NCBI RefSeq assembly: GCF_900113805.1
Contig: NZ_FOQT01000002.1
Location: forward strand, 558,001 to 622,000
Origin: Halpernia frigidisoli
Lineage (GTDB): Bacteria; Bacteroidota; Bacteroidia; Flavobacteriales; Weeksellaceae
Length of the DNA: 64,000 nucleotides
Direction of reading: 5' to 3'
The notes beneath the pieces were generated by a model that saw nothing but the letters and a program-made list of their open reading frames with translations, had not been told where the DNA came from and did not search any database. A program made the position numbers and the translations under genes. How positions within the stretch are numbered: position 1 is the stretch's first letter; each line of letters begins with the position of its first letter. This document shows positions 1-64,000 of the stretch, in pieces.

Positions 1-816
1 CGCCCCTTTTTCTCCTTTGGAATCAGTCTCTTGCGAAACATCTTTCTTATCTCTAAAATTTTGAAGTTGAGTTGATGACAATAAAATTTTAGAATTTTTA
101 AAACCCAGAGAATAAGCAATGTTTGCAGTTAAAGATTCATTTGGTTCGGCTTTATCAACAATTGTAGCACTCAAAGCGAAAATCCCAATTTTTGAAGCAG
201 AATCTAACTCACTTCTTTTATAAGCATCAACTAAATTACTTGTACTATTTTGCAAATCGCTTCCGACTCCGGCTGGCAAAATATTCTGCAAACCATCACA
301 AATACTAACATTGATGTCAAAATCTGAAATATTTTTTAATTCCGTTTCGCGAACAAAACCATAAACATTGGAATTGCTCCATTTGTACTTAAAAACGAGA
401 CCTAAATCTTCGTTAATTTCTTCAAAAATTACTGAATTTCCATAGAAACTTTTGTACAGATTTCTTTTAATATTTTTAAAATGATTTCTAATTGAAAAAG
501 GTTCCCAAATTAAAACCTCATCGTTTTTTGAAACTTTAATAATGGTTTTGCTTCCAGTAATTTCCGCAGATTCTGTTATTTTATCATCTGTATAATAAGG
601 AAAAAGAGCCAATTCACTATTTTTTCTTCCCGCGCTCAAAGCACCGTTACTTGAAATAAACATCCAATGATTGGAATCGCTTACAATACTCATGAAAAAT
701 GGACGCATTTCATCAACATTAGAAATTTTAAAAAAAACTTCATTGTCAATATTAATTTGAGACATTTTCACGGAAGAAATATTTTCCTCAGTCATATTTG
801 GAACAGCATCAATCAT
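1..816 (-). CDS. Glycoside phosphorylase, GH94/GH149-like, N-terminal part (cut by window edge)
   Basis: An open frame of 272 codons starts at ATG 816-814 and runs off the left edge. It starts about 30 nt after the stop of the GH16 gene, so it is the last visible gene of the beta-glucan operon. The protein has no signal peptide and should be cytoplasmic. Around residues 50-75 it reads HWMFISSNGALSAGRKN followed by LALFPYYTDDK, then a WEPF motif near residue 105. This resembles the N-terminal sandwich domain of large GH94-type phosphorylases. Bacterial GH149 beta-1,3-glucan phosphorylases are long proteins often found beside beta-1,3-glucanases, so a role in phosphorolysis of beta-1,3-glucan oligomers to glucose-1-P is inferred. 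The catalytic half lies outside the window, so GH94, GH149 and GH161 cannot be told apart here. Confidence 0.55.
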   Translation of the reverse strand, partial: MIDAVPNMTEENISSVKMSQINIDNEVFFKISNVDEMRPFFMSIVSDSNHWMFISSNGALSAGRKNSELALFPYYTDDKITESAEITGSKTIIKVSKNDEVLIWEPFSIRNHFKNIKRNLYKSFYGNSVIFEEINEDLGLVFKYKWSNSNVYGFVRETELKNISDFDINVSICDGLQNILPAGVGSDLQNSTSNLVDAYKRSELDSASKIGIFALSATIVDKAEPNESLTANIAYSLGFKNSKILLSSTQLQNFRDKKDVSQETDSKGEKGA

Positions 817-845
817 CAAAAATTTCTAAAGTTTAGATTTAAAAA

Positions 846-1676
846 CTATTTATAAACACGAATATAATCGACCGTCATCTCTTGCGGAAACGGCGTTAAA
901 GAAGTTGGAAATCCCACATAATTTCCGCCAACCGCTAGATTTAAAATCAGATAGAAATCATGGTCAAAAACCCATTTCCCAGTTACTTTTTCAGGTGTGA
1001 TCCATTGGTATAAATAATCGTCTACGAAAAAATCGATTTGATTTGGTGACCATTCTACAGAGAATCTGTGAAAGTCTTTGTCAAATCTGTCATTCTGCAA
1101 ACCATATTGTTTTGTGATAGAAGCACCTCCGGAATAGCCAGGTCCGTGGACTGTTCCGTTGATCATATTTGGTGTTTGTCCGCGAAGTTCCATTATGTCG
1201 ATCTCACCGCAGTTAGGCCAGCTGTTTGTATCTTCATCTGCGCCAATCATCCAGAATGCCGGCCAAATACCCGGTCCGTACGGTGTTTTGATTCTTGCTT
1301 CAACTTTACCGTAAGTAGTTTTAAATAAACCTTTAGTTTTAATCCTGCTAGAGGTGAACTGACTTCCATTATAAACCTCACTTTTTGCCGTGATAACCAA
1401 ATTACCACTGCCATTTTGGGAGATATTTTGTGGTCGACTGGTGTAATATTCTAATTCTTGATTTCCCCAACCGGAAATACCGTTTCCAATGTCAAAATTC
1501 CAGTTTTTTGCATCTGGCGCACTTCCTGCAGCGCCTTCAAATTCGTCACTCCAAACCAATTGCCAATTGTGATCTGGTAAATCCTGAACAGCTTCTCTCT
1601 GGCAAGAATTTATGGCCAAAAGTGCTGTCGTGAAAAAAATTACTGAACTGAATTTATATAAAATTGTTTTTTTCAT
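846..1676 (-). CDS. GH16 beta-glucanase (laminarinase-like) lipoprotein
   Basis: This 276-residue protein starts with a lipoprotein signal peptide (lipobox ending at Cys25), so it is probably anchored in the outer membrane. The rest is one GH16 domain beginning at WQLVWSDEFEG near residue 38. The catalytic signature GEIDIME places the nucleophile at Glu158 and the acid/base at Glu163, as in endo-beta-1,3(4)-glucanases, with the substrate-cleft sequence GIWPAFWM upstream. It should cut laminarin-like or mixed-linkage beta-glucans outside the cell or at its surface. It follows the CBM lipoprotein gene by 11 nt and is followed by the phosphorylase-like gene, so one transcript is likely. GH16 also contains agarases and carrageenases, but the neighbours favour a beta-glucan. 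Confidence 0.9.
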   Translation of the reverse strand: MKKTILYKFSSVIFFTTALLAINSCQREAVQDLPDHNWQLVWSDEFEGAAGSAPDAKNWNFDIGNGISGWGNQELEYYTSRPQNISQNGSGNLVITAKSEVYNGSQFTSSRIKTKGLFKTTYGKVEARIKTPYGPGIWPAFWMIGADEDTNSWPNCGEIDIMELRGQTPNMINGTVHGPGYSGGASITKQYGLQNDRFDKDFHRFSVEWSPNQIDFFVDDYLYQWITPEKVTGKWVFDHDFYLILNLAVGGNYVGFPTSLTPFPQEMTVDYIRVYK

Positions 1677-1687
1677 TTTTGTAAAAT

Positions 1688-3091
1688 TTATTTATAAAGA
1701 AATACGTTGTCTGCATAAAAATTATCGATGTTTGTACCCGATAAAATGATTTGAGCTAAATGTTTTCTGTTTACCAAACTACCCAGCGAAGAAAAAGGAA
1801 TATCTAAACTCACCCATTTTTGACCCGCTAAAATTGGTGATGAAAAAATTCTAGTCGCATTAGTGTCATCATTTCCACCATAAACTCCATCTGCACCCCA
1901 ATCGATCAATTGTACTGAAAAATTTGCACCTTGCTTCAGGGCTTGTGGTAAAAATATATCGATATGAAAACTTGTCATTGTAGAAGCATCAATTGTAGGT
2001 TTACTGAATTGAATTCCAACAAAATTAAAATTGGTATAATTTAAAACATGATCATTGCTCACTGTAAAATCCGCAGATTGTGTGGTTTGATAAGGCGCGT
2101 AATAACCATTATAATAATCGACTGGCACATTTGAATAATTATCACTGAAAATTGAAATGACATTTGCACTTGTTTGTGTGGGTTTTGGTGCAGATAAAAA
2201 TGCACCTGATGAATTAATTGTTAAACTTCCTTTCGCTACAGATTTACCTAAGTTAGCAGTAATTTTTGCTGTTCCTGCTCCTACTGTTGTTATTAAACCC
2301 GCATTATTCACAGTTGCAACGGCAGGTGTGGATGTATTAAAAGTAAAGTAACTTGGAGAAACATTCACCGTCTGATTTACGCCATCAGGTAAATTAAAAA
2401 TAGCAGCAACGTCATCGACATTGTTCGTAACGCCTATAAATGAATTTGTAACCTTATCCAAACCTTTAAAAATAGATGCCTGAGCATTACCAATTGTTCC
2501 CACATTTTCAAATTTTAAATCATCAATCCAAAAAGTGTAACCTCTGTTATTTTCAGGTCCTTCGGAAATAAAAAACATACCTTTCTCTGCTGTTAATTTC
2601 GCAGCATCCGGAATTGGTATATACACTTTTTTCCAATTTGTATTTACTGGCAGCCCGCTGATAGAAGCCTGGTATTTATTTGCGCCAAGATCATTACCGA
2701 AACCTATAATATCAATATTTGCAGGTTGCGTCGCTTTTATCCAAAAACTTAGCGTATTGAAACGGGACAGATCTCTTGCAGAATTAGTGAAAAATGCGCC
2801 GCCCGCATATGCGCCTTTTGGATCATTAAAATCAGGCACAGCGAACTTCATTGACATTGCGGAATTATTATAAGTAACATCTTTATCCGTATCAAATGCT
2901 GTTGGCACCGATCCACCAAATGCGGCGTAAAGAAGTCCTGAACTAAATCCATCGATGAAGATATCTCCATTTGTAGGATTTGTAGCTTCCTGCAATTCAC
3001 TTATATCCCGCTGACACGATCCAATTGATATCAGAACTGAAAATGACAGCAAAATTTTAGTGAATTTTATTAAATTTATTTTTGATTTCAT
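1688..3091 (-). CDS. Surface glycan-binding lipoprotein with CBM-like and Big2 domains
   Basis: This 467-residue protein has a lipoprotein signal peptide with the lipobox around Cys27 and no catalytic signature. Residues about 45-195 form a jelly-roll-like module with carbohydrate-binding features (FNTLSFWIKA, FWIDDLKFENV). Residues about 215-295 match a Big2 Ig-like domain (STPAVATVNNAGLITTVGAG). Residues about 310-467 look like a second CBM-like module ending in FYADNVFLYK. It most likely holds beta-glucan at the cell surface for the GH16 enzyme encoded 11 nt downstream. Multi-domain binding lipoproteins of this kind are usual in polysaccharide loci, although no SusC/SusD pair is visible here. 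Ligand specificity is inferred from context only. Confidence 0.7.
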   Translation of the reverse strand: MKSKINLIKFTKILLSFSVLISIGSCQRDISELQEATNPTNGDIFIDGFSSGLLYAAFGGSVPTAFDTDKDVTYNNSAMSMKFAVPDFNDPKGAYAGGAFFTNSARDLSRFNTLSFWIKATQPANIDIIGFGNDLGANKYQASISGLPVNTNWKKVYIPIPDAAKLTAEKGMFFISEGPENNRGYTFWIDDLKFENVGTIGNAQASIFKGLDKVTNSFIGVTNNVDDVAAIFNLPDGVNQTVNVSPSYFTFNTSTPAVATVNNAGLITTVGAGTAKITANLGKSVAKGSLTINSSGAFLSAPKPTQTSANVISIFSDNYSNVPVDYYNGYYAPYQTTQSADFTVSNDHVLNYTNFNFVGIQFSKPTIDASTMTSFHIDIFLPQALKQGANFSVQLIDWGADGVYGGNDDTNATRIFSSPILAGQKWVSLDIPFSSLGSLVNRKHLAQIILSGTNIDNFYADNVFLYK

Positions 3092-3176
3092 TTGTTAATA
3101 TTTATTTATTTAATGGTCAATTTAATTTCTCGTTTGTTGACCAATTTATTGAATACTTTATTTTTATTGAAAAATA

Positions 3177-6100
3177 TTATTTACCAATATTTATTTGAAT
3201 GTAAGTCCTGATCTCCCATTCGTTACCATTTGGAAATCCTATTGCCGTCGGGTCTGGAACATAAGCTCCAGCAGGATTAAATGTAGATGTAGGATTATAG
3301 CGTGGAGAATATTGATCCAGAGTTCTGTAAGTTCCTCTTATCCCGATCTGCGTGCCTGGAAGAATGAACCAATTCGGTTTTCCAATAGTTGTAGAGAGAT
3401 CTAATACTAACTGAAGTGGAAAAGTTAAGTTAAAATCACGGTGGTAATCGTAAGGTCCCCAATCATTAATTTTAGCCCCAGCTATTAATTTCATTTTTTT
3501 GTAAATTGTTCTTAAGTCAATCCCTAAACGTTTTATTTTTCTTGGATCACTTCCATTGGCCTGCGCATCACCACCATAGAAATTTGAAATAAGTCCAAAT
3601 TGTGAGTTAAATTTCATAACTACTTTTCCATTCACTTCCCAAAGATTTGCTGCGGGCGGTGCACCCGGAAATGCGAAAGTTGATCTTCCGTCCGGAAAAA
3701 TACCTATCGCTGCATCCTGAGTTGTAGGCATATGTCTGTAAATTGCTCCAACGTTAAAAGCAAAAGGTGCATATTCAGTGCGGTCATTATCCCACTGATA
3801 CATCCATGTTGCCGGTGTTGGGTCATATGTAAACAGCAACTCTCCAGCAGTCATTTGGCGATTCACCCGCACGCTGAAAGGATCATCTAAAATATTTCTA
3901 GGTCTTCCTGGACTTGGGACATTCATTGGGATAGGTCCTTCAATAGGTTTCTGCCATAAGAAGTTTGGTGCGATCTGGAAATTTCCCATATTGTATGTAA
4001 AACCTGAAAGGAAATTATACTGGTTACCACTACCGCTGTCTTTTAAACGCCATCCGGTAAAAGTCTGCGTATAATCTGCTCCGCCAAAGGCAACCAATCC
4101 CATTGCAGCGCCCTGGGCATACATGTTGAATTTTCCGCCAGTGTAAGTTAATTTCATTTTACCGCCAAAGTTATCTTTTGATTTCACGAAGTCCTGATAA
4201 ATCGAATAGTTGCCTTCATCGCCACGAACAGCCTGAAATAGACGACCATTTAGAGGTTGACCAGCCCAAATTCCGCCTAAATCAATTTTAAATTTACCAA
4301 AAGTTCTGTCTAACGCTAAAGTGACACGTCTTGTTTTTGGTTGAGGAATAGCGTATGAACTTGTTGTATTTTGTTGTTTATCCAGATCTTCATGGTAAAT
4401 ACCTGTTAATCGGGTTTTTCCAATTATTTTGGAATATTTCACCAATAATGCCGGATTTGCTCCCCACCACAGTTGCGGACCAAAAGCTAGTTTTAAACCA
4501 TTAATATGCTTCTTACCTGTAAATTCAAAACCTACCGGCGCTTCTCCGTTGTATATGTCTATGTTTGCACCATAATTAGCTTCCGGATAGAGTCCGAAGA
4601 AATCGCCCTCATATTCCCAATGATAATGTCCGGTTCTGTAAAAACCATTTAAATCAAAATATTTAGTCTGCCAGTTGTAAGTTGCTCTATAAAGCGCCAC
4701 TCTGCCTTCAGAATTTAAAATAGTTGTGCCATCAACTGTTTTTACTTTTACAGGTCTTGCTCTGTTTTCATAAAAAATTTCGTCAATAGGATTTAGGGCA
4801 ACATGTCCTACAATATTAAACTCAGCTGTTGCACGCATATTTGAAGCAGGATTAGCTTCTACGCCTAGATAAATGGATTCCATATGGTCAAATCCCTGTC
4901 TGTTGGGATAAACTGATTTGTTGACATCCTCCTGTTTGGGCGTTGTTATTAAACTGCCTCCAGTATTATAAGTAGTGAAGTTTGCATTAAATTTACTCAA
5001 CCTCAAAAGTTTTGAAGAGTTTCCTTCTAATGCAGCTTTATCGCCACGCGCCTGCAAACCTGCAGCCGTTGAGTTTATATTTTTAAACTTATCATCCAAT
5101 TTTACTAACGATTGATCTTCACCAAAAAGTTTTATATGGTGTACATCTTTTAGTGCATAATATGCAGCACGTGGATAAAGCTGATACAAACCATTGTCAT
5201 CCGCAGAACCTTTTGCACAGATCCCAAACCATTCCTCGTTCATATTATTTTCACCTTGAACAAAATCTTTTATATAACCGCCATTACTCCAGGATGCATC
5301 TGTATTATGAATGTCGAGATCAACAGTTTGCCCGGATTTCCACCAACCATCGCTAAACTGAAAAGTGAAGCCTCCTAATGAATTTCCTGCTTTACCAAAA
5401 CCTGCGGCATTCTCATATATTTCTTTCCAGTTATTAACTAAGTAATCAGCCTGGTCTTTTTGATTTTCACCCTGTTCTAGATTATTAAATGCATCAGATC
5501 CAAATTCAGTGAACATTATTGGTTTATCCACCACTTTTTTTACCCGTTGAAATACATCTCCAAAAGAAGTTCCTCTGTAAACATTTAAACCAAGAACATC
5601 AATATCCGGACATTCTTTACTTATCATATCTAAAAATAATAGATCACCATTACAAATTGAAACAGGTCGGGAATTATCTATATTTTTTACGGCTAAAGTT
5701 GCTTGATTAAACAAAGAGTACAAAGCTTCAGCTTTTTTAGTAGATTTTCTGTCTTCCATGGGAACATCTTCTGTCTCAGCACCTTCCCAAAATAAACCGT
5801 AATTATTTTCATTTCCTAAAAGATACATAAGAAGTCCTGGCGTCCCTTTATACTCATTCGCCATATCCTGCACTTCCTTTAAAAGTATATTTTTTACCCG
5901 AGAATCCGAATAATCGGTATTCGGGGCGTAAGTGCCATCTAAGGTCAATCCATATCGGCCAAAAGTGTGGTTAATTACAGTATAAATACCATAATTTTCG
6001 TAAATATATTTTATCCATTTCGGCTGTATTCCTGTATAAACGCGAATTGTATTTACGCCCATATTATTAAGCAAAGCCATTTCAGAATCTAAAGCTTTCT

Positions 6101-6311
6101 TAATAATATCATCAGACTGCGTCCAAAGGCTGTATGAAAAATTAGTTCCGATCGGAAAGTAATCCCAGTTCATCCCATTTATCATAAATTTTTGCTGATC
6201 TACAAGTAAATGGTTTCCATCATTATCTGTGGTAAGCTCAACCTTATTCGTTTGAGAGAAAATATTGGAGGAAATGAAAATTAAGAATAGAAAATAAATA
6301 TATTTTTTCAT
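3177..6311 (-). CDS. Clan-A glycoside hydrolase fused to an outer-membrane beta-barrel
   Basis: The 1044-residue product has a signal peptide (residues 1-19, ending SNIFSQ). Residues about 25-400 are a TIM-barrel hydrolase of clan GH-A. The motif GNEN gives the likely acid/base at Glu168 and FTEFG the likely nucleophile at Glu269; GLNVYRG resembles GH2/GH72-type enzymes. From about residue 480 to the end, the protein turns into repeated amphipathic beta-strands rich in Gly, Tyr, Phe and Trp with short turns, ending YIQINIGK, which is typical of a Bacteroidota outer-membrane barrel. It is the first gene of the operon, 85 nt before the CBM lipoprotein. It may bind, cut or transfer beta-glucan at the cell surface and might itself form the pore. 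The exact GH family is not settled. Confidence 0.75.
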   Translation of the reverse strand: MKKYIYFLFLIFISSNIFSQTNKVELTTDNDGNHLLVDQQKFMINGMNWDYFPIGTNFSYSLWTQSDDIIKKALDSEMALLNNMGVNTIRVYTGIQPKWIKYIYENYGIYTVINHTFGRYGLTLDGTYAPNTDYSDSRVKNILLKEVQDMANEYKGTPGLLMYLLGNENNYGLFWEGAETEDVPMEDRKSTKKAEALYSLFNQATLAVKNIDNSRPVSICNGDLLFLDMISKECPDIDVLGLNVYRGTSFGDVFQRVKKVVDKPIMFTEFGSDAFNNLEQGENQKDQADYLVNNWKEIYENAAGFGKAGNSLGGFTFQFSDGWWKSGQTVDLDIHNTDASWSNGGYIKDFVQGENNMNEEWFGICAKGSADDNGLYQLYPRAAYYALKDVHHIKLFGEDQSLVKLDDKFKNINSTAAGLQARGDKAALEGNSSKLLRLSKFNANFTTYNTGGSLITTPKQEDVNKSVYPNRQGFDHMESIYLGVEANPASNMRATAEFNIVGHVALNPIDEIFYENRARPVKVKTVDGTTILNSEGRVALYRATYNWQTKYFDLNGFYRTGHYHWEYEGDFFGLYPEANYGANIDIYNGEAPVGFEFTGKKHINGLKLAFGPQLWWGANPALLVKYSKIIGKTRLTGIYHEDLDKQQNTTSSYAIPQPKTRRVTLALDRTFGKFKIDLGGIWAGQPLNGRLFQAVRGDEGNYSIYQDFVKSKDNFGGKMKLTYTGGKFNMYAQGAAMGLVAFGGADYTQTFTGWRLKDSGSGNQYNFLSGFTYNMGNFQIAPNFLWQKPIEGPIPMNVPSPGRPRNILDDPFSVRVNRQMTAGELLFTYDPTPATWMYQWDNDRTEYAPFAFNVGAIYRHMPTTQDAAIGIFPDGRSTFAFPGAPPAANLWEVNGKVVMKFNSQFGLISNFYGGDAQANGSDPRKIKRLGIDLRTIYKKMKLIAGAKINDWGPYDYHRDFNLTFPLQLVLDLSTTIGKPNWFILPGTQIGIRGTYRTLDQYSPRYNPTSTFNPAGAYVPDPTAIGFPNGNEWEIRTYIQINIGK

Positions 6312-6769
6312 CTATTAAAAAGTGTTTTTGGGTTATTAGATTTTTATTACAGTTTTATTATATCCAGATCCTAAATGTAATTTAAAGATTTGGGCTACAT
6401 TTATATACATTATATATACATAGTTATTAATATTTTAACTTATTAATAATCAATGTTTTAAACAGTTAATAGATTAAATATATCATGAAATATGGCATTA
6501 AAGTTCAAAATTTTAGAAAAATAAAACACTTTAGCAATCCCCGTGAAGCAAGCCTTTTCATAACAATTTCAAATTTTTGTCTCATAAAAAGATAATAGAT
6601 AACAATTTCTGATTTTGAAATATTTTATCTAAAAATTTAAAATGATATGCTTTTCGGTTGCATTTTTGATGATTTGGAACTTCAGCTTTTTATTTAATTT
6701 ACAATTTTTAGAAAAATTTTTACTTAAAAAACTTGTCAAAAATTACCTTTTAACCTCATCTAAAATTTA
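6312..6769. other. 458-nt AT-rich divergent intergenic region
   Basis: The region lies between the start of the hydrolase/barrel gene (minus) and the start of glucokinase (plus), so it must hold both promoters. It is very AT-rich, with several short self-complementary runs around 6400-6450. No convincing TAnnTTTG element with a spaced TTG was found for either gene, and no small ORF or RNA gene is supported. An operator for beta-glucan control would be expected here but cannot be named. Confidence 0.4.
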
Positions 6770-7840
6770 ATGAAAACTTTTAAATCAATCTCCCTCCCTG
6801 ATATTTCAGATACAACTTTACCAATGTCTTTTCCTTCCGGTAAAAATAAATTACCAAGAGCGGGAGTCGTTTTGGCTGCAGATATTGGCGGAACAAAAAC
6901 TGAATTGGCACTTTTTCAAATAAAAAATGGAAAATTAATCTCGCTTAAAAGTCAAAGATATCCGACGAAAGACCATGAATCTTTTGTAAAAGCCATTCAA
7001 GAATTTCACGATGATAAATCTTTAAAAATTAATTGTGCCTGTTTAGGCGTTGCCGGAACTGTCGAAGGCGATAAAGTAAGCGGAACTAATTTCGCGTGGG
7101 AAATTGATGCGAAAAAATTGCAAAAAGATTTAAAAATAAAAACTGTTCTTTTAATTAATGATCTTCAAGCCAATGCTTACGGACTTTCTGCGCTAAAAAC
7201 TTCTGATTTTGAAACCATTTCCAAAGGTAAAAGAGAGGCAGGAAATGCCGTTGTAATTTCGCCGGGAACTGGCCTTGGTGAAGCCGGATTATTTTGGGAC
7301 GGTTCAAAATTTAATCCTTATGCATCAGAAGGCGGACATTGTAATTTTGCGCCAAGAACGGATTTGGATGTCGAATTATTTAAATTTCTAACTAAAAAAT
7401 TCGATCACGTTAGTTGGGAAAGAGTGATTTCCGGCAGGGGAATTATGAATATTTACGAATTTTTGAGACAATTTAGAAAAGCAAAAGAACCAAAATGGCT
7501 TAAAGAACAACTGAAAATTGACAATTCTGCGAAAATAATTTCAGCCGCAGCATTAGAAAAAAAAGACGCAGTTTGCGAAGAAACCATTCAACTTTTTCTA
7601 AAATATCTTGCCGTAGAAGCAAGTGAATTGGCATTAAAAGGAAAAGCAACGGGCGGAATTTTCATCGGTGGCGGAATTGTCCCAAAAATTCTTCCCTTAA
7701 TTGATAAAAAAGAATTTTACGAAAATTTTATCAACGTGGGAAGAATGAAAAATTTGCTTAAAAACATTCCCGTAAAAATTGTGTTAAATGATAAAACGGC
7801 TTTAATGGGCGCTGCTTATTATGCTGCGATGGGGCTTTAG
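6770..7840 (+). CDS. glk: Glucokinase (Glk family)
   Basis: This 356-residue protein is predicted to phosphorylate glucose to glucose-6-phosphate with ATP in the cytoplasm. It carries the Glk-family (PF02685) marks rather than those of ROK repressor-kinases: the phosphate loop ADIGGTKTELALF near residues 37-49, LINDLQANAYGL with the probable catalytic Asp, the glucose-binding ASEGGHCNFAPR, and ISGRGIMNIYEFL. The N-terminus has about 30 extra residues before the phosphate loop. Its position between the beta-glucan operon and the pentose-phosphate operon fits capture of glucose released from glucan and its supply to Zwf. It converges on the unknown gene at 7859-8605 with a gap of only 18 nt. 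Confidence 0.9.
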   Translation: MKTFKSISLPDISDTTLPMSFPSGKNKLPRAGVVLAADIGGTKTELALFQIKNGKLISLKSQRYPTKDHESFVKAIQEFHDDKSLKINCACLGVAGTVEGDKVSGTNFAWEIDAKKLQKDLKIKTVLLINDLQANAYGLSALKTSDFETISKGKREAGNAVVISPGTGLGEAGLFWDGSKFNPYASEGGHCNFAPRTDLDVELFKFLTKKFDHVSWERVISGRGIMNIYEFLRQFRKAKEPKWLKEQLKIDNSAKIISAAALEKKDAVCEETIQLFLKYLAVEASELALKGKATGGIFIGGGIVPKILPLIDKKEFYENFINVGRMKNLLKNIPVKIVLNDKTALMGAAYYAAMGL

Positions 7841-7858
7841 TTTGATAATTTAGCAAAA

Positions 7859-8605
7859 TTACCAAAGATCATTTTTAGAAATTATTTTTAATGGAAATTC
7901 CAGTTTCATTAATTCTGTTAAAATTTCTCCTCCAATAGTAATTATGTCTTCATGTGAAATATAAATTAACCAAGTATTTTCCCAATTTGTGTATGAAGAT
8001 TCCAGCAAATCAAGATTAAATTCAATAACGTCAATTTCATAATCAAGTTGATCTTCTGTTAGGAATAAAATTTTATTGTGAGATATTTTCTTTATTAAAT
8101 TAATTATACGTTTTACGTCATCATCATCAAATAAGTCATATTTAAAGAATATTAATGAATTTCTATTATTAGTTTTTGCTAATGGTTCCCAATAATAATT
8201 TCCTTTATTCCATCCATCAAAATCCCAATCATTTTTAAGTTTACTTTTTAAAATTTCAGATTCTTCATTAGTTAATCTTCTTTCGAAAGGAAGTTGATGT
8301 AGATTACTCATAGAAGCAATATTCAAATCAATAACGAATTTTTTAAAATTCTTTTCAATTAACGCAATTCTATCTAAATTAACTTGATTAGAACTTGGAT
8401 TATTGTAGAGTTCAATTAATTCCTCATGGCAAAATTTAATAATTTTTTTTTTCAAAAAGTCAATATCTTCACATTCGGATCCAACTAATAAATCTATTCC
8501 TTTCTTTAAGTTTAATGCTACATCTTTTTGCTTACTTAAACCATTTTTAAAAATTTCTAAAATATAATTTTTAGTTTCATTAATAATTTTTGCAGAGTCC
8601 GTCAT
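7859..8605 (-). CDS. Hypothetical protein, last gene of the pentose-phosphate operon
   Basis: This 248-residue protein was not recognised. It has no signal peptide or membrane segment. The N-terminal half is helical and rich in Lys, Glu, Ile and Asn; the middle holds DWDFDGWNKGNYYWEPL and an acidic run FDDDD; the C-terminal half alternates hydrophobic strands (NSLIFFKYDLF, ENTWLIYISHED). It begins 32 nt after the stop of pgl on the same strand, so read-through from the pentose-phosphate operon is likely. Its AT content looks higher than that of the enzyme genes, which with its end-of-operon position suggests a later arrival. Lone proteins of this build are sometimes immunity or SMI1-like proteins, but no motif here proves that. 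Confidence 0.6.
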   Translation of the reverse strand: MTDSAKIINETKNYILEIFKNGLSKQKDVALNLKKGIDLLVGSECEDIDFLKKKIIKFCHEELIELYNNPSSNQVNLDRIALIEKNFKKFVIDLNIASMSNLHQLPFERRLTNEESEILKSKLKNDWDFDGWNKGNYYWEPLAKTNNRNSLIFFKYDLFDDDDVKRIINLIKKISHNKILFLTEDQLDYEIDVIEFNLDLLESSYTNWENTWLIYISHEDIITIGGEILTELMKLEFPLKIISKNDLW

Positions 8606-8637
8606 AAAATGATTAAAAATTTTAAATTTAGAATATC

Positions 8638-9360
8638 CTACAATCTGCCCGCCGCCGCACTATCCAAAAACCAAACAACTTTTCCCTCAGATTTTATCAA
8701 CCTGGCCGGAAATTCATTTTCAGAGCCGGCTTGATATTCCAAAATATGAAAAACGGCTTCTGCTTTTCCTTCGCCAAATACTAAAAATACAATATTTTTA
8801 GATTGGTTAATTAAAGGTGCTGTCATCGTAATTCGGTACATATCAACTTCTTCGACAAAAACAGATTTTACCGTTGCTTCCATTTCATTAAGAACCGAAG
8901 TATTTGGGAAAAGTGACGCGGTGTGAGAATTATCGCCTAAACCCAAAAGGTTGAAATCAAATTCAACTGGTTTCCCGTTAAAATGTTTTAAAATAGAATC
9001 CCAGTAATTTTTGGCTGATTCTTCCGGAGAACCGGAAGGATTAACTTTAAAAATATTGTCGCTTTTAATATGTAAAGGTTCAAATAAGGCTTCTTTTACC
9101 ATCATCGAATTCCTTTCAGAATTATCTTCCGGCAGAAACCTTTCATCGCCAAAAAAGAAAAAAGTTTTGTCCCAATCTATTTTATTCTTAAAAGAATCTG
9201 ACGCTAATAATTCGTATAATTTTTTGGGCGAACTTCCACCAGAAAGTACAAAATTAAACTTACCGTTTACTTCAATAGCGTATTCTGCGGCAATGACGAT
9301 GCTTTCTGCCAAAGCATTCATCAACTCATTGACTTCATTAAATATTTTTACTTCGTTCAT
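8638..9360 (-). CDS. pgl: 6-phosphogluconolactonase
   Basis: This 240-residue protein of the SugarP_isomerase/NagB-like fold hydrolyses 6-phosphogluconolactone to 6-phosphogluconate, the second oxidative pentose-phosphate step. Family motifs are FVLSGGSSPKKLYELL near residues 38-53, FFFGDERFLP near 69-78, and NLLGLGDNSHTASLFPN near 137-153. The length is normal for DevB-type enzymes. The start codon lies 3 nt after the stop of zwf, so translation is probably coupled and the lactone is removed by an enzyme made with G6PDH. Confidence 0.93.
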   Translation of the reverse strand: MNEVKIFNEVNELMNALAESIVIAAEYAIEVNGKFNFVLSGGSSPKKLYELLASDSFKNKIDWDKTFFFFGDERFLPEDNSERNSMMVKEALFEPLHIKSDNIFKVNPSGSPEESAKNYWDSILKHFNGKPVEFDFNLLGLGDNSHTASLFPNTSVLNEMEATVKSVFVEEVDMYRITMTAPLINQSKNIVFLVFGEGKAEAVFHILEYQAGSENEFPARLIKSEGKVVWFLDSAAAGRL

Positions 9361-9363
9361 TTT

Positions 9364-10875
9364 CTATTTTTTATCGGGTAAATTGATCCAGTGAAAACCA
9401 TCTTTTGCGATCAAAGCATCTGCATTTTCCGGTCCCCAGGAATTGGCAGGATAATTTGGAAAATCGGCGTTTTTATTATTTTCCCAATAATCCAGAATTG
9501 GCATTACCACTTCCCATGCTGCTTCTACCTGATCAGCACGCATGAATAAAGTCTGATCGCCGGAAATCACATCTAATAAAAGTGTTTCGTAGGCTTCAGG
9601 TGAATCGCCTTTTGTTTTTCCGGAATAATCAAAAACCATATCTACCGTATTTAAAGTCATTTCCAGACCCGGCGTTTTGCTTTCCAGTTGAAATTTGATC
9701 GCCATATCCGGTTGAATACTAATGATCAAACGATTTGCTTTTGGTATATTTCTTTCCTGATTTTGAAACATATTATGCGGCACTTCTTTAAACTGAATAA
9801 TGATATGAGAATCAGATTTAAAAAGTCTTTTTCCGGTTCTTAAATAAAACGGAATGCCTTGCCAACGCCAATTATCCACATAAAATTTCATCGCAGCGTA
9901 AGTTTCTGTATTAGAATCTGGTTTGACATCCAGTTCATCGCGATAAGCGGGAACTTCTTTTCCTTCTACCCAACCGGAACCGTATTGACCGCGAACCGCC
10001 ATGGAATCTACCGAGCCGGGAACGATTTTTCGGATGGCTTTTAAAACCTCAACTTTTCTATCACGAACGAGATCTGCGTCAAAATTAATTGGTGGTTCCA
10101 TTGCAATAATACACAGCAATTGTAGCAAATGATTTTGGATCATATCACGTAAAATTCCGGCGTTATCGAAATAACTTCCGCGGTCTTCTACGCCAATTTT
10201 TTCGGTAACTGAAATCTGAACATGTTCGATATGCGTGCGATTCCATAAAGGTTCCATAATGGTATTTGCGAAACGAAAAGCCATCACATTCTGCACGACT
10301 TCTTTGCCTAAATAATGGTCGATCCTGTAGATTTGTTTTTCATCAAAAATCGTGAGCAATTTTGCGTTTAAAGTTTTTGCAGATTCCAGATCGCGACCAA
10401 AAGGTTTCTCAATGATCATCCGCGTGGTTTCCCGATTGTTTTCTAATTTACTTTTTGAAACATTTTCTGCGATCGTACAAAAAAGATCCGGCGAAACGGC
10501 GCAATAATAAAGCGTAGAAATATCTTCTTTCCATTCTTTTTTATAATCGCTGATCTTATCTGCAAATTCATTGTAAGAGCCGACGTCTTTAATATTTGAG
10601 GCTTGGTAAGTTATTTTTTCAGAAAATTTTGCCCAGTCTTCTTTTTTTGCTTTTCCGGTTCGGGAAAACTCGTTGATTCCGTCTAATAAAAGATCTCGGT
10701 ATTTTTGATCTTTAAATTCTGTTCGCGAAGTGCCGATGATGGCGAATTTTTCTGGCAAACGGTTTTCGAGAAAAAGATTGTACAAAGCAGGAATTATTTT
10801 CCGTTTTGTTAAATCGCCGTTTCCACCGAAAACGATGATCACGGTTGGTTTTGTTATATTTATAGTATTTGGCAT
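9364..10875 (-). CDS. zwf: Glucose-6-phosphate 1-dehydrogenase
   Basis: This 503-residue enzyme oxidises glucose-6-phosphate to 6-phosphogluconolactone and makes NAD(P)H. The Rossmann motif is GGNGDLTKRK at residues 17-26, the substrate site RIDHYLGKE at 184-192 includes the catalytic His-Tyr pair region, and EKPFGRDLESA lies just upstream. Length and domain order are those of a standard bacterial Zwf. It is followed at once by pgl, and a structured repeat (10935-10999) lies between it and gnd upstream. Together with the adjacent glk it forms the entry to the oxidative branch. Confidence 0.95.
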   Translation of the reverse strand: MPNTINITKPTVIIVFGGNGDLTKRKIIPALYNLFLENRLPEKFAIIGTSRTEFKDQKYRDLLLDGINEFSRTGKAKKEDWAKFSEKITYQASNIKDVGSYNEFADKISDYKKEWKEDISTLYYCAVSPDLFCTIAENVSKSKLENNRETTRMIIEKPFGRDLESAKTLNAKLLTIFDEKQIYRIDHYLGKEVVQNVMAFRFANTIMEPLWNRTHIEHVQISVTEKIGVEDRGSYFDNAGILRDMIQNHLLQLLCIIAMEPPINFDADLVRDRKVEVLKAIRKIVPGSVDSMAVRGQYGSGWVEGKEVPAYRDELDVKPDSNTETYAAMKFYVDNWRWQGIPFYLRTGKRLFKSDSHIIIQFKEVPHNMFQNQERNIPKANRLIISIQPDMAIKFQLESKTPGLEMTLNTVDMVFDYSGKTKGDSPEAYETLLLDVISGDQTLFMRADQVEAAWEVVMPILDYWENNKNADFPNYPANSWGPENADALIAKDGFHWINLPDKK

Positions 10876-10934
10876 TTTTAAATTTTTGTTTAAATGTTGT
10901 TTTTAGAAAAACTTTTTATTTTTGGCGCAAATCC

Positions 10935-10999
10935 GTAGCCCGACTTGAGTGTATCCCGATGTAAAATCGGGAGGGAACGGAAGGCGGAAATCGCTGCCC
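10935..10999 (+). repeat. Structured intergenic repeat, copy 1
   Basis: Shortest member of a four-copy family. Outer 4-bp stem: GTAG (10935-10938) with CTGC (10994-10997), including one G-T wobble. Second stem: CCGACTT with AAGGCGG, with an A-G mismatch in the middle. Then come the loop sequences GAGTGTA and GGGAACGG, and an apical hairpin TCCCGAT/ATCGGGA with a 5-nt loop. It sits between gnd and zwf, inside the operon, and its polarity (taken from the purine-rich side) is opposite to the operon. Confidence 0.8.
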
Positions 11000-11016
11000 A
11001 AATAAAAAAATTAAAT

Positions 11017-12453
11017 TTATTCTTTAATATTTTCCATCATCCATTTTGTATGGAAAACGCCTTCTTTTCCTTTTAACTCGTAAGTGTGCGAACCGAAATA
11101 ATCGCGTTGCGCCTGAACCAAATTCGTCGGCATATTTTCATTTCTAAAATTATCAAAATAACTTACAGACGAAGAAAAAGCCGGCGTAGAAATACCGTGA
11201 AGCGCCGCATCTGAGACGATCGCGCGAATTCCCGGAAGAGTTTCGGTTAAACTTTTTGCCACTTCGTTATCTAAAAGTAAATGTTGAAGTTTAGGATTTT
11301 TATTAAATGCGAAATAAATATCTTCCAAAAATTCTGAACGGATAATGCAGCCACCTCGCCAGATTTTGGCAATCGTGTCTAAATTTACTTTGTAATCAAA
11401 TTCAATATTCGCCTGATAAAGCAAGTGCATTCCTTGCGCATACGCGGAAACCATCGCAAAATAAAAGGCATCTTCTAATTTGTTGCAATAGTCTTCATTA
11501 TTGGTTTTATAATTGATCTCGGTAGAATCAGAATAAATTTTTGAAGCCTCAACTCTTAGATCTTTTAGGGAAGAAAGATTGCGCATAGAAACGGCAATGT
11601 CGATAATTGGCGTGGGAATATGTAGATCCATCGCTGCTTGCGAAGTCCATTTACCAGTACCTTTTGCTTTCGCTGCATCTCGAATTTCATCCAGCAAAAG
11701 GGTTTTCTCACCTTCATTTTTATATGCGAAAATATCAGTGGTAATTTCTAATAAGTAAGATTTTAGTCGGCCTTCATTCCATTTTTTATAGACTTGATGA
11801 ATTTCCTCATTGTCCATTTTGAGACCTTTTTTCATGATCTCGTAGGTTTCTGAAATCAACTGCATGATGGCATATTCAATCCCATTGTGAACCATTTTTA
11901 CGAAATGTCCCGCGGAACGTTCGCCCATGAAAGCGACAGTTGGTTCGCCATTGACGTGCGCAGCAATTTTTTCTAAAATTGGTTTTAGATGTTCGTACGC
12001 TTCTTCATCGCCTCCCGGCATCATACTTGAACCGCGTCTTGCGCCTTCTTCACCGCCGGAAACGCCCATTCCCACAAAATGATAGCCTTTTCCTTCCAAG
12101 TCTATGAAACGTTGCTCGGTGTCTGTAAAATGTGAATTTCCTCCATCGATGATGATGTCGCCTTTTTCTAAAACTGTTAATAAATCTTTGATCACGCTAT
12201 CTACAATTTCACCTGCAGGAACGAGCATCATTACGATTTTCGGACTTTTTAAACTGTCGGTAAATTCCTTTAAAGTGGAATAGCCTTTAATATTTTCGCT
12301 TCCTAAATTATTTAGCGCATCCACTTTTTGTTTGCTATTGTCGTAACCCGCGCAATTGTAGCCGTGATCTGCAATGTTTTGTAAAAGGTTGGAACCCATT
12401 GTTCCCAAACCGATCATTCCAAAAGCGTTTTGATTTGTATTTTGTTCGTTCAT
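11017..12453 (-). CDS. gnd: 6-phosphogluconate dehydrogenase, decarboxylating
   Basis: This 478-residue enzyme converts 6-phosphogluconate to ribulose-5-phosphate and CO2 with reduction of NAD(P)+. It has the N-terminal Rossmann motif MIGLGTMGSNL (13-23), the substrate signature GVSGGEEGARRGSSMMPGG around residues 129-147, and KMVHNGIEYAIMQLI with the catalytic Lys and the HNGIEY block. The C-terminal all-helical domain is complete, ending in a region with YFGSHTYEL. It starts 4 nt after the stop of the HAD gene, consistent with one transcript from tkt onward. Confidence 0.95.
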   Translation of the reverse strand: MNEQNTNQNAFGMIGLGTMGSNLLQNIADHGYNCAGYDNSKQKVDALNNLGSENIKGYSTLKEFTDSLKSPKIVMMLVPAGEIVDSVIKDLLTVLEKGDIIIDGGNSHFTDTEQRFIDLEGKGYHFVGMGVSGGEEGARRGSSMMPGGDEEAYEHLKPILEKIAAHVNGEPTVAFMGERSAGHFVKMVHNGIEYAIMQLISETYEIMKKGLKMDNEEIHQVYKKWNEGRLKSYLLEITTDIFAYKNEGEKTLLLDEIRDAAKAKGTGKWTSQAAMDLHIPTPIIDIAVSMRNLSSLKDLRVEASKIYSDSTEINYKTNNEDYCNKLEDAFYFAMVSAYAQGMHLLYQANIEFDYKVNLDTIAKIWRGGCIIRSEFLEDIYFAFNKNPKLQHLLLDNEVAKSLTETLPGIRAIVSDAALHGISTPAFSSSVSYFDNFRNENMPTNLVQAQRDYFGSHTYELKGKEGVFHTKWMMENIKE

Positions 12454-12457
12454 AATA

Positions 12458-13081
12458 TTATTTTCTTATAAAATTTTCGAGAATATTTTTTGTTGTTTCA
12501 AAGTTTTCGTGAAGAATGGCGTTCATGCCGAGTTTTTTTGCTGCGTTTACGAGCATTGGTCGGTCGTCAAAATAAACACATTCGTGCGGTTGAACTTGTG
12601 CGATTTCCATTGCCCTTTTAAAAATTCTGGGATCAGGCTTTCTGATTTTTATATAACAAGATGAAAAGAGACCGTCAAACAATTGATGTAATTTAAAGTT
12701 CTGAATTCGGTAATCATTTAAATCCCTATTTTCATTGCTTAGCGCAAACACGGGTAAATCAATTTGTCTTTTCCAGGTTTTTAACCATTCTAACATTTGT
12801 GGTAATTCTACAGATTGAGCAAACATAAACTCTTTAAATTGCTCTTTCGTGAAATCTTGCGGCTTATGAAATAAAATGGTATTAAGATATTCATCCAATG
12901 AAATGCTGTCAATCTCGAAAACGTCATAAATAAAATTGTGCAAAATATTAATTTCTTCATAATCAAAACCAAAAACTTTCGCGGCCTCGATTCGGGATTC
13001 GTGTCCCCAACCATTCGTCAGCAAAACGCCGCCAATATCCATGAAAACGGCTTTTATTTTTGAAACATCAAAATCACTCAT
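12458..13081 (-). CDS. HAD-family phosphatase (YihX-like) in the pentose-phosphate operon
   Basis: This 207-residue protein is of the haloacid dehalogenase superfamily, subfamily IA. Motif I is FMDIGGVLL with the nucleophile Asp15; the usual second Asp is Gly, as is common in YihX-type sugar-phosphate phosphatases. Motif II Ser lies in FALSNEN, motif III Lys in IKIRKPDP, and motif IV in VYFDDRP. The gene starts 2 nt after tal and ends 4 nt before gnd, so it is made together with both. The substrate is unknown. A sugar-phosphate, or a side product such as 4-phosphoerythronate that inhibits Gnd, would fit the position, but that is inference. Confidence 0.8.
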   Translation of the reverse strand: MSDFDVSKIKAVFMDIGGVLLTNGWGHESRIEAAKVFGFDYEEINILHNFIYDVFEIDSISLDEYLNTILFHKPQDFTKEQFKEFMFAQSVELPQMLEWLKTWKRQIDLPVFALSNENRDLNDYRIQNFKLHQLFDGLFSSCYIKIRKPDPRIFKRAMEIAQVQPHECVYFDDRPMLVNAAKKLGMNAILHENFETTKNILENFIRK

Positions 13082-13083
13082 TT

Positions 13084-14175
13084 CTATGATTTTTTATTTT
13101 TTTGATCGTCAATACTTTTCAGCAATTTATCGTAAGCGTCGTTGAATTTCTCAATGCCTTCATCTTCTAATTTCTGCGTGATTTTATCTAAATCAATTCC
13201 TTTTTCCTTTAATTCTTCCAAGGCTTTTTTGGCTTCATCTGCATTTTGAGTCAAAGTTTCTGCTGCGTTTCCGTGATCTCTGAAAGCATCAATTGTTTCG
13301 ATCGGAAGCGTATTCACCGTATCTTTCCCGATAATACTTTCTACATAAACCACATCACTAAATGTTGGATCTTTCGTTCCCGTACTTGCGTAAAGTACGC
13401 GTTGCGGTTTCGCCCCTTTTTCCTTTAATTTTTTAAAACGATCGCTGTTTATCATTTCAAGATAGATTTGATAAGCCTGTTTTGAAGAAGAAATTGCGAT
13501 TTTTCCGTATAAATTTTCTGCGCCCTTTTCTTTTAACATTGGATCGATCATGACATCAATTCTGCTCAAAAAGAAACTTGCCACGGAAGCAATATTTCCT
13601 ATCGAATTTCCGTCTGAAAGTCTGTCTTCCAAACCGCTCATAAAGGCTTCGGTAATTTCTTTATAGCGCGGAAGTCCAAAAAGTAAAGTCACATTAATAT
13701 TAATTCCAGCGCGCAGACATTCACGAATAGCGATCAATCCTTCTTTTGTTCCCGGAATTTTGATCATTACATTTTTTCGGTCGACTCTTTTCCAAAGATC
13801 TTTTGCCTGAGAAATTGTTTCCTCAGTATCTCGTGCTAAATAAGGCGAAACTTCCAAACTCACGAAACCATCTTCACCATTGGTTTTATCGTAAACCGGT
13901 TTAAAAAGATCTGCTGCTTTTTGTATGTCTGAAATCGCCATATTGAAAAATATTGCAGAACTATCATTTTCCGTTTTTGAAAGTTCAACAATATCCTTAT
14001 CGTAATCTGAACTTCCGCTGATTGCTTTTTCAAAAATTGCCGGATTTGAAGTTAAACCGCGCAAATCGTCATTATCAATTAAACTTTGCAATTTTCCTGA
14101 GCGCATAATTTCGCGGTCTAATAAATCGAGCCAAATGCTTTGTCCTAAATTTCTTACTTTATTTAATGGATTCAT
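13084..14175 (-). CDS. tal: Transaldolase (long form)
   Basis: This 363-residue transaldolase transfers the dihydroxyacetone unit between sedoheptulose-7-P and glyceraldehyde-3-P in the non-oxidative branch. It opens with SIWLDLLDREIM and GLTSNPAIFEKAIS near residues 13-53, and KNVMIKIPGTKEG near 134-146 carries the Schiff-base Lys region. NINVTLLF and the ASFFLSRID block are also present. The length and the N-terminal sequence match the long transaldolase type of actinobacteria and Bacteroidota rather than the short FSA-like type. It is 144 nt downstream of rpiB and 2 nt upstream of the HAD gene. Confidence 0.93.
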   Translation of the reverse strand: MNPLNKVRNLGQSIWLDLLDREIMRSGKLQSLIDNDDLRGLTSNPAIFEKAISGSSDYDKDIVELSKTENDSSAIFFNMAISDIQKAADLFKPVYDKTNGEDGFVSLEVSPYLARDTEETISQAKDLWKRVDRKNVMIKIPGTKEGLIAIRECLRAGININVTLLFGLPRYKEITEAFMSGLEDRLSDGNSIGNIASVASFFLSRIDVMIDPMLKEKGAENLYGKIAISSSKQAYQIYLEMINSDRFKKLKEKGAKPQRVLYASTGTKDPTFSDVVYVESIIGKDTVNTLPIETIDAFRDHGNAAETLTQNADEAKKALEELKEKGIDLDKITQKLEDEGIEKFNDAYDKLLKSIDDQKNKKS

Positions 14176-14319
14176 ATTTTTAATTTTTAATGTTAATATT
14201 TTTAAATGTAAACTGTTCTTGTGTTTTTTTGAACGCAGAGAACTCAGAGTTTTAATTTATTTTAATGCTTTTAAGTTCGCAGAGGCATTTCATTTGGCAG
14301 AGAACAATTAAAATTTTCT

Positions 14320-14784
14320 CTAATTTTTTTCTGATTTTTTGATTTTTTCTAAACGCCTTAAATGTCTTTCAGCACCGATAAATTTCGCATTTAAAAACGC
14401 CAAAACTAATTCTTCAGCACTTGCAAAACCTGTAACACGACCGCCGAGACAAATTAAATTCATATCATCGTCTTCCACACCTTGGTGCGCAGAAAAATAA
14501 TCTGTAATTAATGCCGCACGAATTCCGGAAATCTTATTCGCTGCAACACAAGCACCAACACCACTTCCACAAATCGCAATGCCACGAAAAACTTCTCTAT
14601 TAGCAACTGCTTTCGCTAGCGGAATAACAAAATCTGGGAAATCATCGGCAGAATTTAACTCAGTTGCACCAAAATCGACGCACTCAAAATTATTTATATT
14701 TAAAAAAGATTTTATTTTTTCCTTTAATTCAAAACCGCCGTGGTCTGCGCAAATTCCTATTTTATTTGATGAATTTTCGGACAT
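14320..14784 (-). CDS. rpiB: Ribose-5-phosphate isomerase B
   Basis: This 154-residue RpiB/LacAB-family protein interconverts ribose-5-P and ribulose-5-P. Family marks are GICADHGGFELK near residues 10-21 and the anion-hole/catalytic block AICGSGVGACVAANK near 70-84, which contains the catalytic Cys of RpiB. HQGVEDDDMNLICLGGR follows near 101-117. It lies 30 nt after tkt on the same strand. The 144-nt gap downstream to tal has short repeats of a cgcagag word but no further gene. Confidence 0.93.
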   Translation of the reverse strand: MSENSSNKIGICADHGGFELKEKIKSFLNINNFECVDFGATELNSADDFPDFVIPLAKAVANREVFRGIAICGSGVGACVAANKISGIRAALITDYFSAHQGVEDDDMNLICLGGRVTGFASAEELVLAFLNAKFIGAERHLRRLEKIKKSEKN

Positions 14785-14814
14785 TTTTTATTATATTAAA
14801 GGTTGATTTTAGAA

Positions 14815-16821
14815 TTATTTTTTAGAAATTAAAGCCTTCGCTTTTTTCACCACATTTTCAACTGTAAAACCATATTCTTTCATAATTTCCTCTGCCGGTG
14901 CGGATTCTCCAAATTTGTCAATGCCTAAAACATCGCCTTCATCGGTGGTATATTTTAACCAACCAACACTTGATCCCATTTCAACAGCCAATCTTTTTCG
15001 GATATTTTTAGGGAAAACTTTTTCACGATAAGCAGCAGATTGTTTATCAAATAAATTCCAGCACGGCATACTTACAACGCGAGCATCGATTTTATCTTTT
15101 TTCAATTCTGATTGTGCTTCTAGAATTAATTGAACTTCTGAACCTGTCGCAATCAAAATCACATCCGGTTCACCTTCAGAATCTGATAAAATGTAAGCGC
15201 CTTTTTCAAGATTTTCTGCTTTTGCATATTTTTTCTGATCAATAATTGGAAGTTCCTGACGGGTCAAAGAAATGGCAACCGGTCCATCTTTATGTTCGAT
15301 GGCAACGCGCCACGCTTGTGCAGTTTCGTTCGCATCTGCAGGACGAATTACCGTCATATTTGGAACAGTTCGCAAACCAATAAGTTGCTCAATTGGTTGA
15401 TGCGTCGTTCCATCTTCGCCTAAACCGATACTATCATGCGTGAAAACCATGATCTGACGGATTTTCATGATCGCAGCCAAACGCAATGGTGGACGCATAT
15501 AATCAGAGAAAATCAGGAAAGTCGCGCCATAAGGAATTAAATAATTACTCAAAGCCATTCCATTTAATACCGAACCCATCGAATGTTCACGAATTCCAAA
15601 ATGGAAATTTCTACCATCGCGATGTTCAGCAGAAAATGACTGATAATCATTAAGAACAGTATCTGTAGAAGGTGATAGATCTGCGGAACCCCCAATTAAA
15701 TTGGGTAAAAATTCGGCAATTGCGTTTAAGGTTTTTCCAGAGGCTTTTCTGGTTGCGATTCCTGCACAAGATTCAAAAACGGGTAATTTCTCCTTCCAAC
15801 CTTCTGGTAATTTACCGGATGAAATTAACTCATATTCTTTGGCTAAATCCGGATGGCGTTTTTTATAATTTTTATATAAAGTATTCCATTCTGCTTCATT
15901 TTCCGCAGAAACTTCGCCTGCTTTTTTGTAAAAATCGGCAACTTCTTCAGGAATAAAAAAATCTTTATCAGGATCAAAACCAAAATTTTCTTTTACCAAT
16001 CGAACTTCTTCTTTACCAAGCGGCGAACCGTGCGCTGCTGCAGAATCTTCTTTATTTGGACTTCCGTAACCAATAATGCTGCTCACTTTTATCAGCGAAG
16101 GACGATTGGTTTCTTTTTTTGCTTTTTTAATGGCTTTTCTAACTGCTTTTAAATCATTGATATCTGGCAAATCCTGAACATGCCATCCGTAGGCTTTAAA
16201 TCTTTTAGACACATTTTCATCAAATGCAATATCCGTATTTCCTTCAATTGTAATGTGATTGCTGTCGTAAAAATAAATCATATTTCCCAAACCAAGATGA
16301 CCTGCAAGAGACGCGGCTTCTGCAGAAACGCCTTCCATTAAATCTCCATCGCTGCAAATCGCGTAAATTTTATAATCGAAAATATCAAATTCTGGCTGGT
16401 TGTATCTTTCCGCCATATATTGTTGCGCGATCGCCATTCCGACACCATTTGCGAAACCTTGTCCGAGAGGTCCGGTTGTAACTTCGATTCCGGGCGTCAT
16501 TCCATATTCCGGATGTCCCGGCGTAATGCTGTGAAGTTGGCGGAAATTTTTAATATCATCTATCGAAATTCCATAACCTGTTAAATGTAAATAACTGTAC
16601 TGCAACATACAAGCGTGTCCGCAGGAAAGAACAAAACGATCTCGGTTTGCCCAATTTGGATTTTTCGGATTGTAGTTCATTGCTTCTGCCCACAAAACAT
16701 GACCTAAAGGCGACAAAGCCATTGGTGTTCCCGGATGTCCGGAATTTGCTTTTTGAATAGCATCGGCGGATATAATTCTTACGGTGTCGATTCCTTTTTG
16801 GATGAGATCTTTTGCTTTCAT
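14815..16821 (-). CDS. tkt: Transketolase
   Basis: A single full-length chain of 668 residues, thiamine diphosphate dependent, moving two-carbon units between sugar phosphates. The N-terminal domain holds SGHPGTPMALSPLGHVLW and the cofactor motif CSDGDLMEGVSAEAASLAGHLGLGN shown here as its first part CSDGDLMEG near residue 155. The pyrimidine domain has FHFGIREHSMGSVLNG near 405-420, and HDSIGLGEDGTTHQP follows. It is the first gene of the pentose-phosphate operon (tkt, rpiB, tal, HAD, gnd, zwf, pgl, unknown), with 563 nt of AT-rich sequence upstream. Confidence 0.95.
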   Translation of the reverse strand: MKAKDLIQKGIDTVRIISADAIQKANSGHPGTPMALSPLGHVLWAEAMNYNPKNPNWANRDRFVLSCGHACMLQYSYLHLTGYGISIDDIKNFRQLHSITPGHPEYGMTPGIEVTTGPLGQGFANGVGMAIAQQYMAERYNQPEFDIFDYKIYAICSDGDLMEGVSAEAASLAGHLGLGNMIYFYDSNHITIEGNTDIAFDENVSKRFKAYGWHVQDLPDINDLKAVRKAIKKAKKETNRPSLIKVSSIIGYGSPNKEDSAAAHGSPLGKEEVRLVKENFGFDPDKDFFIPEEVADFYKKAGEVSAENEAEWNTLYKNYKKRHPDLAKEYELISSGKLPEGWKEKLPVFESCAGIATRKASGKTLNAIAEFLPNLIGGSADLSPSTDTVLNDYQSFSAEHRDGRNFHFGIREHSMGSVLNGMALSNYLIPYGATFLIFSDYMRPPLRLAAIMKIRQIMVFTHDSIGLGEDGTTHQPIEQLIGLRTVPNMTVIRPADANETAQAWRVAIEHKDGPVAISLTRQELPIIDQKKYAKAENLEKGAYILSDSEGEPDVILIATGSEVQLILEAQSELKKDKIDARVVSMPCWNLFDKQSAAYREKVFPKNIRKRLAVEMGSSVGWLKYTTDEGDVLGIDKFGESAPAEEIMKEYGFTVENVVKKAKALISKK

Positions 16822-17384
16822 TTTTTTTATGTAATTTTTTGATTTAAATTTTAGAAAAATACTTATAATTGATAAATATAAAATTCCTTATTTAGCAGGA
16901 ATCTATAATCAAATTTGTCTTGCGCAAAAAATTTAAATCTGTAATATTAATTTGAAAATTCAAACTATATTTAAGATAATTGGAAGAATTTTTATTTAAT
17001 ATTTTAGCTATTTGAAGACTGTAAAAGTCCGAACAACTGAATAATATTAAACTCTTATTTGACATAGTAAGTTTGAATTCTAAAAATATTTATTAAAATA
17101 TTTTTTTAGATAACTAAAGGTAGCCAAATTTATGCCGAATGATTTATTCAATTAATAGAGAATTTCGATTCCTCACATTTAAGACAAATCGATTATTATA
17201 TACTTTGGTTTAACTTTAAATATTTCAAATGCGATCTTACTCATATTGAAAAAGATTAAGGCATTTAATTACTTTTTTTACCAAATATTTTTAAGAAAAA
17301 CAGTTTTAAATTTACATTTTCAAATCCCTTGAAAATCACTACTTTTGCAAATTCAAAAAAGAGTTCAATTTTAAATATTATCGC
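16822..17384. other. 563-nt AT-rich divergent intergenic region
   Basis: This region separates the starts of tkt (minus) and the ABC-F gene (plus). It holds the ABC-F -7 element at 17340-17347 and a stray TAAGTTTG at 17068-17075 with no reading frame behind it. A tkt promoter must be here but no clear element was identified. No tRNA, small ORF or repeat is supported. Confidence 0.4.
17340..17347 (+). promoter_or_regulatory. Probable -7 promoter element for ABC-F gene
   Basis: TACTTTTG fits the Bacteroidota -7 consensus TAnnTTTG and lies 38 nt before the GTG start. A matching TTG at the usual -33 distance is not evident. Confidence 0.5.
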
Positions 17385-19313
17385 GTGCTTTCAGTTCAAG
17401 GTTTAGGTCTTCATCATTCAGGAAATTATTTATTTTCAAACGTCAATTTTACCATTAAAAAAGATGATAAAATCGGTCTTGTTGGGAAAAACGGTGCCGG
17501 AAAATCAACACTTTTAAAAATGTTTACCGGCGGCATTAATTTTTACGAAGGCACAATTGTTCCCGAAGGAAATATTACCATTGGATTTTTAAAGCAAGAT
17601 TTAGATTTTGTAAAAGGAAGAACCGTTTGGGATGAAACCATGCAGGCTTTTGAACAAATCAATATTTTAAAAAATGAACTTGAAGAAGTTAATAAACAAT
17701 TAACAACCAGAACCGATTATGAAAGTGATGATTACGCACTTTTAATTCAAAAAATGACAGATTTAAACGATTTGTTAATGCATCACGACGCGTATAATTT
17801 AGAAGGCGATGTTGAAAAAGTGCTTTTTGGATTGGGTTTTAAAGCCGATGATTTTCATAAAATTACCGATGAATTTTCTGGAGGATGGAGAATGAGAATT
17901 GAATTGGCAAAACTTTTACTTCAAAAAAATGATTTAATGCTTCTGGATGAGCCAACCAATCACCTGGATATGGAATCCATCATTTGGCTGGAAGATTTTT
18001 TGAAAACTTACAACGGCGCAATCGTTTTGGTAAGTCACGATAAGCAATTTATGACCTCGGTTTGTAACCGGACTTTTGACATTAATAATAAAAAAGTTGA
18101 CGATTATAAAGCGAATTATTCCAAATATTTAGAACTCAGCAAAGAGCGAAAAGAAAAACAAATTCAGGCAAAGAAAAATCAGGATGTGGAAATTAAGCAG
18201 ATGGAAGACAACATCAACCGTTTTCGCGCCTCTGCAACCAAGTCTTCTTTTGCGCAATCTTTAATTAAAAAATTAGATAAAATTGACCGAATTGAAGTTG
18301 ACAATGACGATGTTTCAAAATTCAATATTCGTTTTGTGCAATCTGTTGTTCCCGGAAAAGTTATTTTTGAAGCCAAAAAATTAGGAAAAGCCTACGGTAA
18401 AAAAGAGGTTTTTGATGAAGTGGATTTCTTCGTAGAACGCGGTGAGAAAATCGCGCTTTTAGGTCAGAATGGACAGGGAAAAACAACGATTGCTAAAATT
18501 TTATCTGGTGAAATTACAGATTATACAGGCGAATGGAATTTAGGTCACAACGTAAATATCGGTTATTTTGCTCAAAATCAGGAAGAAGTTTTAACGCCAA
18601 ATAAAACCGTTTTAGAAGAAGCAGAAGATGCGGCGACCGAAGAAACACGACCAAGAGTTCGGGATTTATTGGGAAGTTTCCTTTTCCAAGGCGATGATGT
18701 GACGAAAAAAACTAAAGTACTTTCCGGTGGGGAAAGAAACCGTTTGGCTTTGTGTAAATTATTGCTGCGTCCGTTCAATGTTTTGATTATGGATGAGCCG
18801 ACGAATCACCTGGATATTCAGTCGAAGGAAATTATTAAAATGGCTTTAAATAAATATGAAGGCACTTTAATCGTGATTTCTCACGACCGGGAATTTCTGC
18901 AAGGTTTGGCTGATAAAATTTTCGAATTCCGTGATGGAAGAATGAAAGAATTCCTTGGAAACATTGATGAATACTTAGAATATCGACAAAAAGAAAGCAT
19001 CCGAGAAATCTCTGCGGAACGTTCTAAACTTCAACTTGCAAAAGACGCAACGGCAGTTGCAGCTAAAAAAGAAGTCATTGTAGAATCTGCGCCAATTGTG
19101 ATTCAAAGCAAAGAGCAGAAAAATCTGATCAATAAAATTAAAAAAGTAGAAGAAAAAATTTCAGAATTAGAAACTTTGGTTGAAACTCTGGAAAAATCTT
19201 TTACCACAGAAAATCCTTCGGACGAAACTCTGGAAAATTACAATTCTAAAAAAGAAGAATTGAATTCTGCTTTGGAAGAATGGTCGTTTTTGGCGGATCA
19301 AGTTGAGGTTTAA
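17385..19313 (+). CDS. ABC-F family ATPase (Uup/EttA type)
   Basis: This 642-residue soluble protein has two ABC ATPase domains and no membrane segments, which marks it as an ABC-F translation factor rather than a transporter. Domain 1 has Walker A GKNGAGKST near residue 36 and DEPTNHLDM; domain 2 has GQNGQGKTT near 362, signature LSGGERNRL and DEPTNHLDI. The two are joined by a charged linker about residues 240-300. A C-terminal coiled coil (about 545-640, rich in Lys and Glu) is typical of Uup. The start is GTG at 17385, and translation begins directly with the ABC fold. ABC-F proteins act on ribosomes (stall relief or E-site gating); the exact role here is not resolved. Confidence 0.88.
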   Translation: MLSVQGLGLHHSGNYLFSNVNFTIKKDDKIGLVGKNGAGKSTLLKMFTGGINFYEGTIVPEGNITIGFLKQDLDFVKGRTVWDETMQAFEQINILKNELEEVNKQLTTRTDYESDDYALLIQKMTDLNDLLMHHDAYNLEGDVEKVLFGLGFKADDFHKITDEFSGGWRMRIELAKLLLQKNDLMLLDEPTNHLDMESIIWLEDFLKTYNGAIVLVSHDKQFMTSVCNRTFDINNKKVDDYKANYSKYLELSKERKEKQIQAKKNQDVEIKQMEDNINRFRASATKSSFAQSLIKKLDKIDRIEVDNDDVSKFNIRFVQSVVPGKVIFEAKKLGKAYGKKEVFDEVDFFVERGEKIALLGQNGQGKTTIAKILSGEITDYTGEWNLGHNVNIGYFAQNQEEVLTPNKTVLEEAEDAATEETRPRVRDLLGSFLFQGDDVTKKTKVLSGGERNRLALCKLLLRPFNVLIMDEPTNHLDIQSKEIIKMALNKYEGTLIVISHDREFLQGLADKIFEFRDGRMKEFLGNIDEYLEYRQKESIREISAERSKLQLAKDATAVAAKKEVIVESAPIVIQSKEQKNLINKIKKVEEKISELETLVETLEKSFTTENPSDETLENYNSKKEELNSALEEWSFLADQVEV

Positions 19314-19314
19314 A

Positions 19315-19598
19315 TTACAGATTCAGGTCATTTTCCCATTTGTGTAAACCAAATACTACGATTTTATTGTCCTCTGGAACAATCTCAAAATTTAAAGCAT
19401 AACCTTTTACAATAAGTTCTCTAAAATTTTTATCATTAAAAAATTTAGATTGTTTTTGTAAGGCATATTTATAATTTTTCTGATTTCAGCTTAAATAACT
19501 TTACTTAAGTTTTTAGCAGCGATAGGTTTGTCATAAGAAATATAAATTACTTGTCTTTGCAGTTTTTGTTGAAACTGCGGTGTAATATCAATTTTCAT
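19315..19598 (-). pseudogene. Decayed RelE/ParE-like toxin
   Basis: The minus-strand ATG at 19598-19596 overlaps the antitoxin stop by 11 nt, the usual layout of a toxin-antitoxin pair. The first frame reads MKIDITPQFQQKLQRQ and so on for 35 codons, then hits TAA near 19491. From about 19470 a second frame continues with YALQKQSKFFNDKNF and ends with VFGLHKWENDLNL at the TAA 19317-19315. The second part has the conserved end of plasmid-stabilisation (ParE/RelE) toxins. The span of 284 nt is not divisible by three, so at least one stop and one frameshift break the gene. The stop abuts the ABC-F stop with 1 nt between. Confidence 0.75.
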
Positions 19599-19818
19599 TA
19601 TTTTTAATAAATAAATCCATTTCCGCTTCGGCCTCATTTACACTTAAAACATCAGTGGGATTTTGTTTATATAAATCATAATCTCTTTGCAATTGAGACT
19701 TTATTTTTTCAAATTTTGACGTATCTTCTACTTCCAAATCTTCCTTCGAAAAAGTATCCAAAAAATTTTTCAATTTTTCATATATGGATTCGCTGTAATG
19801 CAATGTAATTGTTTTCAT
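19588..19818 (-). CDS. Antitoxin-like protein of a toxin-antitoxin pair
   Basis: This 76-residue acidic protein starts MKTITLHYSESIYEKLKNFL, a strand followed by helix, as in small ribbon-helix-helix-type antitoxins, and continues with charged helices. The stop codon overlaps the start of the broken ParE/RelE-like toxin by 11 nt. With the toxin broken, this gene is an orphan antitoxin that may still repress its own promoter or neutralise a related toxin. The reading frame is intact. Assignment rests on size, position and partner rather than on a decisive motif. Confidence 0.7.
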   Translation of the reverse strand: MKTITLHYSESIYEKLKNFLDTFSKEDLEVEDTSKFEKIKSQLQRDYDLYKQNPTDVLSVNEAEAEMDLFIKNNEN

Positions 19819-19837
19819 TAGAAAATATTTATTGAAA

Positions 19838-19845
19838 CAAATTTA
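19838..19845 (-). promoter_or_regulatory. Probable -7 element for the antitoxin gene
   Basis: On the minus strand TAAATTTG fits the Bacteroidota -7 consensus and ends 20 nt before the antitoxin ATG. No clear -33 TTG was found. Confidence 0.5.
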
Positions 19846-19939
19846 GCAATAAAATATTTAGGTGAAAATGAAATTTATTGATGAAAAATTTTCTCTAACT
19901 TACTCTTAACCTAAATCTCATCCTAATCCTAAATTTCCT

Positions 19940-19947
19940 TATCTTTG
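19940..19947 (+). promoter_or_regulatory. Probable -7 element for mvaA
   Basis: TATCTTTG fits the Bacteroidota -7 consensus and lies 18 nt before the ATG at 19966. The upstream -33 position has no clear TTG. Confidence 0.5.
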
Positions 19948-19965
19948 AAATTCAAATGAAATTCT

Positions 19966-21294
19966 ATGAATCATACGCCGGTGGAAGGTTTTTCTAAACT
20001 TTCTAAGCAAGAAAAAATCGATTGGTTATTACAGGAATATTTAGAAAATAATCAGGATTTTAAAAAAGTTTTAGAGCAATATTATAATGAAGATGCCGAT
20101 CTGCAGAAACTGCACGATGAGTTTTCTGAAAATACGATTTCCAATTTTTACATGCCTTATGGAATTGCGCCTAATTTCCTAATCGATGGCAAATTACTCG
20201 CTTTACCAATGGCAGTTGAGGAAAGTTCAGTAGTTGCGGCGGCTTCAAAATCTGCAAAATTCTGGCTTAATAAAGGTGGTTTTAAAACGACAATTATCAA
20301 CACCGAAAAACTCGGTCACACGCATTTTATTTTAAATGTGGAACCGCACAAAGTCTTGCATTTCTTTAATTTTAAATTAAAAAAGAAACTATTAGAAGCC
20401 ACAGAAGCGATCACAAAAAATATGCGAAACCGCGGCGGCGGAATTTTAAATATAAAATTAATTGATAAAACGGCAGATCTGGAAAATTATTTCCAGTTAA
20501 AAGCCAGTTTCGGAACGGCAGATTCGATGGGCGCCAATTTCATAAATTCATGTCTTGAACAATTTGGAAAAACTTTAAAAGAAGAAGTTTCAAAAGAGGA
20601 AAGTTTCACAGAAGAAGAAAAAAATTCCTTACAAATTGTGATGAATATTCTTTCGAATTTTACACCAAATTGTATTGTAAGAGCCGAGGTTTCTTGTAAA
20701 ATTGAAGATCTGAAAGACGATAGCGGAATTTCAAATGAAGACTTTGCGTGGAAATTTAAACAAGCCGTGACGATTGCAGAAATTGAACCTTATCGCGCAA
20801 CCACGCATAATAAAGGCGTAATGAACGGCGTAGATGCAGTTGTGATCGCCACAGGAAATGATTTCCGCGCGACGGAAGCCTGTGCGCACGCTTACGCCGC
20901 AAAATCCGGGAAATATAAAAGTTTAACGCATTGTACAACTGACAATGAAATTTTTCGTTTTTGGATCGATCTGCCAATTTCTGTGGGCGTTGTCGGCGGT
21001 CTAACGAACCTTCATCCTTTGGTTAAATTTTCTCTGTCGCTTTTAGGCAAGCCTTCCGCGCAGGAATTAATGAGTATTTTGGCGGTTTCTGGTTTGGCCC
21101 AAAATTTTGCAGCGCTTCGTTCGTTGATCACGACTGGAATTCAAAAAGGTCACATGAAAATGCATTTGCTTAATATTCTGAATCAATTGGGCGCGACAGA
21201 AGATGAAAAAAAATATTTCGTCAACTATTTTAAAGACAAAACCGTTTCGCACCACGAGGTGATTGATGAGTTTAATAAAATGAGAAATCTGTAG
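19966..21294 (+). CDS. mvaA: Hydroxymethylglutaryl-CoA reductase, class II
   Basis: This 442-residue enzyme catalyses reduction of HMG-CoA to mevalonate, the committed step of the mevalonate isoprenoid pathway used by flavobacteria. Motifs seen are AVEESSVVAAASK with the catalytic Glu near residues 84-96, FGTADSMGANF near 184-194, the GVMNGVDAVVIATGNDFRA block near 284-302, and VVGGLTNLHP near 345. A His close to the end (QKGHMKMHL) fits the class II catalytic His. It has no membrane anchor, as expected for a bacterial enzyme. It is followed 3 nt later by a tiny membrane-protein gene and then DUF423, probably one operon. Confidence 0.92.
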   Translation: MNHTPVEGFSKLSKQEKIDWLLQEYLENNQDFKKVLEQYYNEDADLQKLHDEFSENTISNFYMPYGIAPNFLIDGKLLALPMAVEESSVVAAASKSAKFWLNKGGFKTTIINTEKLGHTHFILNVEPHKVLHFFNFKLKKKLLEATEAITKNMRNRGGGILNIKLIDKTADLENYFQLKASFGTADSMGANFINSCLEQFGKTLKEEVSKEESFTEEEKNSLQIVMNILSNFTPNCIVRAEVSCKIEDLKDDSGISNEDFAWKFKQAVTIAEIEPYRATTHNKGVMNGVDAVVIATGNDFRATEACAHAYAAKSGKYKSLTHCTTDNEIFRFWIDLPISVGVVGGLTNLHPLVKFSLSLLGKPSAQELMSILAVSGLAQNFAALRSLITTGIQKGHMKMHLLNILNQLGATEDEKKYFVNYFKDKTVSHHEVIDEFNKMRNL

Positions 21295-21297
21295 AAA

Positions 21298-21462
21298 ATG
21301 TTCGGAATTATTCTCGCAGTTGTTATTTTGATATTTGGTATTTTTCTAAAAATTACGAAAGAACCTGAATTTCAAAATTCTAAAAAATTCGCGTGGCTAT
21401 TTATCCTTTTGGGAATTATCACACTCGCTGGAAAATTAACACTACTCTTTTTAAACAAATAA
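21298..21462 (+). CDS. Small two-helix membrane protein (54 aa)
   Basis: ATG at 21298 opens a 54-codon frame ending TAA 21460-21462. It starts 3 nt after the mvaA stop and ends 1 nt before the DUF423 start, so it fills the gap exactly. The product begins MFGIILAVVILIFGIFLKI and has a second hydrophobic stretch (FAWLFILLGIITLAG) after a short charged loop with EPEFQNSKK. Two membrane helices are therefore predicted. The tight packing on both sides argues for a real gene. No family was recognised. Confidence 0.7.
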   Translation: MFGIILAVVILIFGIFLKITKEPEFQNSKKFAWLFILLGIITLAGKLTLLFLNK

Positions 21463-21463
21463 T

Positions 21464-21850
21464 ATGAAGACTTTTACATTAATATTTGGCGCTGTTTACG
21501 GTTTAATTTCCGTAATTCTTGGTGCTTTTGGGGCGCATTTATTCAAAAAATTTCTTACAATGGAGAAACTTCAAAGTTTTGAAACCGGCGTTCGTTACCA
21601 AATGTACGCGGCTTTTTTTCTTCTTATTATTGGGTTTTTTCTAAAATTTGAAACGGGAACAGAAAAATGGATCTCAATTTTGATGATCGCCGGAACATTC
21701 TTGTTTTCCGTCAGCATTTACCTTTTGGCGTTTTCAGAAAATGCGAATTTACCAACAAAAGCAATCGGTCCAATTACGCCGCTTGGTGGACTTTTAATGA
21801 TAATTTCCTGGGGAATGTTGATTTATTTTTTCGCTAAAAATCGTGTTTAA
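21464..21850 (+). CDS. DUF423 family membrane protein
   Basis: This 128-residue protein has four hydrophobic helices and the DUF423 (YgdD-like) signature: an early GAFGAHLFKK near residues 21-30, FETGVRYQMYAAF near 39-51, and a late GPITPLGGLLMI near 101-112. It lies in the inner membrane and its function is unknown. It begins 1 nt after the stop of the 54-residue protein, so it probably belongs to the mvaA transcript. Confidence 0.85.
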   Translation: MKTFTLIFGAVYGLISVILGAFGAHLFKKFLTMEKLQSFETGVRYQMYAAFFLLIIGFFLKFETGTEKWISILMIAGTFLFSVSIYLLAFSENANLPTKAIGPITPLGGLLMIISWGMLIYFFAKNRV

Positions 21851-21910
21851 TTTTTTTTAGAAGCAAGAGGAGTTATTTATATTTCGAAGATTGTTCCCGC
21901 TTTCCATTAC

Positions 21911-21947
21911 AATCTTTTTATAATTTTAAAAAATTATAAAAAGGATT
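21911..21947. terminator. Inverted repeat after the mvaA operon
   Basis: An AT-rich stem (aatc..tttttataatttt with its complement aaaattataaaaaggatt, one bulge) lies 60 nt after the DUF423 stop. It could end the mvaA transcript, although only short T runs follow. Confidence 0.4.
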
Positions 21948-22045
21948 TTCATTTCAATCGGGGCTATTTTTGAAGCGTTTTTCTTCTTTCAATTTTCCTT
22001 AAAAATCTGAAAATCAAGTTTTTTAGTATATTTAATTAAAATATT

Positions 22046-22792
22046 ATGAAACTCAAGTCGCTTTTAATACTTCTGATTTTACCGCTTTTTGGTTGTTCGC
22101 AAAACGCCAAAAAAAACATCTCACAAATTTCAAGTGACTCAAAATCAGTGAAAGTTATTGAACTATTTACTTCGGAAGGTTGCTCAAGTTGTCCACCTGC
22201 CGATAAATTGGTTGAGGAAGTTCAAAAAAATAATTCTGAAAACGTCATAATTCTCGCTTATCACGTAGATTATTGGGACAGATTAGGTTGGAAAGATACT
22301 TTTAGCCAAAAGAAATTTTCAGAAAGACAAAGTTGGTATTCCAGTATTTTTAATTTGAATTCCATTTACACACCGCAAATCGTGGTTGATGGACAAAAGC
22401 AATTTGTTGGTTCAGATGAAAGTGAACTTTCGAAGGCTTTGAAAAATCCTACTTTAAATATTCAAAATCGTGGACTTTCTATTAAAATTTCAGATTCTAA
22501 AAATGACAAGATTTCTGTAGAATATAATTTAGAAAAAATAAATCCTGATGATATTTTAAATTTCGCCTTAGTTCAAAATCATGCAATAACGCAAGTGAAA
22601 CGTGGCGAAAATAGCAACAGAACACTTTCTCATGTTGATATTGTAAAAGAATTTACGTCTGTAAATCCTGGAAAAACTGGAAAAATAGATTTAAATGATG
22701 ATAATTTAAATCAAAAAGATTTTCATGTGGTTGCTTTTTTACAGAACAAAAAAACAGGCAAAATTTCAGCGGCTGAAACATCGTCATTTTAA
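22046..22792 (+). CDS. DUF1223 thioredoxin-fold lipoprotein
   Basis: This 248-residue protein has a signal peptide ending in the lipobox LPLFGC (Cys17), so it is exported and lipid-anchored. The DUF1223 domain starts near residue 35 with VIELFTSEGCSSCPPADKLV, whose CxxC pair resembles a thioredoxin active site, and contains AYHVDYWDRLGWKD and YTPQIVVDG (cis-Pro region). Family members are thought to be secreted thiol-redox proteins, but their substrates are unknown. It follows a 195-nt gap after the mvaA group and precedes a small unknown gene. Confidence 0.85.
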   Translation: MKLKSLLILLILPLFGCSQNAKKNISQISSDSKSVKVIELFTSEGCSSCPPADKLVEEVQKNNSENVIILAYHVDYWDRLGWKDTFSQKKFSERQSWYSSIFNLNSIYTPQIVVDGQKQFVGSDESELSKALKNPTLNIQNRGLSIKISDSKNDKISVEYNLEKINPDDILNFALVQNHAITQVKRGENSNRTLSHVDIVKEFTSVNPGKTGKIDLNDDNLNQKDFHVVAFLQNKKTGKISAAETSSF

Positions 22793-22819
22793 AAACAACT
22801 TCTTTTACAAAAAAATTAT

Positions 22820-23077
22820 ATGTTCTTTATCTTCGGAATCAGCAAAAAATTAAAACAGAAAATTGACCAAAAGGTTTTATACAATGGCGAAATGGTGACT
22901 GGGATTATCAAAGTTTACCGCTTTTATTTTGACTTCTTTTTTATTCCGTTTATCCCTTTGCATCGAACTTACAGTTTGTATATTCCAAAAACAGATGAAT
23001 ATTATGAGAATAATTATTTTGGGAAAATGCCGAAAAAATATTTAGAGATCTGTAAACAGGCTGCGAAATCAGTTTAA
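22820..23077 (+). CDS. Small hypothetical protein (85 aa)
   Basis: This 85-residue protein starts MFFIFGISKKLKQKI and has an aromatic middle (YRFYFDFFFIPFIPLHRTY). The opening and the FFFIP pattern resemble zinc-ribbon-15 proteins, but the Cys pairs of that family are absent, so metal binding is not expected. It lies 27 nt after the DUF1223 gene on the same strand and converges on the CLC gene. Function is unknown. Confidence 0.6.
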   Translation: MFFIFGISKKLKQKIDQKVLYNGEMVTGIIKVYRFYFDFFFIPFIPLHRTYSLYIPKTDEYYENNYFGKMPKKYLEICKQAAKSV

Positions 23078-23094
23078 AAAAATTATAACAAGTC

Positions 23095-24972
23095 TTAGTT
23101 TTTTCGAAACTTATGAACTAATTTCTGCCCGCGAATCAACATTTTGTAACTTTTTCGTTTTAAAGAAATATTAGGATTTTTCATTTCGTGAGTAGAAATT
23201 CCCTGTTTGTAACAAGAGAGAATATCACGATAAGATACAATTCCGACAATAGTTTTATTATTTACAACTGGTAAAACGTCTGTATTTTCTTTTGCCATTG
23301 TTTCTGCGGCAGTTAATAAAGAATCATTCAAATTTATTGTAACGTAATTTCCTTTAAGTAAAGATTTAACTTCATCTTCGTCAGAATTATTGGTATCAAA
23401 AATAGTAGAAAAACTTACGGTTCCTTTATATTCTCCTTCATTATTAGCAATTACAAAATAATTTTGTTGTTCCCCTTTTTCTAAATACAATTGTTCCTTT
23501 ATGTTTTTAATCGTTTCATGCTCATTAATTACCATTCCGACACTTTTTAAAACTTTATTCACCGTTAATTTTTCAAGTAAATCTGGTTCATATGAAGTTG
23601 GCGTTCTTACACCTCGACGGGCAATTTTCTCGGTCATTATTGTGTTTTCCATTAAGAAAAATGAAACAACATACGCCGCAAGACAAGCGCCAAGTAAAGG
23701 AAGTAACGCACTCGATTGTCCAGTAGTTTCCAACGCAAAAATTATTGAAGTTAACAATGCTCTGGAAGAACCGGCAAACATTGCAGCCATTCCAACTAAT
23801 GCAGCAAGTGGAATTAGAACGCCTGATTGAGGAAAAATAAGTTTAATTCCCATTCCTAATAATACGCCAACCGCGCCACCAATTGTTAATAATGGCGCTA
23901 AAGTTCCACCAGAAGTTCCACTTCCCAAAGCGATTGCCCAGGAAATAAATTTTAAAAAGCATAATGATAACACTACTGAAAGCGTCAAGTTACCTGAAAG
24001 AATATTGGTGATATTTTCATAACCTACACCTAAAGTTTCTGGTGCAAAATATCCGGTCACCCCAACCACCAAGCCACCAATGGCGGGAAACCAAAAGAAA
24101 TGAACGGGAAGTTTTTCAAAATTTTCTTCTACTAAATAAACTATTTTACTCACGCCAACCGATAAAACGCCAATAATAATTCCCATCATACTGTAAGCAA
24201 ATAATGCGAAGTTGCTTGGAATCGCCATTTTAGGCATTTCAAAAACTGGATTTGCGCCAAATAAAAGATGATGTCCCGCCGCACCCGTGATACATGCAAT
24301 TGCAACCGGAATAATGGAACGTGCGGAAAATTCAAATAACAATAATTCTATAGCTAGAAAAATTGAGGCGATTGGGCTTCCAAAAATTGCAGCCATACCT
24401 GCAGTTGCGCCCGCAGCCAATAATATTTTTCGCTCGTTATCGGATATTTTCAAAATTTGACCAAGCGTCGAACCCAAGGCGGCGCCAGTTGCAATGATCG
24501 GTCCTTCCGCACCAAAAGGTCCACCAGTTCCGATTGCGATTGCGGAAGACAATGGTTTTAAATAAGTAATTGCAGGTTTTATTTTACTTTCATTTGTTAA
24601 AATTTGTTCCATTGCTTCCGGAATGCCATGCCCGCGAATTGCTTTTGAACCATAAATGGTCATAAAACCGACAATTATTCCACCAATTGCAGGAATTATA
24701 ATTACAAAAATTCCCAAAGAATTTCCGACTGGTGTTGCATGCTCCAATGAAAAACGGCTGTAAAAAGAAATATTGGTAATTAAGTTAAGAAGAAGAATTA
24801 AAAATTTAGCGATTAAACTTACACAAATTCCTAAAAGTAATGCCAATCCAGAAATAATGAGTATTCTTTTTTTATTCTCTCCTTTTCTTGTTACAAAATT
24901 CTCTGCTATGAGAGTTGAATGTAATGAAGGGGAAATTGGAATTCCATCATTTAATAAGTTACTTTTTTGCAT
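23095..24972 (-). CDS. CLC-type chloride channel/antiporter with C-terminal CBS domains
   Basis: This 625-residue membrane protein has the CLC fold in about residues 35-450 and a CBS pair in about 475-600. Selectivity-filter motifs are RGHGIPEAM (a GSGIP variant), GAEGPIIATG with the gating Glu, and GGTLAPLLTIGG (a GxFxP variant). The CBS part (INEHETIKNIKEQL, NDSLLTAAETMAKENTDVLPVV) suggests regulation by adenine nucleotides. Presence of the gating Glu suggests a proton-coupled antiporter, but this cannot be proved from sequence. It is divergent from a second CLC gene. Confidence 0.9.
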   Translation of the reverse strand: MQKSNLLNDGIPISPSLHSTLIAENFVTRKGENKKRILIISGLALLLGICVSLIAKFLILLLNLITNISFYSRFSLEHATPVGNSLGIFVIIIPAIGGIIVGFMTIYGSKAIRGHGIPEAMEQILTNESKIKPAITYLKPLSSAIAIGTGGPFGAEGPIIATGAALGSTLGQILKISDNERKILLAAGATAGMAAIFGSPIASIFLAIELLLFEFSARSIIPVAIACITGAAGHHLLFGANPVFEMPKMAIPSNFALFAYSMMGIIIGVLSVGVSKIVYLVEENFEKLPVHFFWFPAIGGLVVGVTGYFAPETLGVGYENITNILSGNLTLSVVLSLCFLKFISWAIALGSGTSGGTLAPLLTIGGAVGVLLGMGIKLIFPQSGVLIPLAALVGMAAMFAGSSRALLTSIIFALETTGQSSALLPLLGACLAAYVVSFFLMENTIMTEKIARRGVRTPTSYEPDLLEKLTVNKVLKSVGMVINEHETIKNIKEQLYLEKGEQQNYFVIANNEGEYKGTVSFSTIFDTNNSDEDEVKSLLKGNYVTINLNDSLLTAAETMAKENTDVLPVVNNKTIVGIVSYRDILSCYKQGISTHEMKNPNISLKRKSYKMLIRGQKLVHKFRKN

Positions 24973-25012
24973 TTTGCTAATGATAACGTTTTTTAAAAAT
25001 AACGTTGGATTT

Positions 25013-25020
25013 CAAATTTA
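25013..25020 (-). promoter_or_regulatory. Probable -7 element for the CBS-containing CLC gene
   Basis: Minus-strand TAAATTTG lies about 40 nt before the CLC start at 24972 and fits the Bacteroidota -7 consensus. No clear -33 element was found. Confidence 0.45.
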
Positions 25021-25033
25021 CGTAACTTAAAGG

Positions 25034-25063
25034 ATAATAAAAAGCCTTTAATCTTTTTATTAT
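25034..25063. repeat. Inverted repeat between the divergent CLC genes
   Basis: An 11-bp perfect stem (ataataaaaag with ctttttattat) and an 8-nt loop lie upstream of both CLC genes. It could be an operator or a fortuitous AT palindrome. Confidence 0.45.
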
Positions 25064-25155
25064 AAAAATTCTTTGCATTTATCTTAAAATATTTTGATGA
25101 TATTATATCATGTTTTCAATCCACTTGCAATAAACGACTGTTTTAAATTTTTCCT

Positions 25156-25163
25156 TAAATTTG
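25156..25163 (+). promoter_or_regulatory. Probable -7 element for the second CLC gene
   Basis: TAAATTTG lies 46 nt before the ATG at 25210 and matches the Bacteroidota -7 consensus. The nearest upstream TTG is too distant to be a convincing -33. Confidence 0.45.
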
Positions 25164-25209
25164 CAAAATTGAAAACTTTTAAATATTATTTTTCAAAATT
25201 ACTTTTAAA

Positions 25210-26490
25210 ATGAAATTACAACGACGCCGAAAATTAGTACATTATCTAAATATTTTGGATCATCCAATTAAATTTAGCCCTTTTGTATTTAGTAGAAATT
25301 TTTTAATGTGGGCAACTGTTGGTTTGATAGGTGGTTTTATTGCAGCATTGTATTGGATCGCACTTTTATTTTTAACGGACAAAGCACATTTTATTGTAGG
25401 TTGGGAAGTTATTCCATTTATGTCAATTGCTGGACTTCTTGCAGGTTTAATTATTCACTTTATTGGCGACCCTGGTGAGATGCATTTAATAGTTGATAAT
25501 ATTAGATTTAATAAAGGCAAACTTGATCCTAAAAATAATCCTTCTGCTTTTTTATCATCGCTTATTTGCGTTGCGTCAGGCGGAAGTTTGGGACCAGAAG
25601 GTCCGATGGTCCAAATCACAGGTTCTACAGGAACTTGGTTGGGAAAAATTTTCAGATTAAAAGGTGAAGATCTTCGGTCTTTAACGATTGCTGGAATGGC
25701 ATCTGGATTTACTTCGCTTTTTGGCGCGCCACTTGGCGGAAGTCTATTTTCTTTGGAAATTTTGCATCACGAGCACGCCGTTGAATATTACAAAGCGATT
25801 ATTCCGGCGTTGGTTTCCAGTTGTTTTAGTTATGTCGTTTTTGCTTTAATTATTCATTTGGGTTTGGGTGCCACGTGGAATTTGCAAGATTATCAATATT
25901 CAGGTGTTTACGATTTTCTTTACGCGGTTCTTTTTGGTATTTGCGCCACTTTTATTGGCTGGACTTTTATTTATGTAACTAAATTTTTCAAAAAATTATT
26001 TGAAGCCAGACCTTTACCAATTTATATCCAAACTTTAATTGGTGGCATTTTATTGGGAATTATTTCTTATTATGTTCCAATCACGAGATTTTTTGGTCAT
26101 GTCGAAATTAATCAATTAGTAAGTTCAAATTATACTTTTACGATGCTTGTTGTAATTTTAGTATTTAAAATCTTAGCTACTTCAATCACCGTAACTTCAG
26201 GATGGCGCGGTGGATTTATTATTCCGTTATTCTTCGTGGGAACTGCTCTGGGATTAATAATTCACCACATTTTTCCAGAGACCAATTTAACTTTGGCAAT
26301 CGTAAGTTGTATGGCGGCGATAAATTCTTGCGTAACGCGAACGCCGATGAGTACAACGATCTTGCTTGCAACTTTGACTGGATTTACCTTTTTTATTCCG
26401 ATACTTTTTGCGAGTTTGACGGGTTATTTTTTAGCACCTAAAATTCCTTTTATTAGCACACAATCTGAAAAGAAACAAAAACATCTTTGA
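25210..26490 (+). CDS. CLC-type chloride channel/antiporter without CBS domains
   Basis: This 426-residue membrane protein is a compact CLC family member. SGGSLGPEGPMVQITG near residues 117-132 keeps the gating Glu, and SGWRGGFIIPLFFVG near 327-341 is the GxFxP region. The first filter motif (GSGIP) is replaced by DPGEMHLI, so ion selectivity may differ from classical CLCs. No CBS domain follows the membrane part. The two divergent CLC genes are only distantly similar, so this is not a recent duplication. Confidence 0.87.
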   Translation: MKLQRRRKLVHYLNILDHPIKFSPFVFSRNFLMWATVGLIGGFIAALYWIALLFLTDKAHFIVGWEVIPFMSIAGLLAGLIIHFIGDPGEMHLIVDNIRFNKGKLDPKNNPSAFLSSLICVASGGSLGPEGPMVQITGSTGTWLGKIFRLKGEDLRSLTIAGMASGFTSLFGAPLGGSLFSLEILHHEHAVEYYKAIIPALVSSCFSYVVFALIIHLGLGATWNLQDYQYSGVYDFLYAVLFGICATFIGWTFIYVTKFFKKLFEARPLPIYIQTLIGGILLGIISYYVPITRFFGHVEINQLVSSNYTFTMLVVILVFKILATSITVTSGWRGGFIIPLFFVGTALGLIIHHIFPETNLTLAIVSCMAAINSCVTRTPMSTTILLATLTGFTFFIPILFASLTGYFLAPKIPFISTQSEKKQKHL

Positions 26491-26602
26491 TAAATTCTTA
26501 GCGCACGGATTTTACAGATTTTCACAGATTGATTTAAATTTTGTGGAAAAAGTTATTAAACTAAATTCAAACTTCAAAAGATATTGAAAGAAGCGAAAAT
26601 CT

Positions 26603-26680
26603 GCAGCCCGACTTGAGTGGAAATCCTTTTTTTTGCATTTGAAAAAAAAGATTGGGAACGGAAGGCGGAAATGTCTGCCC
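26603..26680 (+). repeat. Structured intergenic repeat, copy 2
   Basis: Outer stem GCAG (26603-26606) with CTGC (26675-26678), second stem CCGACTT with AAGGCGG and a central A-G mismatch, then the conserved GAGTGGA and GGGAACGG, and an apical hairpin AATC-C-T8 paired with A8-GATT. It lies in the plus-strand gap between the CLC gene and sucC. Confidence 0.82.
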
Positions 26681-26754
26681 AAAAAATTATTAAATCCATA
26701 AAATTTTCAATTACTCAATATGGGAAAAAGTGCTTCTTTTTTCTTAAATTTGTA

Positions 26755-26762
26755 AATCCTAA
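26755..26762 (+). promoter_or_regulatory. Probable -7 element for sucC
   Basis: TAAATTTG lies 24 nt before the sucC ATG and matches the Bacteroidota -7 consensus; no clear -33 TTG was found. Confidence 0.5.
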
Positions 26763-26786
26763 AAAAATAATTAATTAAAATAAATT

Positions 26787-27980
26787 ATGAATCTTCACGA
26801 ATATCAATCGAAAGAACTTCTTGCTAAATATGGCGTTAGAATACAACGTGGACACGTTGCCAACACTGTAGAGGAAGCGGAAAAAGCAGCACAACAATTA
26901 TCTGACGAAACTGGCGCAAAAGCGTGGGTTGTGAAAGCGCAGGTGCATGCAGGTGGACGTGGAAAAGGTGGCGGTGTGAAATTCTCGCCAACTATGGAAA
27001 AGTTGAAGGAAAACGCAGGGAATATTCTTGGAATGCAGTTGGTAACGCCACAAACTTCGGCTGAAGGTAAGAAAGTGAGCATGGTTTTGGTGGCTGAAGA
27101 TGTTTACTATCCTGGTGAAACTGAAACAAAAGAATTTTATGTTTCTGTTCTTTTAGACAGAGCGCAAGGAAAAAATATGATCGTTTATTCTACAGAAGGT
27201 GGAATGGACATTGAGCACGTTGCGGAAGTTACGCCACATTTGATTCACAATGAAGTGGTTGATCCTGCAGTTGGATTGCAAGGTTTCCAAGCGAGAAAAA
27301 TTGCTTTTAATTTAGGTTTGGAAGGTGAGGCTTTTAAAGATTTTACAAAATTTATCGTGTCTCTTTACAACGCTTATGTTGGAATTGATGCTTCTTTGTT
27401 TGAAATTAATCCGGTTTTAAAAACGTCTGATAATAAAATAATTGCGGTTGATGCTAAAGTTTCTTTAGATGATAATGCACTTTTCCGTCATAAAGATTTG
27501 GCAGCATTGCGAGATACACGTGAAGAAGATGCCACAGAAGTTGAAGCAGGTGAAGCGGGATTAAATTTCGTGAAACTTGACGGAAACGTTGGTTGCATGG
27601 TAAATGGTGCAGGTTTGGCGATGGCGACAATGGATATTATTAAATTATCTGGTGGAAATCCAGCGAATTTCTTAGACGTTGGTGGAACTGCAGATGCTGA
27701 AAGAGTTCAAAAAGCGTTTGGAATTATTTTGCAAGACAAAAATGTGAAAGCCATTTTAATTAATATTTTTGGTGGGATTGTACGTTGTGACAGAGTTGCA
27801 CAAGGAATTGTGGATGCTTACAAAGCAATGGGAAGCCTTCCTGTTCCTTTGATCGTAAGACTTCAGGGAACTAATGCTGTTGAAGCAAAACAATTAATTG
27901 ATGACTCCGGTTTGCCGGTTCACTCTGCGATTACTTTGGAAGAAGCGGCAGATAAAGTGAAAGAGGTTTTAGGAAACTAA
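26787..27980 (+). CDS. sucC: Succinate-CoA ligase, beta subunit
   Basis: This 397-residue protein is the nucleotide-binding subunit of succinyl-CoA synthetase in the citric acid cycle. It opens with MNLHEYQSKELLAKYGV, has the ATP-grasp block VKAQVHAGGRGKGGGVK near residues 50-66, the metal/nucleotide region DASLFEINPVLKT near 202-214, and the CoA-ligase block LDVGGTADAERVQKAF near 297-312. GGIVRCDRVAQG follows. The sucD partner is not adjacent, as is often the case in Bacteroidota. A hairpin terminator follows. Confidence 0.95.
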   Translation: MNLHEYQSKELLAKYGVRIQRGHVANTVEEAEKAAQQLSDETGAKAWVVKAQVHAGGRGKGGGVKFSPTMEKLKENAGNILGMQLVTPQTSAEGKKVSMVLVAEDVYYPGETETKEFYVSVLLDRAQGKNMIVYSTEGGMDIEHVAEVTPHLIHNEVVDPAVGLQGFQARKIAFNLGLEGEAFKDFTKFIVSLYNAYVGIDASLFEINPVLKTSDNKIIAVDAKVSLDDNALFRHKDLAALRDTREEDATEVEAGEAGLNFVKLDGNVGCMVNGAGLAMATMDIIKLSGGNPANFLDVGGTADAERVQKAFGIILQDKNVKAILINIFGGIVRCDRVAQGIVDAYKAMGSLPVPLIVRLQGTNAVEAKQLIDDSGLPVHSAITLEEAADKVKEVLGN

Positions 27981-28004
27981 ATTTCAATCTTAAAAATATA
28001 TTTA

Positions 28005-28032
28005 AAGAAGATCAATTTTGGTCTTCTTTTTT
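28005..28032 (+). terminator. Rho-independent terminator of sucC
   Basis: A stem of about 10 bp (aaagaagatc with ggtcttcttt, one wobble) with a short loop and a following T run ends the sucC transcript. Confidence 0.75.
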
Positions 28033-28080
28033 CATTGGTAGAATTGATAAATAATTTTTTAAATTTAAAATAATATTCAA

Positions 28081-28166
28081 ATTTTATCAAAAATATTTCC
28101 CCGACCCTAAAGGGAGTATTTTTGATAAAATTTGTGAGAAATTTTCCTCCCTTTAGGGTCGGGGAA
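28081..28166. repeat. Two interleaved perfect inverted repeats
   Basis: Inverted repeat A is 15 bp (28081-28095 with 28117-28131). Inverted repeat B is 19 bp (28097-28115 with 28148-28166; core ccgaccctaaaggga). The left arm of B lies in the loop of A, so the order is A, B, A', B', a pseudoknot-like layout. No T run follows directly. Confidence 0.85.
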
Positions 28167-28230
28167 AGAAAATTTATTTATTGTGAAACTTAAAAGAACA
28201 AATTAAAATTAGCCCTTAATAACAAAAAAT

Positions 28231-28521
28231 ATGGAATTCATAAATAACAAAAACGGCCACGGCGGTTTTATTACATTAAATAAAGAAGCAGATGAAGTTG
28301 GAAGATTGACTTACACCATTTTTCCGGATGAAAATAAACTGATCATTTCTTTTGTATTGGTTCATCCGAAATTTGAAGGTCGTGGAATGGGAAAATATTT
28401 GGTGGAAGATGCAATTAAATTTGCACGCGAAAACAACTGGAAAGTTTATCCACATTGCAGTTACGCAAGATCGGTTATGAAAAGAATGAATGATTTAGAA
28501 GATATTTTGCTAGAAAGTTAA
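28231..28521 (+). CDS. Small GNAT-fold N-acetyltransferase (YidJ-like)
   Basis: This 96-residue protein matches the short GCN5-related N-acetyltransferase family PF14542. FVLVHPKFEGRGMGKYLVEDAIKFARE near residues 48-74 is the acetyl-CoA-binding segment, with RGMGKYLV as the pyrophosphate loop, and VYPHCSYARSVMKR follows with the family Cys. Substrates of this family are unknown. It converges on the glycosyltransferase gene and the two stop regions overlap by 12 nt. Confidence 0.82.
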   Translation: MEFINNKNGHGGFITLNKEADEVGRLTYTIFPDENKLIISFVLVHPKFEGRGMGKYLVEDAIKFARENNWKVYPHCSYARSVMKRMNDLEDILLES

Positions 28522-29481
28522 GACTTCATTAAGTATAATTTCTTCGGTATTATCAGGATAATCAACCAAAATATTTTGGTAAGAATTAACCCAATCTGAA
28601 ATTTCTTTTACATCTAAAATTTTGGAATTGCTAATTCCCATTTCACTTAAAGCAAAAGCGTTGCATTCTTGCTCATATTGATTATGAATTGGGATTACGA
28701 ATAGTTTTTTATTCATAAAAAGTGCTTCGGCGGGACCTTCAAAACCTGCATTACAGAGAATTCCCTCGCAGTTTTCAAAAGAATTTAAAAAATGGAATTC
28801 ATCAATCGGGAAAATTTCTACATTATTTTGTCTTGATTGAATTTTTGCATATTTCGAAAACACTTTCCATTGAACTGGAATTTGGTTTAAAACTTTGAGA
28901 ATGTTTTCATCAGAAAAACTTGGTAGATAAACGATGTAAAATCCTTTTTTACTTGGATCTAAATTTCTTATTTTTCTTCTAATAACAGGTTTTTTAATTT
29001 GAGGATTGTAATTGTCAAAGTGAAACCCAATTTTATTTTTACTTGGTGCGTAATATTTTAAAATAAATTCGCCTAAAAAATCTTTTGATTTCGGTTTTGG
29101 CGTTTCTTTAAAACTCATTGATGCCTGATGACTGAGTTCAAGCATTTTTAAATTTCGCAATTTACAAGCCCACGCTGTTAAAGGTTCATAATCGTTTATT
29201 ATTAAATCATATTGATTTAAATTAATTTCTCTTATCGCCTTAAATGCAAATGAGAAATTATTTTCAAAAAATGTTTTTTTATAGGAAATTCCACCGCTCT
29301 TATTATATAATAACGAAATCCCTTTGTACTGAAAATCAATTGGGAAATCTGTTTTTAACTGAGACTGATGACCGCTTATTAAAGTACCAACTTCCGCATA
29401 TTTTTTTAAAATTGGAATAATTTCCTGTGCTCTTGCAACATGTCCGTTTCCCGTTCCTTGAAAAGCATATAGAACCTTCAT
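28510..29481 (-). CDS. Glycosyltransferase, GT28/MJ1255-like fold
   Basis: The chosen ATG at 29481 gives 323 residues starting MKVLYAFQGTGNGHVARAQE, one nucleotide after the upstream stop; an upstream TTG at 29490 would add three residues. The N-terminal GTGNGHVARA loop and the C-terminal CNAGFEGPAEALFMNKKLFVIP block, quoted in part as CNAGFEGPAEAL near residue 248, are the acceptor and nucleotide-sugar sites of GT-B enzymes such as MurG-like and MJ1255-like proteins. The acceptor is unknown. Pairing with an LpxH-like phosphoesterase suggests a lipid or envelope glycan substrate, which is inference. Confidence 0.75.
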   Translation of the reverse strand: MKVLYAFQGTGNGHVARAQEIIPILKKYAEVGTLISGHQSQLKTDFPIDFQYKGISLLYNKSGGISYKKTFFENNFSFAFKAIREINLNQYDLIINDYEPLTAWACKLRNLKMLELSHQASMSFKETPKPKSKDFLGEFILKYYAPSKNKIGFHFDNYNPQIKKPVIRRKIRNLDPSKKGFYIVYLPSFSDENILKVLNQIPVQWKVFSKYAKIQSRQNNVEIFPIDEFHFLNSFENCEGILCNAGFEGPAEALFMNKKLFVIPIHNQYEQECNAFALSEMGISNSKILDVKEISDWVNSYQNILVDYPDNTEEIILNEVLTF

Positions 29482-29482
29482 A

Positions 29483-30307
29483 TTAAGCAAATTGAGTTAC
29501 AATTTTCAAAAGTTCATCGTTGCTTATGTCGGGAATATCATCTTGTTCTTCATTTATAAATAAATGTTTATTTTCTTCATAATAGAAAATTTCCCAACTA
29601 CCATTATTGTATTCTAATGCAGAAAGATTTTCTATCCAGTCACCGGAATTTAAATAAATGCAAGAACCGTTTTTATTATAGACTTCTCGAATTTGTGGTT
29701 GGTGAATGTGACCGCAGATTACATAATCGTAACCGTTATCAATTGCAAGTTCGGAAGCAGTCAACTCAAAATCACCGATAAATTTGACGGCTTTTTTAAC
29801 GTTACTTTTAATTTTTTTTGAAAATGAATATTTTTCTTTACCCATTTTTTCTAAAAACCAATTAATAAGCGTGTTTATCAAAATTAACAAATCGTAACCT
29901 TTTCCGCCTAATTTTGCGAGCCATTTAGAATGTTGAACTGAAGCATCAAAAACATCACCATGGAATATCCAGATTTTTTTTCCATTCAATTCTAAACAAA
30001 GCTTATTACAGAGTTTTAATTTACCTAATTTAAAATCAGTGAATTTCCGAAACATTTCATCGTGATTCCCAGTAATGTAAAAAATACCGGTCTTTTTTGA
30101 GGCAAAAGAAATTATTTTCTTAATTACTTTTAAATGAGATTTGGGAAAATAAGATTTTTTGAATTGCCAGATGTCAATAATATCACCATTCAACACTAAT
30201 GTTTTGGGATTTATCGAATTTAAATATTTTAATAATTCTTTAGCCTTACATCCATAAGTTCCTAAATGTACATCTGAAATAACTACCAATTCTACATTTC
30301 GCTTCAT
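29483..30307 (-). CDS. LpxH-like metallophosphoesterase
   Basis: The calcineurin-type phosphoesterase motifs are all present: DVHLG, GDIID, TGNHDE, HGDVFD and CGHIHQP. The spacing and the sequence KSHLKVIKK resemble the UDP-2,3-diacylglucosamine diphosphatase family of lipid A synthesis. I chose ATG 30307 (274 residues), because the protein then starts MKRNVELVVISDVHLG as in relatives; an ATG at 30358 would add 17 residues of low-complexity sequence. It is translationally coupled to the glycosyltransferase downstream. Some family members in Bacteroidota act on other substrates, so no symbol is given. Confidence 0.8.
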   Translation of the reverse strand: MKRNVELVVISDVHLGTYGCKAKELLKYLNSINPKTLVLNGDIIDIWQFKKSYFPKSHLKVIKKIISFASKKTGIFYITGNHDEMFRKFTDFKLGKLKLCNKLCLELNGKKIWIFHGDVFDASVQHSKWLAKLGGKGYDLLILINTLINWFLEKMGKEKYSFSKKIKSNVKKAVKFIGDFELTASELAIDNGYDYVICGHIHQPQIREVYNKNGSCIYLNSGDWIENLSALEYNNGSWEIFYYEENKHLFINEEQDDIPDISNDELLKIVTQFA

Positions 30308-30454
30308 TTGCAAATATTTATTTGTATTTGAATTGTCAACTTTAATCGCGTTTCGCAATTTTTAATAACTTAAAAACGAATTGCGATTTCAGTCACGATT
30401 TTATACAAAGAAACTACTTGCTTATTAATTAAATATTAATTGAATATTATTTTT

Positions 30455-31195
30455 CTAAATGATTTCGAGAAGTTCGTCTGTTATTTCCATATTATGATAA
30501 ACATTTTGTACATCATCATCTTCTTCAAAACGATCAAGCATTTTCATATTAACTTTAAACTGCTCTTCTGTAACTTCTTTTGTGTTATTTGGAATTCTTT
30601 GTAAGTCACCACTTTTAATCTCAATTTTTAAATCATCAAGTTTATGTGACATCGCACCGAAATCTTCGAACGCTGTAGTTACTAAAACTTCATTTTCATC
30701 CTGATCTATATCTTCTGCTCCAGCATCGATCATTTCCATTTCAAAATCATCCCAATCAGAATTTACCGCAGATTTTTCTAAACTAAATATGCCTTTTCTA
30801 TCAAAGATAAAAGCCAATTCACCATTCTTACCTAGATTACCATCAAATTTATTAAAGATAGCGCGAACATTAGCAACGGTCCTGGTTGAATTATTGGTAG
30901 TACATTCAACAAAAAACGCGACACCGCCCTGTCCATAACCTTCGTAAGTAATTTCTTCATAATTTTCCGCATCTGCTCCACTTGCCTTTTTAATAGCACG
31001 TTCAACATTGTCTTTTGGCATGTTTGCACCTTTTGCATTTCTGATACAGTGGCGGAGCGCAGGATTCGCTTCCGGATCAGGACCTCCGGCTTTTACCGCT
31101 AATGCAATGTCTTTGCCTATTTTCGAAAATGTTTTAGCCATCTTATCCCATCTGGCCATTTTTGAAGCTTTTCTGTATTCAAATGCTCTTCCCAT
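30455..31195 (-). CDS. YebC/PmpR family protein
   Basis: This 246-residue protein has the complete YebC fold. MGRAFEYRKASKMARWDKMAK replaces the usual opening of the family, and the block NPALRHCIRNAKGANMPKDN near 45-64 and YEGYGQGGVAFFVECTTNN near 84-102 are diagnostic. YebC proteins are described as DNA-binding regulators and, more recently, as factors that help ribosomes through difficult sequences such as proline runs. It is a single-gene unit with a -7 element upstream and a terminator of the next gene between. Confidence 0.9.
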   Translation of the reverse strand: MGRAFEYRKASKMARWDKMAKTFSKIGKDIALAVKAGGPDPEANPALRHCIRNAKGANMPKDNVERAIKKASGADAENYEEITYEGYGQGGVAFFVECTTNNSTRTVANVRAIFNKFDGNLGKNGELAFIFDRKGIFSLEKSAVNSDWDDFEMEMIDAGAEDIDQDENEVLVTTAFEDFGAMSHKLDDLKIEIKSGDLQRIPNNTKEVTEEQFKVNMKMLDRFEEDDDVQNVYHNMEITDELLEII

Positions 31196-31214
31196 TGTAA
31201 TTTTTATATTTGTG

Positions 31215-31222
31215 CAAATTTA
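31215..31222 (-). promoter_or_regulatory. Probable -7 element for the yebC-like gene
   Basis: Minus-strand TAAATTTG lies about 20 nt before the ATG at 31195 and matches the Bacteroidota -7 consensus. Confidence 0.5.
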
Positions 31223-31236
31223 CATAAAAACCAAAA

Positions 31237-31265
31237 AAAAACGCTCTCAAAATTTAGAGCGTTTT
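31237..31265 (-). terminator. Rho-independent terminator of the ompA-like gene
   Basis: A 10-bp stem (aaaacgctct with agagcgtttt) lies 23 nt after the OmpA stop; on the minus strand a T run follows it. Confidence 0.85.
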
Positions 31266-31287
31266 CTTTATTAATTAAAAAGAAATG

Positions 31288-32781
31288 TTATTTTCTTTTT
31301 TTCATTGGAGCTTTTTTCTTCATTGGAGCTTTTTTAACTACAACTGGCATATCAGATTTATCCATTGCATCAAAAGCAGCTTGATCAACAGCAGTAACAA
31401 CGACTTTTCTGTCAGCCATTCTTTCAGCATCTGATGCAGTTTCAGCAACCATTGCGTTTGCTTCACCAAAACCTTTAGATTTCAATTGACTTGTTGCAAC
31501 ACCTCTTGCTTCTAAAGCAGCAACTACACTTGCAGCTCTTTCTCTAGAAAGTTTTAAATTGTATGCGTCAGAACCTTTTTTATCAGTTTCACCTGTTACT
31601 AAGAAAGTTCCACCATTTGAAGATTTAACGATACTTGCAGCCTGATCTAATTTGTCAGAAGATTCTGGTCTTAAAGTAGCTTTGTTAAAGTTAAAGAAAA
31701 TACCTTTAAGAGCTCCTGTAGCATCATCTGCGTAAGCTGATTGTGGTTTTGGACATCCGTTGTACTCAGGTAAACCTGGAACTGTAGGACATGCATCATC
31801 TTTATCTAAAATTCCGTCACCATCAGTATCTGGCCATGGACAACCTTTGTTTTCAACTGGACCTGCAACTGTAGGACAAGCATCATCTTTATCTAATACA
31901 CCATCGCCGTCAGTATCTGGCCAAGGACAACCGTCATTTTCTGCAGGACCTGCAACATCGATACATTTGTCAACTTTATCAAATACACCGTCGCCGTCAG
32001 TATCTGGACAACCATTAAATTCTGGATTAGTTGAAGCAATACCTGGAGTATCTGGACAAGCATCGTCTTTATCTAAGATACCATCTTTGTCTCTGTCTGT
32101 ATTTCCAAATCTAAATAATAAGGAAGCAGAAGCTTGCCAAAAGTTTGAAACTGTAGATTTGTCAGTTGGTGTTGAAACATAATCACCTTGTACACCTACA
32201 CCGAAATTTTTTGTAAACCAAAAATTTGATCCAATACCAGTAGATAATGTAAAGTGATCAGCCTTACCTGTTTTGTTACCATCCTCATCATAATTAGCGT
32301 TAACCATACCATTAACATCAGTTCTCGGGAAAGTTAATCCTGTATAATCATGTCTTAGGTAGTTACCACCAACTCTAACATAAGGATCAAACCAAGAATC
32401 TTCACTCCAAAGTCCATTAACTTTAAATTGAAGACCTAAACCTGTCATCAGAAAAAATTCTTTACCATAGTTGAATCTTTTGTTATCAACGTTACCAACA
32501 GTTGTTTGCCAGTCAATAACTAAAAATTTATTGATGTTTCTTGCAACAGTCAGTTTTGATAATGGAGGTGTAATTGAAAAGTTACCAATTCTGTACAAGT
32601 CGCCTTGACTTTTACCGCCAAAAGCAGTTGATAGAACATCTCCAGCCTTGCCTCCTGCCGCAATATGGTTCTCTGCATGAGCACCTATTCCAATAAGCCA
32701 CGGGTTTGTCGTAGTCTGGGCGAAAACAGTAGAGGCCACAGTTAGTGCCAATGCTGAAATTCCTAATTTTAGATTTTTCAT
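31288..32781 (-). CDS. OmpA-family outer-membrane protein with TSP3 calcium repeats
   Basis: This 497-residue protein has a signal peptide (residues 1-21, ending STVFA) and an N-terminal beta-barrel of about 200 residues. Residues about 228-345 hold thrombospondin type-3 repeats with Asp-rich calcium loops (DTDGDGVLDKDDACP and variants) separated by Pro/Gly/Cys linkers. The OmpA peptidoglycan-binding domain follows (about 355-465, with NLKLSRERAASVVAALEARGV). The tail is strongly basic, with repeats of KKAPM. It is probably an abundant structural protein linking outer membrane and peptidoglycan. Confidence 0.92.
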   Translation of the reverse strand: MKNLKLGISALALTVASTVFAQTTTNPWLIGIGAHAENHIAAGGKAGDVLSTAFGGKSQGDLYRIGNFSITPPLSKLTVARNINKFLVIDWQTTVGNVDNKRFNYGKEFFLMTGLGLQFKVNGLWSEDSWFDPYVRVGGNYLRHDYTGLTFPRTDVNGMVNANYDEDGNKTGKADHFTLSTGIGSNFWFTKNFGVGVQGDYVSTPTDKSTVSNFWQASASLLFRFGNTDRDKDGILDKDDACPDTPGIASTNPEFNGCPDTDGDGVFDKVDKCIDVAGPAENDGCPWPDTDGDGVLDKDDACPTVAGPVENKGCPWPDTDGDGILDKDDACPTVPGLPEYNGCPKPQSAYADDATGALKGIFFNFNKATLRPESSDKLDQAASIVKSSNGGTFLVTGETDKKGSDAYNLKLSRERAASVVAALEARGVATSQLKSKGFGEANAMVAETASDAERMADRKVVVTAVDQAAFDAMDKSDMPVVVKKAPMKKKAPMKKRK

Positions 32782-32810
32782 AGAATTAAATGATTAAATA
32801 ATTGATAATG

Positions 32811-32842
32811 CAAAATAAATATAATTTTTCCTTATACACAAA
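32811..32842 (-). promoter_or_regulatory. Probable promoter of the ompA-like gene
   Basis: On the minus strand TTTG (32839-32842) is followed after 21 nt by TATTTTG (32811-32817), close to the Bacteroidota -33/-7 pattern, about 30 nt before the start codon. Confidence 0.4.
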
Positions 32843-32858
32843 GATTTACAGAGTTTTT

Positions 32859-33317
32859 TTAACTTTTCTTTAATACTCTTTGTAAACTCCGTTTACTTTC
32901 ACGGTCTTTAATGCTTTCCCTTTTGTCAAACAATTTCTTCCCTTTTCCTACTGCTATTAATATCTTAGCACGTCCTGCGTCATTTATATACAATTTTAAA
33001 GGTACAATTGTATTTCCAACGTCATTCATCTTTTTGTTAAATTTTAACATTTCCTTTTTGTGCAGTAACAACTTTCGTTCCCTTTTGGCCTTATGATTAT
33101 AAAAGGTACCCAACTTATATTCTTCAATGCTCATATTTATTATATATAACTCATTATCAGTAAATTGACAAAAAGATTCTGTGATGGAAGCTTTAGAACT
33201 TCTAAGGGATTTAATTTCTGTACCTGTAAGAACAACTCCTGCCTCTACTTCATCGGACAGCTCATATTCAAAGCGGGCACGCTTATTTAAGATGGTAACT
33301 GATTTCTGTATTTTCAT
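32859..33317 (-). CDS. smpB: SsrA-binding protein SmpB
   Basis: Starting at ATG 33317 the product has 152 residues, the normal SmpB length, and begins MKIQKSVTILNKRARFEYEL; an open frame continues upstream to 33401 but is not conserved-looking. The OB-fold block VLTGTEIKSLRSSKASITESFC and HKAKRERKLLLHK are typical. The C-terminal tail is basic and ends with RDRESKRSLQRVLKKS-like sequence that would insert in the mRNA channel. SmpB brings tmRNA to stalled ribosomes. It is divergent from an ABC-F gene with overlapping promoters. Confidence 0.95.
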   Translation of the reverse strand: MKIQKSVTILNKRARFEYELSDEVEAGVVLTGTEIKSLRSSKASITESFCQFTDNELYIINMSIEEYKLGTFYNHKAKRERKLLLHKKEMLKFNKKMNDVGNTIVPLKLYINDAGRAKILIAVGKGKKLFDKRESIKDRESKRSLQRVLKKS

Positions 33318-33374
33318 TTCTTTGCATTTTAAGGCAACCATAACGTTGTCCTTTATAATATATCTAAATTTTCG

Positions 33375-33393
33375 TACTTTTGCGCCAAATTTA
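33375..33393. promoter_or_regulatory. Overlapping divergent -7 elements for smpB and ABC-F
   Basis: Plus-strand TACTTTTG (33375-33382) serves the ABC-F gene at 33403; minus-strand TAAATTTG (33386-33393) serves smpB at 33317. The elements are 3 nt apart, so the two polymerases would compete and the RNA 5' ends would overlap. Confidence 0.6.
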
Positions 33394-33402
33394 CAAAACA
33401 AA

Positions 33403-35025
33403 ATGTTAACAGTTTCAAATCTATCACTTCAGTTCGGTAAAAGAGTACTCTTTGACGAAGTTAATATAAAATTCACAAAAGGAAATTGCTACGGAATAAT
33501 TGGCGCAAATGGTGCCGGAAAATCCACATTTCTTAAAATTTTAAGCGGAGAACAAGATCCCACATCAGGAAATATTTCCCTCGAACCAGGAAAAAGAATG
33601 TCTGTTTTAGAGCAGGATCACTTTGCTTATGATAATTTCACTGTCTTAGATACCATATTAAGAGGTAACAAAAAGTTGTATGAAATAAAAGACGAAATGG
33701 ATGCGCTATACGCAAAGGAAAACTTTTCGGACGCAGACGGTATTAAAGCCGGAGAATTGGGTGTTATTTACGAAGAAATGGGAGGCTGGAATGCTGAATC
33801 TGATGCACAAACAATGCTTTCAAACGTAGATATTTCAGAAGATATGCATTATCAGATGATGTCTGAGTTGGAGAACAAAGATAAAGTACGTGTACTGCTT
33901 GCTCAAGCACTCTTTGGAAGTCCTGACGTTCTTATATTAGATGAGCCAACTAATGATCTTGATATACAAACTATCGCGTGGCTTGAAGATTTTCTTTCCA
34001 CCTATGAAAACACAGTAATAGTCGTTTCGCATGACCGTCACTTTTTAGATACAGTTTGTACGCATATTGGCGATTTGGATTATTCTAAATTAAATCTTTA
34101 TACCGGTAATTATTCTTTCTGGTACCAAGCATCGCAACTTGCAACGCGCCAAAAGCAACAGGCCAATAAAAAAGCAGAAGACAAGAAAAAAGAGCTTCAG
34201 GATTTCATCGCTAGATTTAGCTCAAACGTTGCAAAAGCAAAACAGGCAACTGCTAGAAAGAAGATGATCGAGAAACTAAATATCGACGATATTAAGCCAT
34301 CTTCCAGAAGATATCCTGCTATTATTTTTGATACAGAAAGACAAGCTGGAGATCAAATTTTGGAAGTAAAAAATTTAGAAAAAACAAAAGATAGTGAACT
34401 CCTTTTTTCTGACATTAATCTTAATTTAAAAAATGGTGATAAAGTAGCAGTTATATCCAAAAATTCACTTGCCATAACGGAATTTTTTGAAATTTTAACT
34501 GAAAACGCCAAAACTGATAATGGTGAATTTAATTGGGGAATTACAACAACCCAATCATACATGCCATTGGATAACACAGAATTTTTTGAAGAAAAGATCA
34601 ATTTAGTAGATTGGCTGCGTCAATACACAAAAAATGACGAAGAAAGACACGAAGAATATATGCGTGGTTTTTTGGGCAAAATGCTTTTTTCCGGTGATGA
34701 AGCTTTAAAATCAAGCACGGTTCTTTCCGGGGGGGAAAAAATGCGCTGCATGTTTTCCAGAATGATGTTGCAGAAAGCCAATTTTTTACTTTTAAATGAA
34801 CCAACAAACCATTTAGATCTGGAAAGTATCACGACTTTAAATAATTCATTAGTAAACTTTAAAGGAGGAATTCTCTTAGCATCACATGACCACGAAATGC
34901 TTGAAACGGTTTGTAACAGAATTATTGAATTAACACCAAAAGGTATTATCGACAGAGAAATGACTTATGATGAATATCTTACTGATAAAAAAGTAAAAGA
35001 ACTTCAGGAAGAAATGTATGCATAA
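33403..35025 (+). CDS. ABC-F family ATPase (YbiT type)
   Basis: From ATG 33403 the product has 540 residues starting MLTVSNLSLQFGKRVLFDEV; an earlier in-frame ATG at 33181 lies inside smpB on the other strand and is rejected. Domain 1 has Walker A GANGAGKST and DEPTNDLDI; domain 2 has signature LSGGEKMRC and NEPTNHLDL. In domain 2 the Walker A position reads VISKNSLAI, lacking the GxxGxGKS/T pattern, as seen in YbiT-type ABC-F proteins with a degenerate second site. It acts on ribosomes; a role in stall relief would fit its divergent partner smpB. Confidence 0.88.
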   Translation: MLTVSNLSLQFGKRVLFDEVNIKFTKGNCYGIIGANGAGKSTFLKILSGEQDPTSGNISLEPGKRMSVLEQDHFAYDNFTVLDTILRGNKKLYEIKDEMDALYAKENFSDADGIKAGELGVIYEEMGGWNAESDAQTMLSNVDISEDMHYQMMSELENKDKVRVLLAQALFGSPDVLILDEPTNDLDIQTIAWLEDFLSTYENTVIVVSHDRHFLDTVCTHIGDLDYSKLNLYTGNYSFWYQASQLATRQKQQANKKAEDKKKELQDFIARFSSNVAKAKQATARKKMIEKLNIDDIKPSSRRYPAIIFDTERQAGDQILEVKNLEKTKDSELLFSDINLNLKNGDKVAVISKNSLAITEFFEILTENAKTDNGEFNWGITTTQSYMPLDNTEFFEEKINLVDWLRQYTKNDEERHEEYMRGFLGKMLFSGDEALKSSTVLSGGEKMRCMFSRMMLQKANFLLLNEPTNHLDLESITTLNNSLVNFKGGILLASHDHEMLETVCNRIIELTPKGIIDREMTYDEYLTDKKVKELQEEMYA

Positions 35026-35051
35026 TATTATTTTAAAATAGTTTTAAAATT

Positions 35052-35086
35052 AAAAAGCCTTTCAAAATAATTTGAAAGGCTTTTTT
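35052..35086. terminator. Bidirectional rho-independent terminator
   Basis: A 15-bp perfect stem (core aaaaagcctttcaaa) with a 4-nt loop and T runs on both strands lies between the convergent ABC-F and ferritin-like genes. Confidence 0.9.
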
Positions 35087-35107
35087 ATATGATTTATTTA
35101 ATATAGC

Positions 35108-35944
35108 TTACACTATAAATGTACTTGCGATCGTTGTAGCAAGCTGACCTGTTATAGTTTCGTCAAAAGATGCTGAACCAGCATCTACGCCGAATTTTGT
35201 ACTGGTATTAAAACCTGCTTGTATTAAGTTCTCTTCACCGTTATAACTTGGTGCAGTATATTGTGGAACTGGTCCACCTCCGTCGTTACCGATGATCCAT
35301 CCTTTCAAACCTCTCATTCTTCTTACCTGAGAAGCATGTCTTGCTTCAACGGAGTGAATTTGTAGAGCAACCTGAAGAACAGCTTTGTTGGAAGCAACAT
35401 TACCAGCTTGTCCTTTGTAAGCTCTAACACCTGTATCTTCAAATGTTTGTGCTAAAGCTAGGAAAGTTGCGTAATTTGTAAAAACATCTTTGAATGGACC
35501 ATTAGTTCCACCTTTACCACCTGTAAAATCAAATGTTGGTTTTGAAACCGCGGCAGTACCAAGGGCTGCTTTCAAATATGCAACGTGAGCCGTTTCATGC
35601 TTAGAAATTTGTTGAATTACTACTCTATCAGCTGCTGGCACTAGTCCTGCTGCTCCAAGTCCAATTCTATAAAATTCGTCTTCCAAATATTCTAAAGTTA
35701 AAGCTAAATTTAGTGCATCAGATACAGCATCTAATGCTGCTGATGCTGCGAAAGTAGCTTCAGATTTTTTAACTTCAGCTTTCGCGGAGTTAGACATAAA
35801 AGAAGAAAGTCCTAATGGAATACCTGCAACTACAGCTTTTTTTCCAAAGTTTGCTAATTGTGAGAAACCAGCTTTTCTTGTAATACCATCTGCCTCGAAT
35901 AATTTATCGTCAGACAGTTGATCTAATATTTTTAATAAGTTCAT
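35108..35944 (-). CDS. Ferritin-like domain protein (Ferritin_2)
   Basis: This 278-residue protein has a hydrophobic segment near residues 33-52 (KKAVVAGIPLGLSSFM) and then a four-helix ferritin-like bundle with metal-type ligands: LEYLEDEFYRIG near 84-95, SKHETAHVAYLKAAL near 113-127, TFEDTGVRAYKG near 166-177 and HSVEARHASQVRRMRG near 197-212. The E..H pattern fits Ferritin_2 proteins, some linked to desiccation tolerance. The N-terminus lacks a Tat twin-Arg, unlike its partner. It follows the second ferritin-like gene by 27 nt, so both are probably one transcript. Confidence 0.82.
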   Translation of the reverse strand: MNLLKILDQLSDDKLFEADGITRKAGFSQLANFGKKAVVAGIPLGLSSFMSNSAKAEVKKSEATFAASAALDAVSDALNLALTLEYLEDEFYRIGLGAAGLVPAADRVVIQQISKHETAHVAYLKAALGTAAVSKPTFDFTGGKGGTNGPFKDVFTNYATFLALAQTFEDTGVRAYKGQAGNVASNKAVLQVALQIHSVEARHASQVRRMRGLKGWIIGNDGGGPVPQYTAPSYNGEENLIQAGFNTSTKFGVDAGSASFDETITGQLATTIASTFIV

Positions 35945-35971
35945 AATGTAAATTTTTTGGGGTTTAGAAAA

Positions 35972-36688
35972 TTATCCGATACCTTGTTCTTTCCAGGTGA
36001 AAGGTGTTTTGATAAATGGACCTGCGTTTGCAACAACTTGTTTCGGCTCTAAAACGATATCTAATCCAGTTGTAACGTTAATTACATCATCACCTGCAAA
36101 ATCCATTGATTTAGGATTAATAGCATCGCGGATAGCAGAAGCGTGTCTTGCTTCGATAGATACAATTTTACCTGCAATAACTAAATAGTTAAGATCAGTA
36201 ATATATTTACCTGCTGCGTTGTAAGCTCCAACACCAGTATCTTCTAATGCTTTAGCTGTCGCTAAAATTGAATTTCTACTAGTAAAATCAACACCGTCAT
36301 ATTTAAATTCTAGAGTTGGTAGTAACTGAGTTGGTGCTGCACCTGAAATAGCTGCTTTAAAAAAGTCTCTGTGGATAATCTCGTGATTATAGATGTCTGT
36401 AAAAAGTTGTCTTTCAACAGAGCTGATGCCGCTGTAAAAAGAGTTAACTACTTTAGTATAAAAATCAGCTTCTAATTGCTCTAAAGCATAAGCAAAATTC
36501 AAAATACCTACATCTCCCTTTCCAAGATCAAAAATTGCCCCATCTGGTACATATTGATAATTATCATCTCTACATCCTGCTAGAGTAAGACCTGCAACTG
36601 CAAGACCAACACCACCAAGTTTCAAGAAGTTTCTTCTACTGGTATCTAAGGTCGCCCCTTTATTCGATACAATGATTGGTTTTTCCAT
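35972..36688 (-). CDS. Ferritin-like domain protein with Tat lipoprotein signal
   Basis: This 238-residue protein carries the twin-arginine motif SRRNFLK at residues 17-23 followed by a hydrophobic stretch and the lipobox LTLAGC, so it is exported folded and lipid-anchored. The ferritin-like helices contain LEQLEADFYTKV near 68-79, IYNHEIIHRDFFKAA, LEDTGVGAYNAAG and VSIEARHASAIRDA near 171-184. It is a diverged paralogue of the gene downstream. Iron or manganese storage or peroxide protection in the periplasm is possible; the substrate is unknown. Confidence 0.83.
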   Translation of the reverse strand: MEKPIIVSNKGATLDTSRRNFLKLGGVGLAVAGLTLAGCRDDNYQYVPDGAIFDLGKGDVGILNFAYALEQLEADFYTKVVNSFYSGISSVERQLFTDIYNHEIIHRDFFKAAISGAAPTQLLPTLEFKYDGVDFTSRNSILATAKALEDTGVGAYNAAGKYITDLNYLVIAGKIVSIEARHASAIRDAINPKSMDFAGDDVINVTTGLDIVLEPKQVVANAGPFIKTPFTWKEQGIG

Positions 36689-37027
36689 AATATTTTTTTT
36701 TAATGGTTTTAAAACGGTTTCTACAAATTACGACGTATCTTCAATCTCGGATTTAATAATTTTAAAATAATATGATATTCCTCACATTAACATGAAATAA
36801 TAAGAACGATTTAGATCACAGAATAATTTATTTTTCCGATTCATACATTTATTGTGCCAATTTTTTATAAAAAATATTAATATTCTCAAAAATTGTTGTC
36901 AAAATCATCATTTTTTGTTATTGTTTAAAAAAACTTTTATCTGCCTTATTTTCAATTTTTTTTGTAAAAAGTAATTTTAAACCTGATAAAAATCAATTTT
37001 TGCCAAAATTTTCGTTAAATTTGTGTT
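36689..37027. other. 339-nt divergent intergenic region
   Basis: AT-rich spacer between the ferritin-like operon and recJ. It holds the recJ -7 element at 37016-37023; the minus-strand promoter was not identified, apart from a weak TAATTTG near 36725. No gene seen. Confidence 0.4.
37016..37023 (+). promoter_or_regulatory. Possible -7 element for recJ
   Basis: TAAATTTG ends only 4 nt before the recJ ATG, so it would give a leaderless or nearly leaderless mRNA if used. Confidence 0.35.
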
Positions 37028-38755
37028 ATGAGTCAGGAGTGGATTTTCAGCGAAGAACCAGATGCAGAATTAGTAGATTCGATCAGTACATCATTAGGTT
37101 TCGGCACATTAGAATCTAAAATTCTAATTTTAAGAGGTATTGATAATTATTCCAAAGCGCGTGCTTTTTTTAAACCAAACCTTACGGATATTCACAATCC
37201 TTTCTTGATGGCAGACATGCAGATCGCGGTAGAACGTATCGCAACTGCAATTGAAAACGGGGAAAAAATTCTTGTCTTTGGTGATTACGACGTCGATGGA
37301 ACTACCGCGGTGGCTGTTATGTATCGCTACCTTTCTAAAATAGTTCAAAAACAATACATCGATTATTATATTCCAGACAGAAATGTAGAAGGTTACGGCA
37401 TTTCTATTGATGGAATTGATTTTGCCAAAAAAAACGATTTTTCTTTAATAATAGCCTTAGACTGCGGCATAAAATCTTTAGATAAAATTGACTACGCAAG
37501 CTCCTTGAACATTGATTTTATTATTTGCGACCATCATTTACCAGGAAAAGAAATTCCAAAAGCGGTTGCAGTTTTAGATCCAAAAAGAGCAGATTGCAGA
37601 TATCCCTTCAAAGAACTTTCTGGATGTGGCGTTGGCTTTAAGCTTTGTCAAGGTTTAAACACGATCTACAAAATTCCCGAGAACGAACTTTTTGAACTAA
37701 CTGATTTACTCGCAGTTTCCATCGCAGCAGACATTGTTTCGATGACGGGAGAAAACAGAGTTTTTGCAAAACAGGGTTTAAAAATTTTACGCAAAACCCG
37801 AAATATCGGTTTAAGATTATTAATTCCGGAAGATAAAATTTCAACTTTTGAAATCTCAAATATTGTCTTTGAAATTGCACCAAAAATAAACGCTGCGGGA
37901 AGAATTTCTCACGGAAAAGCCGCAGTAGAACTAATGGTTTCAGACAATTTAAAGGAAGCACACGAAATTGTAAATAATATTTTAGATCTCAACACTTCAC
38001 GTCGCGAACTTGACGGTTTTAGCACCGTTCAGGCTTTGGAGCAAATTATTGAAACAGATCAAATAAATAATTTTTCAACCGTTGTTTACGGTTCTAACTG
38101 GAATAAAGGCGTTATCGGAATTGTCGCCTCGCGTTTAACTGAAACTTATTATAAACCGACACTTGTTTTTACCGATGGAAATAATGGTGAAATGGTTGCA
38201 TCAGCGAGATCTGTCGCAGACTTTGACGTGCACCATGCTTTAGATAAATGCTCTGATCTTTTTTTAAGATTTGGCGGTCATCCCGCTGCTGCAGGACTTT
38301 CGATGGAAAAGCAAAAATTTGAACAGTTTAAAGTAAAATTTGAAAATGTTGTTTCTGCGCAGATTGAAGATCATCAAAAAAAACCTTCTTTAAAAATTGA
38401 TGCGGCAATAAAAGTAGAAGATCTTGACAAAGATTTTTTTAATTTTTTGCGAAAACTTATGCCTTTTGGACCAGAAAATATGAAGCCGGTTTTGGCAATT
38501 AAAAACCTCAAAACATCAGGCTTTATAAAATTAATAGGAAAAGAAAATGCGCATATAAAATTTCATATTTTAAATGAAAAAACAGGAAAAAATATGGAGT
38601 GTCTCGGTTTCAAACTGGGTAAATTTGAGAATGATTTTCGGTCAAAAAATTTCGATCTTGCTTTTACGATCGATGAAAATCACTGGCGTGGAAATGTGAC
38701 TTATTTCTTAAATATTCGTGATGTGAAATTTCACGAACCGTCTGATTTTAACTAG
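37028..38755 (+). CDS. recJ: Single-stranded-DNA-specific exonuclease RecJ
   Basis: This 575-residue protein is a DHH-family 5'-3' exonuclease for single-stranded DNA in recombination and mismatch repair. The metal site motifs are FGDYDVDGTTAVAVM near residues 81-95, IALDCGIKS near 142-150, and the family DHH in ICDHHLPG near 164-171. The DHHA1 domain has GHPAAAGLSM near 419-428, and an OB-like C-terminal domain follows. The following nadD gene starts 12 nt after the stop. Confidence 0.94.
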   Translation: MSQEWIFSEEPDAELVDSISTSLGFGTLESKILILRGIDNYSKARAFFKPNLTDIHNPFLMADMQIAVERIATAIENGEKILVFGDYDVDGTTAVAVMYRYLSKIVQKQYIDYYIPDRNVEGYGISIDGIDFAKKNDFSLIIALDCGIKSLDKIDYASSLNIDFIICDHHLPGKEIPKAVAVLDPKRADCRYPFKELSGCGVGFKLCQGLNTIYKIPENELFELTDLLAVSIAADIVSMTGENRVFAKQGLKILRKTRNIGLRLLIPEDKISTFEISNIVFEIAPKINAAGRISHGKAAVELMVSDNLKEAHEIVNNILDLNTSRRELDGFSTVQALEQIIETDQINNFSTVVYGSNWNKGVIGIVASRLTETYYKPTLVFTDGNNGEMVASARSVADFDVHHALDKCSDLFLRFGGHPAAAGLSMEKQKFEQFKVKFENVVSAQIEDHQKKPSLKIDAAIKVEDLDKDFFNFLRKLMPFGPENMKPVLAIKNLKTSGFIKLIGKENAHIKFHILNEKTGKNMECLGFKLGKFENDFRSKNFDLAFTIDENHWRGNVTYFLNIRDVKFHEPSDFN

Positions 38756-38767
38756 TATAAACTTTAA

Positions 38768-39349
38768 GTGAAAAAAATCGGTTTATTTTTCGGTTCATTT
38801 AATCCTATTCATATTGGCCATTTGATTTTGGCAAATTATATTCTGGAAAACACTGATATGGAGGAACTTTGGTTCGTAGTTTCACCACAAAATCCTTTCA
38901 AAGAGAAAAAATCTTTGCTTAAAGATTACCATCGACTTGATATGGTGAATTTAGCATTGAAAAATTACCCGAAAATGCGGGCTTCAAATGTGGAATTTTC
39001 ATTACCCACGCCATCTTACACCACAAATACTTTAGCTTATTTAAAGGAAAAATATCCGGAAAATTCTTTTTCACTAATTATGGGCGAAGATAATCTGAAA
39101 TCTTTACCAAAGTGGAAAAACTTTGAGTCATTGATCAAAAACCATCAAATTATTGTCTATCCCAGGATTTCAACAGAAACAGCAGACGAAATTTCTTTTA
39201 ACCAGGAAAATATTCATAGAATTTCAGCGCCTATTATTGAACTTTCAGCCACAGAAATCCGCGCTATGATCAAAGAAGGAAAAAATGTACGCCCAATGTT
39301 GCCGCCCGAAGTTTTTGACTTTATTGATGGAAGCAGTTTTTATAAATAA
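38768..39349 (+). CDS. nadD: Nicotinate-nucleotide adenylyltransferase
   Basis: This 193-residue nucleotidyltransferase makes deamido-NAD from nicotinate mononucleotide and ATP. The motif GSFNPIHIGHL near residues 9-19 is the (H/T)xGH ATP site, and the ISAPIIELSATEIR stretch near 155-168 has the SxTxxR motif. The start is GTG at 38768, 12 nt after recJ. Length is standard. Confidence 0.93.
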   Translation: MKKIGLFFGSFNPIHIGHLILANYILENTDMEELWFVVSPQNPFKEKKSLLKDYHRLDMVNLALKNYPKMRASNVEFSLPTPSYTTNTLAYLKEKYPENSFSLIMGEDNLKSLPKWKNFESLIKNHQIIVYPRISTETADEISFNQENIHRISAPIIELSATEIRAMIKEGKNVRPMLPPEVFDFIDGSSFYK

Positions 39350-39438
39350 CGTGACAGACTTCAGTTTTTAAACTGCAAAAATCAAGATTTTTAATGCTAA
39401 CTTCGACACTTTAAATCACAGAAAATTCTACGGTATTT

Positions 39439-39780
39439 ATGAATTTTATTGACAAATTTTTCGCGAAATATTCTGATGAAAAACTGATAAAATATTTTAA
39501 GTTTTTTGCTTTTGGTGAAGGCGTAACCTGCTTTTTTTTATATTTAGTAGCAATGCCTTTAAAAAGGTACTTCCCGGAAGAATTATGGGCTACTATTTTG
39601 ATCATTATTGTGGGAAATATTCACGGCTTTTTTTTCACGCTTTACCTCATCTTTTGCATTCCAATGCGCAAAATTTTTATTTGGGATGATGAAGATTCCG
39701 TGTTTGCTTTTTTATCAGCTTTTTTTCCATTTGCAACCATTTGGATCGAGAAAAAATTCACAAAACTTGACCGCGATTAA
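39439..39780 (+). CDS. DUF3817 family membrane protein
   Basis: This 113-residue protein has three hydrophobic helices and the DUF3817 marks: KFFAFGEGVTCFFLYLVAMPLKR near residues 21-43 (early Glu and MPLK) and GNIHGFFFTLYL near 59-70. Function is unknown. It converges on the SDR gene and the stop regions overlap by 4 nt. Confidence 0.82.
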   Translation: MNFIDKFFAKYSDEKLIKYFKFFAFGEGVTCFFLYLVAMPLKRYFPEELWATILIIIVGNIHGFFFTLYLIFCIPMRKIFIWDDEDSVFAFLSAFFPFATIWIEKKFTKLDRD

Positions 39781-41201
39781 GGTTTTACCAAACTGTTGAT
39801 CATTCCGTTAAAAATAAAGTAGTGGAAAGGCAAAACGCTGTACCAATAAAGTCGACCAGAAATCCCCAAAGGTCGGTAACTCGCAGTTTGATAGAGGATT
39901 CCATCTACAATTTTAAATTCCAGCCAGGCTTCACCCGGGAGTTTCATTTCTGCAAAAAGCAGCAGCCTTTTTTCACTTTTGCTGGCATATAGGACGCGCC
40001 AAAAATCAAGCGTATCGCCCGCTTCCAGATAGTTTAAATTTCTTCTGCCGCGTCTAATTCCTACTCCACCAAAAAGTTTATCAATAAAACCACGCACGGA
40101 CCAAAGAAAGTCGCCGTAATACCAGCCGTTTTTCCCGCCAATGGAAAAAATACGGTCTAAAGTTTTTTCTTCGTCAATTACTTTTCTTTGTTTAATATCT
40201 CTGAAACAGCCGTATTTCGGAACTTCCATGTATTGCCAAACATTTAGATCATGAAAATTTTCAGTAAATGAATCGTACCAACTGGAAAGCACATCATTTT
40301 GTTTAATCTTATCGAAAGCGAGCTCGAGCGACTGTTTATAATCTAAAAGCTCGATATTTAAAACTTCCGCCAGATCATTTGGTTTCGCCACAACATCAAT
40401 TTTCATACTGTTGACCAAATTTTTAGCTAATGGATACGATGTAGAAGTCACGAAATAGAGCCAGTAAGATGATATTTTAGGCGTCATGACAGGAACGGTA
40501 ATTATTTTTCTTTTTAACTTCCGAACTTCCGCAAACTGCATCATCATTTCTTTATAGCTTAAAATATCTTTGCCGCCGATATCAAAAGATTTGTTGAAAG
40601 TATAAGGATTTAATAGAGATTTTACCAAAAACTGAATAACGTTCCGGATGCCAATTGGTTGACATTTCGTCTGAACCCAAATTGGTGTGATCATCACCGG
40701 CAATTTTTCCACCAGATCACGGATTATTTCAAAGGAGGCACTTCCCGACCCAACGATTATTCCGGCGCGCAATGCTGTTAAAGCATATTTTTCGCTACCT
40801 AAAGTTTCTTCTACTTTTTTTCTTGAATTTAAATGTTTTGAAAGCTGGTCGTTATTTACAATTCCCGTTAAATAAATAACCTGTTTCGCAGTCGTTTTTT
40901 CAATACAACTTTTAAAATTAATAGCAGATTCTTCTTCCATTTTCTCAAAATCACCTGTTGCGGTAGACATTGAGTGGATTAAATAGTAGGCCGCGTCAAT
41001 ATCTTCAGGAATATTACCCAAAGTTTCAGGTAAGAGAAAATCGGTGTAAATAACCTCTAAAGTTCCTTTTCTGTGATCTAGTTTTTCATTAAACCTCTGC
41101 ACATCACGCACCGCACAAATAATATGATGACCTTCATCTAGCAATTGAATCAGCAATCTTTTTCCGATGTAACCTGTAACGCCCGTCAGTAAAATTCTCA
41201 T
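39777..41201 (-). CDS. SDR-type NAD(P)-binding protein with DUF2867 domain
   Basis: This 474-residue protein has an extended short-chain-dehydrogenase-like N-terminal domain opening with MRILLTGVTGYIGKRLLIQL (dinucleotide loop TGxxGxxG) and AYYLIHSMS near residue 90. From about residue 320 a DUF2867 domain follows (GGKNGWYYGDFLWSVRG, then RPLGISGRLYWYSVLPFH). Such two-domain proteins are common in Bacteroidota; the substrate is unknown and a role in membrane lipids or sugar nucleotides cannot be shown from sequence. Confidence 0.82.
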   Translation of the reverse strand: MRILLTGVTGYIGKRLLIQLLDEGHHIICAVRDVQRFNEKLDHRKGTLEVIYTDFLLPETLGNIPEDIDAAYYLIHSMSTATGDFEKMEEESAINFKSCIEKTTAKQVIYLTGIVNNDQLSKHLNSRKKVEETLGSEKYALTALRAGIIVGSGSASFEIIRDLVEKLPVMITPIWVQTKCQPIGIRNVIQFLVKSLLNPYTFNKSFDIGGKDILSYKEMMMQFAEVRKLKRKIITVPVMTPKISSYWLYFVTSTSYPLAKNLVNSMKIDVVAKPNDLAEVLNIELLDYKQSLELAFDKIKQNDVLSSWYDSFTENFHDLNVWQYMEVPKYGCFRDIKQRKVIDEEKTLDRIFSIGGKNGWYYGDFLWSVRGFIDKLFGGVGIRRGRRNLNYLEAGDTLDFWRVLYASKSEKRLLLFAEMKLPGEAWLEFKIVDGILYQTASYRPLGISGRLYWYSVLPFHYFIFNGMINSLVKP

Positions 41202-41250
41202 ACAATTTTTTAATAAATGTACGGAATTCTTACTTTAAATAAATAAAATT

Positions 41251-41751
41251 TTAAAATTGTTGATACAGATAACGGTTTGGATAAACGACTTCAGAACTTT
41301 TACGAACATCTTTTACGATAATATGAACGATATTCATTTGATCATCATAATAGCTGTAAAGCAAACTAACAGCTGTTTCTATCTTCTTAGGATTTAAAAC
41401 AGCTTCGGTTTCAAGATAAATATCGACAGATTCCTTATCTTCTTCAAAACCCAAATAATTTAATTTTATGGCTTTGTTATTAACTTTAATCTTTAAATAA
41501 TCTTCACAGTAAGATTTTAGAAGAACATTAATTTGATCTTTAAATTTTGCGTCATTAAAATGTACCGTTTTTCCATATTTTTTATTGACCGCATTTTCCA
41601 AATCATCGAGGAAAAACCGTGCTGAAACTTCAAATGTTTTGGATTTTTCATTGTATTTAAATTCGACAGAACCCACGTGATAAGGATGAAGTGATTTTGC
41701 GCTAAAATTTAAAGAAATAATAAAAACAAGGAAAAGAAATAATTTTTGCAT
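41251..41751 (-). CDS. DUF6702 family exported protein
   Basis: From ATG 41751 the protein has 166 residues with a signal peptide of about 20 residues, followed by LHPYHVGSVEFKYN, the conserved opening of DUF6702 proteins. The rest is a compact domain with KTFEVSARFFLDDLE and an ending VYPNRYLYQQF. The gene is divergent from the HupE/UreJ-like gene, and together with the M1 peptidase forms a cluster common in flavobacteria. The function is unknown. Confidence 0.75.
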   Translation of the reverse strand: MQKLFLFLVFIISLNFSAKSLHPYHVGSVEFKYNEKSKTFEVSARFFLDDLENAVNKKYGKTVHFNDAKFKDQINVLLKSYCEDYLKIKVNNKAIKLNYLGFEEDKESVDIYLETEAVLNPKKIETAVSLLYSYYDDQMNIVHIIVKDVRKSSEVVYPNRYLYQQF

Positions 41752-41807
41752 AATCAAAAGTAAAGATAAAATTTGTATTATCGCTTTTCTAAAATTTAGA
41801 TTAAAAT

Positions 41808-42389
41808 ATGCAGGATTTTTTCTTTTACTTAAAACTTGGCTGGTCTCATATCATTGCCTTTGATGCTTTGGATCATCAACTTTTTATCTTGGCATTGGTA
41901 GCGGTTTATGCAATGAAAGATCTAAAAAAAATACTAATTTTAGTAACAGCTTTTACAATTGGTCATTCATTGACACTCGCTTTAAGTGTTTTAGATCTGG
42001 TGAGATTTCCCAGCAATTGGGTAGAATTTTTAATTCCAGTAACTATTTCAATAACGGCTATTGGAAATATTTTGATGTTCAAAAACACAGAAAAGTTAAT
42101 GAAGTTAAACTATTTTTTAGCATTAATTTTTGGACTTATTCACGGGATGGGTTTTGCAAATTCTGCCAGAATGATGATCGCGAGAGAACAAAATATTTTC
42201 GCGCCATTACTCGGGTTTAATATTGGTTTAGAATTAGGACAGATCGCAATCGTTCTTTTAATTTTGGGATTTGAATTTATTTTATTTAAATATTTTAAAT
42301 TAAACAAAAAATACTGGTTAATTGCTGTGTCATCTGTAGCATTGATTTTTTCGTTATCGATGGTGTTAAACAGAATTCCTTTTTCATAA
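41808..42389 (+). CDS. HupE/UreJ-type membrane protein
   Basis: This 193-residue inner-membrane protein has six hydrophobic helices and the HupE/UreJ_2 pattern: GWSHIIAFDALDHQLFILALVA, shown as its core GWSHIIAFDALDH near residues 11-23, AFTIGHSLTLAL near 47-58, and LIHGMGFANSARM near 112-124. The His-rich loops fit metal transport (Ni or Co in related proteins), but the metal is not known. It is followed after 76 nt by the M1 peptidase gene. Confidence 0.82.
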   Translation: MQDFFFYLKLGWSHIIAFDALDHQLFILALVAVYAMKDLKKILILVTAFTIGHSLTLALSVLDLVRFPSNWVEFLIPVTISITAIGNILMFKNTEKLMKLNYFLALIFGLIHGMGFANSARMMIAREQNIFAPLLGFNIGLELGQIAIVLLILGFEFILFKYFKLNKKYWLIAVSSVALIFSLSMVLNRIPFS

Positions 42390-42424
42390 GCTTAAAGTTT
42401 TCTTAACAATTCATTTATTTTAAT

Positions 42425-42432
42425 TAATTTTG
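42425..42432 (+). promoter_or_regulatory. Probable -7 element for the M1 peptidase gene
   Basis: TAATTTTG lies 33 nt before the ATG at 42466 and fits the Bacteroidota -7 consensus; no clear -33 was found. Confidence 0.45.
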
Positions 42433-42465
42433 GAGAATACCGTTCATTCACTTTTAATTTTTAAA

Positions 42466-44835
42466 ATGAAAATCAAATCAATCTTATTTTCTTTGTTAAT
42501 TCCTGTCAGCTTTTTTGCGCAGGACATTAAAAATAATCCCACGAGCAATCACGGGAACAAATTTGAAGCTTTAGGGACAATTCTCCCAACGCCAAACATT
42601 TACAGAACCGGTTCCGGCGCCCCAGGACAAGGATACTGGACTAATCGTGCAGAATATGACATTTCAGCATATCTTGATGAGGACAAAAGAAACCTTAAAG
42701 GTTCTGAAACAATTACCTATTACAATAATTCGCCGGATGATCTGGATTATTTATGGCTTCAGCTTGATGAAAACCAACAGTCTTCTGTGAAAAACGCGGG
42801 TTACGACGGCAGTTCATCAATCCCAAAAATAACTACTACCGGAAATCTTGCAGAAACTGCTTTACCAGAAAGTGATAATGGATATGGTGTTAATTTAGAA
42901 AAAGTGACCGATGCCAGTGGAAACGCTCTTCCATTTACGGTAAATAAAACGATGATGCGCATCGATTTGCCTAAAGTTCTAAAAAAAGGCGATAAGTTGG
43001 TTTTTAAAATAAACTGGAATTATAACATCGCTAACAGACTTGAGAAAGGCGGACGCGGCGGTTATGAATTTTTCCCGGAAGATGGCAATGATCTTTATAC
43101 AATGACGCAATGGTACCCAAGACTTTGTGTTTACAGCGATTTCAAAGGCTGGCAAAATAATCAGTTCACAGGTCGCGGAGAATTTGCACTGGAATTCGGA
43201 AACTTTAAAGTATCAATGAATGTTCCTGCAGATCATATTGTAACTGGAACCGGACAGGGAAAAAATTATAAAGACGTTCTAACCAACGCGCAATTTGACA
43301 GATGGCAAAAAGCTCAAAATTCTTCTACGCCTGTAGAAATCGTGACTTTAGCAGAAGCAAAAAATGCTGAAAAAAACAAGTCTAAAGACAGGAAAACCTG
43401 GAAATTTGAAGCCAATGATGTAAGAGATTTTGCCTGGACTTCTTCCCGAAAATTTATCTGGGATGGTATGAAAGTGGTAATTCCTGAAAACAAAAATGAG
43501 GTGATGGCAATGAGTTTTTACCCAAAAGAAGCTTATAATCTTTACAGCAAATATTCTACAAAACTAGTTGCTCATACGATCAAAACATATTCAGAATTTA
43601 CTATTCCTTATCCATATCCCGTGGCGCAATCAATCGAAGCGGCAAACGGCATGGAATATCCGATGATCTGTTTTAATTATGGACGAACTGAAAAGGACGG
43701 CACTTATTCAGAAGGTATTAAAAACGGAATGATAGGTGTAATCATTCACGAAGTTGGACATAACTTTTTCCCAATGATCATCAATTCTGATGAAAGACAA
43801 TGGACTTGGATGGATGAAGGCTTAAACACTTTCGTAGAATATTTAACAGAAGAAAAATGGGATAATAATTTCCCGTCAAAACGTGGTCCGGCTTTCACAA
43901 TTGTTGATTACATGAAATTGCCGAAAGATCAGTTGGAGCCGATAATGACAAACTCAGAAAATATTGTTCGTTTTGGACCAAACGCTTATTCAAAACCTGC
44001 TACAGGATTAAATATTTTGCGTGAAACCATTATGGGTAGAGAACTTTTTGACAAAGCTTTCAAAACTTATGCAAAAAGATGGGCTTTTAAACATCCGGAA
44101 CCGGCAGATTTTTTTAGAACAATGAACGATGCAAGTGCAGAAAACCTTGATTGGTTTTGGCGCGGGTGGTTCTACGGAATCGAAGCTGTTGATATTTCTA
44201 TAGATAAAGTTACTGTAGCAGCACCTGATTTCCCTGTTGCGCCAAAAGCTAAAACGGCTACTTATAAGATGGACAAAGCTCTGACGCCAACTTATGATGA
44301 CATTTCGAAAATAAGAAACAGAAATAATAAAAATATTAAATTTGAAGTAGAACAAGATAAAACAGTACAGGACTTTTATTACAAATATGATCGCGGTCAG
44401 GAGAAAGTAGATTCTTTGAAAACTTATACCATAGAAGATAATTATTTTGCAACCACCGATGCTGCAGATAAAGATAAATTTAAAGATATGTACGCTTATC
44501 AAATTGACTTTAGTAATAAAGGCGGTTTGGTAATGCCAATTATTTTGCAGTTCACATTCCAGGATGGCACAAGATTAAGCGACAAATCTTCTGCACAGAT
44601 CTGGAGATTAAATGAAAATAAGGTATCTAAAACCTATTATTTTTCTAAAAAACTAAAATCAATTCAGCTTGATCCAATGCTTGAAACGGCAGATATTGAC
44701 ATCACGAATAATTTCTGGGGAGAAATTCCTGCACCAGTTTCAAAATTTCAGGTTTTTAAACAAAAAAGCAATGGACCTATAAGAGGCGCTTCCGCAGGAA
44801 AAATTAATCCAATGCAAGCCGCAGGAAAAAAATAA
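42466..44835 (+). CDS. M1 family zinc metallopeptidase, exported
   Basis: From ATG 42466 the protein has 789 residues with a signal peptide ending SFFAQ; a TTG 36 nt upstream was rejected. The zinc site is HEVGH at residues 428-432, with the third ligand Glu451 in WMDEGLNTF, giving the canonical HEXXH-x18-E spacing. The N-terminal beta-saddle domain precedes it. The C-terminal part, about residues 575-789, has no peptidase motif and a Lys/Ala-rich end. It is probably a periplasmic or surface aminopeptidase. It lies downstream of the HupE-like gene and ends in a hairpin terminator. Confidence 0.9.
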   Translation: MKIKSILFSLLIPVSFFAQDIKNNPTSNHGNKFEALGTILPTPNIYRTGSGAPGQGYWTNRAEYDISAYLDEDKRNLKGSETITYYNNSPDDLDYLWLQLDENQQSSVKNAGYDGSSSIPKITTTGNLAETALPESDNGYGVNLEKVTDASGNALPFTVNKTMMRIDLPKVLKKGDKLVFKINWNYNIANRLEKGGRGGYEFFPEDGNDLYTMTQWYPRLCVYSDFKGWQNNQFTGRGEFALEFGNFKVSMNVPADHIVTGTGQGKNYKDVLTNAQFDRWQKAQNSSTPVEIVTLAEAKNAEKNKSKDRKTWKFEANDVRDFAWTSSRKFIWDGMKVVIPENKNEVMAMSFYPKEAYNLYSKYSTKLVAHTIKTYSEFTIPYPYPVAQSIEAANGMEYPMICFNYGRTEKDGTYSEGIKNGMIGVIIHEVGHNFFPMIINSDERQWTWMDEGLNTFVEYLTEEKWDNNFPSKRGPAFTIVDYMKLPKDQLEPIMTNSENIVRFGPNAYSKPATGLNILRETIMGRELFDKAFKTYAKRWAFKHPEPADFFRTMNDASAENLDWFWRGWFYGIEAVDISIDKVTVAAPDFPVAPKAKTATYKMDKALTPTYDDISKIRNRNNKNIKFEVEQDKTVQDFYYKYDRGQEKVDSLKTYTIEDNYFATTDAADKDKFKDMYAYQIDFSNKGGLVMPIILQFTFQDGTRLSDKSSAQIWRLNENKVSKTYYFSKKLKSIQLDPMLETADIDITNNFWGEIPAPVSKFQVFKQKSNGPIRGASAGKINPMQAAGKK

Positions 44836-44855
44836 ATTTATTTAAATATTTTTAT

Positions 44856-44888
44856 AAAATGCTGAATTAAATTTCAGCATTTTTTTTG
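44856..44888 (+). terminator. Rho-independent terminator after the M1 peptidase gene
   Basis: An 11-bp stem (aaaatgctgaa with ttcagcatttt) with a run of T directly after. Confidence 0.88.
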
Positions 44889-45049
44889 TTCTTTTTTTTG
44901 ATTTAAAAATAATATTTGATTTAAAAATAATCGTTTGGGAATCAAAATTATTTACAAAATATAAATTCAGGAAATTATAATTAAATTTTTATAACTGATA
45001 ATCAATTGGTTAAAATACTTTAAACATTTTATTTACTACTTTGTATTGC

Positions 45050-45077
45050 ATATTACTTAAATAATTATATATCTTTG
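45050..45077 (+). promoter_or_regulatory. Promoter of the receptor leader
   Basis: TTTG (45050-45053) and TATCTTTG (45070-45077), 16 nt apart, form a good Bacteroidota -33/-7 pair. It lies about 200 nt before the first receptor gene, so a long leader is transcribed. Confidence 0.65.
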
Positions 45078-45083
45078 CAATGT

Positions 45084-45175
45084 CAATTAATAAGAAACTA
45101 AAACAACTCAAAATAAAAGTCGCAAACTGATAACCAAATCAACAAACTAATAATCAGCGGCTTTTATTTTTTTTA
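45084..45175 (+). ncRNA. Candidate small RNA or attenuator upstream of tandem receptor genes
   Basis: Transcription from the promoter above would run into a stem of 14 bp (45110-45123 with 45157-45170, one wobble) that is continued by a short inner helix and followed by eight T residues (45167-45174). This is a rho-independent terminator before any long gene. It either ends a small RNA of about 90 nt or works as an attenuator of the receptor genes. Boundaries are approximate. Confidence 0.45.
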
Positions 45176-45187
45176 AAACTAACAACT

Positions 45188-45226
45188 ATGAAATCGCCAC
45201 TAACAAATTTTGTTAAAGAGAAATAA
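45188..45226 (+). CDS. Possible 12-codon leader peptide
   Basis: A short frame MKSPLTNFVKEK ends with TAA and is placed inside a second hairpin (atcgcca 45193-45199 with tggcgat 45232-45238). It lies between the terminator-like stem and the receptor start at 45274. This could be a translated leader, but with 12 codons chance is a real alternative. Confidence 0.25.
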   Translation: MKSPLTNFVKEK

Positions 45227-45273
45227 ATTTCTGGCGATAACATTTGACAAATAAAAACTATAAAAATCTACAA

Positions 45274-47472
45274 ATGAAAATCTTAATTACTTCTCTCGCT
45301 CTTCTTGCAAGTTCAATGTTTTTCGCACAGGAAACTTCAAAAAAAGATTCAACCCAAACTAAAAAAATTGAAGAAGTTGTAATGACAAAAAAAGTTTTTC
45401 AAAAGAAGGCAGACAGAATGATTTTCGATGTCGCCAACTCACCGATTGCAAAAGGAACAAACGCTTTTGACCTTTTAAAAGAAACGCCATTAGTTTCTTC
45501 CACAGACAACGCTACTTTAAAAATTTTAGGAAAAAACAATGCAATAATTTACATCAATGGTAAAAAAAGCAATATGGACGCAGAAGCGGTTGTTGAAATG
45601 CTAAAAAATATGCCTTCTGAAAATATTTCAAAAATTGAAATTATCACTGTTCCTTCGTCTGAATTTGTGGTGGAAAGTAATGATGGAATTATCAATATTA
45701 TTTTAAAGAAAAAACAAACTGATGGTTTAAATGGTACATTAAAACTGGCCGATACACAATCTTTTTACAATCAGCCTTCTGCGGCATTAAGTTTAAACTA
45801 CAGAAAAGGAAAATTGGGCATTGATGGAAATGTGTATTCAAGTTTGCAAAAACAGGAACGAACATTATTTTTAACCAACGGAAACGACACCTACAAAAAC
45901 ACAAGTATTGGCGCAATTACAAATCCAAATAAAAATCTTGGTGGCTATTTAAATTTAGATTATGAATTAACACCAACTCAAAATATAGGACTTTCTTATA
46001 ACACAAGATTTAATAGTAATAATTCTCAAACAAATTTAAATAATACAGCCGTAGATTTTTCTAAAAATACAATTAGGAAAACTAACACATTTAACGATGA
46101 AGATTCCCACGCAGGAAGTCATTCATTAAACCTGAACTATGAATTAAAAACGGATGAGGAAGGAAGTAAATTAATTTTAAACTCCTCTTATCTGAATTTT
46201 CAAAGACTTCAGCAAAACGTGAACAACACAAAAAATCTTGATACCAATAACATTGATTTAAAATTTTTGCAAAAAACGCCACAAAAAGTTAACAATTTCG
46301 GTTTTCAGGCAGATTATGTTCAGAAATTAAAACAAGAAACAACACTGTCATTTGGTGGAAATTACAACCACACAAAAACTGATAATGACACCACTTTTGA
46401 AAATTTAATTCCGCCAACAGGAAGCGATGCAGACCTTTCCAATCACTTCGTTTACATGGAAAATATTTCCGGAATTTACGGCACTCTAGAGAAATCATTT
46501 GGTGAAAAATTATCCGGAAAACTTGGTGCCCGTTTAGAATTAACGCATAACCAAGGTGATGTTTTAGGTAAAAATGATCCATTTTATCATTTCAAAAATG
46601 ATTACGCTAACATTTTGCCTTACGCAACAGCCAATTATAATTTTAACAAAGACAATACGCTTTCCTACACATTTTCCAGCCGAATCAGAAGACCGTCATT
46701 TTCTAATTTAAATCCTTCCAGACAATATCTTACTGAAAATAATTATCTGCAAAACAATCCTTTCATGAAGGCTTCAACCTATTACATCCATGAATTAAAC
46801 TATATGTACAAAAGTTCTTATTTTTTAATTTTAAATCACACTTTTATAAAAGATGAAAACCAGGAAATTCCGTTGCAGAAAACAAATGCAAACGGCGAAA
46901 CAGAATTAAGATATATACGCACCAACTACGGCGACAAGCAGGAAATTGAGATGAGTTTAGGTATGCAAAAAACCTTTTTTAAAGGAATTTGGAGCGCCAA
47001 TAACAGTTTAAACTTATCCTATAATATTTTTAAAGGATCAGTTTCAAAAGATCCCATTACCAATGAAGATTTCCCGACTTATGATATTAATAAGACCACT
47101 TTTTATTACAGTTTAGAATTTAATAATAACATCAGATTGTCGGCTAAAAAAGATCTTTTCTTAGGCGTTCATTACTTCTATCTTTCACCTCAGCAAATTG
47201 AATTGGGTAAACTAAAATCACTGCAAAGTTTAGATTTCTCTGTGAAAAAACTTTATAAAGACTGGACATTTATGGTAGAATTAAATGATGTTTTCGGTAA
47301 AAACAGAGAAAATTTTAAGGAAGTACAAAACACAGGATTTTTTAATAGTGTTGATCAAAATCGTCACAACAAAAATGTGAGCGTAAAAATTACTTACAAT
47401 TTCGGTAACAAAAAAGTAGAAAAAATTAGAAAAACTGAAAGCGCAAATTCTTCAATTAAAGACAGAACCTAA
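45274..47472 (+). CDS. Outer-membrane beta-barrel receptor (PF14905 type), first of a tandem pair
   Basis: From ATG 45274 the protein has 732 residues with a signal peptide ending MFFAQ. A TonB-box-like stretch (QTKKIEEVVMTKK) follows, then a plug domain with GKNNAIIYINGKK near residue 88 and IIKILKK-type strand NIILKKK near 145, and a long barrel domain of PF14905 type with a SRIRRPSFSNLNPS motif. There is no N-terminal carboxypeptidase-like domain, so it is not a SusC homologue. It probably imports an unknown ligand with TonB. The gene next downstream is a close paralogue with the same signal and plug. Confidence 0.85.
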   Translation: MKILITSLALLASSMFFAQETSKKDSTQTKKIEEVVMTKKVFQKKADRMIFDVANSPIAKGTNAFDLLKETPLVSSTDNATLKILGKNNAIIYINGKKSNMDAEAVVEMLKNMPSENISKIEIITVPSSEFVVESNDGIINIILKKKQTDGLNGTLKLADTQSFYNQPSAALSLNYRKGKLGIDGNVYSSLQKQERTLFLTNGNDTYKNTSIGAITNPNKNLGGYLNLDYELTPTQNIGLSYNTRFNSNNSQTNLNNTAVDFSKNTIRKTNTFNDEDSHAGSHSLNLNYELKTDEEGSKLILNSSYLNFQRLQQNVNNTKNLDTNNIDLKFLQKTPQKVNNFGFQADYVQKLKQETTLSFGGNYNHTKTDNDTTFENLIPPTGSDADLSNHFVYMENISGIYGTLEKSFGEKLSGKLGARLELTHNQGDVLGKNDPFYHFKNDYANILPYATANYNFNKDNTLSYTFSSRIRRPSFSNLNPSRQYLTENNYLQNNPFMKASTYYIHELNYMYKSSYFLILNHTFIKDENQEIPLQKTNANGETELRYIRTNYGDKQEIEMSLGMQKTFFKGIWSANNSLNLSYNIFKGSVSKDPITNEDFPTYDINKTTFYYSLEFNNNIRLSAKKDLFLGVHYFYLSPQQIELGKLKSLQSLDFSVKKLYKDWTFMVELNDVFGKNRENFKEVQNTGFFNSVDQNRHNKNVSVKITYNFGNKKVEKIRKTESANSSIKDRT

Positions 47473-47576
47473 ATAAATTTTTCTAAAAATTCAATTTCTA
47501 AATGTAATATTTCTTTAACCTGAAATGTCTGGTTTATTATAAAGACTAAAAAAACTAAAACTATAAAACTCTACAA

Positions 47577-49802
47577 ATGAAAATTCTAATTACTTCACTC
47601 GCCGTTCTTGCAAGTTCACTAATATTCGCGCAGAAAGCAGAAAAAAAAGATTCCACCCAAACTAAAAAAATTGAAGAAGTGGTTTTAACTAAAAAAGTAT
47701 TTCAAAAAAAATCAGACCGTTTTGTTTACGATGTTGCGAATTCCCCCGTTGCAAAAGGAAATACGGCTTTTGGACTTTTAAAGGAAACGCCTCTGGTATC
47801 TTCAACTGATGATAAAACATTAAGAATCGCGGGAAAATCTAATGCTGTAGTTTATATTGACGGCAGAAAAACAATGATGGATGCAGATGCTTTGGTTGCT
47901 TTTCTAAAAAATACACCGGCGGAAAACATCCAAAGAATCGAAGTTATTACACTTCCAGGAAGTGAATTTGATGTGGCTTCTTCTGACGGAATTATCAATA
48001 TTGTTCTCAAGAAAAAATCCAGCAACGGACTTAGCGGAAATATGAGAATGAATAATGCTCAAAATTATGCTAATGCCCAAAGTGCAGGTGTAAGTCTTAA
48101 TTACAGAAAAGATAAACTGGGAATTAGTTCTAATTTTAATATGAGCAAAAATATTGAGGCTCAACGGTATATTCTTAAAAACGGTAATGCATTTTCAAGC
48201 AATCAATCTGAAGGACTTACGCTTGATCCCAATTTTAATCTCGGTGGCTATGTAAATGTTGATTATCAGTTAAATGATAAAAGCAGTTTGGCTTTGACGT
48301 ATAATTCCTATTCTAATAAAAGTAATAATTCTGTTTTTGACCTTTTTAATACCATCAAAACGACTGATTCTTTAGGCGTAATGAAGACTGGATATAATAT
48401 TACAAAAAATCTGGAAAATGCCCATTCTACTAATAATTCAGCCAATTTGAATTACGAATTAAAAACGGATTCACTAGGAAGTAAACTGACTTTAAATGTT
48501 GCAGGTTTAATTTATAAAAGAATGCAGAATTCTACAAACCGCACCTTTAATTCTGATGTTTCGCAAAACACAAATTCATTAATTGGAACTATTTTTCAGG
48601 AACAACCTCAGAAAATCAACAACTTTTCAGCGAAAGCAGATTACATTCAAAAATTTGCAAAAGATCTGACTGTTTCAGTAGGCGGAAATTATAATAAAAC
48701 AAAAACCGATAACGACACAAAATACAATTCTATAGATTATGTGCAAAATCTTTCACAAAACTTACCTAATAATTTTATATACGATGAAAATATTTATGCC
48801 GGCTATTTAACCGTTGAAAAGGTATTTTCCCCAAAATTTTCAGGTAAAATTGGTTCCCGCTATGAAATCACAAAAAGTGAAGGAAATTCTGACAATGCAC
48901 AAGATGAAAACCTCAGAAATATTGTAAGAAATTATAGTAAGTTTTTACCGTATGTCACCTTTAATTACGCAATAAATGACAACAATAATATTTCCTATGC
49001 GTTTTCGAGCAGAATGAGAAGACCAAGTTTTTGGGAACTAAATCCGGTAAAGAATATTTTAACCCAAAATAATTACACCCAAAATAATCCTTTTGTAAAA
49101 GCATCTTCAATTTATTCTCAGGAATTGACATACATGTTTAAAAGTTCCTATTTTTTGGTTGGAAGTTATACGAAAACGAAAGACGTCATCACGCAGGTTC
49201 CGCTTCAGGGCTTGGTAAATGGCGTGAATCAATTGCGCTACATCCGGACAAATTTTGGCGATAAACAGGAAATCAGTTTAATGCTTGGTATGCAAAAATC
49301 TTTTTTCAATAAATATGTAAGTTTAAATTTTAACATCGGTGCGCTGAGAAATATTAACAGCGGTACTTTAAACCAGGATCCTCTTGACGGACAAATATTT
49401 CCTCAATACAGCAATAGTATCGCTTCTACAAGTTTACAGATCCAATCTGATATCAACCTGCAACTTGATAAAAAGAAAACCTGGTTTCTTGGCGCAAACT
49501 ACTTTTTTGTGGATAAACAGCAAATCGAATTAGGACAATTGAAAGCGCTGCAAAGTTTAAATTTAAATATCAAGAAAATATGGAATCAGTGGACATTTAA
49601 AGCGGGCGTTTATGATGTTTTCAACACCAGCAAGGTCATAATTACTGATACGCAAGCCAACGGAAACTTTAATTATGTGAATCAGCAGCAATTCAATAAC
49701 GGTTTTGATCTGACCATAGTTTACAGTTTCGGAAATCAAAAAGTGAAAAAAATCCGTGATCTGAACAGCGCAACAGACGACATAAAAGGAAGAACTAGAT
49801 AG
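47577..49802 (+). CDS. Outer-membrane beta-barrel receptor (PF14905 type), second of the pair
   Basis: This 741-residue protein repeats the layout of the previous gene: signal peptide ending LIFAQ, QTKKIEEVVLTKKVFQKK near residues 29-46, plug with GKSNAVVYIDGRK, and barrel with SSRMRRPSFWELNP. The leaders directly before both starts are also nearly identical over about 20 nt (aaaactataaaa..tctacaa), so the duplication included the translation start region. Plug and signal regions are more alike than the barrels, which suggests different ligands. A strong terminator follows. Confidence 0.85.
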   Translation: MKILITSLAVLASSLIFAQKAEKKDSTQTKKIEEVVLTKKVFQKKSDRFVYDVANSPVAKGNTAFGLLKETPLVSSTDDKTLRIAGKSNAVVYIDGRKTMMDADALVAFLKNTPAENIQRIEVITLPGSEFDVASSDGIINIVLKKKSSNGLSGNMRMNNAQNYANAQSAGVSLNYRKDKLGISSNFNMSKNIEAQRYILKNGNAFSSNQSEGLTLDPNFNLGGYVNVDYQLNDKSSLALTYNSYSNKSNNSVFDLFNTIKTTDSLGVMKTGYNITKNLENAHSTNNSANLNYELKTDSLGSKLTLNVAGLIYKRMQNSTNRTFNSDVSQNTNSLIGTIFQEQPQKINNFSAKADYIQKFAKDLTVSVGGNYNKTKTDNDTKYNSIDYVQNLSQNLPNNFIYDENIYAGYLTVEKVFSPKFSGKIGSRYEITKSEGNSDNAQDENLRNIVRNYSKFLPYVTFNYAINDNNNISYAFSSRMRRPSFWELNPVKNILTQNNYTQNNPFVKASSIYSQELTYMFKSSYFLVGSYTKTKDVITQVPLQGLVNGVNQLRYIRTNFGDKQEISLMLGMQKSFFNKYVSLNFNIGALRNINSGTLNQDPLDGQIFPQYSNSIASTSLQIQSDINLQLDKKKTWFLGANYFFVDKQQIELGQLKALQSLNLNIKKIWNQWTFKAGVYDVFNTSKVIITDTQANGNFNYVNQQQFNNGFDLTIVYSFGNQKVKKIRDLNSATDDIKGRTR

Positions 49803-49833
49803 AATAGTTTCAGTTAGTTTTATATTTTTCATT

Positions 49834-49865
49834 AAAAAACCACCGGAATTTTTCGGTGGTTTTTG
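49834..49865 (+). terminator. Rho-independent terminator after the receptor pair
   Basis: A 10-bp GC-containing stem (aaaaccaccg with cggtggtttt) with a T run; A runs on the other side allow use from the minus strand too, for the ctlX transcript. Confidence 0.9.
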
Positions 49866-49885
49866 CTTTATATAAATTTTAGAAT

Positions 49886-50809
49886 CTAAACTTTTGGCAA
49901 GAAAACCTCTGCTAACATACATCTCGCGCTTCCGCCGCCGTTTGTTTCTATCGTTTCTAAATCGGCGTAAATAATTTCGCAATATTTTTCAATGGCTTCG
50001 ATCTGTTTTTGATTTAAAGATTTAAAAGCCGTTTGAGACATGATAAGAAAATTTTCATTTTCCGAATTTTTCGCCTGAAGCATATTTCCAGCAAACTGGT
50101 GCATTTGATCTTCAGAAATTTCAATTAATTCTTTCCCGGAATTTTTAATAACTTCAATTACTTTTTCACGTTCAATTTCCGCGTCGATGCAATCTAAACA
50201 AATCACCACAAATTTTTCACCGACGCACATCATTACATTGGTGTGATAAATTGGCAATCTTTCACCATTCGCCGTTTGAAAAGAATGAAAAACTATCGCT
50301 TCATAACCAATTTTTTCACAATATTTTTTAAATAAATCTTCATCTAAACGCAATGAAACAGAGCCATAAGCCAGTTTTTTGTCATGGTCAAAGATCATAC
50401 TTCCCGTTCCTTCCAGATATTTTCCGTCGTTTTCAGTTTCAGAAAGATCAATAATGTCATTAATTAAAAATCCACAATTTTCTATTGCATCTAAAACTTC
50501 ATTTCTTCGTTCTAAACGTCTGTTTTCTGCAAACATTGGATAAAGAAAAGTATTTCCCGCCGCATCAAAACTCACCCAATTATTTGGAAAAATTGAATCT
50601 GGCGTGTAAGTGTCAGAACTGTCTTTTACAGTTATTACATTTATTTTTTTGTCGCGTAATTTTGCTACAAAAGCATTAAATTCTTTTAAGGCTTTTTCCT
50701 GAGTATTTCCGTTTTCAGTATTGGTCTGGAAATAATTATTTTCCGCCGTTTCTGCATTAAAGCCAAAATTCACTGGCTCTATCATTAAAACAGTATCCGT
50801 TGTTTGCAT
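49886..50809 (-). CDS. ctlX: Citrulline utilisation hydrolase CtlX-like (amidinotransferase fold)
   Basis: This 307-residue protein has the guanidino-group-modifying fold. It opens with TVLMIEPVNFGFN, has PDSIFPNNWVSFD near residues 69-81 with the substrate Asp/Asn, IYHTNVMMCVG near 186-196 with the catalytic His, and ends with GGGSARCMLAEVFLPK, where Cys is the nucleophile. Sequence and length fit CtlX, a family first linked to citrulline use in Francisella. A second, different member of the superfamily lies at 56648-57562. The true substrate in flavobacteria is unproven. Confidence 0.82.
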   Translation of the reverse strand: MQTTDTVLMIEPVNFGFNAETAENNYFQTNTENGNTQEKALKEFNAFVAKLRDKKINVITVKDSSDTYTPDSIFPNNWVSFDAAGNTFLYPMFAENRRLERRNEVLDAIENCGFLINDIIDLSETENDGKYLEGTGSMIFDHDKKLAYGSVSLRLDEDLFKKYCEKIGYEAIVFHSFQTANGERLPIYHTNVMMCVGEKFVVICLDCIDAEIEREKVIEVIKNSGKELIEISEDQMHQFAGNMLQAKNSENENFLIMSQTAFKSLNQKQIEAIEKYCEIIYADLETIETNGGGSARCMLAEVFLPKV

Positions 50810-50873
50810 TGCTATTTACTTTTTTTGTAAAATTAACTAATTCCTGCGGTTAAAGAAAATACTTTAAAATGAA

Positions 50874-50881
50874 TAATTTTG
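50874..50881 (+). promoter_or_regulatory. Probable -7 element for the glycosylasparaginase gene
   Basis: TAATTTTG lies 28 nt before the ATG at 50910 and fits the Bacteroidota -7 consensus. Confidence 0.45.
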
Positions 50882-50909
50882 TTTAAATTTATTTCATACA
50901 ATATTTAAA

Positions 50910-51899
50910 ATGAGCAATAGAAGAAAATTTCTTAAAAACAGTGCAATTGCCTCAACCACATTACTTCTAAATCCTTTCGATTTATTTGCTAAAAATAATT
51001 CTCTTCCCACAAAAAAATTAAATCAACCCATTGTAATTTCGACTTGGGATTTTGGTGTTGAAGCCAATAAAGTGGCTTTTGAAATTCTTTCAAAAGGTGG
51101 GAAATCTTTAGACGCCGTAGAAAAAGGCGTAAGATTGGTGGAAGATGATCCAAATGAAAGAAGTGTCGGTTTCGGTGGAAGACCGGACAGAGACGGAAAA
51201 GTGACTTTGGACGCGTGCATAATGGATGAAAACGCCAATATTGGTTCGGTTGCCTGCTTAGAAAATATCAAAAATCCAATTTCTGTCGCGAGAGCAGTGA
51301 TGGAAAAAACGCCACACGTCATGTTGGTTTCAGAAGGAGCTTTTCAATTTGCACTTTCTCAAGGTTTTAAAAAACAAAATCTTCTTACGCCAGAATCTGA
51401 AAAAGAATGGAAAGAATGGCTCAAAACTTCACAATATAAACCAATAGTCAATATTGAAAATCATGACACAATTGGAATGATCGCTATGGATAAAAACGGT
51501 GATCTTTCCGGCGCTTGCACCACTTCGGGAATGGCGTACAAAATGCACGGCCGAGTTGGCGATTCGCCAATAATTGGTGCCGGACTTTTTGTGGATAATG
51601 AAATCGGCGCTGCAACAGCAACTGGACAAGGCGAAGAAGTGATCAGAACCTGTGGAACGCATCTCGTTGTAGAATTGATGCGACAAGGAAAATCGCCGCA
51701 AGATGCGTGTGAAGAGGCCGTAAAAAGAATTTTGAAATTGGTTTTGAACAGGAAAAAAAATCCAAAAGATATACAGATCGGTTTTATTGCTTTAAACAAA
51801 AACGGTGAAACTGGTGGTTTTTGTTTGCAAAAAGGTTTTAATTATGCCGTTCAGGATCAATCTGGAAGTAAATTAATTCCCGGAAAATTTTTAATTTAA
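50910..51899 (+). CDS. Glycosylasparaginase (N-terminal nucleophile hydrolase)
   Basis: This 329-residue enzyme removes N-acetylglucosamine-linked asparagine side chains from glycopeptides, after self-cleavage. The signal has a twin-Arg motif (NRRKFLKN), so export is probably by Tat. The self-cleavage site is Asp186-Thr187 in NHDTIGM. With an offset of 35 residues, Trp46 and Thr187 correspond to Trp11 and Thr152 of the well-studied Elizabethkingia meningoseptica enzyme, which supports a glycosylasparaginase rather than an isoaspartyl peptidase. The downstream ATATGQGEE near residue 232-240 is also conserved. It is followed by cutC. Confidence 0.9.
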   Translation: MSNRRKFLKNSAIASTTLLLNPFDLFAKNNSLPTKKLNQPIVISTWDFGVEANKVAFEILSKGGKSLDAVEKGVRLVEDDPNERSVGFGGRPDRDGKVTLDACIMDENANIGSVACLENIKNPISVARAVMEKTPHVMLVSEGAFQFALSQGFKKQNLLTPESEKEWKEWLKTSQYKPIVNIENHDTIGMIAMDKNGDLSGACTTSGMAYKMHGRVGDSPIIGAGLFVDNEIGAATATGQGEEVIRTCGTHLVVELMRQGKSPQDACEEAVKRILKLVLNRKKNPKDIQIGFIALNKNGETGGFCLQKGFNYAVQDQSGSKLIPGKFLI

Positions 51900-51908
51900 A
51901 ATTATAAA

Positions 51909-52571
51909 ATGTTAGAAATCGCTTGCTTTGAAATCACTTCCGCAGAAATTGCCTTAAAATCGTCTGCAGGTAGAATCGAACTTTGCAAAGAAATTACACT
52001 TGGTGGATTAACCCCGGAAATTGAAGAATTTAAATTTCTAAAAGAAAAATATTTAAAACCAATTTATGTGATGATCCGTCCAAAAGGCGGCGGTTTTTTT
52101 TATGATGAAGATGAATTTTCTTTAATGATAAAAAGCATTGAATTATTTAAAAAATTTGGCGCAAATGGTTTTGTTTTCGGAATTTTAGATGAAAACAATG
52201 AAGTTGACCTTGAAAGAAATTCTTTCTTAGTTGAACTGGCGAAACCAATTCCATGCACATTTCACCGCGCTTTTGACAGAACAAAAAATTTAGAAAAATC
52301 CTGTGAAACATTGATTGAAATTGGATTTAAAACTATTCTTACTTCCGGTGGTGAAAAAACGGCTTTAGAAGGAAAAGAAAGTCTTAAAAATTTAATTGAA
52401 AAATATTCAGGTAAAATAAATATTCTGATTGGCGGAAATGTTCGTTCAGAAAATATTGAGGAAATTAAGATTTATACTAAAGGAACTCATTTTCATTCCT
52501 CAGCGATTCCAAGTTATGAACAGTTTGCAAATGATGAGGAAATCAGGAAAATGAAACGGTTTTCTGTTTAG
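51909..52571 (+). CDS. cutC: CutC family protein
   Basis: This 220-residue TIM-barrel protein belongs to the CutC family. Marks are the opening MLEIACFEITSAEIALKSSAG, quoted in part as LEIACFEITSAEIA, IELCKEITLGGLTP near 20-33, VMIRPKGGGFFY near 55-66, and TFHRAFDRTKN near 117-127. CutC was named for copper homeostasis, but its biochemical role is not settled. It lies 9 nt after the glycosylasparaginase gene, so the two are probably cotranscribed. Confidence 0.88.
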   Translation: MLEIACFEITSAEIALKSSAGRIELCKEITLGGLTPEIEEFKFLKEKYLKPIYVMIRPKGGGFFYDEDEFSLMIKSIELFKKFGANGFVFGILDENNEVDLERNSFLVELAKPIPCTFHRAFDRTKNLEKSCETLIEIGFKTILTSGGEKTALEGKESLKNLIEKYSGKINILIGGNVRSENIEEIKIYTKGTHFHSSAIPSYEQFANDEEIRKMKRFSV

Positions 52572-52584
52572 TCTAAATTTATAA

Positions 52585-52663
52585 TTTTGTCATTCTGACG
52601 AAGGAAGAATCTCAAAAAAAAAAGATTCTTCACTACGCTTTGCTCCGTTCAGAATGACAAAAC
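52585..52663. repeat. Long imperfect palindrome (REP-like)
   Basis: The left arm ttttgtcattctga (52586-52599) is complementary to tcagaatgacaaaa (52649-52662). A central hairpin agaatct/agattct (52606-52612 with 52623-52629) sits off-centre inside it. It lies between the convergent cutC and hom genes and can act as a terminator for both. This type of gtcattctga palindrome is common in Bacteroidota intergenic regions. Confidence 0.8.
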
Positions 52664-52677
52664 AAAATTTAAATATT

Positions 52678-53871
52678 TTAGCACAAATCAATCAAAACAA
52701 AAGAAATATCATCAGGATTTTCAGTTGAAATTTTCTTCAAATTTTTAAATGAAACTTTTCCGACGAAATAGGCTTCTTCTTTATTGCCATAAAATTCTTC
52801 AATTTCCTCAAAATCATTTTTAAAATAGTCGCTTTTTTCTACGGAATGTCTAAAAAGAACTTTCAGATGAAAATCTTCTGTCAAGCAAAAATCCTCATTC
52901 TGCTGAATTTTTTTATATTCATATCGATAATCATAACCCAAAGCAGAAATATCAGATAAAACCGCACTCGCCGTGGGGAAAGAACCTGCACCACGACCGG
53001 AAAAAAACTGTTTATCTGCAAAAGCAGTCTGAACTTTTACGCCATTAAAAACATCATTTACATTTGAAAAAGAACTGTTCGCGGAAATAAATTTTGGGAT
53101 TACCAAAGTAATTATTTCCTTTTCGTTTTTCTTATGCGCATAAACGAGTAATTTTATTTGCAGGTTTTTTTCTTTTGCATAAGCCAGTTCTAAACTTGAT
53201 AAATTCTGAATTCCGACGTTGAAAACATCTTTTGGTTCAGTAATGATCCCGAAAGAATGTGCCAATAAAATCTGTAATTTCGAGCGCGCATCAAAACCGC
53301 CCGTGTCTAAAATTGGATTGCTTTCGGCATAACCTTTTTCCTGCGCTTCCTTTAAAGCATCGGGAAAACTCATGTTTTCTTCGAAAATTTTCGTCAAGAT
53401 ATAATTGGTTGATCCGTTCACAATTCCCTCAATAGATTGTAAAAAATCATTATTATAATATTCTTCCAAATTTCTAATAATCGGAATACTACCGCAAACA
53501 GAGGCTTCATAAAGAAAAGAAACATTATGTTTTTTTTGAAGATCATAAATTTCCTGAAAATGTTCCGCGATCATTTTTTTATTTGCAGAAACCACAGATT
53601 TTCCTTTTTCCATCGCAATTTTTACGATTTCAAAAGCGGCTTCAGAATCATCAATTAATTCAACGACCGTATTGATTTCATCAACATTTAAAATATCAAA
53701 CTTATCATAAGTGAAATGTTCCGCTGAAATATTCCTTATTTTTTCCGGATGTTTTACTACGATTTTTTTTATGCTTGCGTCCAGATTTTTGGCTTGATGA
53801 AGCACTTCATACAAACCGCTTCCAACTACGCCGTAACCGAATAATCCTATAATTAATTTTTTCTTACTCAT
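52678..53871 (-). CDS. hom: Homoserine dehydrogenase
   Basis: This 397-residue enzyme reduces aspartate semialdehyde to homoserine. The dinucleotide loop is GYGVVGSGLYEVL near residues 12-24; KKMIAEHF near 97 and the substrate block GIVNGSTNYILTKIFEE near 148-164 are typical, with catalytic Lys region GYAESNPILDTGGFDARSK near 178-196. There is no fused aspartokinase domain and no C-terminal ACT signature is clear. It is last in the SAM-controlled operon metY-metX-hom, which ties homoserine supply to methionine demand. Confidence 0.92.
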   Translation of the reverse strand: MSKKKLIIGLFGYGVVGSGLYEVLHQAKNLDASIKKIVVKHPEKIRNISAEHFTYDKFDILNVDEINTVVELIDDSEAAFEIVKIAMEKGKSVVSANKKMIAEHFQEIYDLQKKHNVSFLYEASVCGSIPIIRNLEEYYNNDFLQSIEGIVNGSTNYILTKIFEENMSFPDALKEAQEKGYAESNPILDTGGFDARSKLQILLAHSFGIITEPKDVFNVGIQNLSSLELAYAKEKNLQIKLLVYAHKKNEKEIITLVIPKFISANSSFSNVNDVFNGVKVQTAFADKQFFSGRGAGSFPTASAVLSDISALGYDYRYEYKKIQQNEDFCLTEDFHLKVLFRHSVEKSDYFKNDFEEIEEFYGNKEEAYFVGKVSFKNLKKISTENPDDISFVLIDLC

Positions 53872-53882
53872 TTTTTATTTTT

Positions 53883-54836
53883 CTAATCTTCAACTTTTAA
53901 TTCTATAAAATAATTTTTTAAAACAGTTAAAATTTGTTTTGTTTCCAATAAAAAACCATCGTGTCCGTATAAAGATTTAATGATTTCTAACTTAGAATTT
54001 TTTATATTTTTTGCTAAATATTCCTGCTCAGAAATCGGAAAAAGAATGTCACTTTCAATTCCGATTACTAATGTTTTTGCCGTGATTTTAGACAAAGCAT
54101 TTTCAATGGAAATCCTATTTCTGCCGAGATTATTACTGTCCATTGATTTTGATAAGATCCAATAACTTTCCTTGGTAAATCTTTTTCTTAATTTTTCACC
54201 CTGGTATTTTTGATAAGTGGCCGCACGAAAATTTTCTAATTTTTCTTCATTATCTTCCTGCGTTTTATCGAAAGTTTCATAATTTCTATAAGACAGTAAT
54301 GCAATTGCACGCGCTGCTTCGATGCCATTTTCGCCAGAATTTAATGCCATTCTTTGCGCTTCGTTAAAAGCAATTCCCCACGGCGAATGTTTCGCATTTG
54401 TAGCAATTACCGTCAGATTACTTATAAAATCCGGGTTTGTAACTGCCCATTCCAAAGCCTGCATTCCGCCGAGTGAACCGCCAATCAAAAAATCAATACT
54501 TGAAATATTTAAAAAATCTGCTAATTTCTGATGCATTTCTATCATATCCCGAATCGAAATAAGCGGTAGTTTTTCTTCAGATTTGAAAGAAGTACCATAA
54601 CATGAACCTAAAATATTAGCGCAAACAATGGTGTATTTATCTGAATTAAATAAATCATTTTCCCCAAATAAGCCATTCCACCAATCTTCAACATCTGAGT
54701 TTGCCGTTAAAGCATGACAAACCCAAACCACTTTTTTTGAAGGTGAAAAATCCCCAAAAACCTGGTAAGCAATATTTATATCAGAGATTTCTGAACCAGA
54801 TTCTAAAGTAAAATCTTCTGTTTTAAAATGTTTCAA
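53883..54836 (-). CDS. metX: Homoserine O-acetyltransferase (MetX-type)
   Basis: This 317-residue alpha/beta-hydrolase-fold enzyme activates homoserine for sulfhydrylation. The nucleophile elbow is GGSLGGMQALEWA (Ser in GSLG), the acid lies in VIGIESDILFP, and the catalytic His in GHDGFLLE. ANILGSCYGTSF is the family substrate block. The start is TTG at 54836 (reads LKHFKTEDF with initiator Met), because no nearby ATG precedes the fold; it begins 17 nt after metY. Acetyl rather than succinyl donor is inferred from family. Confidence 0.9.
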   Translation of the reverse strand: MKHFKTEDFTLESGSEISDINIAYQVFGDFSPSKKVVWVCHALTANSDVEDWWNGLFGENDLFNSDKYTIVCANILGSCYGTSFKSEEKLPLISIRDMIEMHQKLADFLNISSIDFLIGGSLGGMQALEWAVTNPDFISNLTVIATNAKHSPWGIAFNEAQRMALNSGENGIEAARAIALLSYRNYETFDKTQEDNEEKLENFRAATYQKYQGEKLRKRFTKESYWILSKSMDSNNLGRNRISIENALSKITAKTLVIGIESDILFPISEQEYLAKNIKNSKLEIIKSLYGHDGFLLETKQILTVLKNYFIELKVED

Positions 54837-54853
54837 ATCTTTTTTTTATTTAT

Positions 54854-56152
<1,299 letters not shown>

Positions 56153-56213
56153 TTAAATATTTTTATTTTAAATTTTTTGCAACTTATCCTTTGAAAAGTT
56201 TTACCGTTAGAGC

Positions 56214-56250
56214 ATAAAAAAAACTCTTTCGATAAAATCAAAAGAGTTTA
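56214..56250 (-). terminator. Riboswitch-controlled terminator of the met operon
   Basis: A 9-bp stem (aaactcttt 56221-56229 with aaagagttt 56241-56249) followed on the minus strand by a T run, between the SAM riboswitch and metY; the expression platform. Confidence 0.85.
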
Positions 56251-56283
56251 ATATAAATATTGTGATATTTTATATTTCTGTTT

Positions 56284-56392
56284 CTGACTTATCTTGCCCG
56301 CTAATGCGAGTTGAATGTAGCACCTTATTTATTTCTAAACAGGTTGCTAAAGTTTCATCGGGTCAATTCCCTCCACTTTTCTGAATAAGTTG
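56284..56392 (-). ncRNA. SAM-I (S-box) riboswitch
   Basis: On the minus strand the leader shows the S-box core in order: P1 strand ACTTATTCAG, AAAGTGGAGGGAATTGACCC, GATGAAAC, GCAACC, an apical arm, AGGTGCTAC, a P4 stem CTCGCATTAGCGGGC-like, and the closing AAGATAAGT. These are the conserved kink-turn, pseudoknot and ligand-site segments of SAM-I. It controls metY-metX-hom through the terminator downstream. Confidence 0.95.
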
Positions 56393-56421
56393 CGATGTTT
56401 TAAAGAACGTAATTTCTTCTG

Positions 56422-56452
56422 CAAAGATAGAAATGTTTTTTTATTCTGCAAA
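56422..56452 (-). promoter_or_regulatory. Promoter of the met operon
   Basis: Minus-strand TTTG (56449-56452), 19 nt spacing, then TATCTTTG (56422-56429): an ideal Bacteroidota promoter, placed about 30 nt before the riboswitch. Confidence 0.8.
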
Positions 56453-56556
56453 TTTTAAAAAATAATTCTCACAGATTTTGTAGATAACGCAGATTTTCAA
56501 AATATAATTTTCTAAATTTTCCAAATTATATTGGCACTTGATTTTGCTCAAAAGTT

Positions 56557-56638
56557 GCGCCCCGACCTGAGTGGAGCTCTTTTTTGTGGAGCGCAGCGGA
56601 ACAAAAAAAGCGGGAACGGAGGGCGGAAAAAGGCGCCC
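56557..56638 (+). repeat. Structured intergenic repeat, copy 3
   Basis: Outer stem GCGC (56557-56560) with GCGC (56633-56636). Second stem CCGACCT with AGGGCGG: compared with copies 1 and 2 one T-A pair became C-G. GAGTGGA and GGGAACGG are unchanged. The apical hairpin is a T-run/A-run stem with a GC-rich tip. It lies between the met operon promoter and the amidinotransferase-fold gene. Confidence 0.82.
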
Positions 56639-56647
56639 AAAAAAAAA

Positions 56648-57562
56648 CTATTCTCTCACCAAAGGCAATGTAGAACAGCGTAAAAGCCCGCCCATCTTAG
56701 AAATTTCGCGGTAAGGAATTTCTTCTACGGTCATTCCCCACTCATTTCTTAGGTGGTCATTTAATCTTTTAAAACTTTTATCTGAGACAATTACTTCGTT
56801 TGAAATGGAGAAAATATTAGGAAACATCTCAAACATTTCTTCGTCTGTAACATGAAAACAGTTTTCTTCCCCAAAAATATCAATGATCAACTGGTAGTCA
56901 CTCTCATCAACAAAACCATTCTTATAAATGATGCATTTATCTTTACCAACAGGGTTAAAAGTGCAGTCTAAATGTAAAATGCCAACGAAGGGATCCTGGT
57001 CATTTTTTTTCAGTTCAAAATCTAAAATTCTTTTTTTTGGAAAATATTCTTTTAAAATTTCAATAGCATATTGATTGGTTCTGGCTGTTTTAAAATTACG
57101 GTAATCTTCGCTGTAACACGTTCCGATGAATATAAAATCATTCCAGACTATAACGTCGCCGCCTTCTATATGCGCAGTTTCCGGAAGATTGATGATATCG
57201 CGCCATTTTACTTTTTCAAAAATTTTTCTGTAGGCTTCCTGTTCGTCCGCACGGTCGTGAATGACGTTTGAAATGATCATTTTGTCCTCTATCACGAAAG
57301 CTACATCTCTGGCAAAAACCTGATTATAATCGTGAATTACATTTGGACGAAAAACTTCTACATCATATTTTTTTAAAATATTCTCAAAAGCGGTCATTTC
57401 CGAAGTAATGTCAGTTTCGCTTGGGTAATTGCCGTTTTCAAGGGTGTTATATGATTTTGCATCGTAACTTTGGGCTAAAGTTGGGGTTCCACCCATTGAA
57501 GTTGGTTGTCCCAAAACCACAGACCTTAATTTCCCGGTTTCGTTTTTAATGTTGAGTTTCAT
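56648..57562 (-). CDS. Amidinotransferase-fold hydrolase (arginine deiminase/DDAH-like)
   Basis: This 304-residue protein has the guanidino-modifying fold: FRPNVIHDYNQVFARDVAFV near residues 86-105 (substrate Asp), HIEGGDVIVWND near 141-152, a catalytic-type HLDCTFNPVG near 202-211 and the C-terminal nucleophile region MGGLLRCSTLPLVRE. It resembles dimethylarginine dimethylaminohydrolase and arginine deiminase families more than CtlX. The substrate (arginine, methylarginine, other guanidine) is not settled. It stands alone between two copies of the structured repeat. Confidence 0.8.
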   Translation of the reverse strand: MKLNIKNETGKLRSVVLGQPTSMGGTPTLAQSYDAKSYNTLENGNYPSETDITSEMTAFENILKKYDVEVFRPNVIHDYNQVFARDVAFVIEDKMIISNVIHDRADEQEAYRKIFEKVKWRDIINLPETAHIEGGDVIVWNDFIFIGTCYSEDYRNFKTARTNQYAIEILKEYFPKKRILDFELKKNDQDPFVGILHLDCTFNPVGKDKCIIYKNGFVDESDYQLIIDIFGEENCFHVTDEEMFEMFPNIFSISNEVIVSDKSFKRLNDHLRNEWGMTVEEIPYREISKMGGLLRCSTLPLVRE

Positions 57563-57860
57563 GTTTAGATTCTTATAATTTTAAAGGTCAAATTTTATCG
57601 ATAAAGTTTTTTAATATGATTTTACAAAAAATCTCAAAGCGATTTTATTAGTTGACAATTACACAAATATAAGTAAAAGAAGCAAGAAGAAAAAAACAAG
57701 AATGATAATCCAAAATTTTACTTAGACTAAAATTTTATAATTTTTTTAAAAATCTTTTTCTCGCTAATTAGCTCAAAATTGCACAATGGTTTGAAAGAAA
57801 AATATTATAAAAATGAAATATAGTTGAATTTATAAAATGATCTACTTTTACGCAAAATCT

Positions 57861-57975
57861 GCGCCCCGGCTTGAGTGGAACTCTTTTTGGCATTGCGGTA
57901 TTTACCTATACTTTTAATAAAAAATCTTCGACAGCAATGGCAAAAAAGTCGGAACGGAAGACGGAAATGTGCGCC
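57861..57975 (+). repeat. Structured intergenic repeat, copy 4 (longest)
   Basis: Outer stem GCGC (57861-57864) with GCGC (57971-57974). Second stem CCGGCTT with AAGACGG: the A-G mismatch of other copies is here G-A. GAGTGGA is kept and GGGAACGG is CGGAACGG. The apical hairpin is much longer (ACTCTTTTTGGCATTGC with GCAATGGCAAAAAAGT), with about 33 unpaired nt inside. Confidence 0.8.
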
Positions 57976-58020
57976 AAAATCAAATTACATAACATTTAAA
58001 AATGCTAAAAAATTGAAAAA

Positions 58021-58056
58021 AAAAATCCCTTTTAAAAATTTTAAAAGGGATTTTTA
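58021..58056 (-). terminator. Rho-independent terminator of gltA
   Basis: A 17-bp perfect stem (core aaaaatccctttt) with a 1-nt centre lies 17 nt after the gltA stop; on the minus strand a T run follows. Confidence 0.88.
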
Positions 58057-58072
58057 TAATATTTTAAGATAA

Positions 58073-59359
58073 TTATCTTTGATTCATTTCCATGTAATCA
58101 CGTGGTGTTGCACCTTGGTAAACCTGACGCGGACGCCCGATTGGATCATTGTGTAAACGCATTTCTTTCCATTGAGAAATCCAGCCTGGAAGTCTACCTA
58201 AAGCGAACATTACGGTAAACATTTCTGTAGGGATTCCTAATGCGCGGTAAATAATTCCGGAATAAAAATCAACATTTGGATAAAGTTTTCTTTCGATGAA
58301 ATATTCATCTTCCAACGCCACTTTTTCCAGTTGTCTTGCAATATCCAAAGCTTTGTCTTCAATTCCTAAAGCCTCAAAAATATCATCAGCTGCTTTTTTA
58401 ATGATTTTTGCTCTTGGATCAAAGTTTTTATAAACCCTGTGTCCGAAGCCCATTAAACGGAAGTTATCTTCCTTATTTTTGGCTTTATCAACATATTTTG
58501 CAACATCGCCTCCATCTTTTTCGATCATTTCCAACATTTCGATAACTGCCTGATTTGCGCCACCATGAAGTGGGCCCCAAAGTGCGCCGATACCGGCAGA
58601 AACAGAAGCGAATAAGCCTGTGTGCGCAGAACCAACCATTCTCACAGTTGATGTAGAGCAGTTTTGCTCATGATCTGCGTGAAGAATTAATAATTTATCT
58701 AACGCATTTACAACGGTAGGATCAAGTTCAAACTCTTTGTTTGGAACACGGAAAACCATTTTGTAAAAGTTTTCTACGTAATTTAAGCTGTTGTCACCAT
58801 GGTTAATTGGTAAACCCATTTTCTTTCTATAAGTCCAGGCACAAAGATGGGAGAATTTCGCAATAAGCATTTCTGCTGCGTGATCCAGATCTTCTTTTGA
58901 ACTTACATCTACAGATTTAGGATTAAATGCCGTTAAAGCGGACGTTAAGGAAGACAAAACACCCATTGGATGCGCTGATCTTGGAAAAACATCTACCAAC
59001 CTTTTCATCTCATCTGCAACGAAATTATATTTTTTAATGCCGTTTTCAAAAGTACTAAACTGGTCTTTATTAGGTAAATTTCCGTGTAACAACAAATACA
59101 TCACTTCAGAAAAATTTGATTTTTCTGCGATTTGCTCAATTGGGTAACCGCGGTAGAATAATTCACCTTTGTCACCGTCTAAATAAGTGATCTCACTAAT
59201 TGTAGCTCCTGTATTTTTGTAACCTAAATCTAAAGTAATTAAACCGGTTTGATCTCTTAATTTCGAAATATCAATACCTCGATCTCCCAAAGTGCTTTCC
59301 ACAATAGGATATTCGAATGATTTTCCGTCGTAATTAAGTGTAACTTTATTATCTGACAT
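58073..59359 (-). CDS. gltA: Citrate synthase
   Basis: This 428-residue enzyme condenses oxaloacetate and acetyl-CoA, the entry step of the citric acid cycle. It is of the hexameric Gram-negative type. Marks are YLDGDKGELFYRGYPIEQIA near residues 60-79, LHADHEQNCSTSTVR near 231-245 with the first catalytic His, LWGPLHGGANQAV near 262-274 with the second, GFGHRVYKNFDPRA near 309-322 and the catalytic Asp in YPNVDFYSGI near 366-375. It lies 83 nt downstream of eno on the same strand. Confidence 0.95.
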   Translation of the reverse strand: MSDNKVTLNYDGKSFEYPIVESTLGDRGIDISKLRDQTGLITLDLGYKNTGATISEITYLDGDKGELFYRGYPIEQIAEKSNFSEVMYLLLHGNLPNKDQFSTFENGIKKYNFVADEMKRLVDVFPRSAHPMGVLSSLTSALTAFNPKSVDVSSKEDLDHAAEMLIAKFSHLCAWTYRKKMGLPINHGDNSLNYVENFYKMVFRVPNKEFELDPTVVNALDKLLILHADHEQNCSTSTVRMVGSAHTGLFASVSAGIGALWGPLHGGANQAVIEMLEMIEKDGGDVAKYVDKAKNKEDNFRLMGFGHRVYKNFDPRAKIIKKAADDIFEALGIEDKALDIARQLEKVALEDEYFIERKLYPNVDFYSGIIYRALGIPTEMFTVMFALGRLPGWISQWKEMRLHNDPIGRPRQVYQGATPRDYMEMNQR

Positions 59360-59442
59360 ATAATTTAAATATTTTTATAAATTTAAGTAAAAATGAATTA
59401 TTAAACAAAATTGAGACAATGATTATCGATGATTTTTATCAA

Positions 59443-60735
59443 TTATCGTGTTATCTTAAATGCATTAAGTCCCGGAAATACCGCTGTATCGCCCAATGCT
59501 TCTTCAATTCTCAATAATTGATTGTATTTTGCCATACGATCTGAACGGGAAGCTGAACCGGTTTTAATTTGGCCGCAATTCATTGCTACGGCAAGATCTG
59601 CAATTGTAGAATCTTCAGTTTCACCTGATCTGTGTGACATTACTGTCGTGTATTTATTATTTTGAGCCATTTGAACGGCTGCCATTGTTTCTGATAAAGT
59701 CCCAATTTGGTTTACTTTAATTAAGATAGAATTAGCAGTTTCATTTTTAATTCCTTTCGCCAGAATTTCTGTATTGGTTACAAATAAATCGTCACCAACG
59801 ATCTGCACAGTTTTTCCTAAACGATCTGTTAATAATTTCCAACCTTCCCAATCGTTTTCATCCATTCCGTCTTCAATAGAAATGATTGGATATTTTGAGG
59901 CTAGTTCTGCTAAATAATCAACTTGCTCTGCACTTGTTCTGACAGCTCCATTTTCCCCTTCAAATTTTCTGTAATCGTATTTTCCATCTACATAAAATTC
60001 CGATGCCGCAGAATCTAAAGCGAACATAATATCGTCGCCGGCTTTGTAACCAGCATTTGCGATTGCCTGCGTTAGAGTATCCAAAGCGTCTTCCGTTCCT
60101 TCAAATGTTGGCGCAAAACCACCTTCATCGCCAACTGCAGTCGATAAACCTCTCTTTTTTAAGATTGCTTTTAACTCATGAAAAATCTCCGTTCCCTTTT
60201 GCAAAGCGTGAGAAAATGAATCTGCTTTCACAGGCATTACCATAAATTCCTGAAAAGCAATAGGCGCGTCAGAATGTGAACCGCCATTAATAACGTTCAT
60301 CATTGGAACTGGAAGTGTATTTGCATTTACACCACCAATATATTTATACAAAGGAATTTTTAAATCTAAAGCCGCTGCTTTCGCAACTGCCAAGGAAACA
60401 CCCAAAATAGCATTTGCTCCAAGATTGGCTTTATTAGGAGTTCCGTCTAATTCGATCATTAATTTATCAATGTAATTTTGCTCAAAAACAGAAATTCCAA
60501 TTATTTCTGGAGCGATAATTTCTCGTACATTTTCTACGGCTTTCAAAACGCCTTTTCCTCCGAATTCTTTTGCATTATCCCGCAATTCTACGGCTTCATG
60601 TTCGCCGGTGGAAGCACCAGATGGAACAGCAGCTCTTCCCATAGAACCGTTTTCGGTAAAAACATCTACTTCTATGGTTGGATTTCCGCGGGAATCTAAA
60701 ATTTGACGTGCTTCAATGTAAGAAATGTAACTCAT
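59443..60735 (-). CDS. eno: Enolase
   Basis: This 430-residue enzyme interconverts 2-phosphoglycerate and phosphoenolpyruvate. Marks are [17 protein letters not shown] near residues 9-25, [17 protein letters not shown] near 37-53, [19 protein letters not shown] near 152-170, the metal ligands in [11 protein letters not shown] and [23 protein letters not shown] near 313-321, and the signature [14 protein letters not shown] near 337-350. Standard length. A -7 element lies 42 nt upstream of the start. Confidence 0.96.
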
Positions 60736-60776
60736 GATTTAATATTGATTAATCGATTTATAAATTATATGAATAA

Positions 60777-60784
60777 CAAATTTA
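60777..60784 (-). promoter_or_regulatory. Probable -7 element for eno
   Basis: Minus-strand TAAATTTG, about 42 nt before the eno ATG, fits the Bacteroidota -7 consensus; the -33 is not clear. Confidence 0.5.
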
Positions 60785-60915
60785 CGGAAAATTTGGGGGA
60801 AATTAAAAATATGTCATTTAAAACCGTCGCATTAACCCAACAATATTTAAGATTAAATAGATTGAGACAACACTAATTAGTAATAATATATTAACTTTAA
60901 CGTAAATAAAACATT

Positions 60916-61278
60916 ATGAAAAAAACGCTTTTAGTTGCTTCGATTCTTGGATTAAGTTTAATCGCCTGTAAAAAAGAAAATAACAGTACAACTCCAGCTG
61001 CTGACCCAGAATTGAATTCTTTAAAAATGGATGAAAGTAGAAGCTATACTTATCTGGCGTCAAATAGCGACCGCGTAAATCTTAGTTTTCAAAATGCAGG
61101 AGGTAGCCATACTATTACTATTAAAGCAAATAATATGAAATATGTATTAGACAAAAAAGATGGTGATCAGGATTCTGAAGTGTATGAAAGAAATGGCGTG
61201 CAGGCGAAAATAAAGAAAGACTCATTAATTATCACGCAGGATGATAATGTGATACCTTTAGTTCTAGAGAAATATTAA
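60916..61278 (+). CDS. Small lipoprotein, possibly MliC-like
   Basis: This 120-residue protein has a lipoprotein signal ending LSLIAC (Cys18), then a Lys/Asn/Thr linker and a domain of about 80 residues rich in beta-strands: SRSYTYLASNSDRVNLSF, TITIKANNMKYVLDKK, VYERNGVQAKIKKDSLII. The pattern recalls membrane-bound lysozyme inhibitors (MliC), but the Cys pair and the key Ser/Lys motif of that family are not evident, so the match is weak. It is a single gene that converges on rplQ across a shared terminator. Confidence 0.65.
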   Translation: MKKTLLVASILGLSLIACKKENNSTTPAADPELNSLKMDESRSYTYLASNSDRVNLSFQNAGGSHTITIKANNMKYVLDKKDGDQDSEVYERNGVQAKIKKDSLIITQDDNVIPLVLEKY

Positions 61279-61335
61279 TTGAAAATTTCTCAATTATTTA
61301 GATAAAGTAATTACTAGATATTAAACTTTTAACAA

Positions 61336-61371
61336 AAAAAATCCGTCCCAAATAAAAAGGGACGGATTTTA
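61336..61371. terminator. Rho-independent terminator between lipoprotein gene and rplQ
   Basis: A 12-bp stem (aaaatccgtccc with gggacggatttt) and a 9-nt loop, with an A run before it that acts as T run for the minus-strand alpha operon. Confidence 0.9.
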
Positions 61372-61392
61372 TATTTAAAAATCTTTTGGAAT

Positions 61393-61956
61393 TTATTCCG
61401 CAGATTTTTCTTCTGTTGTTGTATCTGCTTCAGGAGCTTTTACTTCTTCTACTTCAGCAACTGGTGCTTCAGTTTCTTCAGTTTTAGCTTCTACTTTTGC
61501 ATCAGCAAGAATTGCAACTGGCTCAACTTTTTTAGCTTTTGAAGTTGCTCTACTTCTTCTGGTAGTTTTCTTCTCAGCCTCGTTAGGATTATAGATGTCG
61601 TTGAAATCAACTAATTCTATCATCGCCATATCTGCCGCATCACCTAATCTGAAACCAGTTTTGATGATTCTTGTATAACCTCCAGGTCTGTCAGCAATTT
61701 TCGGTGCTACAGTTTTGAAAAGTTCTGTAACTGATTCTTTACTTTGTAGGTAAGAGAAAACTGTACGTCTGTTGTGCGTTGTGTCATCTTTACTTTTAGT
61801 AAGAATTGGTTCAATATATACTCTCAAAGCTTTCGCTTTTGCTACTGTTGTATTAATTCTTTTATGCTCAATAAGAGAACAAGCCATATTAGAAAGCATT
61901 GCGCTTCTGTGCGAAGTAGTTCTTCCTAAATGATTAAATTTTTTACCGTGTCTCAT
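61393..61956 (-). CDS. rplQ: Ribosomal protein L17 with acidic C-terminal extension
   Basis: This 187-residue protein is 50S protein L17. The L17 domain (about residues 1-115) begins [20 protein letters not shown] and has [17 protein letters not shown] and [20 protein letters not shown]. After it comes a basic stretch ([13 protein letters not shown]) and then an Ala/Glu/Val-rich tail of about 50 residues, so the protein is much longer than E. coli L17. Such tails are usual in Bacteroidota. It is the last gene of the alpha operon, 6 nt after rpoA. Confidence 0.95.
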
Positions 61957-61962
61957 TGTTAT

Positions 61963-62958
61963 TTATTTATCTGCGTCTAATTTATATTTTGCTACGTCAA
62001 AGCCAAAATTTAGACCTTTCGCGTGCACTAATTCTTCAAGTTCTGTCAGAGATTTTTTACCAAAATTTCTGAATTTCATTAAATCTGATTTACTGTAAGA
62101 AACAAGTTCACCTAGTGTTTCTACTTCCGCTGCTTTCAAACAATTTAAAGCTCTTACGGAAAGATCCATATCGGCTAATTTTGATTTTAAAAGCTGACGT
62201 GTGTGAAGTGTTTCTTCGTCATATTGAATGGATGCTTTCACTGCTTCTGTTTCCAAAGTAATTCTCTCATCGGAGAATAACATGAAATGATAAATTAATA
62301 TTTTGGAAGCTTCAGTTAAAGCATTTTGAGGTGAGATGGAACCATCAGTCTCAATATCAAGTATAAGTTTTTCGTAATCAGTTTTTTGCTCTACACGGTA
62401 ATTTTCTACACTGTACTGCACTTTTTTGATAGGAGTAAAAATTGAGTCGATCGCGATCGTTCCAAGAGCTGCATTCGCTGCTTTGTTTTGATCTGATGGC
62501 ACATAACCTCTACCTTTTTCTATATTAAAAGTAATCTCAAAAGTAACATCTTTGGTAAGATTACAGATCACTAAATCTGGGTTTAATATTTCAAAACCGT
62601 TAATTGATGAACCTAAATCACCTGCTGTAATCACCTCTTTACCAGTAATTTTTGCAGTTACCTGCTCAGCTGAAGCATTTTCAGAAGTAGCTTTCAATCT
62701 TAATTGCTTAAGATTTAATACAATTTCTGTAACGTCTTCTATTACACCTTTGATAGTTGAAAATTCGTGCTCTACACCTTCTATTTTAATAGAAGAAATA
62801 GCATATCCTTCAAGAGAAGAAAGCAATACTCTTCTCAAAGCATTACCGATCGTAAGACCAAAACCGGATTCTAAGGGTCTGAATTCAAACTGTCCTTTAA
62901 AATCATCCGATTTGATTAGTATTACTTTGTCGGGTTTTATAAAAGTTAAAATTGCCAT
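61963..62958 (-). CDS. rpoA: RNA polymerase alpha subunit
   Basis: This 331-residue protein has the N-terminal assembly domain ([22 protein letters not shown] near residues 29-50, quoted in part as [16 protein letters not shown]) and the C-terminal domain binding DNA and activators ([20 protein letters not shown] near 264-283, then [16 protein letters not shown]). It lies between rpsD and rplQ, 28 nt after rpsD, as in the usual alpha operon. Confidence 0.97.
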
Positions 62959-62986
62959 ATTATTGGGTTGAGCAAAAATTTGATTA

Positions 62987-63595
62987 TTATTTAGAGTAAA
63001 GTTCGACGATCAACTGTTCTTTGATGTCTTCAGGAATCTGAATTCTTTCAGGTGCTGAAGTAAAAGTACCAGTTTTAGTCTCGTCATTGAACTGTAACCA
63101 CTCATAATTAGATTTGTAAGCCAATGAATCAGCAATAACTTCCAAAGATTTAGATTTCTCTCTGATAGCGATTTGATCACCTGCTTTTAAAGAATAAGAA
63201 GGAATATTTACTAGTTCTCCATTCACAGTGATGTGACGGTGAGAAACCAATTGTCTTGCTCCAGCTCTTGTTTTACCAAAACCTAATCTGTAAACTACAT
63301 TATCAAGTCTAGACTCACAAAGCTGTAACAATACATCACCTGTGATCCCTTTACTGCTTTGCGCTTTCACGAAAAGGTTAGAGAATTGTCTTTCTAAGAT
63401 ACCGTAAGTATATTTAGCTTTTTGCTTCTCCATCAACTGAATTGCGTACTCAGATTTTTTAGCACCTCTTCTTCTGTTTGGGCCGTGAACTCCTGGTGGT
63501 TGATTTTTTCTTTTTTCGAAGCTTTTATCATCTCCGTAGATCGCAGCGCCAAATTTACGGGCGATTTTTGTTTTTGGTCCTATATATCTTGCCAT
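62987..63595 (-). CDS. rpsD: Ribosomal protein S4
   Basis: This 202-residue protein is 30S protein S4, a primary 16S rRNA binder and in many bacteria the repressor of the alpha operon. It opens [16 protein letters not shown], has [12 protein letters not shown] near 64-75, and the S4 RNA-binding domain [22 protein letters not shown], cited in part as [19 protein letters not shown] near 92-110, with [16 protein letters not shown] after it. Full length, 28 nt before rpoA. Confidence 0.97.
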
Positions 63596-63606
63596 TATTT
63601 TTAAGA

Positions 63607-63634
63607 TTTTAGATTTAAAATTTTAGATTTAAAA
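63607..63634. repeat. Two tandem 14-bp AT repeats between rpsK and rpsD
   Basis: ttttagatttaaaa occurs twice head to tail in the 89-nt gap. Low complexity; possibly slippage, function unlikely. Confidence 0.6.
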
Positions 63635-63684
63635 TAAATGTTTCCATTTAAAGCTTTAAATTCTATAATTTAAAATTCTTTAGA

Positions 63685-64000
63685 TTATACTCTTCTTCTT
63701 TTTGGAGGTCTACATCCGTTGTGTGGCATTGGCGTAACGTCAATGATTTCACTTACTTCAATTCCTGAATTGTGAATAGTTCTGATTGCAGATTCTCTAC
63801 CTGCACCAGGTCCTTTCACATAAACCTTTACTCTTCTAAGACCCAAATCATGGGCAACTTGTGAGCAATTTTCTGCAGCCATTTGTGCTGCGAAGGGAGT
63901 ATTCTTTTTAGAACCTCTAAATCCCATTTTACCAGCAGAAGCCCAAGAAATAACTTCTCCTGCTTTATTGGTCAAAGAAATAATAATATTGTTGAAGGTC
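63685..64000 (-). CDS. rpsK: Ribosomal protein S11, C-terminal part (cut by window edge)
   Basis: The frame is open to the right edge and reads [23 protein letters not shown] onward, cited in part as [15 protein letters not shown], the typical start region of S11 with roughly 30 residues missing. It ends with [26 protein letters not shown], cited as [16 protein letters not shown], the standard S11 end. The internal Met at 63975 is not the true start. It is followed by rpsD after 89 nt. Confidence 0.96.

Follow-up and report, generated by a model that had tools for sequence, protein, structure and literature searches.

The window analysed here is a 64,000-nucleotide stretch of a Halpernia frigidisoli contig. 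It contains four intergenic elements that share one architecture, together with a canonical copy of Flavo-1, a repeated flavobacterial element described as an RNA by Weinberg et al. in 2010 (Rfam RF01705; PMC2864571), classed by Rfam as 'Gene; sRNA' and counted as one of the abundant small RNA families of bacteria (PMC9029176). The four elements are a divergent subtype of Flavo-1, which we name type B; the canonical form is referred to as type A. Their positions are given below with scores from the Rfam model and from R1, a covariance model built from 28 type B copies found by exact pattern:

10935-10998, forward strand: type B copy 1; R1 64.1 bits (training sequence); foot GTAG/CTGC
21889-21969, reverse strand: canonical (type A) Flavo-1; Rfam 78.6 bits, E 1.1e-15; type B model 32.4 bits
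26603-26679, forward strand: type B copy 2; R1 88.8 bits; Rfam Flavo-1 47.2 bits; foot GCAG/CTGC
56557-56637, forward strand: type B copy 3; R1 87.3 bits; Rfam 37.0 bits, E 3e-4; foot GCGC/GCGC
57861-57975, forward strand: type B copy 4; R1 68.5 bits (training sequence); Rfam 29.1 bits, E 0.045; foot GCGC/GCGC

The R1 scores of the window copies (64-89 bits) are not independent of the model: copies 1 and 4 are among the 28 training sequences, and copies 2 and 3 are represented in the training set through identical loci. A check of the sequence found all four elements where the original prediction had placed them, and the covariance model matches each on the forward strand. The single orientation claimed for them holds within type B and fails for the family, the canonical copy at 21889-21969 lying on the opposite strand. 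The guess that they might be Flavo-1 was right: A Rfam 15 scan places RF01705 over its cut-off at 26601-26675 (copy 2) and at 21889-21969 (reverse strand), and at a loose threshold copies 3 and 4 are matched at 56554-56634 and 57858-57972 with 37.0 and 29.1 bits, both below the curated cut-off of 42 bits. Copy 1 is absent from the Rfam scans at default and loose threshold alike, and one of the four type B window copies (47.2 bits) reaches the cut-off. The original prediction had taken a strong Rfam match to speak against novelty, and on that reckoning the family is not new and the subtype is; Flavo-1 was already known, and type B and its behaviour are the new details.

The copies differ mainly in their tips and settings. 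The apical module of copy 1 is short (TCCCGAT..ATCGGGA) and is also present in Epilithonimonas and Kaistella copies (L178, L241, L199), that of copy 2, TTTTTTTTGCATTTGAAAAAAAA, is genome-specific, and copy 4 has a long apical hairpin. Copy 3 has the SAM-riboswitch leader of a metY-like gene on one side and an arginine-deiminase-like gene on the other. The riboswitch itself (56286-56391, reverse strand, 78.3 bits) adjoins copy 3 and lies upstream of an O-acetylhomoserine sulfhydrylase-like gene (54854-56149). Elsewhere in the window, positions 28096-28167 hold a long near-perfect inverted repeat, TTTCCCCGACCCTAAAGGGAG..CTCCCTTTAGGGTCGGGGAAA, whose label in the scan is a chance microRNA match.

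Type B forms a large population. The exact pattern of its loops has 31 matches in H. frigidisoli (G000), 10 in Halpernia humi (G001) and 7 in a related complete genome, G008, and a reversed control pattern has none in the same genomes. R1 returned 96 matches in H. frigidisoli, 46 in H. humi and 106 in G008, 88 of the last classed as type B. The scores show a gap, with type B mostly above 55 bits and type A at about 40 bits or less. H. frigidisoli has about 90 type B copies; where only a limited number of candidates was scored, copy numbers are minimum values, and the genome material used comprised stretches around elements and sampled stretches. Many type B copies of G008 score 42-46 with Rfam Flavo-1, or just under. 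The genera among the matches listed by a GTDB pattern scan are Chryseobacterium, Epilithonimonas, Kaistella, Halpernia, Frigoriflavimonas and Amniculibacterium, with two Flavobacterium species, and when 295 genomes of the class were sampled, strong matches to type B appeared in the same family alone. Type B shares with Flavo-1 a Bacteroidetes host and many copies per genome, many of them extragenic. Carriage by phages was rejected on a search of IMG/VR with one strict pattern, which returned no exact match.

Several features recur around the elements. In many genomes a semi-conserved GCGAA or GAATCT/GAATTG stands a few bases upstream of the foot, and CAAAWAA directly follows the type B tail. 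The upstream GCGAA motif resembles d(GCGAAGC), a very stable DNA mini-hairpin. There are also type B derivatives whose 3' arm contains a second, hairpin-like insertion (L390:348-528, L392:521-649 and L393:628-758), and in L390 one element apparently lies within another.

The best-fitting order of helices begins with a foot, GCNN/NNGC, followed by an A-rich linker of 4-7 nt on the 3' side only and then by the inner stem CCGACTT/AAGGCGG, which contains a purine-purine mismatch. Above the inner stem, two purine loops enclose a 2-bp stem; a 3-bp stem, a single bulged C and a free apical stem complete the fold. The stem pairs quoted in the original prediction are correct, with feet GTAG/CTGC (which includes one T.G wobble), GCAG/CTGC and, twice, GCGC/GCGC, and inner stems CCGACTT/AAGGCGG, CCGACCT/AGGGCGG and CCGGCTT/AAGACGG, the last with A.G flipped to G.A in copy 4. 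Its description of the loops as nearly fixed is fair, the exception being copy 1, with GAGTGTA for GAGTGGA. The claim that the apical hairpin varies freely stands only in part: The module TTTTTTTGCATTTGAAAAAAA occurs 30 times in the H. frigidisoli genome when 3 mismatches are allowed, once inside a type A copy.

Covariation in the stems is far above chance. Across 88 distinct aligned copies, pairing is kept in 98.7% of 1755 cells with 266 two-sided changes, against 66.6 +/- 14.7 in shuffles and 12-42 when the structures were slid by 1-3 columns. A further 63 copies, taken separately from G008, gave 99.4% pairing and 188 two-sided changes, against 0-7 in slid structures. These two sets are a wider sampling than the R1 training set, which came from an exact-pattern search and whose invariant alignment positions are partly so by construction. 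All four forms of the 2-bp stem were met (GU/AC, AC/GU, AU/AU and GC/GC), and the feet are exact complements in 236 of 244 copies, taking six forms (AG/CT, GC/GC, AC/GT, AA/TT, GT/AC and GG/CC). GCAG was counted 184 times and GCGC 44 times, beside minor forms, and GTAG once, in window copy 1. The inner-stem mismatch is A.G in 65 of the copies tallied, G.A in 18 and T.G in 1, with no case of A.A or G.G, and none of 86 copies lacks the bulged C. Selection on structure, as originally proposed, is likely, although the compensatory changes are not independent events because the copies are homogenised within a genome.

Standard pairs dominate the stems almost to the exclusion of wobbles. In 147 type B copies we counted 7 G.T wobbles beside 2912 standard pairs (7/2919), made up of 2 with 1664 standard pairs in one set and 5 with 1248 in the other. 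As a control with true RNA, 23 SAM riboswitches of the same clade have 26 wobbles beside 517 standard pairs (26/543); the difference has a Fisher p of 1e-15, a significance that is overstated, as the test treats related copies as independent. Folding with DNA parameters recovers at least 80% of the conserved pairs in 121 of the 147 copies on the forward strand, and RNA parameters do so in 97; the reverse strand reaches 60 with DNA and 42 with RNA. In copies 2 and 3, the conserved fold is the optimum for forward DNA but not for forward RNA, and some reverse-strand RNA folds agree with the conserved structure. The proposal that the forward strand is the folded one draws modest support from these numbers, forward DNA having the highest recovery. 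In Flavobacterium psychrophilum, Flavo-1 hits show no consistent orientation, sense or antisense, to transcripts, and many fall where nothing is transcribed (PMC9723704).

Comparison of the two Halpernia genomes shows that sites are inherited and tips replaced. For 12 of the 20 flanked copies of H. humi, H. frigidisoli has an equally oriented copy at the same place, and the flanking sequences are mostly 71-88% identical; several type B sites are also common to different genera. The form of the foot agrees in 12 of the 12 orthologous pairs, where 0.60 per pair is expected. Apical similarity, by comparison, is 0.48 in orthologous pairs and 0.53 in random cross-genome pairs, and 0.66 and 0.61 within the two Halpernia genomes. 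The part replaced at conserved sites is the hairpin beyond the invariant bulged C, and the replacement is genome-specific: the two commonest forms of the H. humi tip CCGCCGCGGCGG account for 8 of 20 copies, and one apical module is common to a type A copy and many type B copies. Type B copies can therefore be edited in place, since at orthologous sites the feet are concordant and the tips genome-specific, and exchange between copies is the simplest reading of the tip replacement. Within the window, the sites of copies 1 and 4 are empty in H. humi. The copy 3 site, whose orthologous sites are L384:1762-1841 and L005:1501-1586, holds type B in H. frigidisoli and H. humi and type A, in the same orientation, in another genus, G010; this points either to a change of type in situ or to two separate fillings of the site.

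The elements are placed with a preference relative to genes. Among 86 Halpernia copies, 42 in co-directional gaps are antisense to the genes and 24 sense, and among 64 copies in G008 the corresponding numbers are 33 and 6. The 3' end of the element is often 6-30 nt from the stop codon of the antisense gene. Of 150 copies, 30 lie in divergent gaps, which contain no gene end, and 15 in convergent ones. A simple script, for which the space before the element is short, found canonical terminators at few of the 121 gene ends that face an element (5 before the element and 10 after it), against 80 of 317 co-directional and 79 of 154 convergent control gene ends from the same taxa. The same scan found no hairpin-plus-U-tract terminator inside the element. 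The 8 nt behind the hairpin contain on average 1.4-2.5 T in the forward direction and 2.5-3.4 in the reverse, and five or more T were counted in 0-2% of copies forward and in 2-13% reverse; an intrinsic terminator was rejected on this absence of a T tract.

Replication was considered as a second source of strand bias. By GC-skew replichores, 45 of the 64 copies in G008 fall in one strand class (p = 0.0016), a bias by which the lagging-strand template carries the reverse complement instead of the favoured strand. Replication strand was rejected as the main rule: gene orientation is the stronger factor, and in gene-neutral gaps of G008 the bias is only 16 of 25.

A REP-like origin with RAYT-type enzymes had been offered as an option, and the link to these enzymes did not hold up: no type B copy lies in the roughly 1.5-kb flanks of 20 Y1 genes, and Rfam finds no Flavo-1 at 14 of these loci. 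The single RAYT-like gene of H. frigidisoli carries a frameshift, and the REP on its flanks is another one, GCTGCCGCACGATTGCATCGTGTGGTCA. The gene lies at L049:1200-2060 (G000:C7 near 19046), with several GCTGCCGCACGATTGCATCGTGTGGTCA copies and an inverted copy downstream. Y1 genes are patchy and do not track type B copy number: G002, G014 and G025 have copies and no Y1 gene, and G008 has many copies and one IS200-like gene. A constant GTAG (GT[AG]G) or CGTC tag at the hairpin foot was not found in 244 copies. In about a quarter of copies, further units follow downstream; they end in the same tail, and the tail agrees in form with the foot (three GCGC cases: L094, L116 and L117). This match resembles guide/target pairing but gives no evidence for an enzyme. 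At about 22 nt behind type B stand tandem mini-hairpin units, ACATTCGACnnAGTCAAATG..CTGCC (L094-L098, L104, L110, L116, L117, L145 and others). Separately, L038:1281-1390 holds two inverted weak matches to Acido-Lenti-1 (Rfam) beside a Y1 (IS200-like) transposase gene, and these may be transposon ends rather than an sRNA.

We give about an even chance to type B Flavo-1 being a DNA-level hairpin repeat, REP-like in behaviour, rather than an RNA. Such dispersed intergenic hairpins would fold as DNA when one strand is exposed; copies would mostly be inherited in place, with occasional gain or loss; their likeness within a genome would be kept by exchange between copies, with the shared arms probably serving recombination or gene conversion; and the loops and bulge may be read by a protein. 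The elements may also bring a benefit for the 3' ends of genes or for chromosome structure. A DNA repeat accords with covarying stems that contain few wobbles and 236 of 244 exactly complementary feet, with conserved sites whose feet agree in 12 of 12 cases while tips are swapped in place, with empty sites, with the Rfam strand being mostly antisense to flanking genes, with the best recovery of the fold by forward-strand DNA, and with the F. psychrophilum copies, which show no preference for transcript sense and are often untranscribed (PMC9723704). Against this, the wobble test overstates its significance for related copies, gene conversion is read from patterns rather than seen, no recombinase was identified, forward RNA folds reasonably well too, the replication bias favours the reverse complement on the lagging-strand template, and a function in the transcript could equally account for long-term site conservation and for the closeness to stop codons. 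More tentatively, and with clearly less than even confidence, we extend the DNA reading to Flavo-1 as a whole, as a chromosomal hairpin element and not an RNA family: its sites would be fixed across genera, its pairing strictly Watson-Crick and its distal hairpin exchanged for the species' own version, the whole being read by a putative structure-specific DNA-binding or recombining protein.

The main rival, possible though rather unlikely, is a role for the reverse complement as a 3'-end hairpin in the mRNA of the adjoining gene, where it would limit read-through or protect the 3' end with no U tract. It would explain why copies are antisense to genes whose stop codons often lie 6-30 nt beyond the element's 3' end and why the facing gene ends are poor in canonical terminators (15 in 121 ends), and some reverse-strand RNA folds do match the conserved structure; but of 150 copies 30 occupy divergent gaps, where no gene ends, and fewer (15) occupy convergent ones; the element contains no hairpin-plus-U-tract terminator, reverse-strand folding is the weakest by the recovery measure, and the terminator evidence comes from a simple script with short space before the element. 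The catalogued reading ('Gene; sRNA'), a small or cis-acting RNA from the Rfam strand, has strong covariation in its favour and a forward RNA that takes the conserved form in 97 of 147 copies. We think it improbable: that strand is mostly antisense to neighbouring genes, no constant gene partner was seen, wobbles are nearly absent, and the F. psychrophilum transcript survey found no sense preference (PMC9723704). That the elements are REP/IS200-type and moved by a Y1 (HUH) transposase which pairs the GCNN foot with the tail seems very improbable, even with a guide-like foot that pairs with the tail past a short linker, downstream hairpins that repeat the tail in a form matching the foot, genome-specific expansions and empty sites; the flanks of the 20 Y1 genes, the frameshifted RAYT-like gene with another REP, the copies in G002, G014 and G025, where there is no Y1 gene, the many copies beside one IS200-like gene in G008 and the lack of a constant GTAG tag all speak against it. 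Finally, hairpin-templated mutation alone could make the arms complementary with no selection, and would explain both the missing wobbles and the fast turnover of the apical stem. Nearly all copies, however, keep the A.G/G.A mismatch, the bulged C and the purine loops, which templated repair should remove, and we consider this reading highly improbable.

If Flavo-1 is a DNA element, the annotation of its numerous loci as sRNA genes is misleading, and the elements would be a clear bacterial case of concerted evolution, with the core fixed in place and the tip exchanged between sites. The type B model also makes copies missed by Rfam annotatable and gives precise compensatory mutants.

Among known systems, type B resembles REP/BIME elements and their RAYT (TnpA-REP) enzymes' targets (PMC3733652, PMC6006769) in its many intergenic copies, often close behind stop codons, its paired or guide-like foot, its tandem units and its genome-specific expansion. 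It differs from them in being two to three times longer, with complex internal loops, in having no constant GTAG/CGTC tag and in the lack of a linked Y1 gene (20 Y1 loci). With intrinsic terminators it shares a hairpin just behind stop codons, but it has no U tract on either strand and is also found in divergent gaps. The closest relation is to Flavo-1 RF01705 itself, although three of the four type B window copies fall below its Rfam cut-off. The foot is GCNN/NNGC with a 4-7 nt A-rich linker in type B and TAGC..GCTTCTA in RF01705; the lower loop of type B is one base shorter and the upper one base longer; the loop sequences are GAGUGGA / GGGAACGGA in type B and GAAGCGGAAA / GUAGCGGAAA in RF01705, with the same GGA elements; the 2-bp stem, GC/GC in RF01705, becomes GU/AC, AC/GU or AU/AU; and the single bulged C of the model used here is a 2x1 loop in the Rfam structure. 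Both nevertheless have the same order of helices and loops (foot, mismatched inner stem, purine loops round a 2-bp stem, upper stem and free apical hairpin) and occur in the same clade, the type A and type B models each detect the other subtype, and one orthologous site is type A in one genus and type B in Halpernia.
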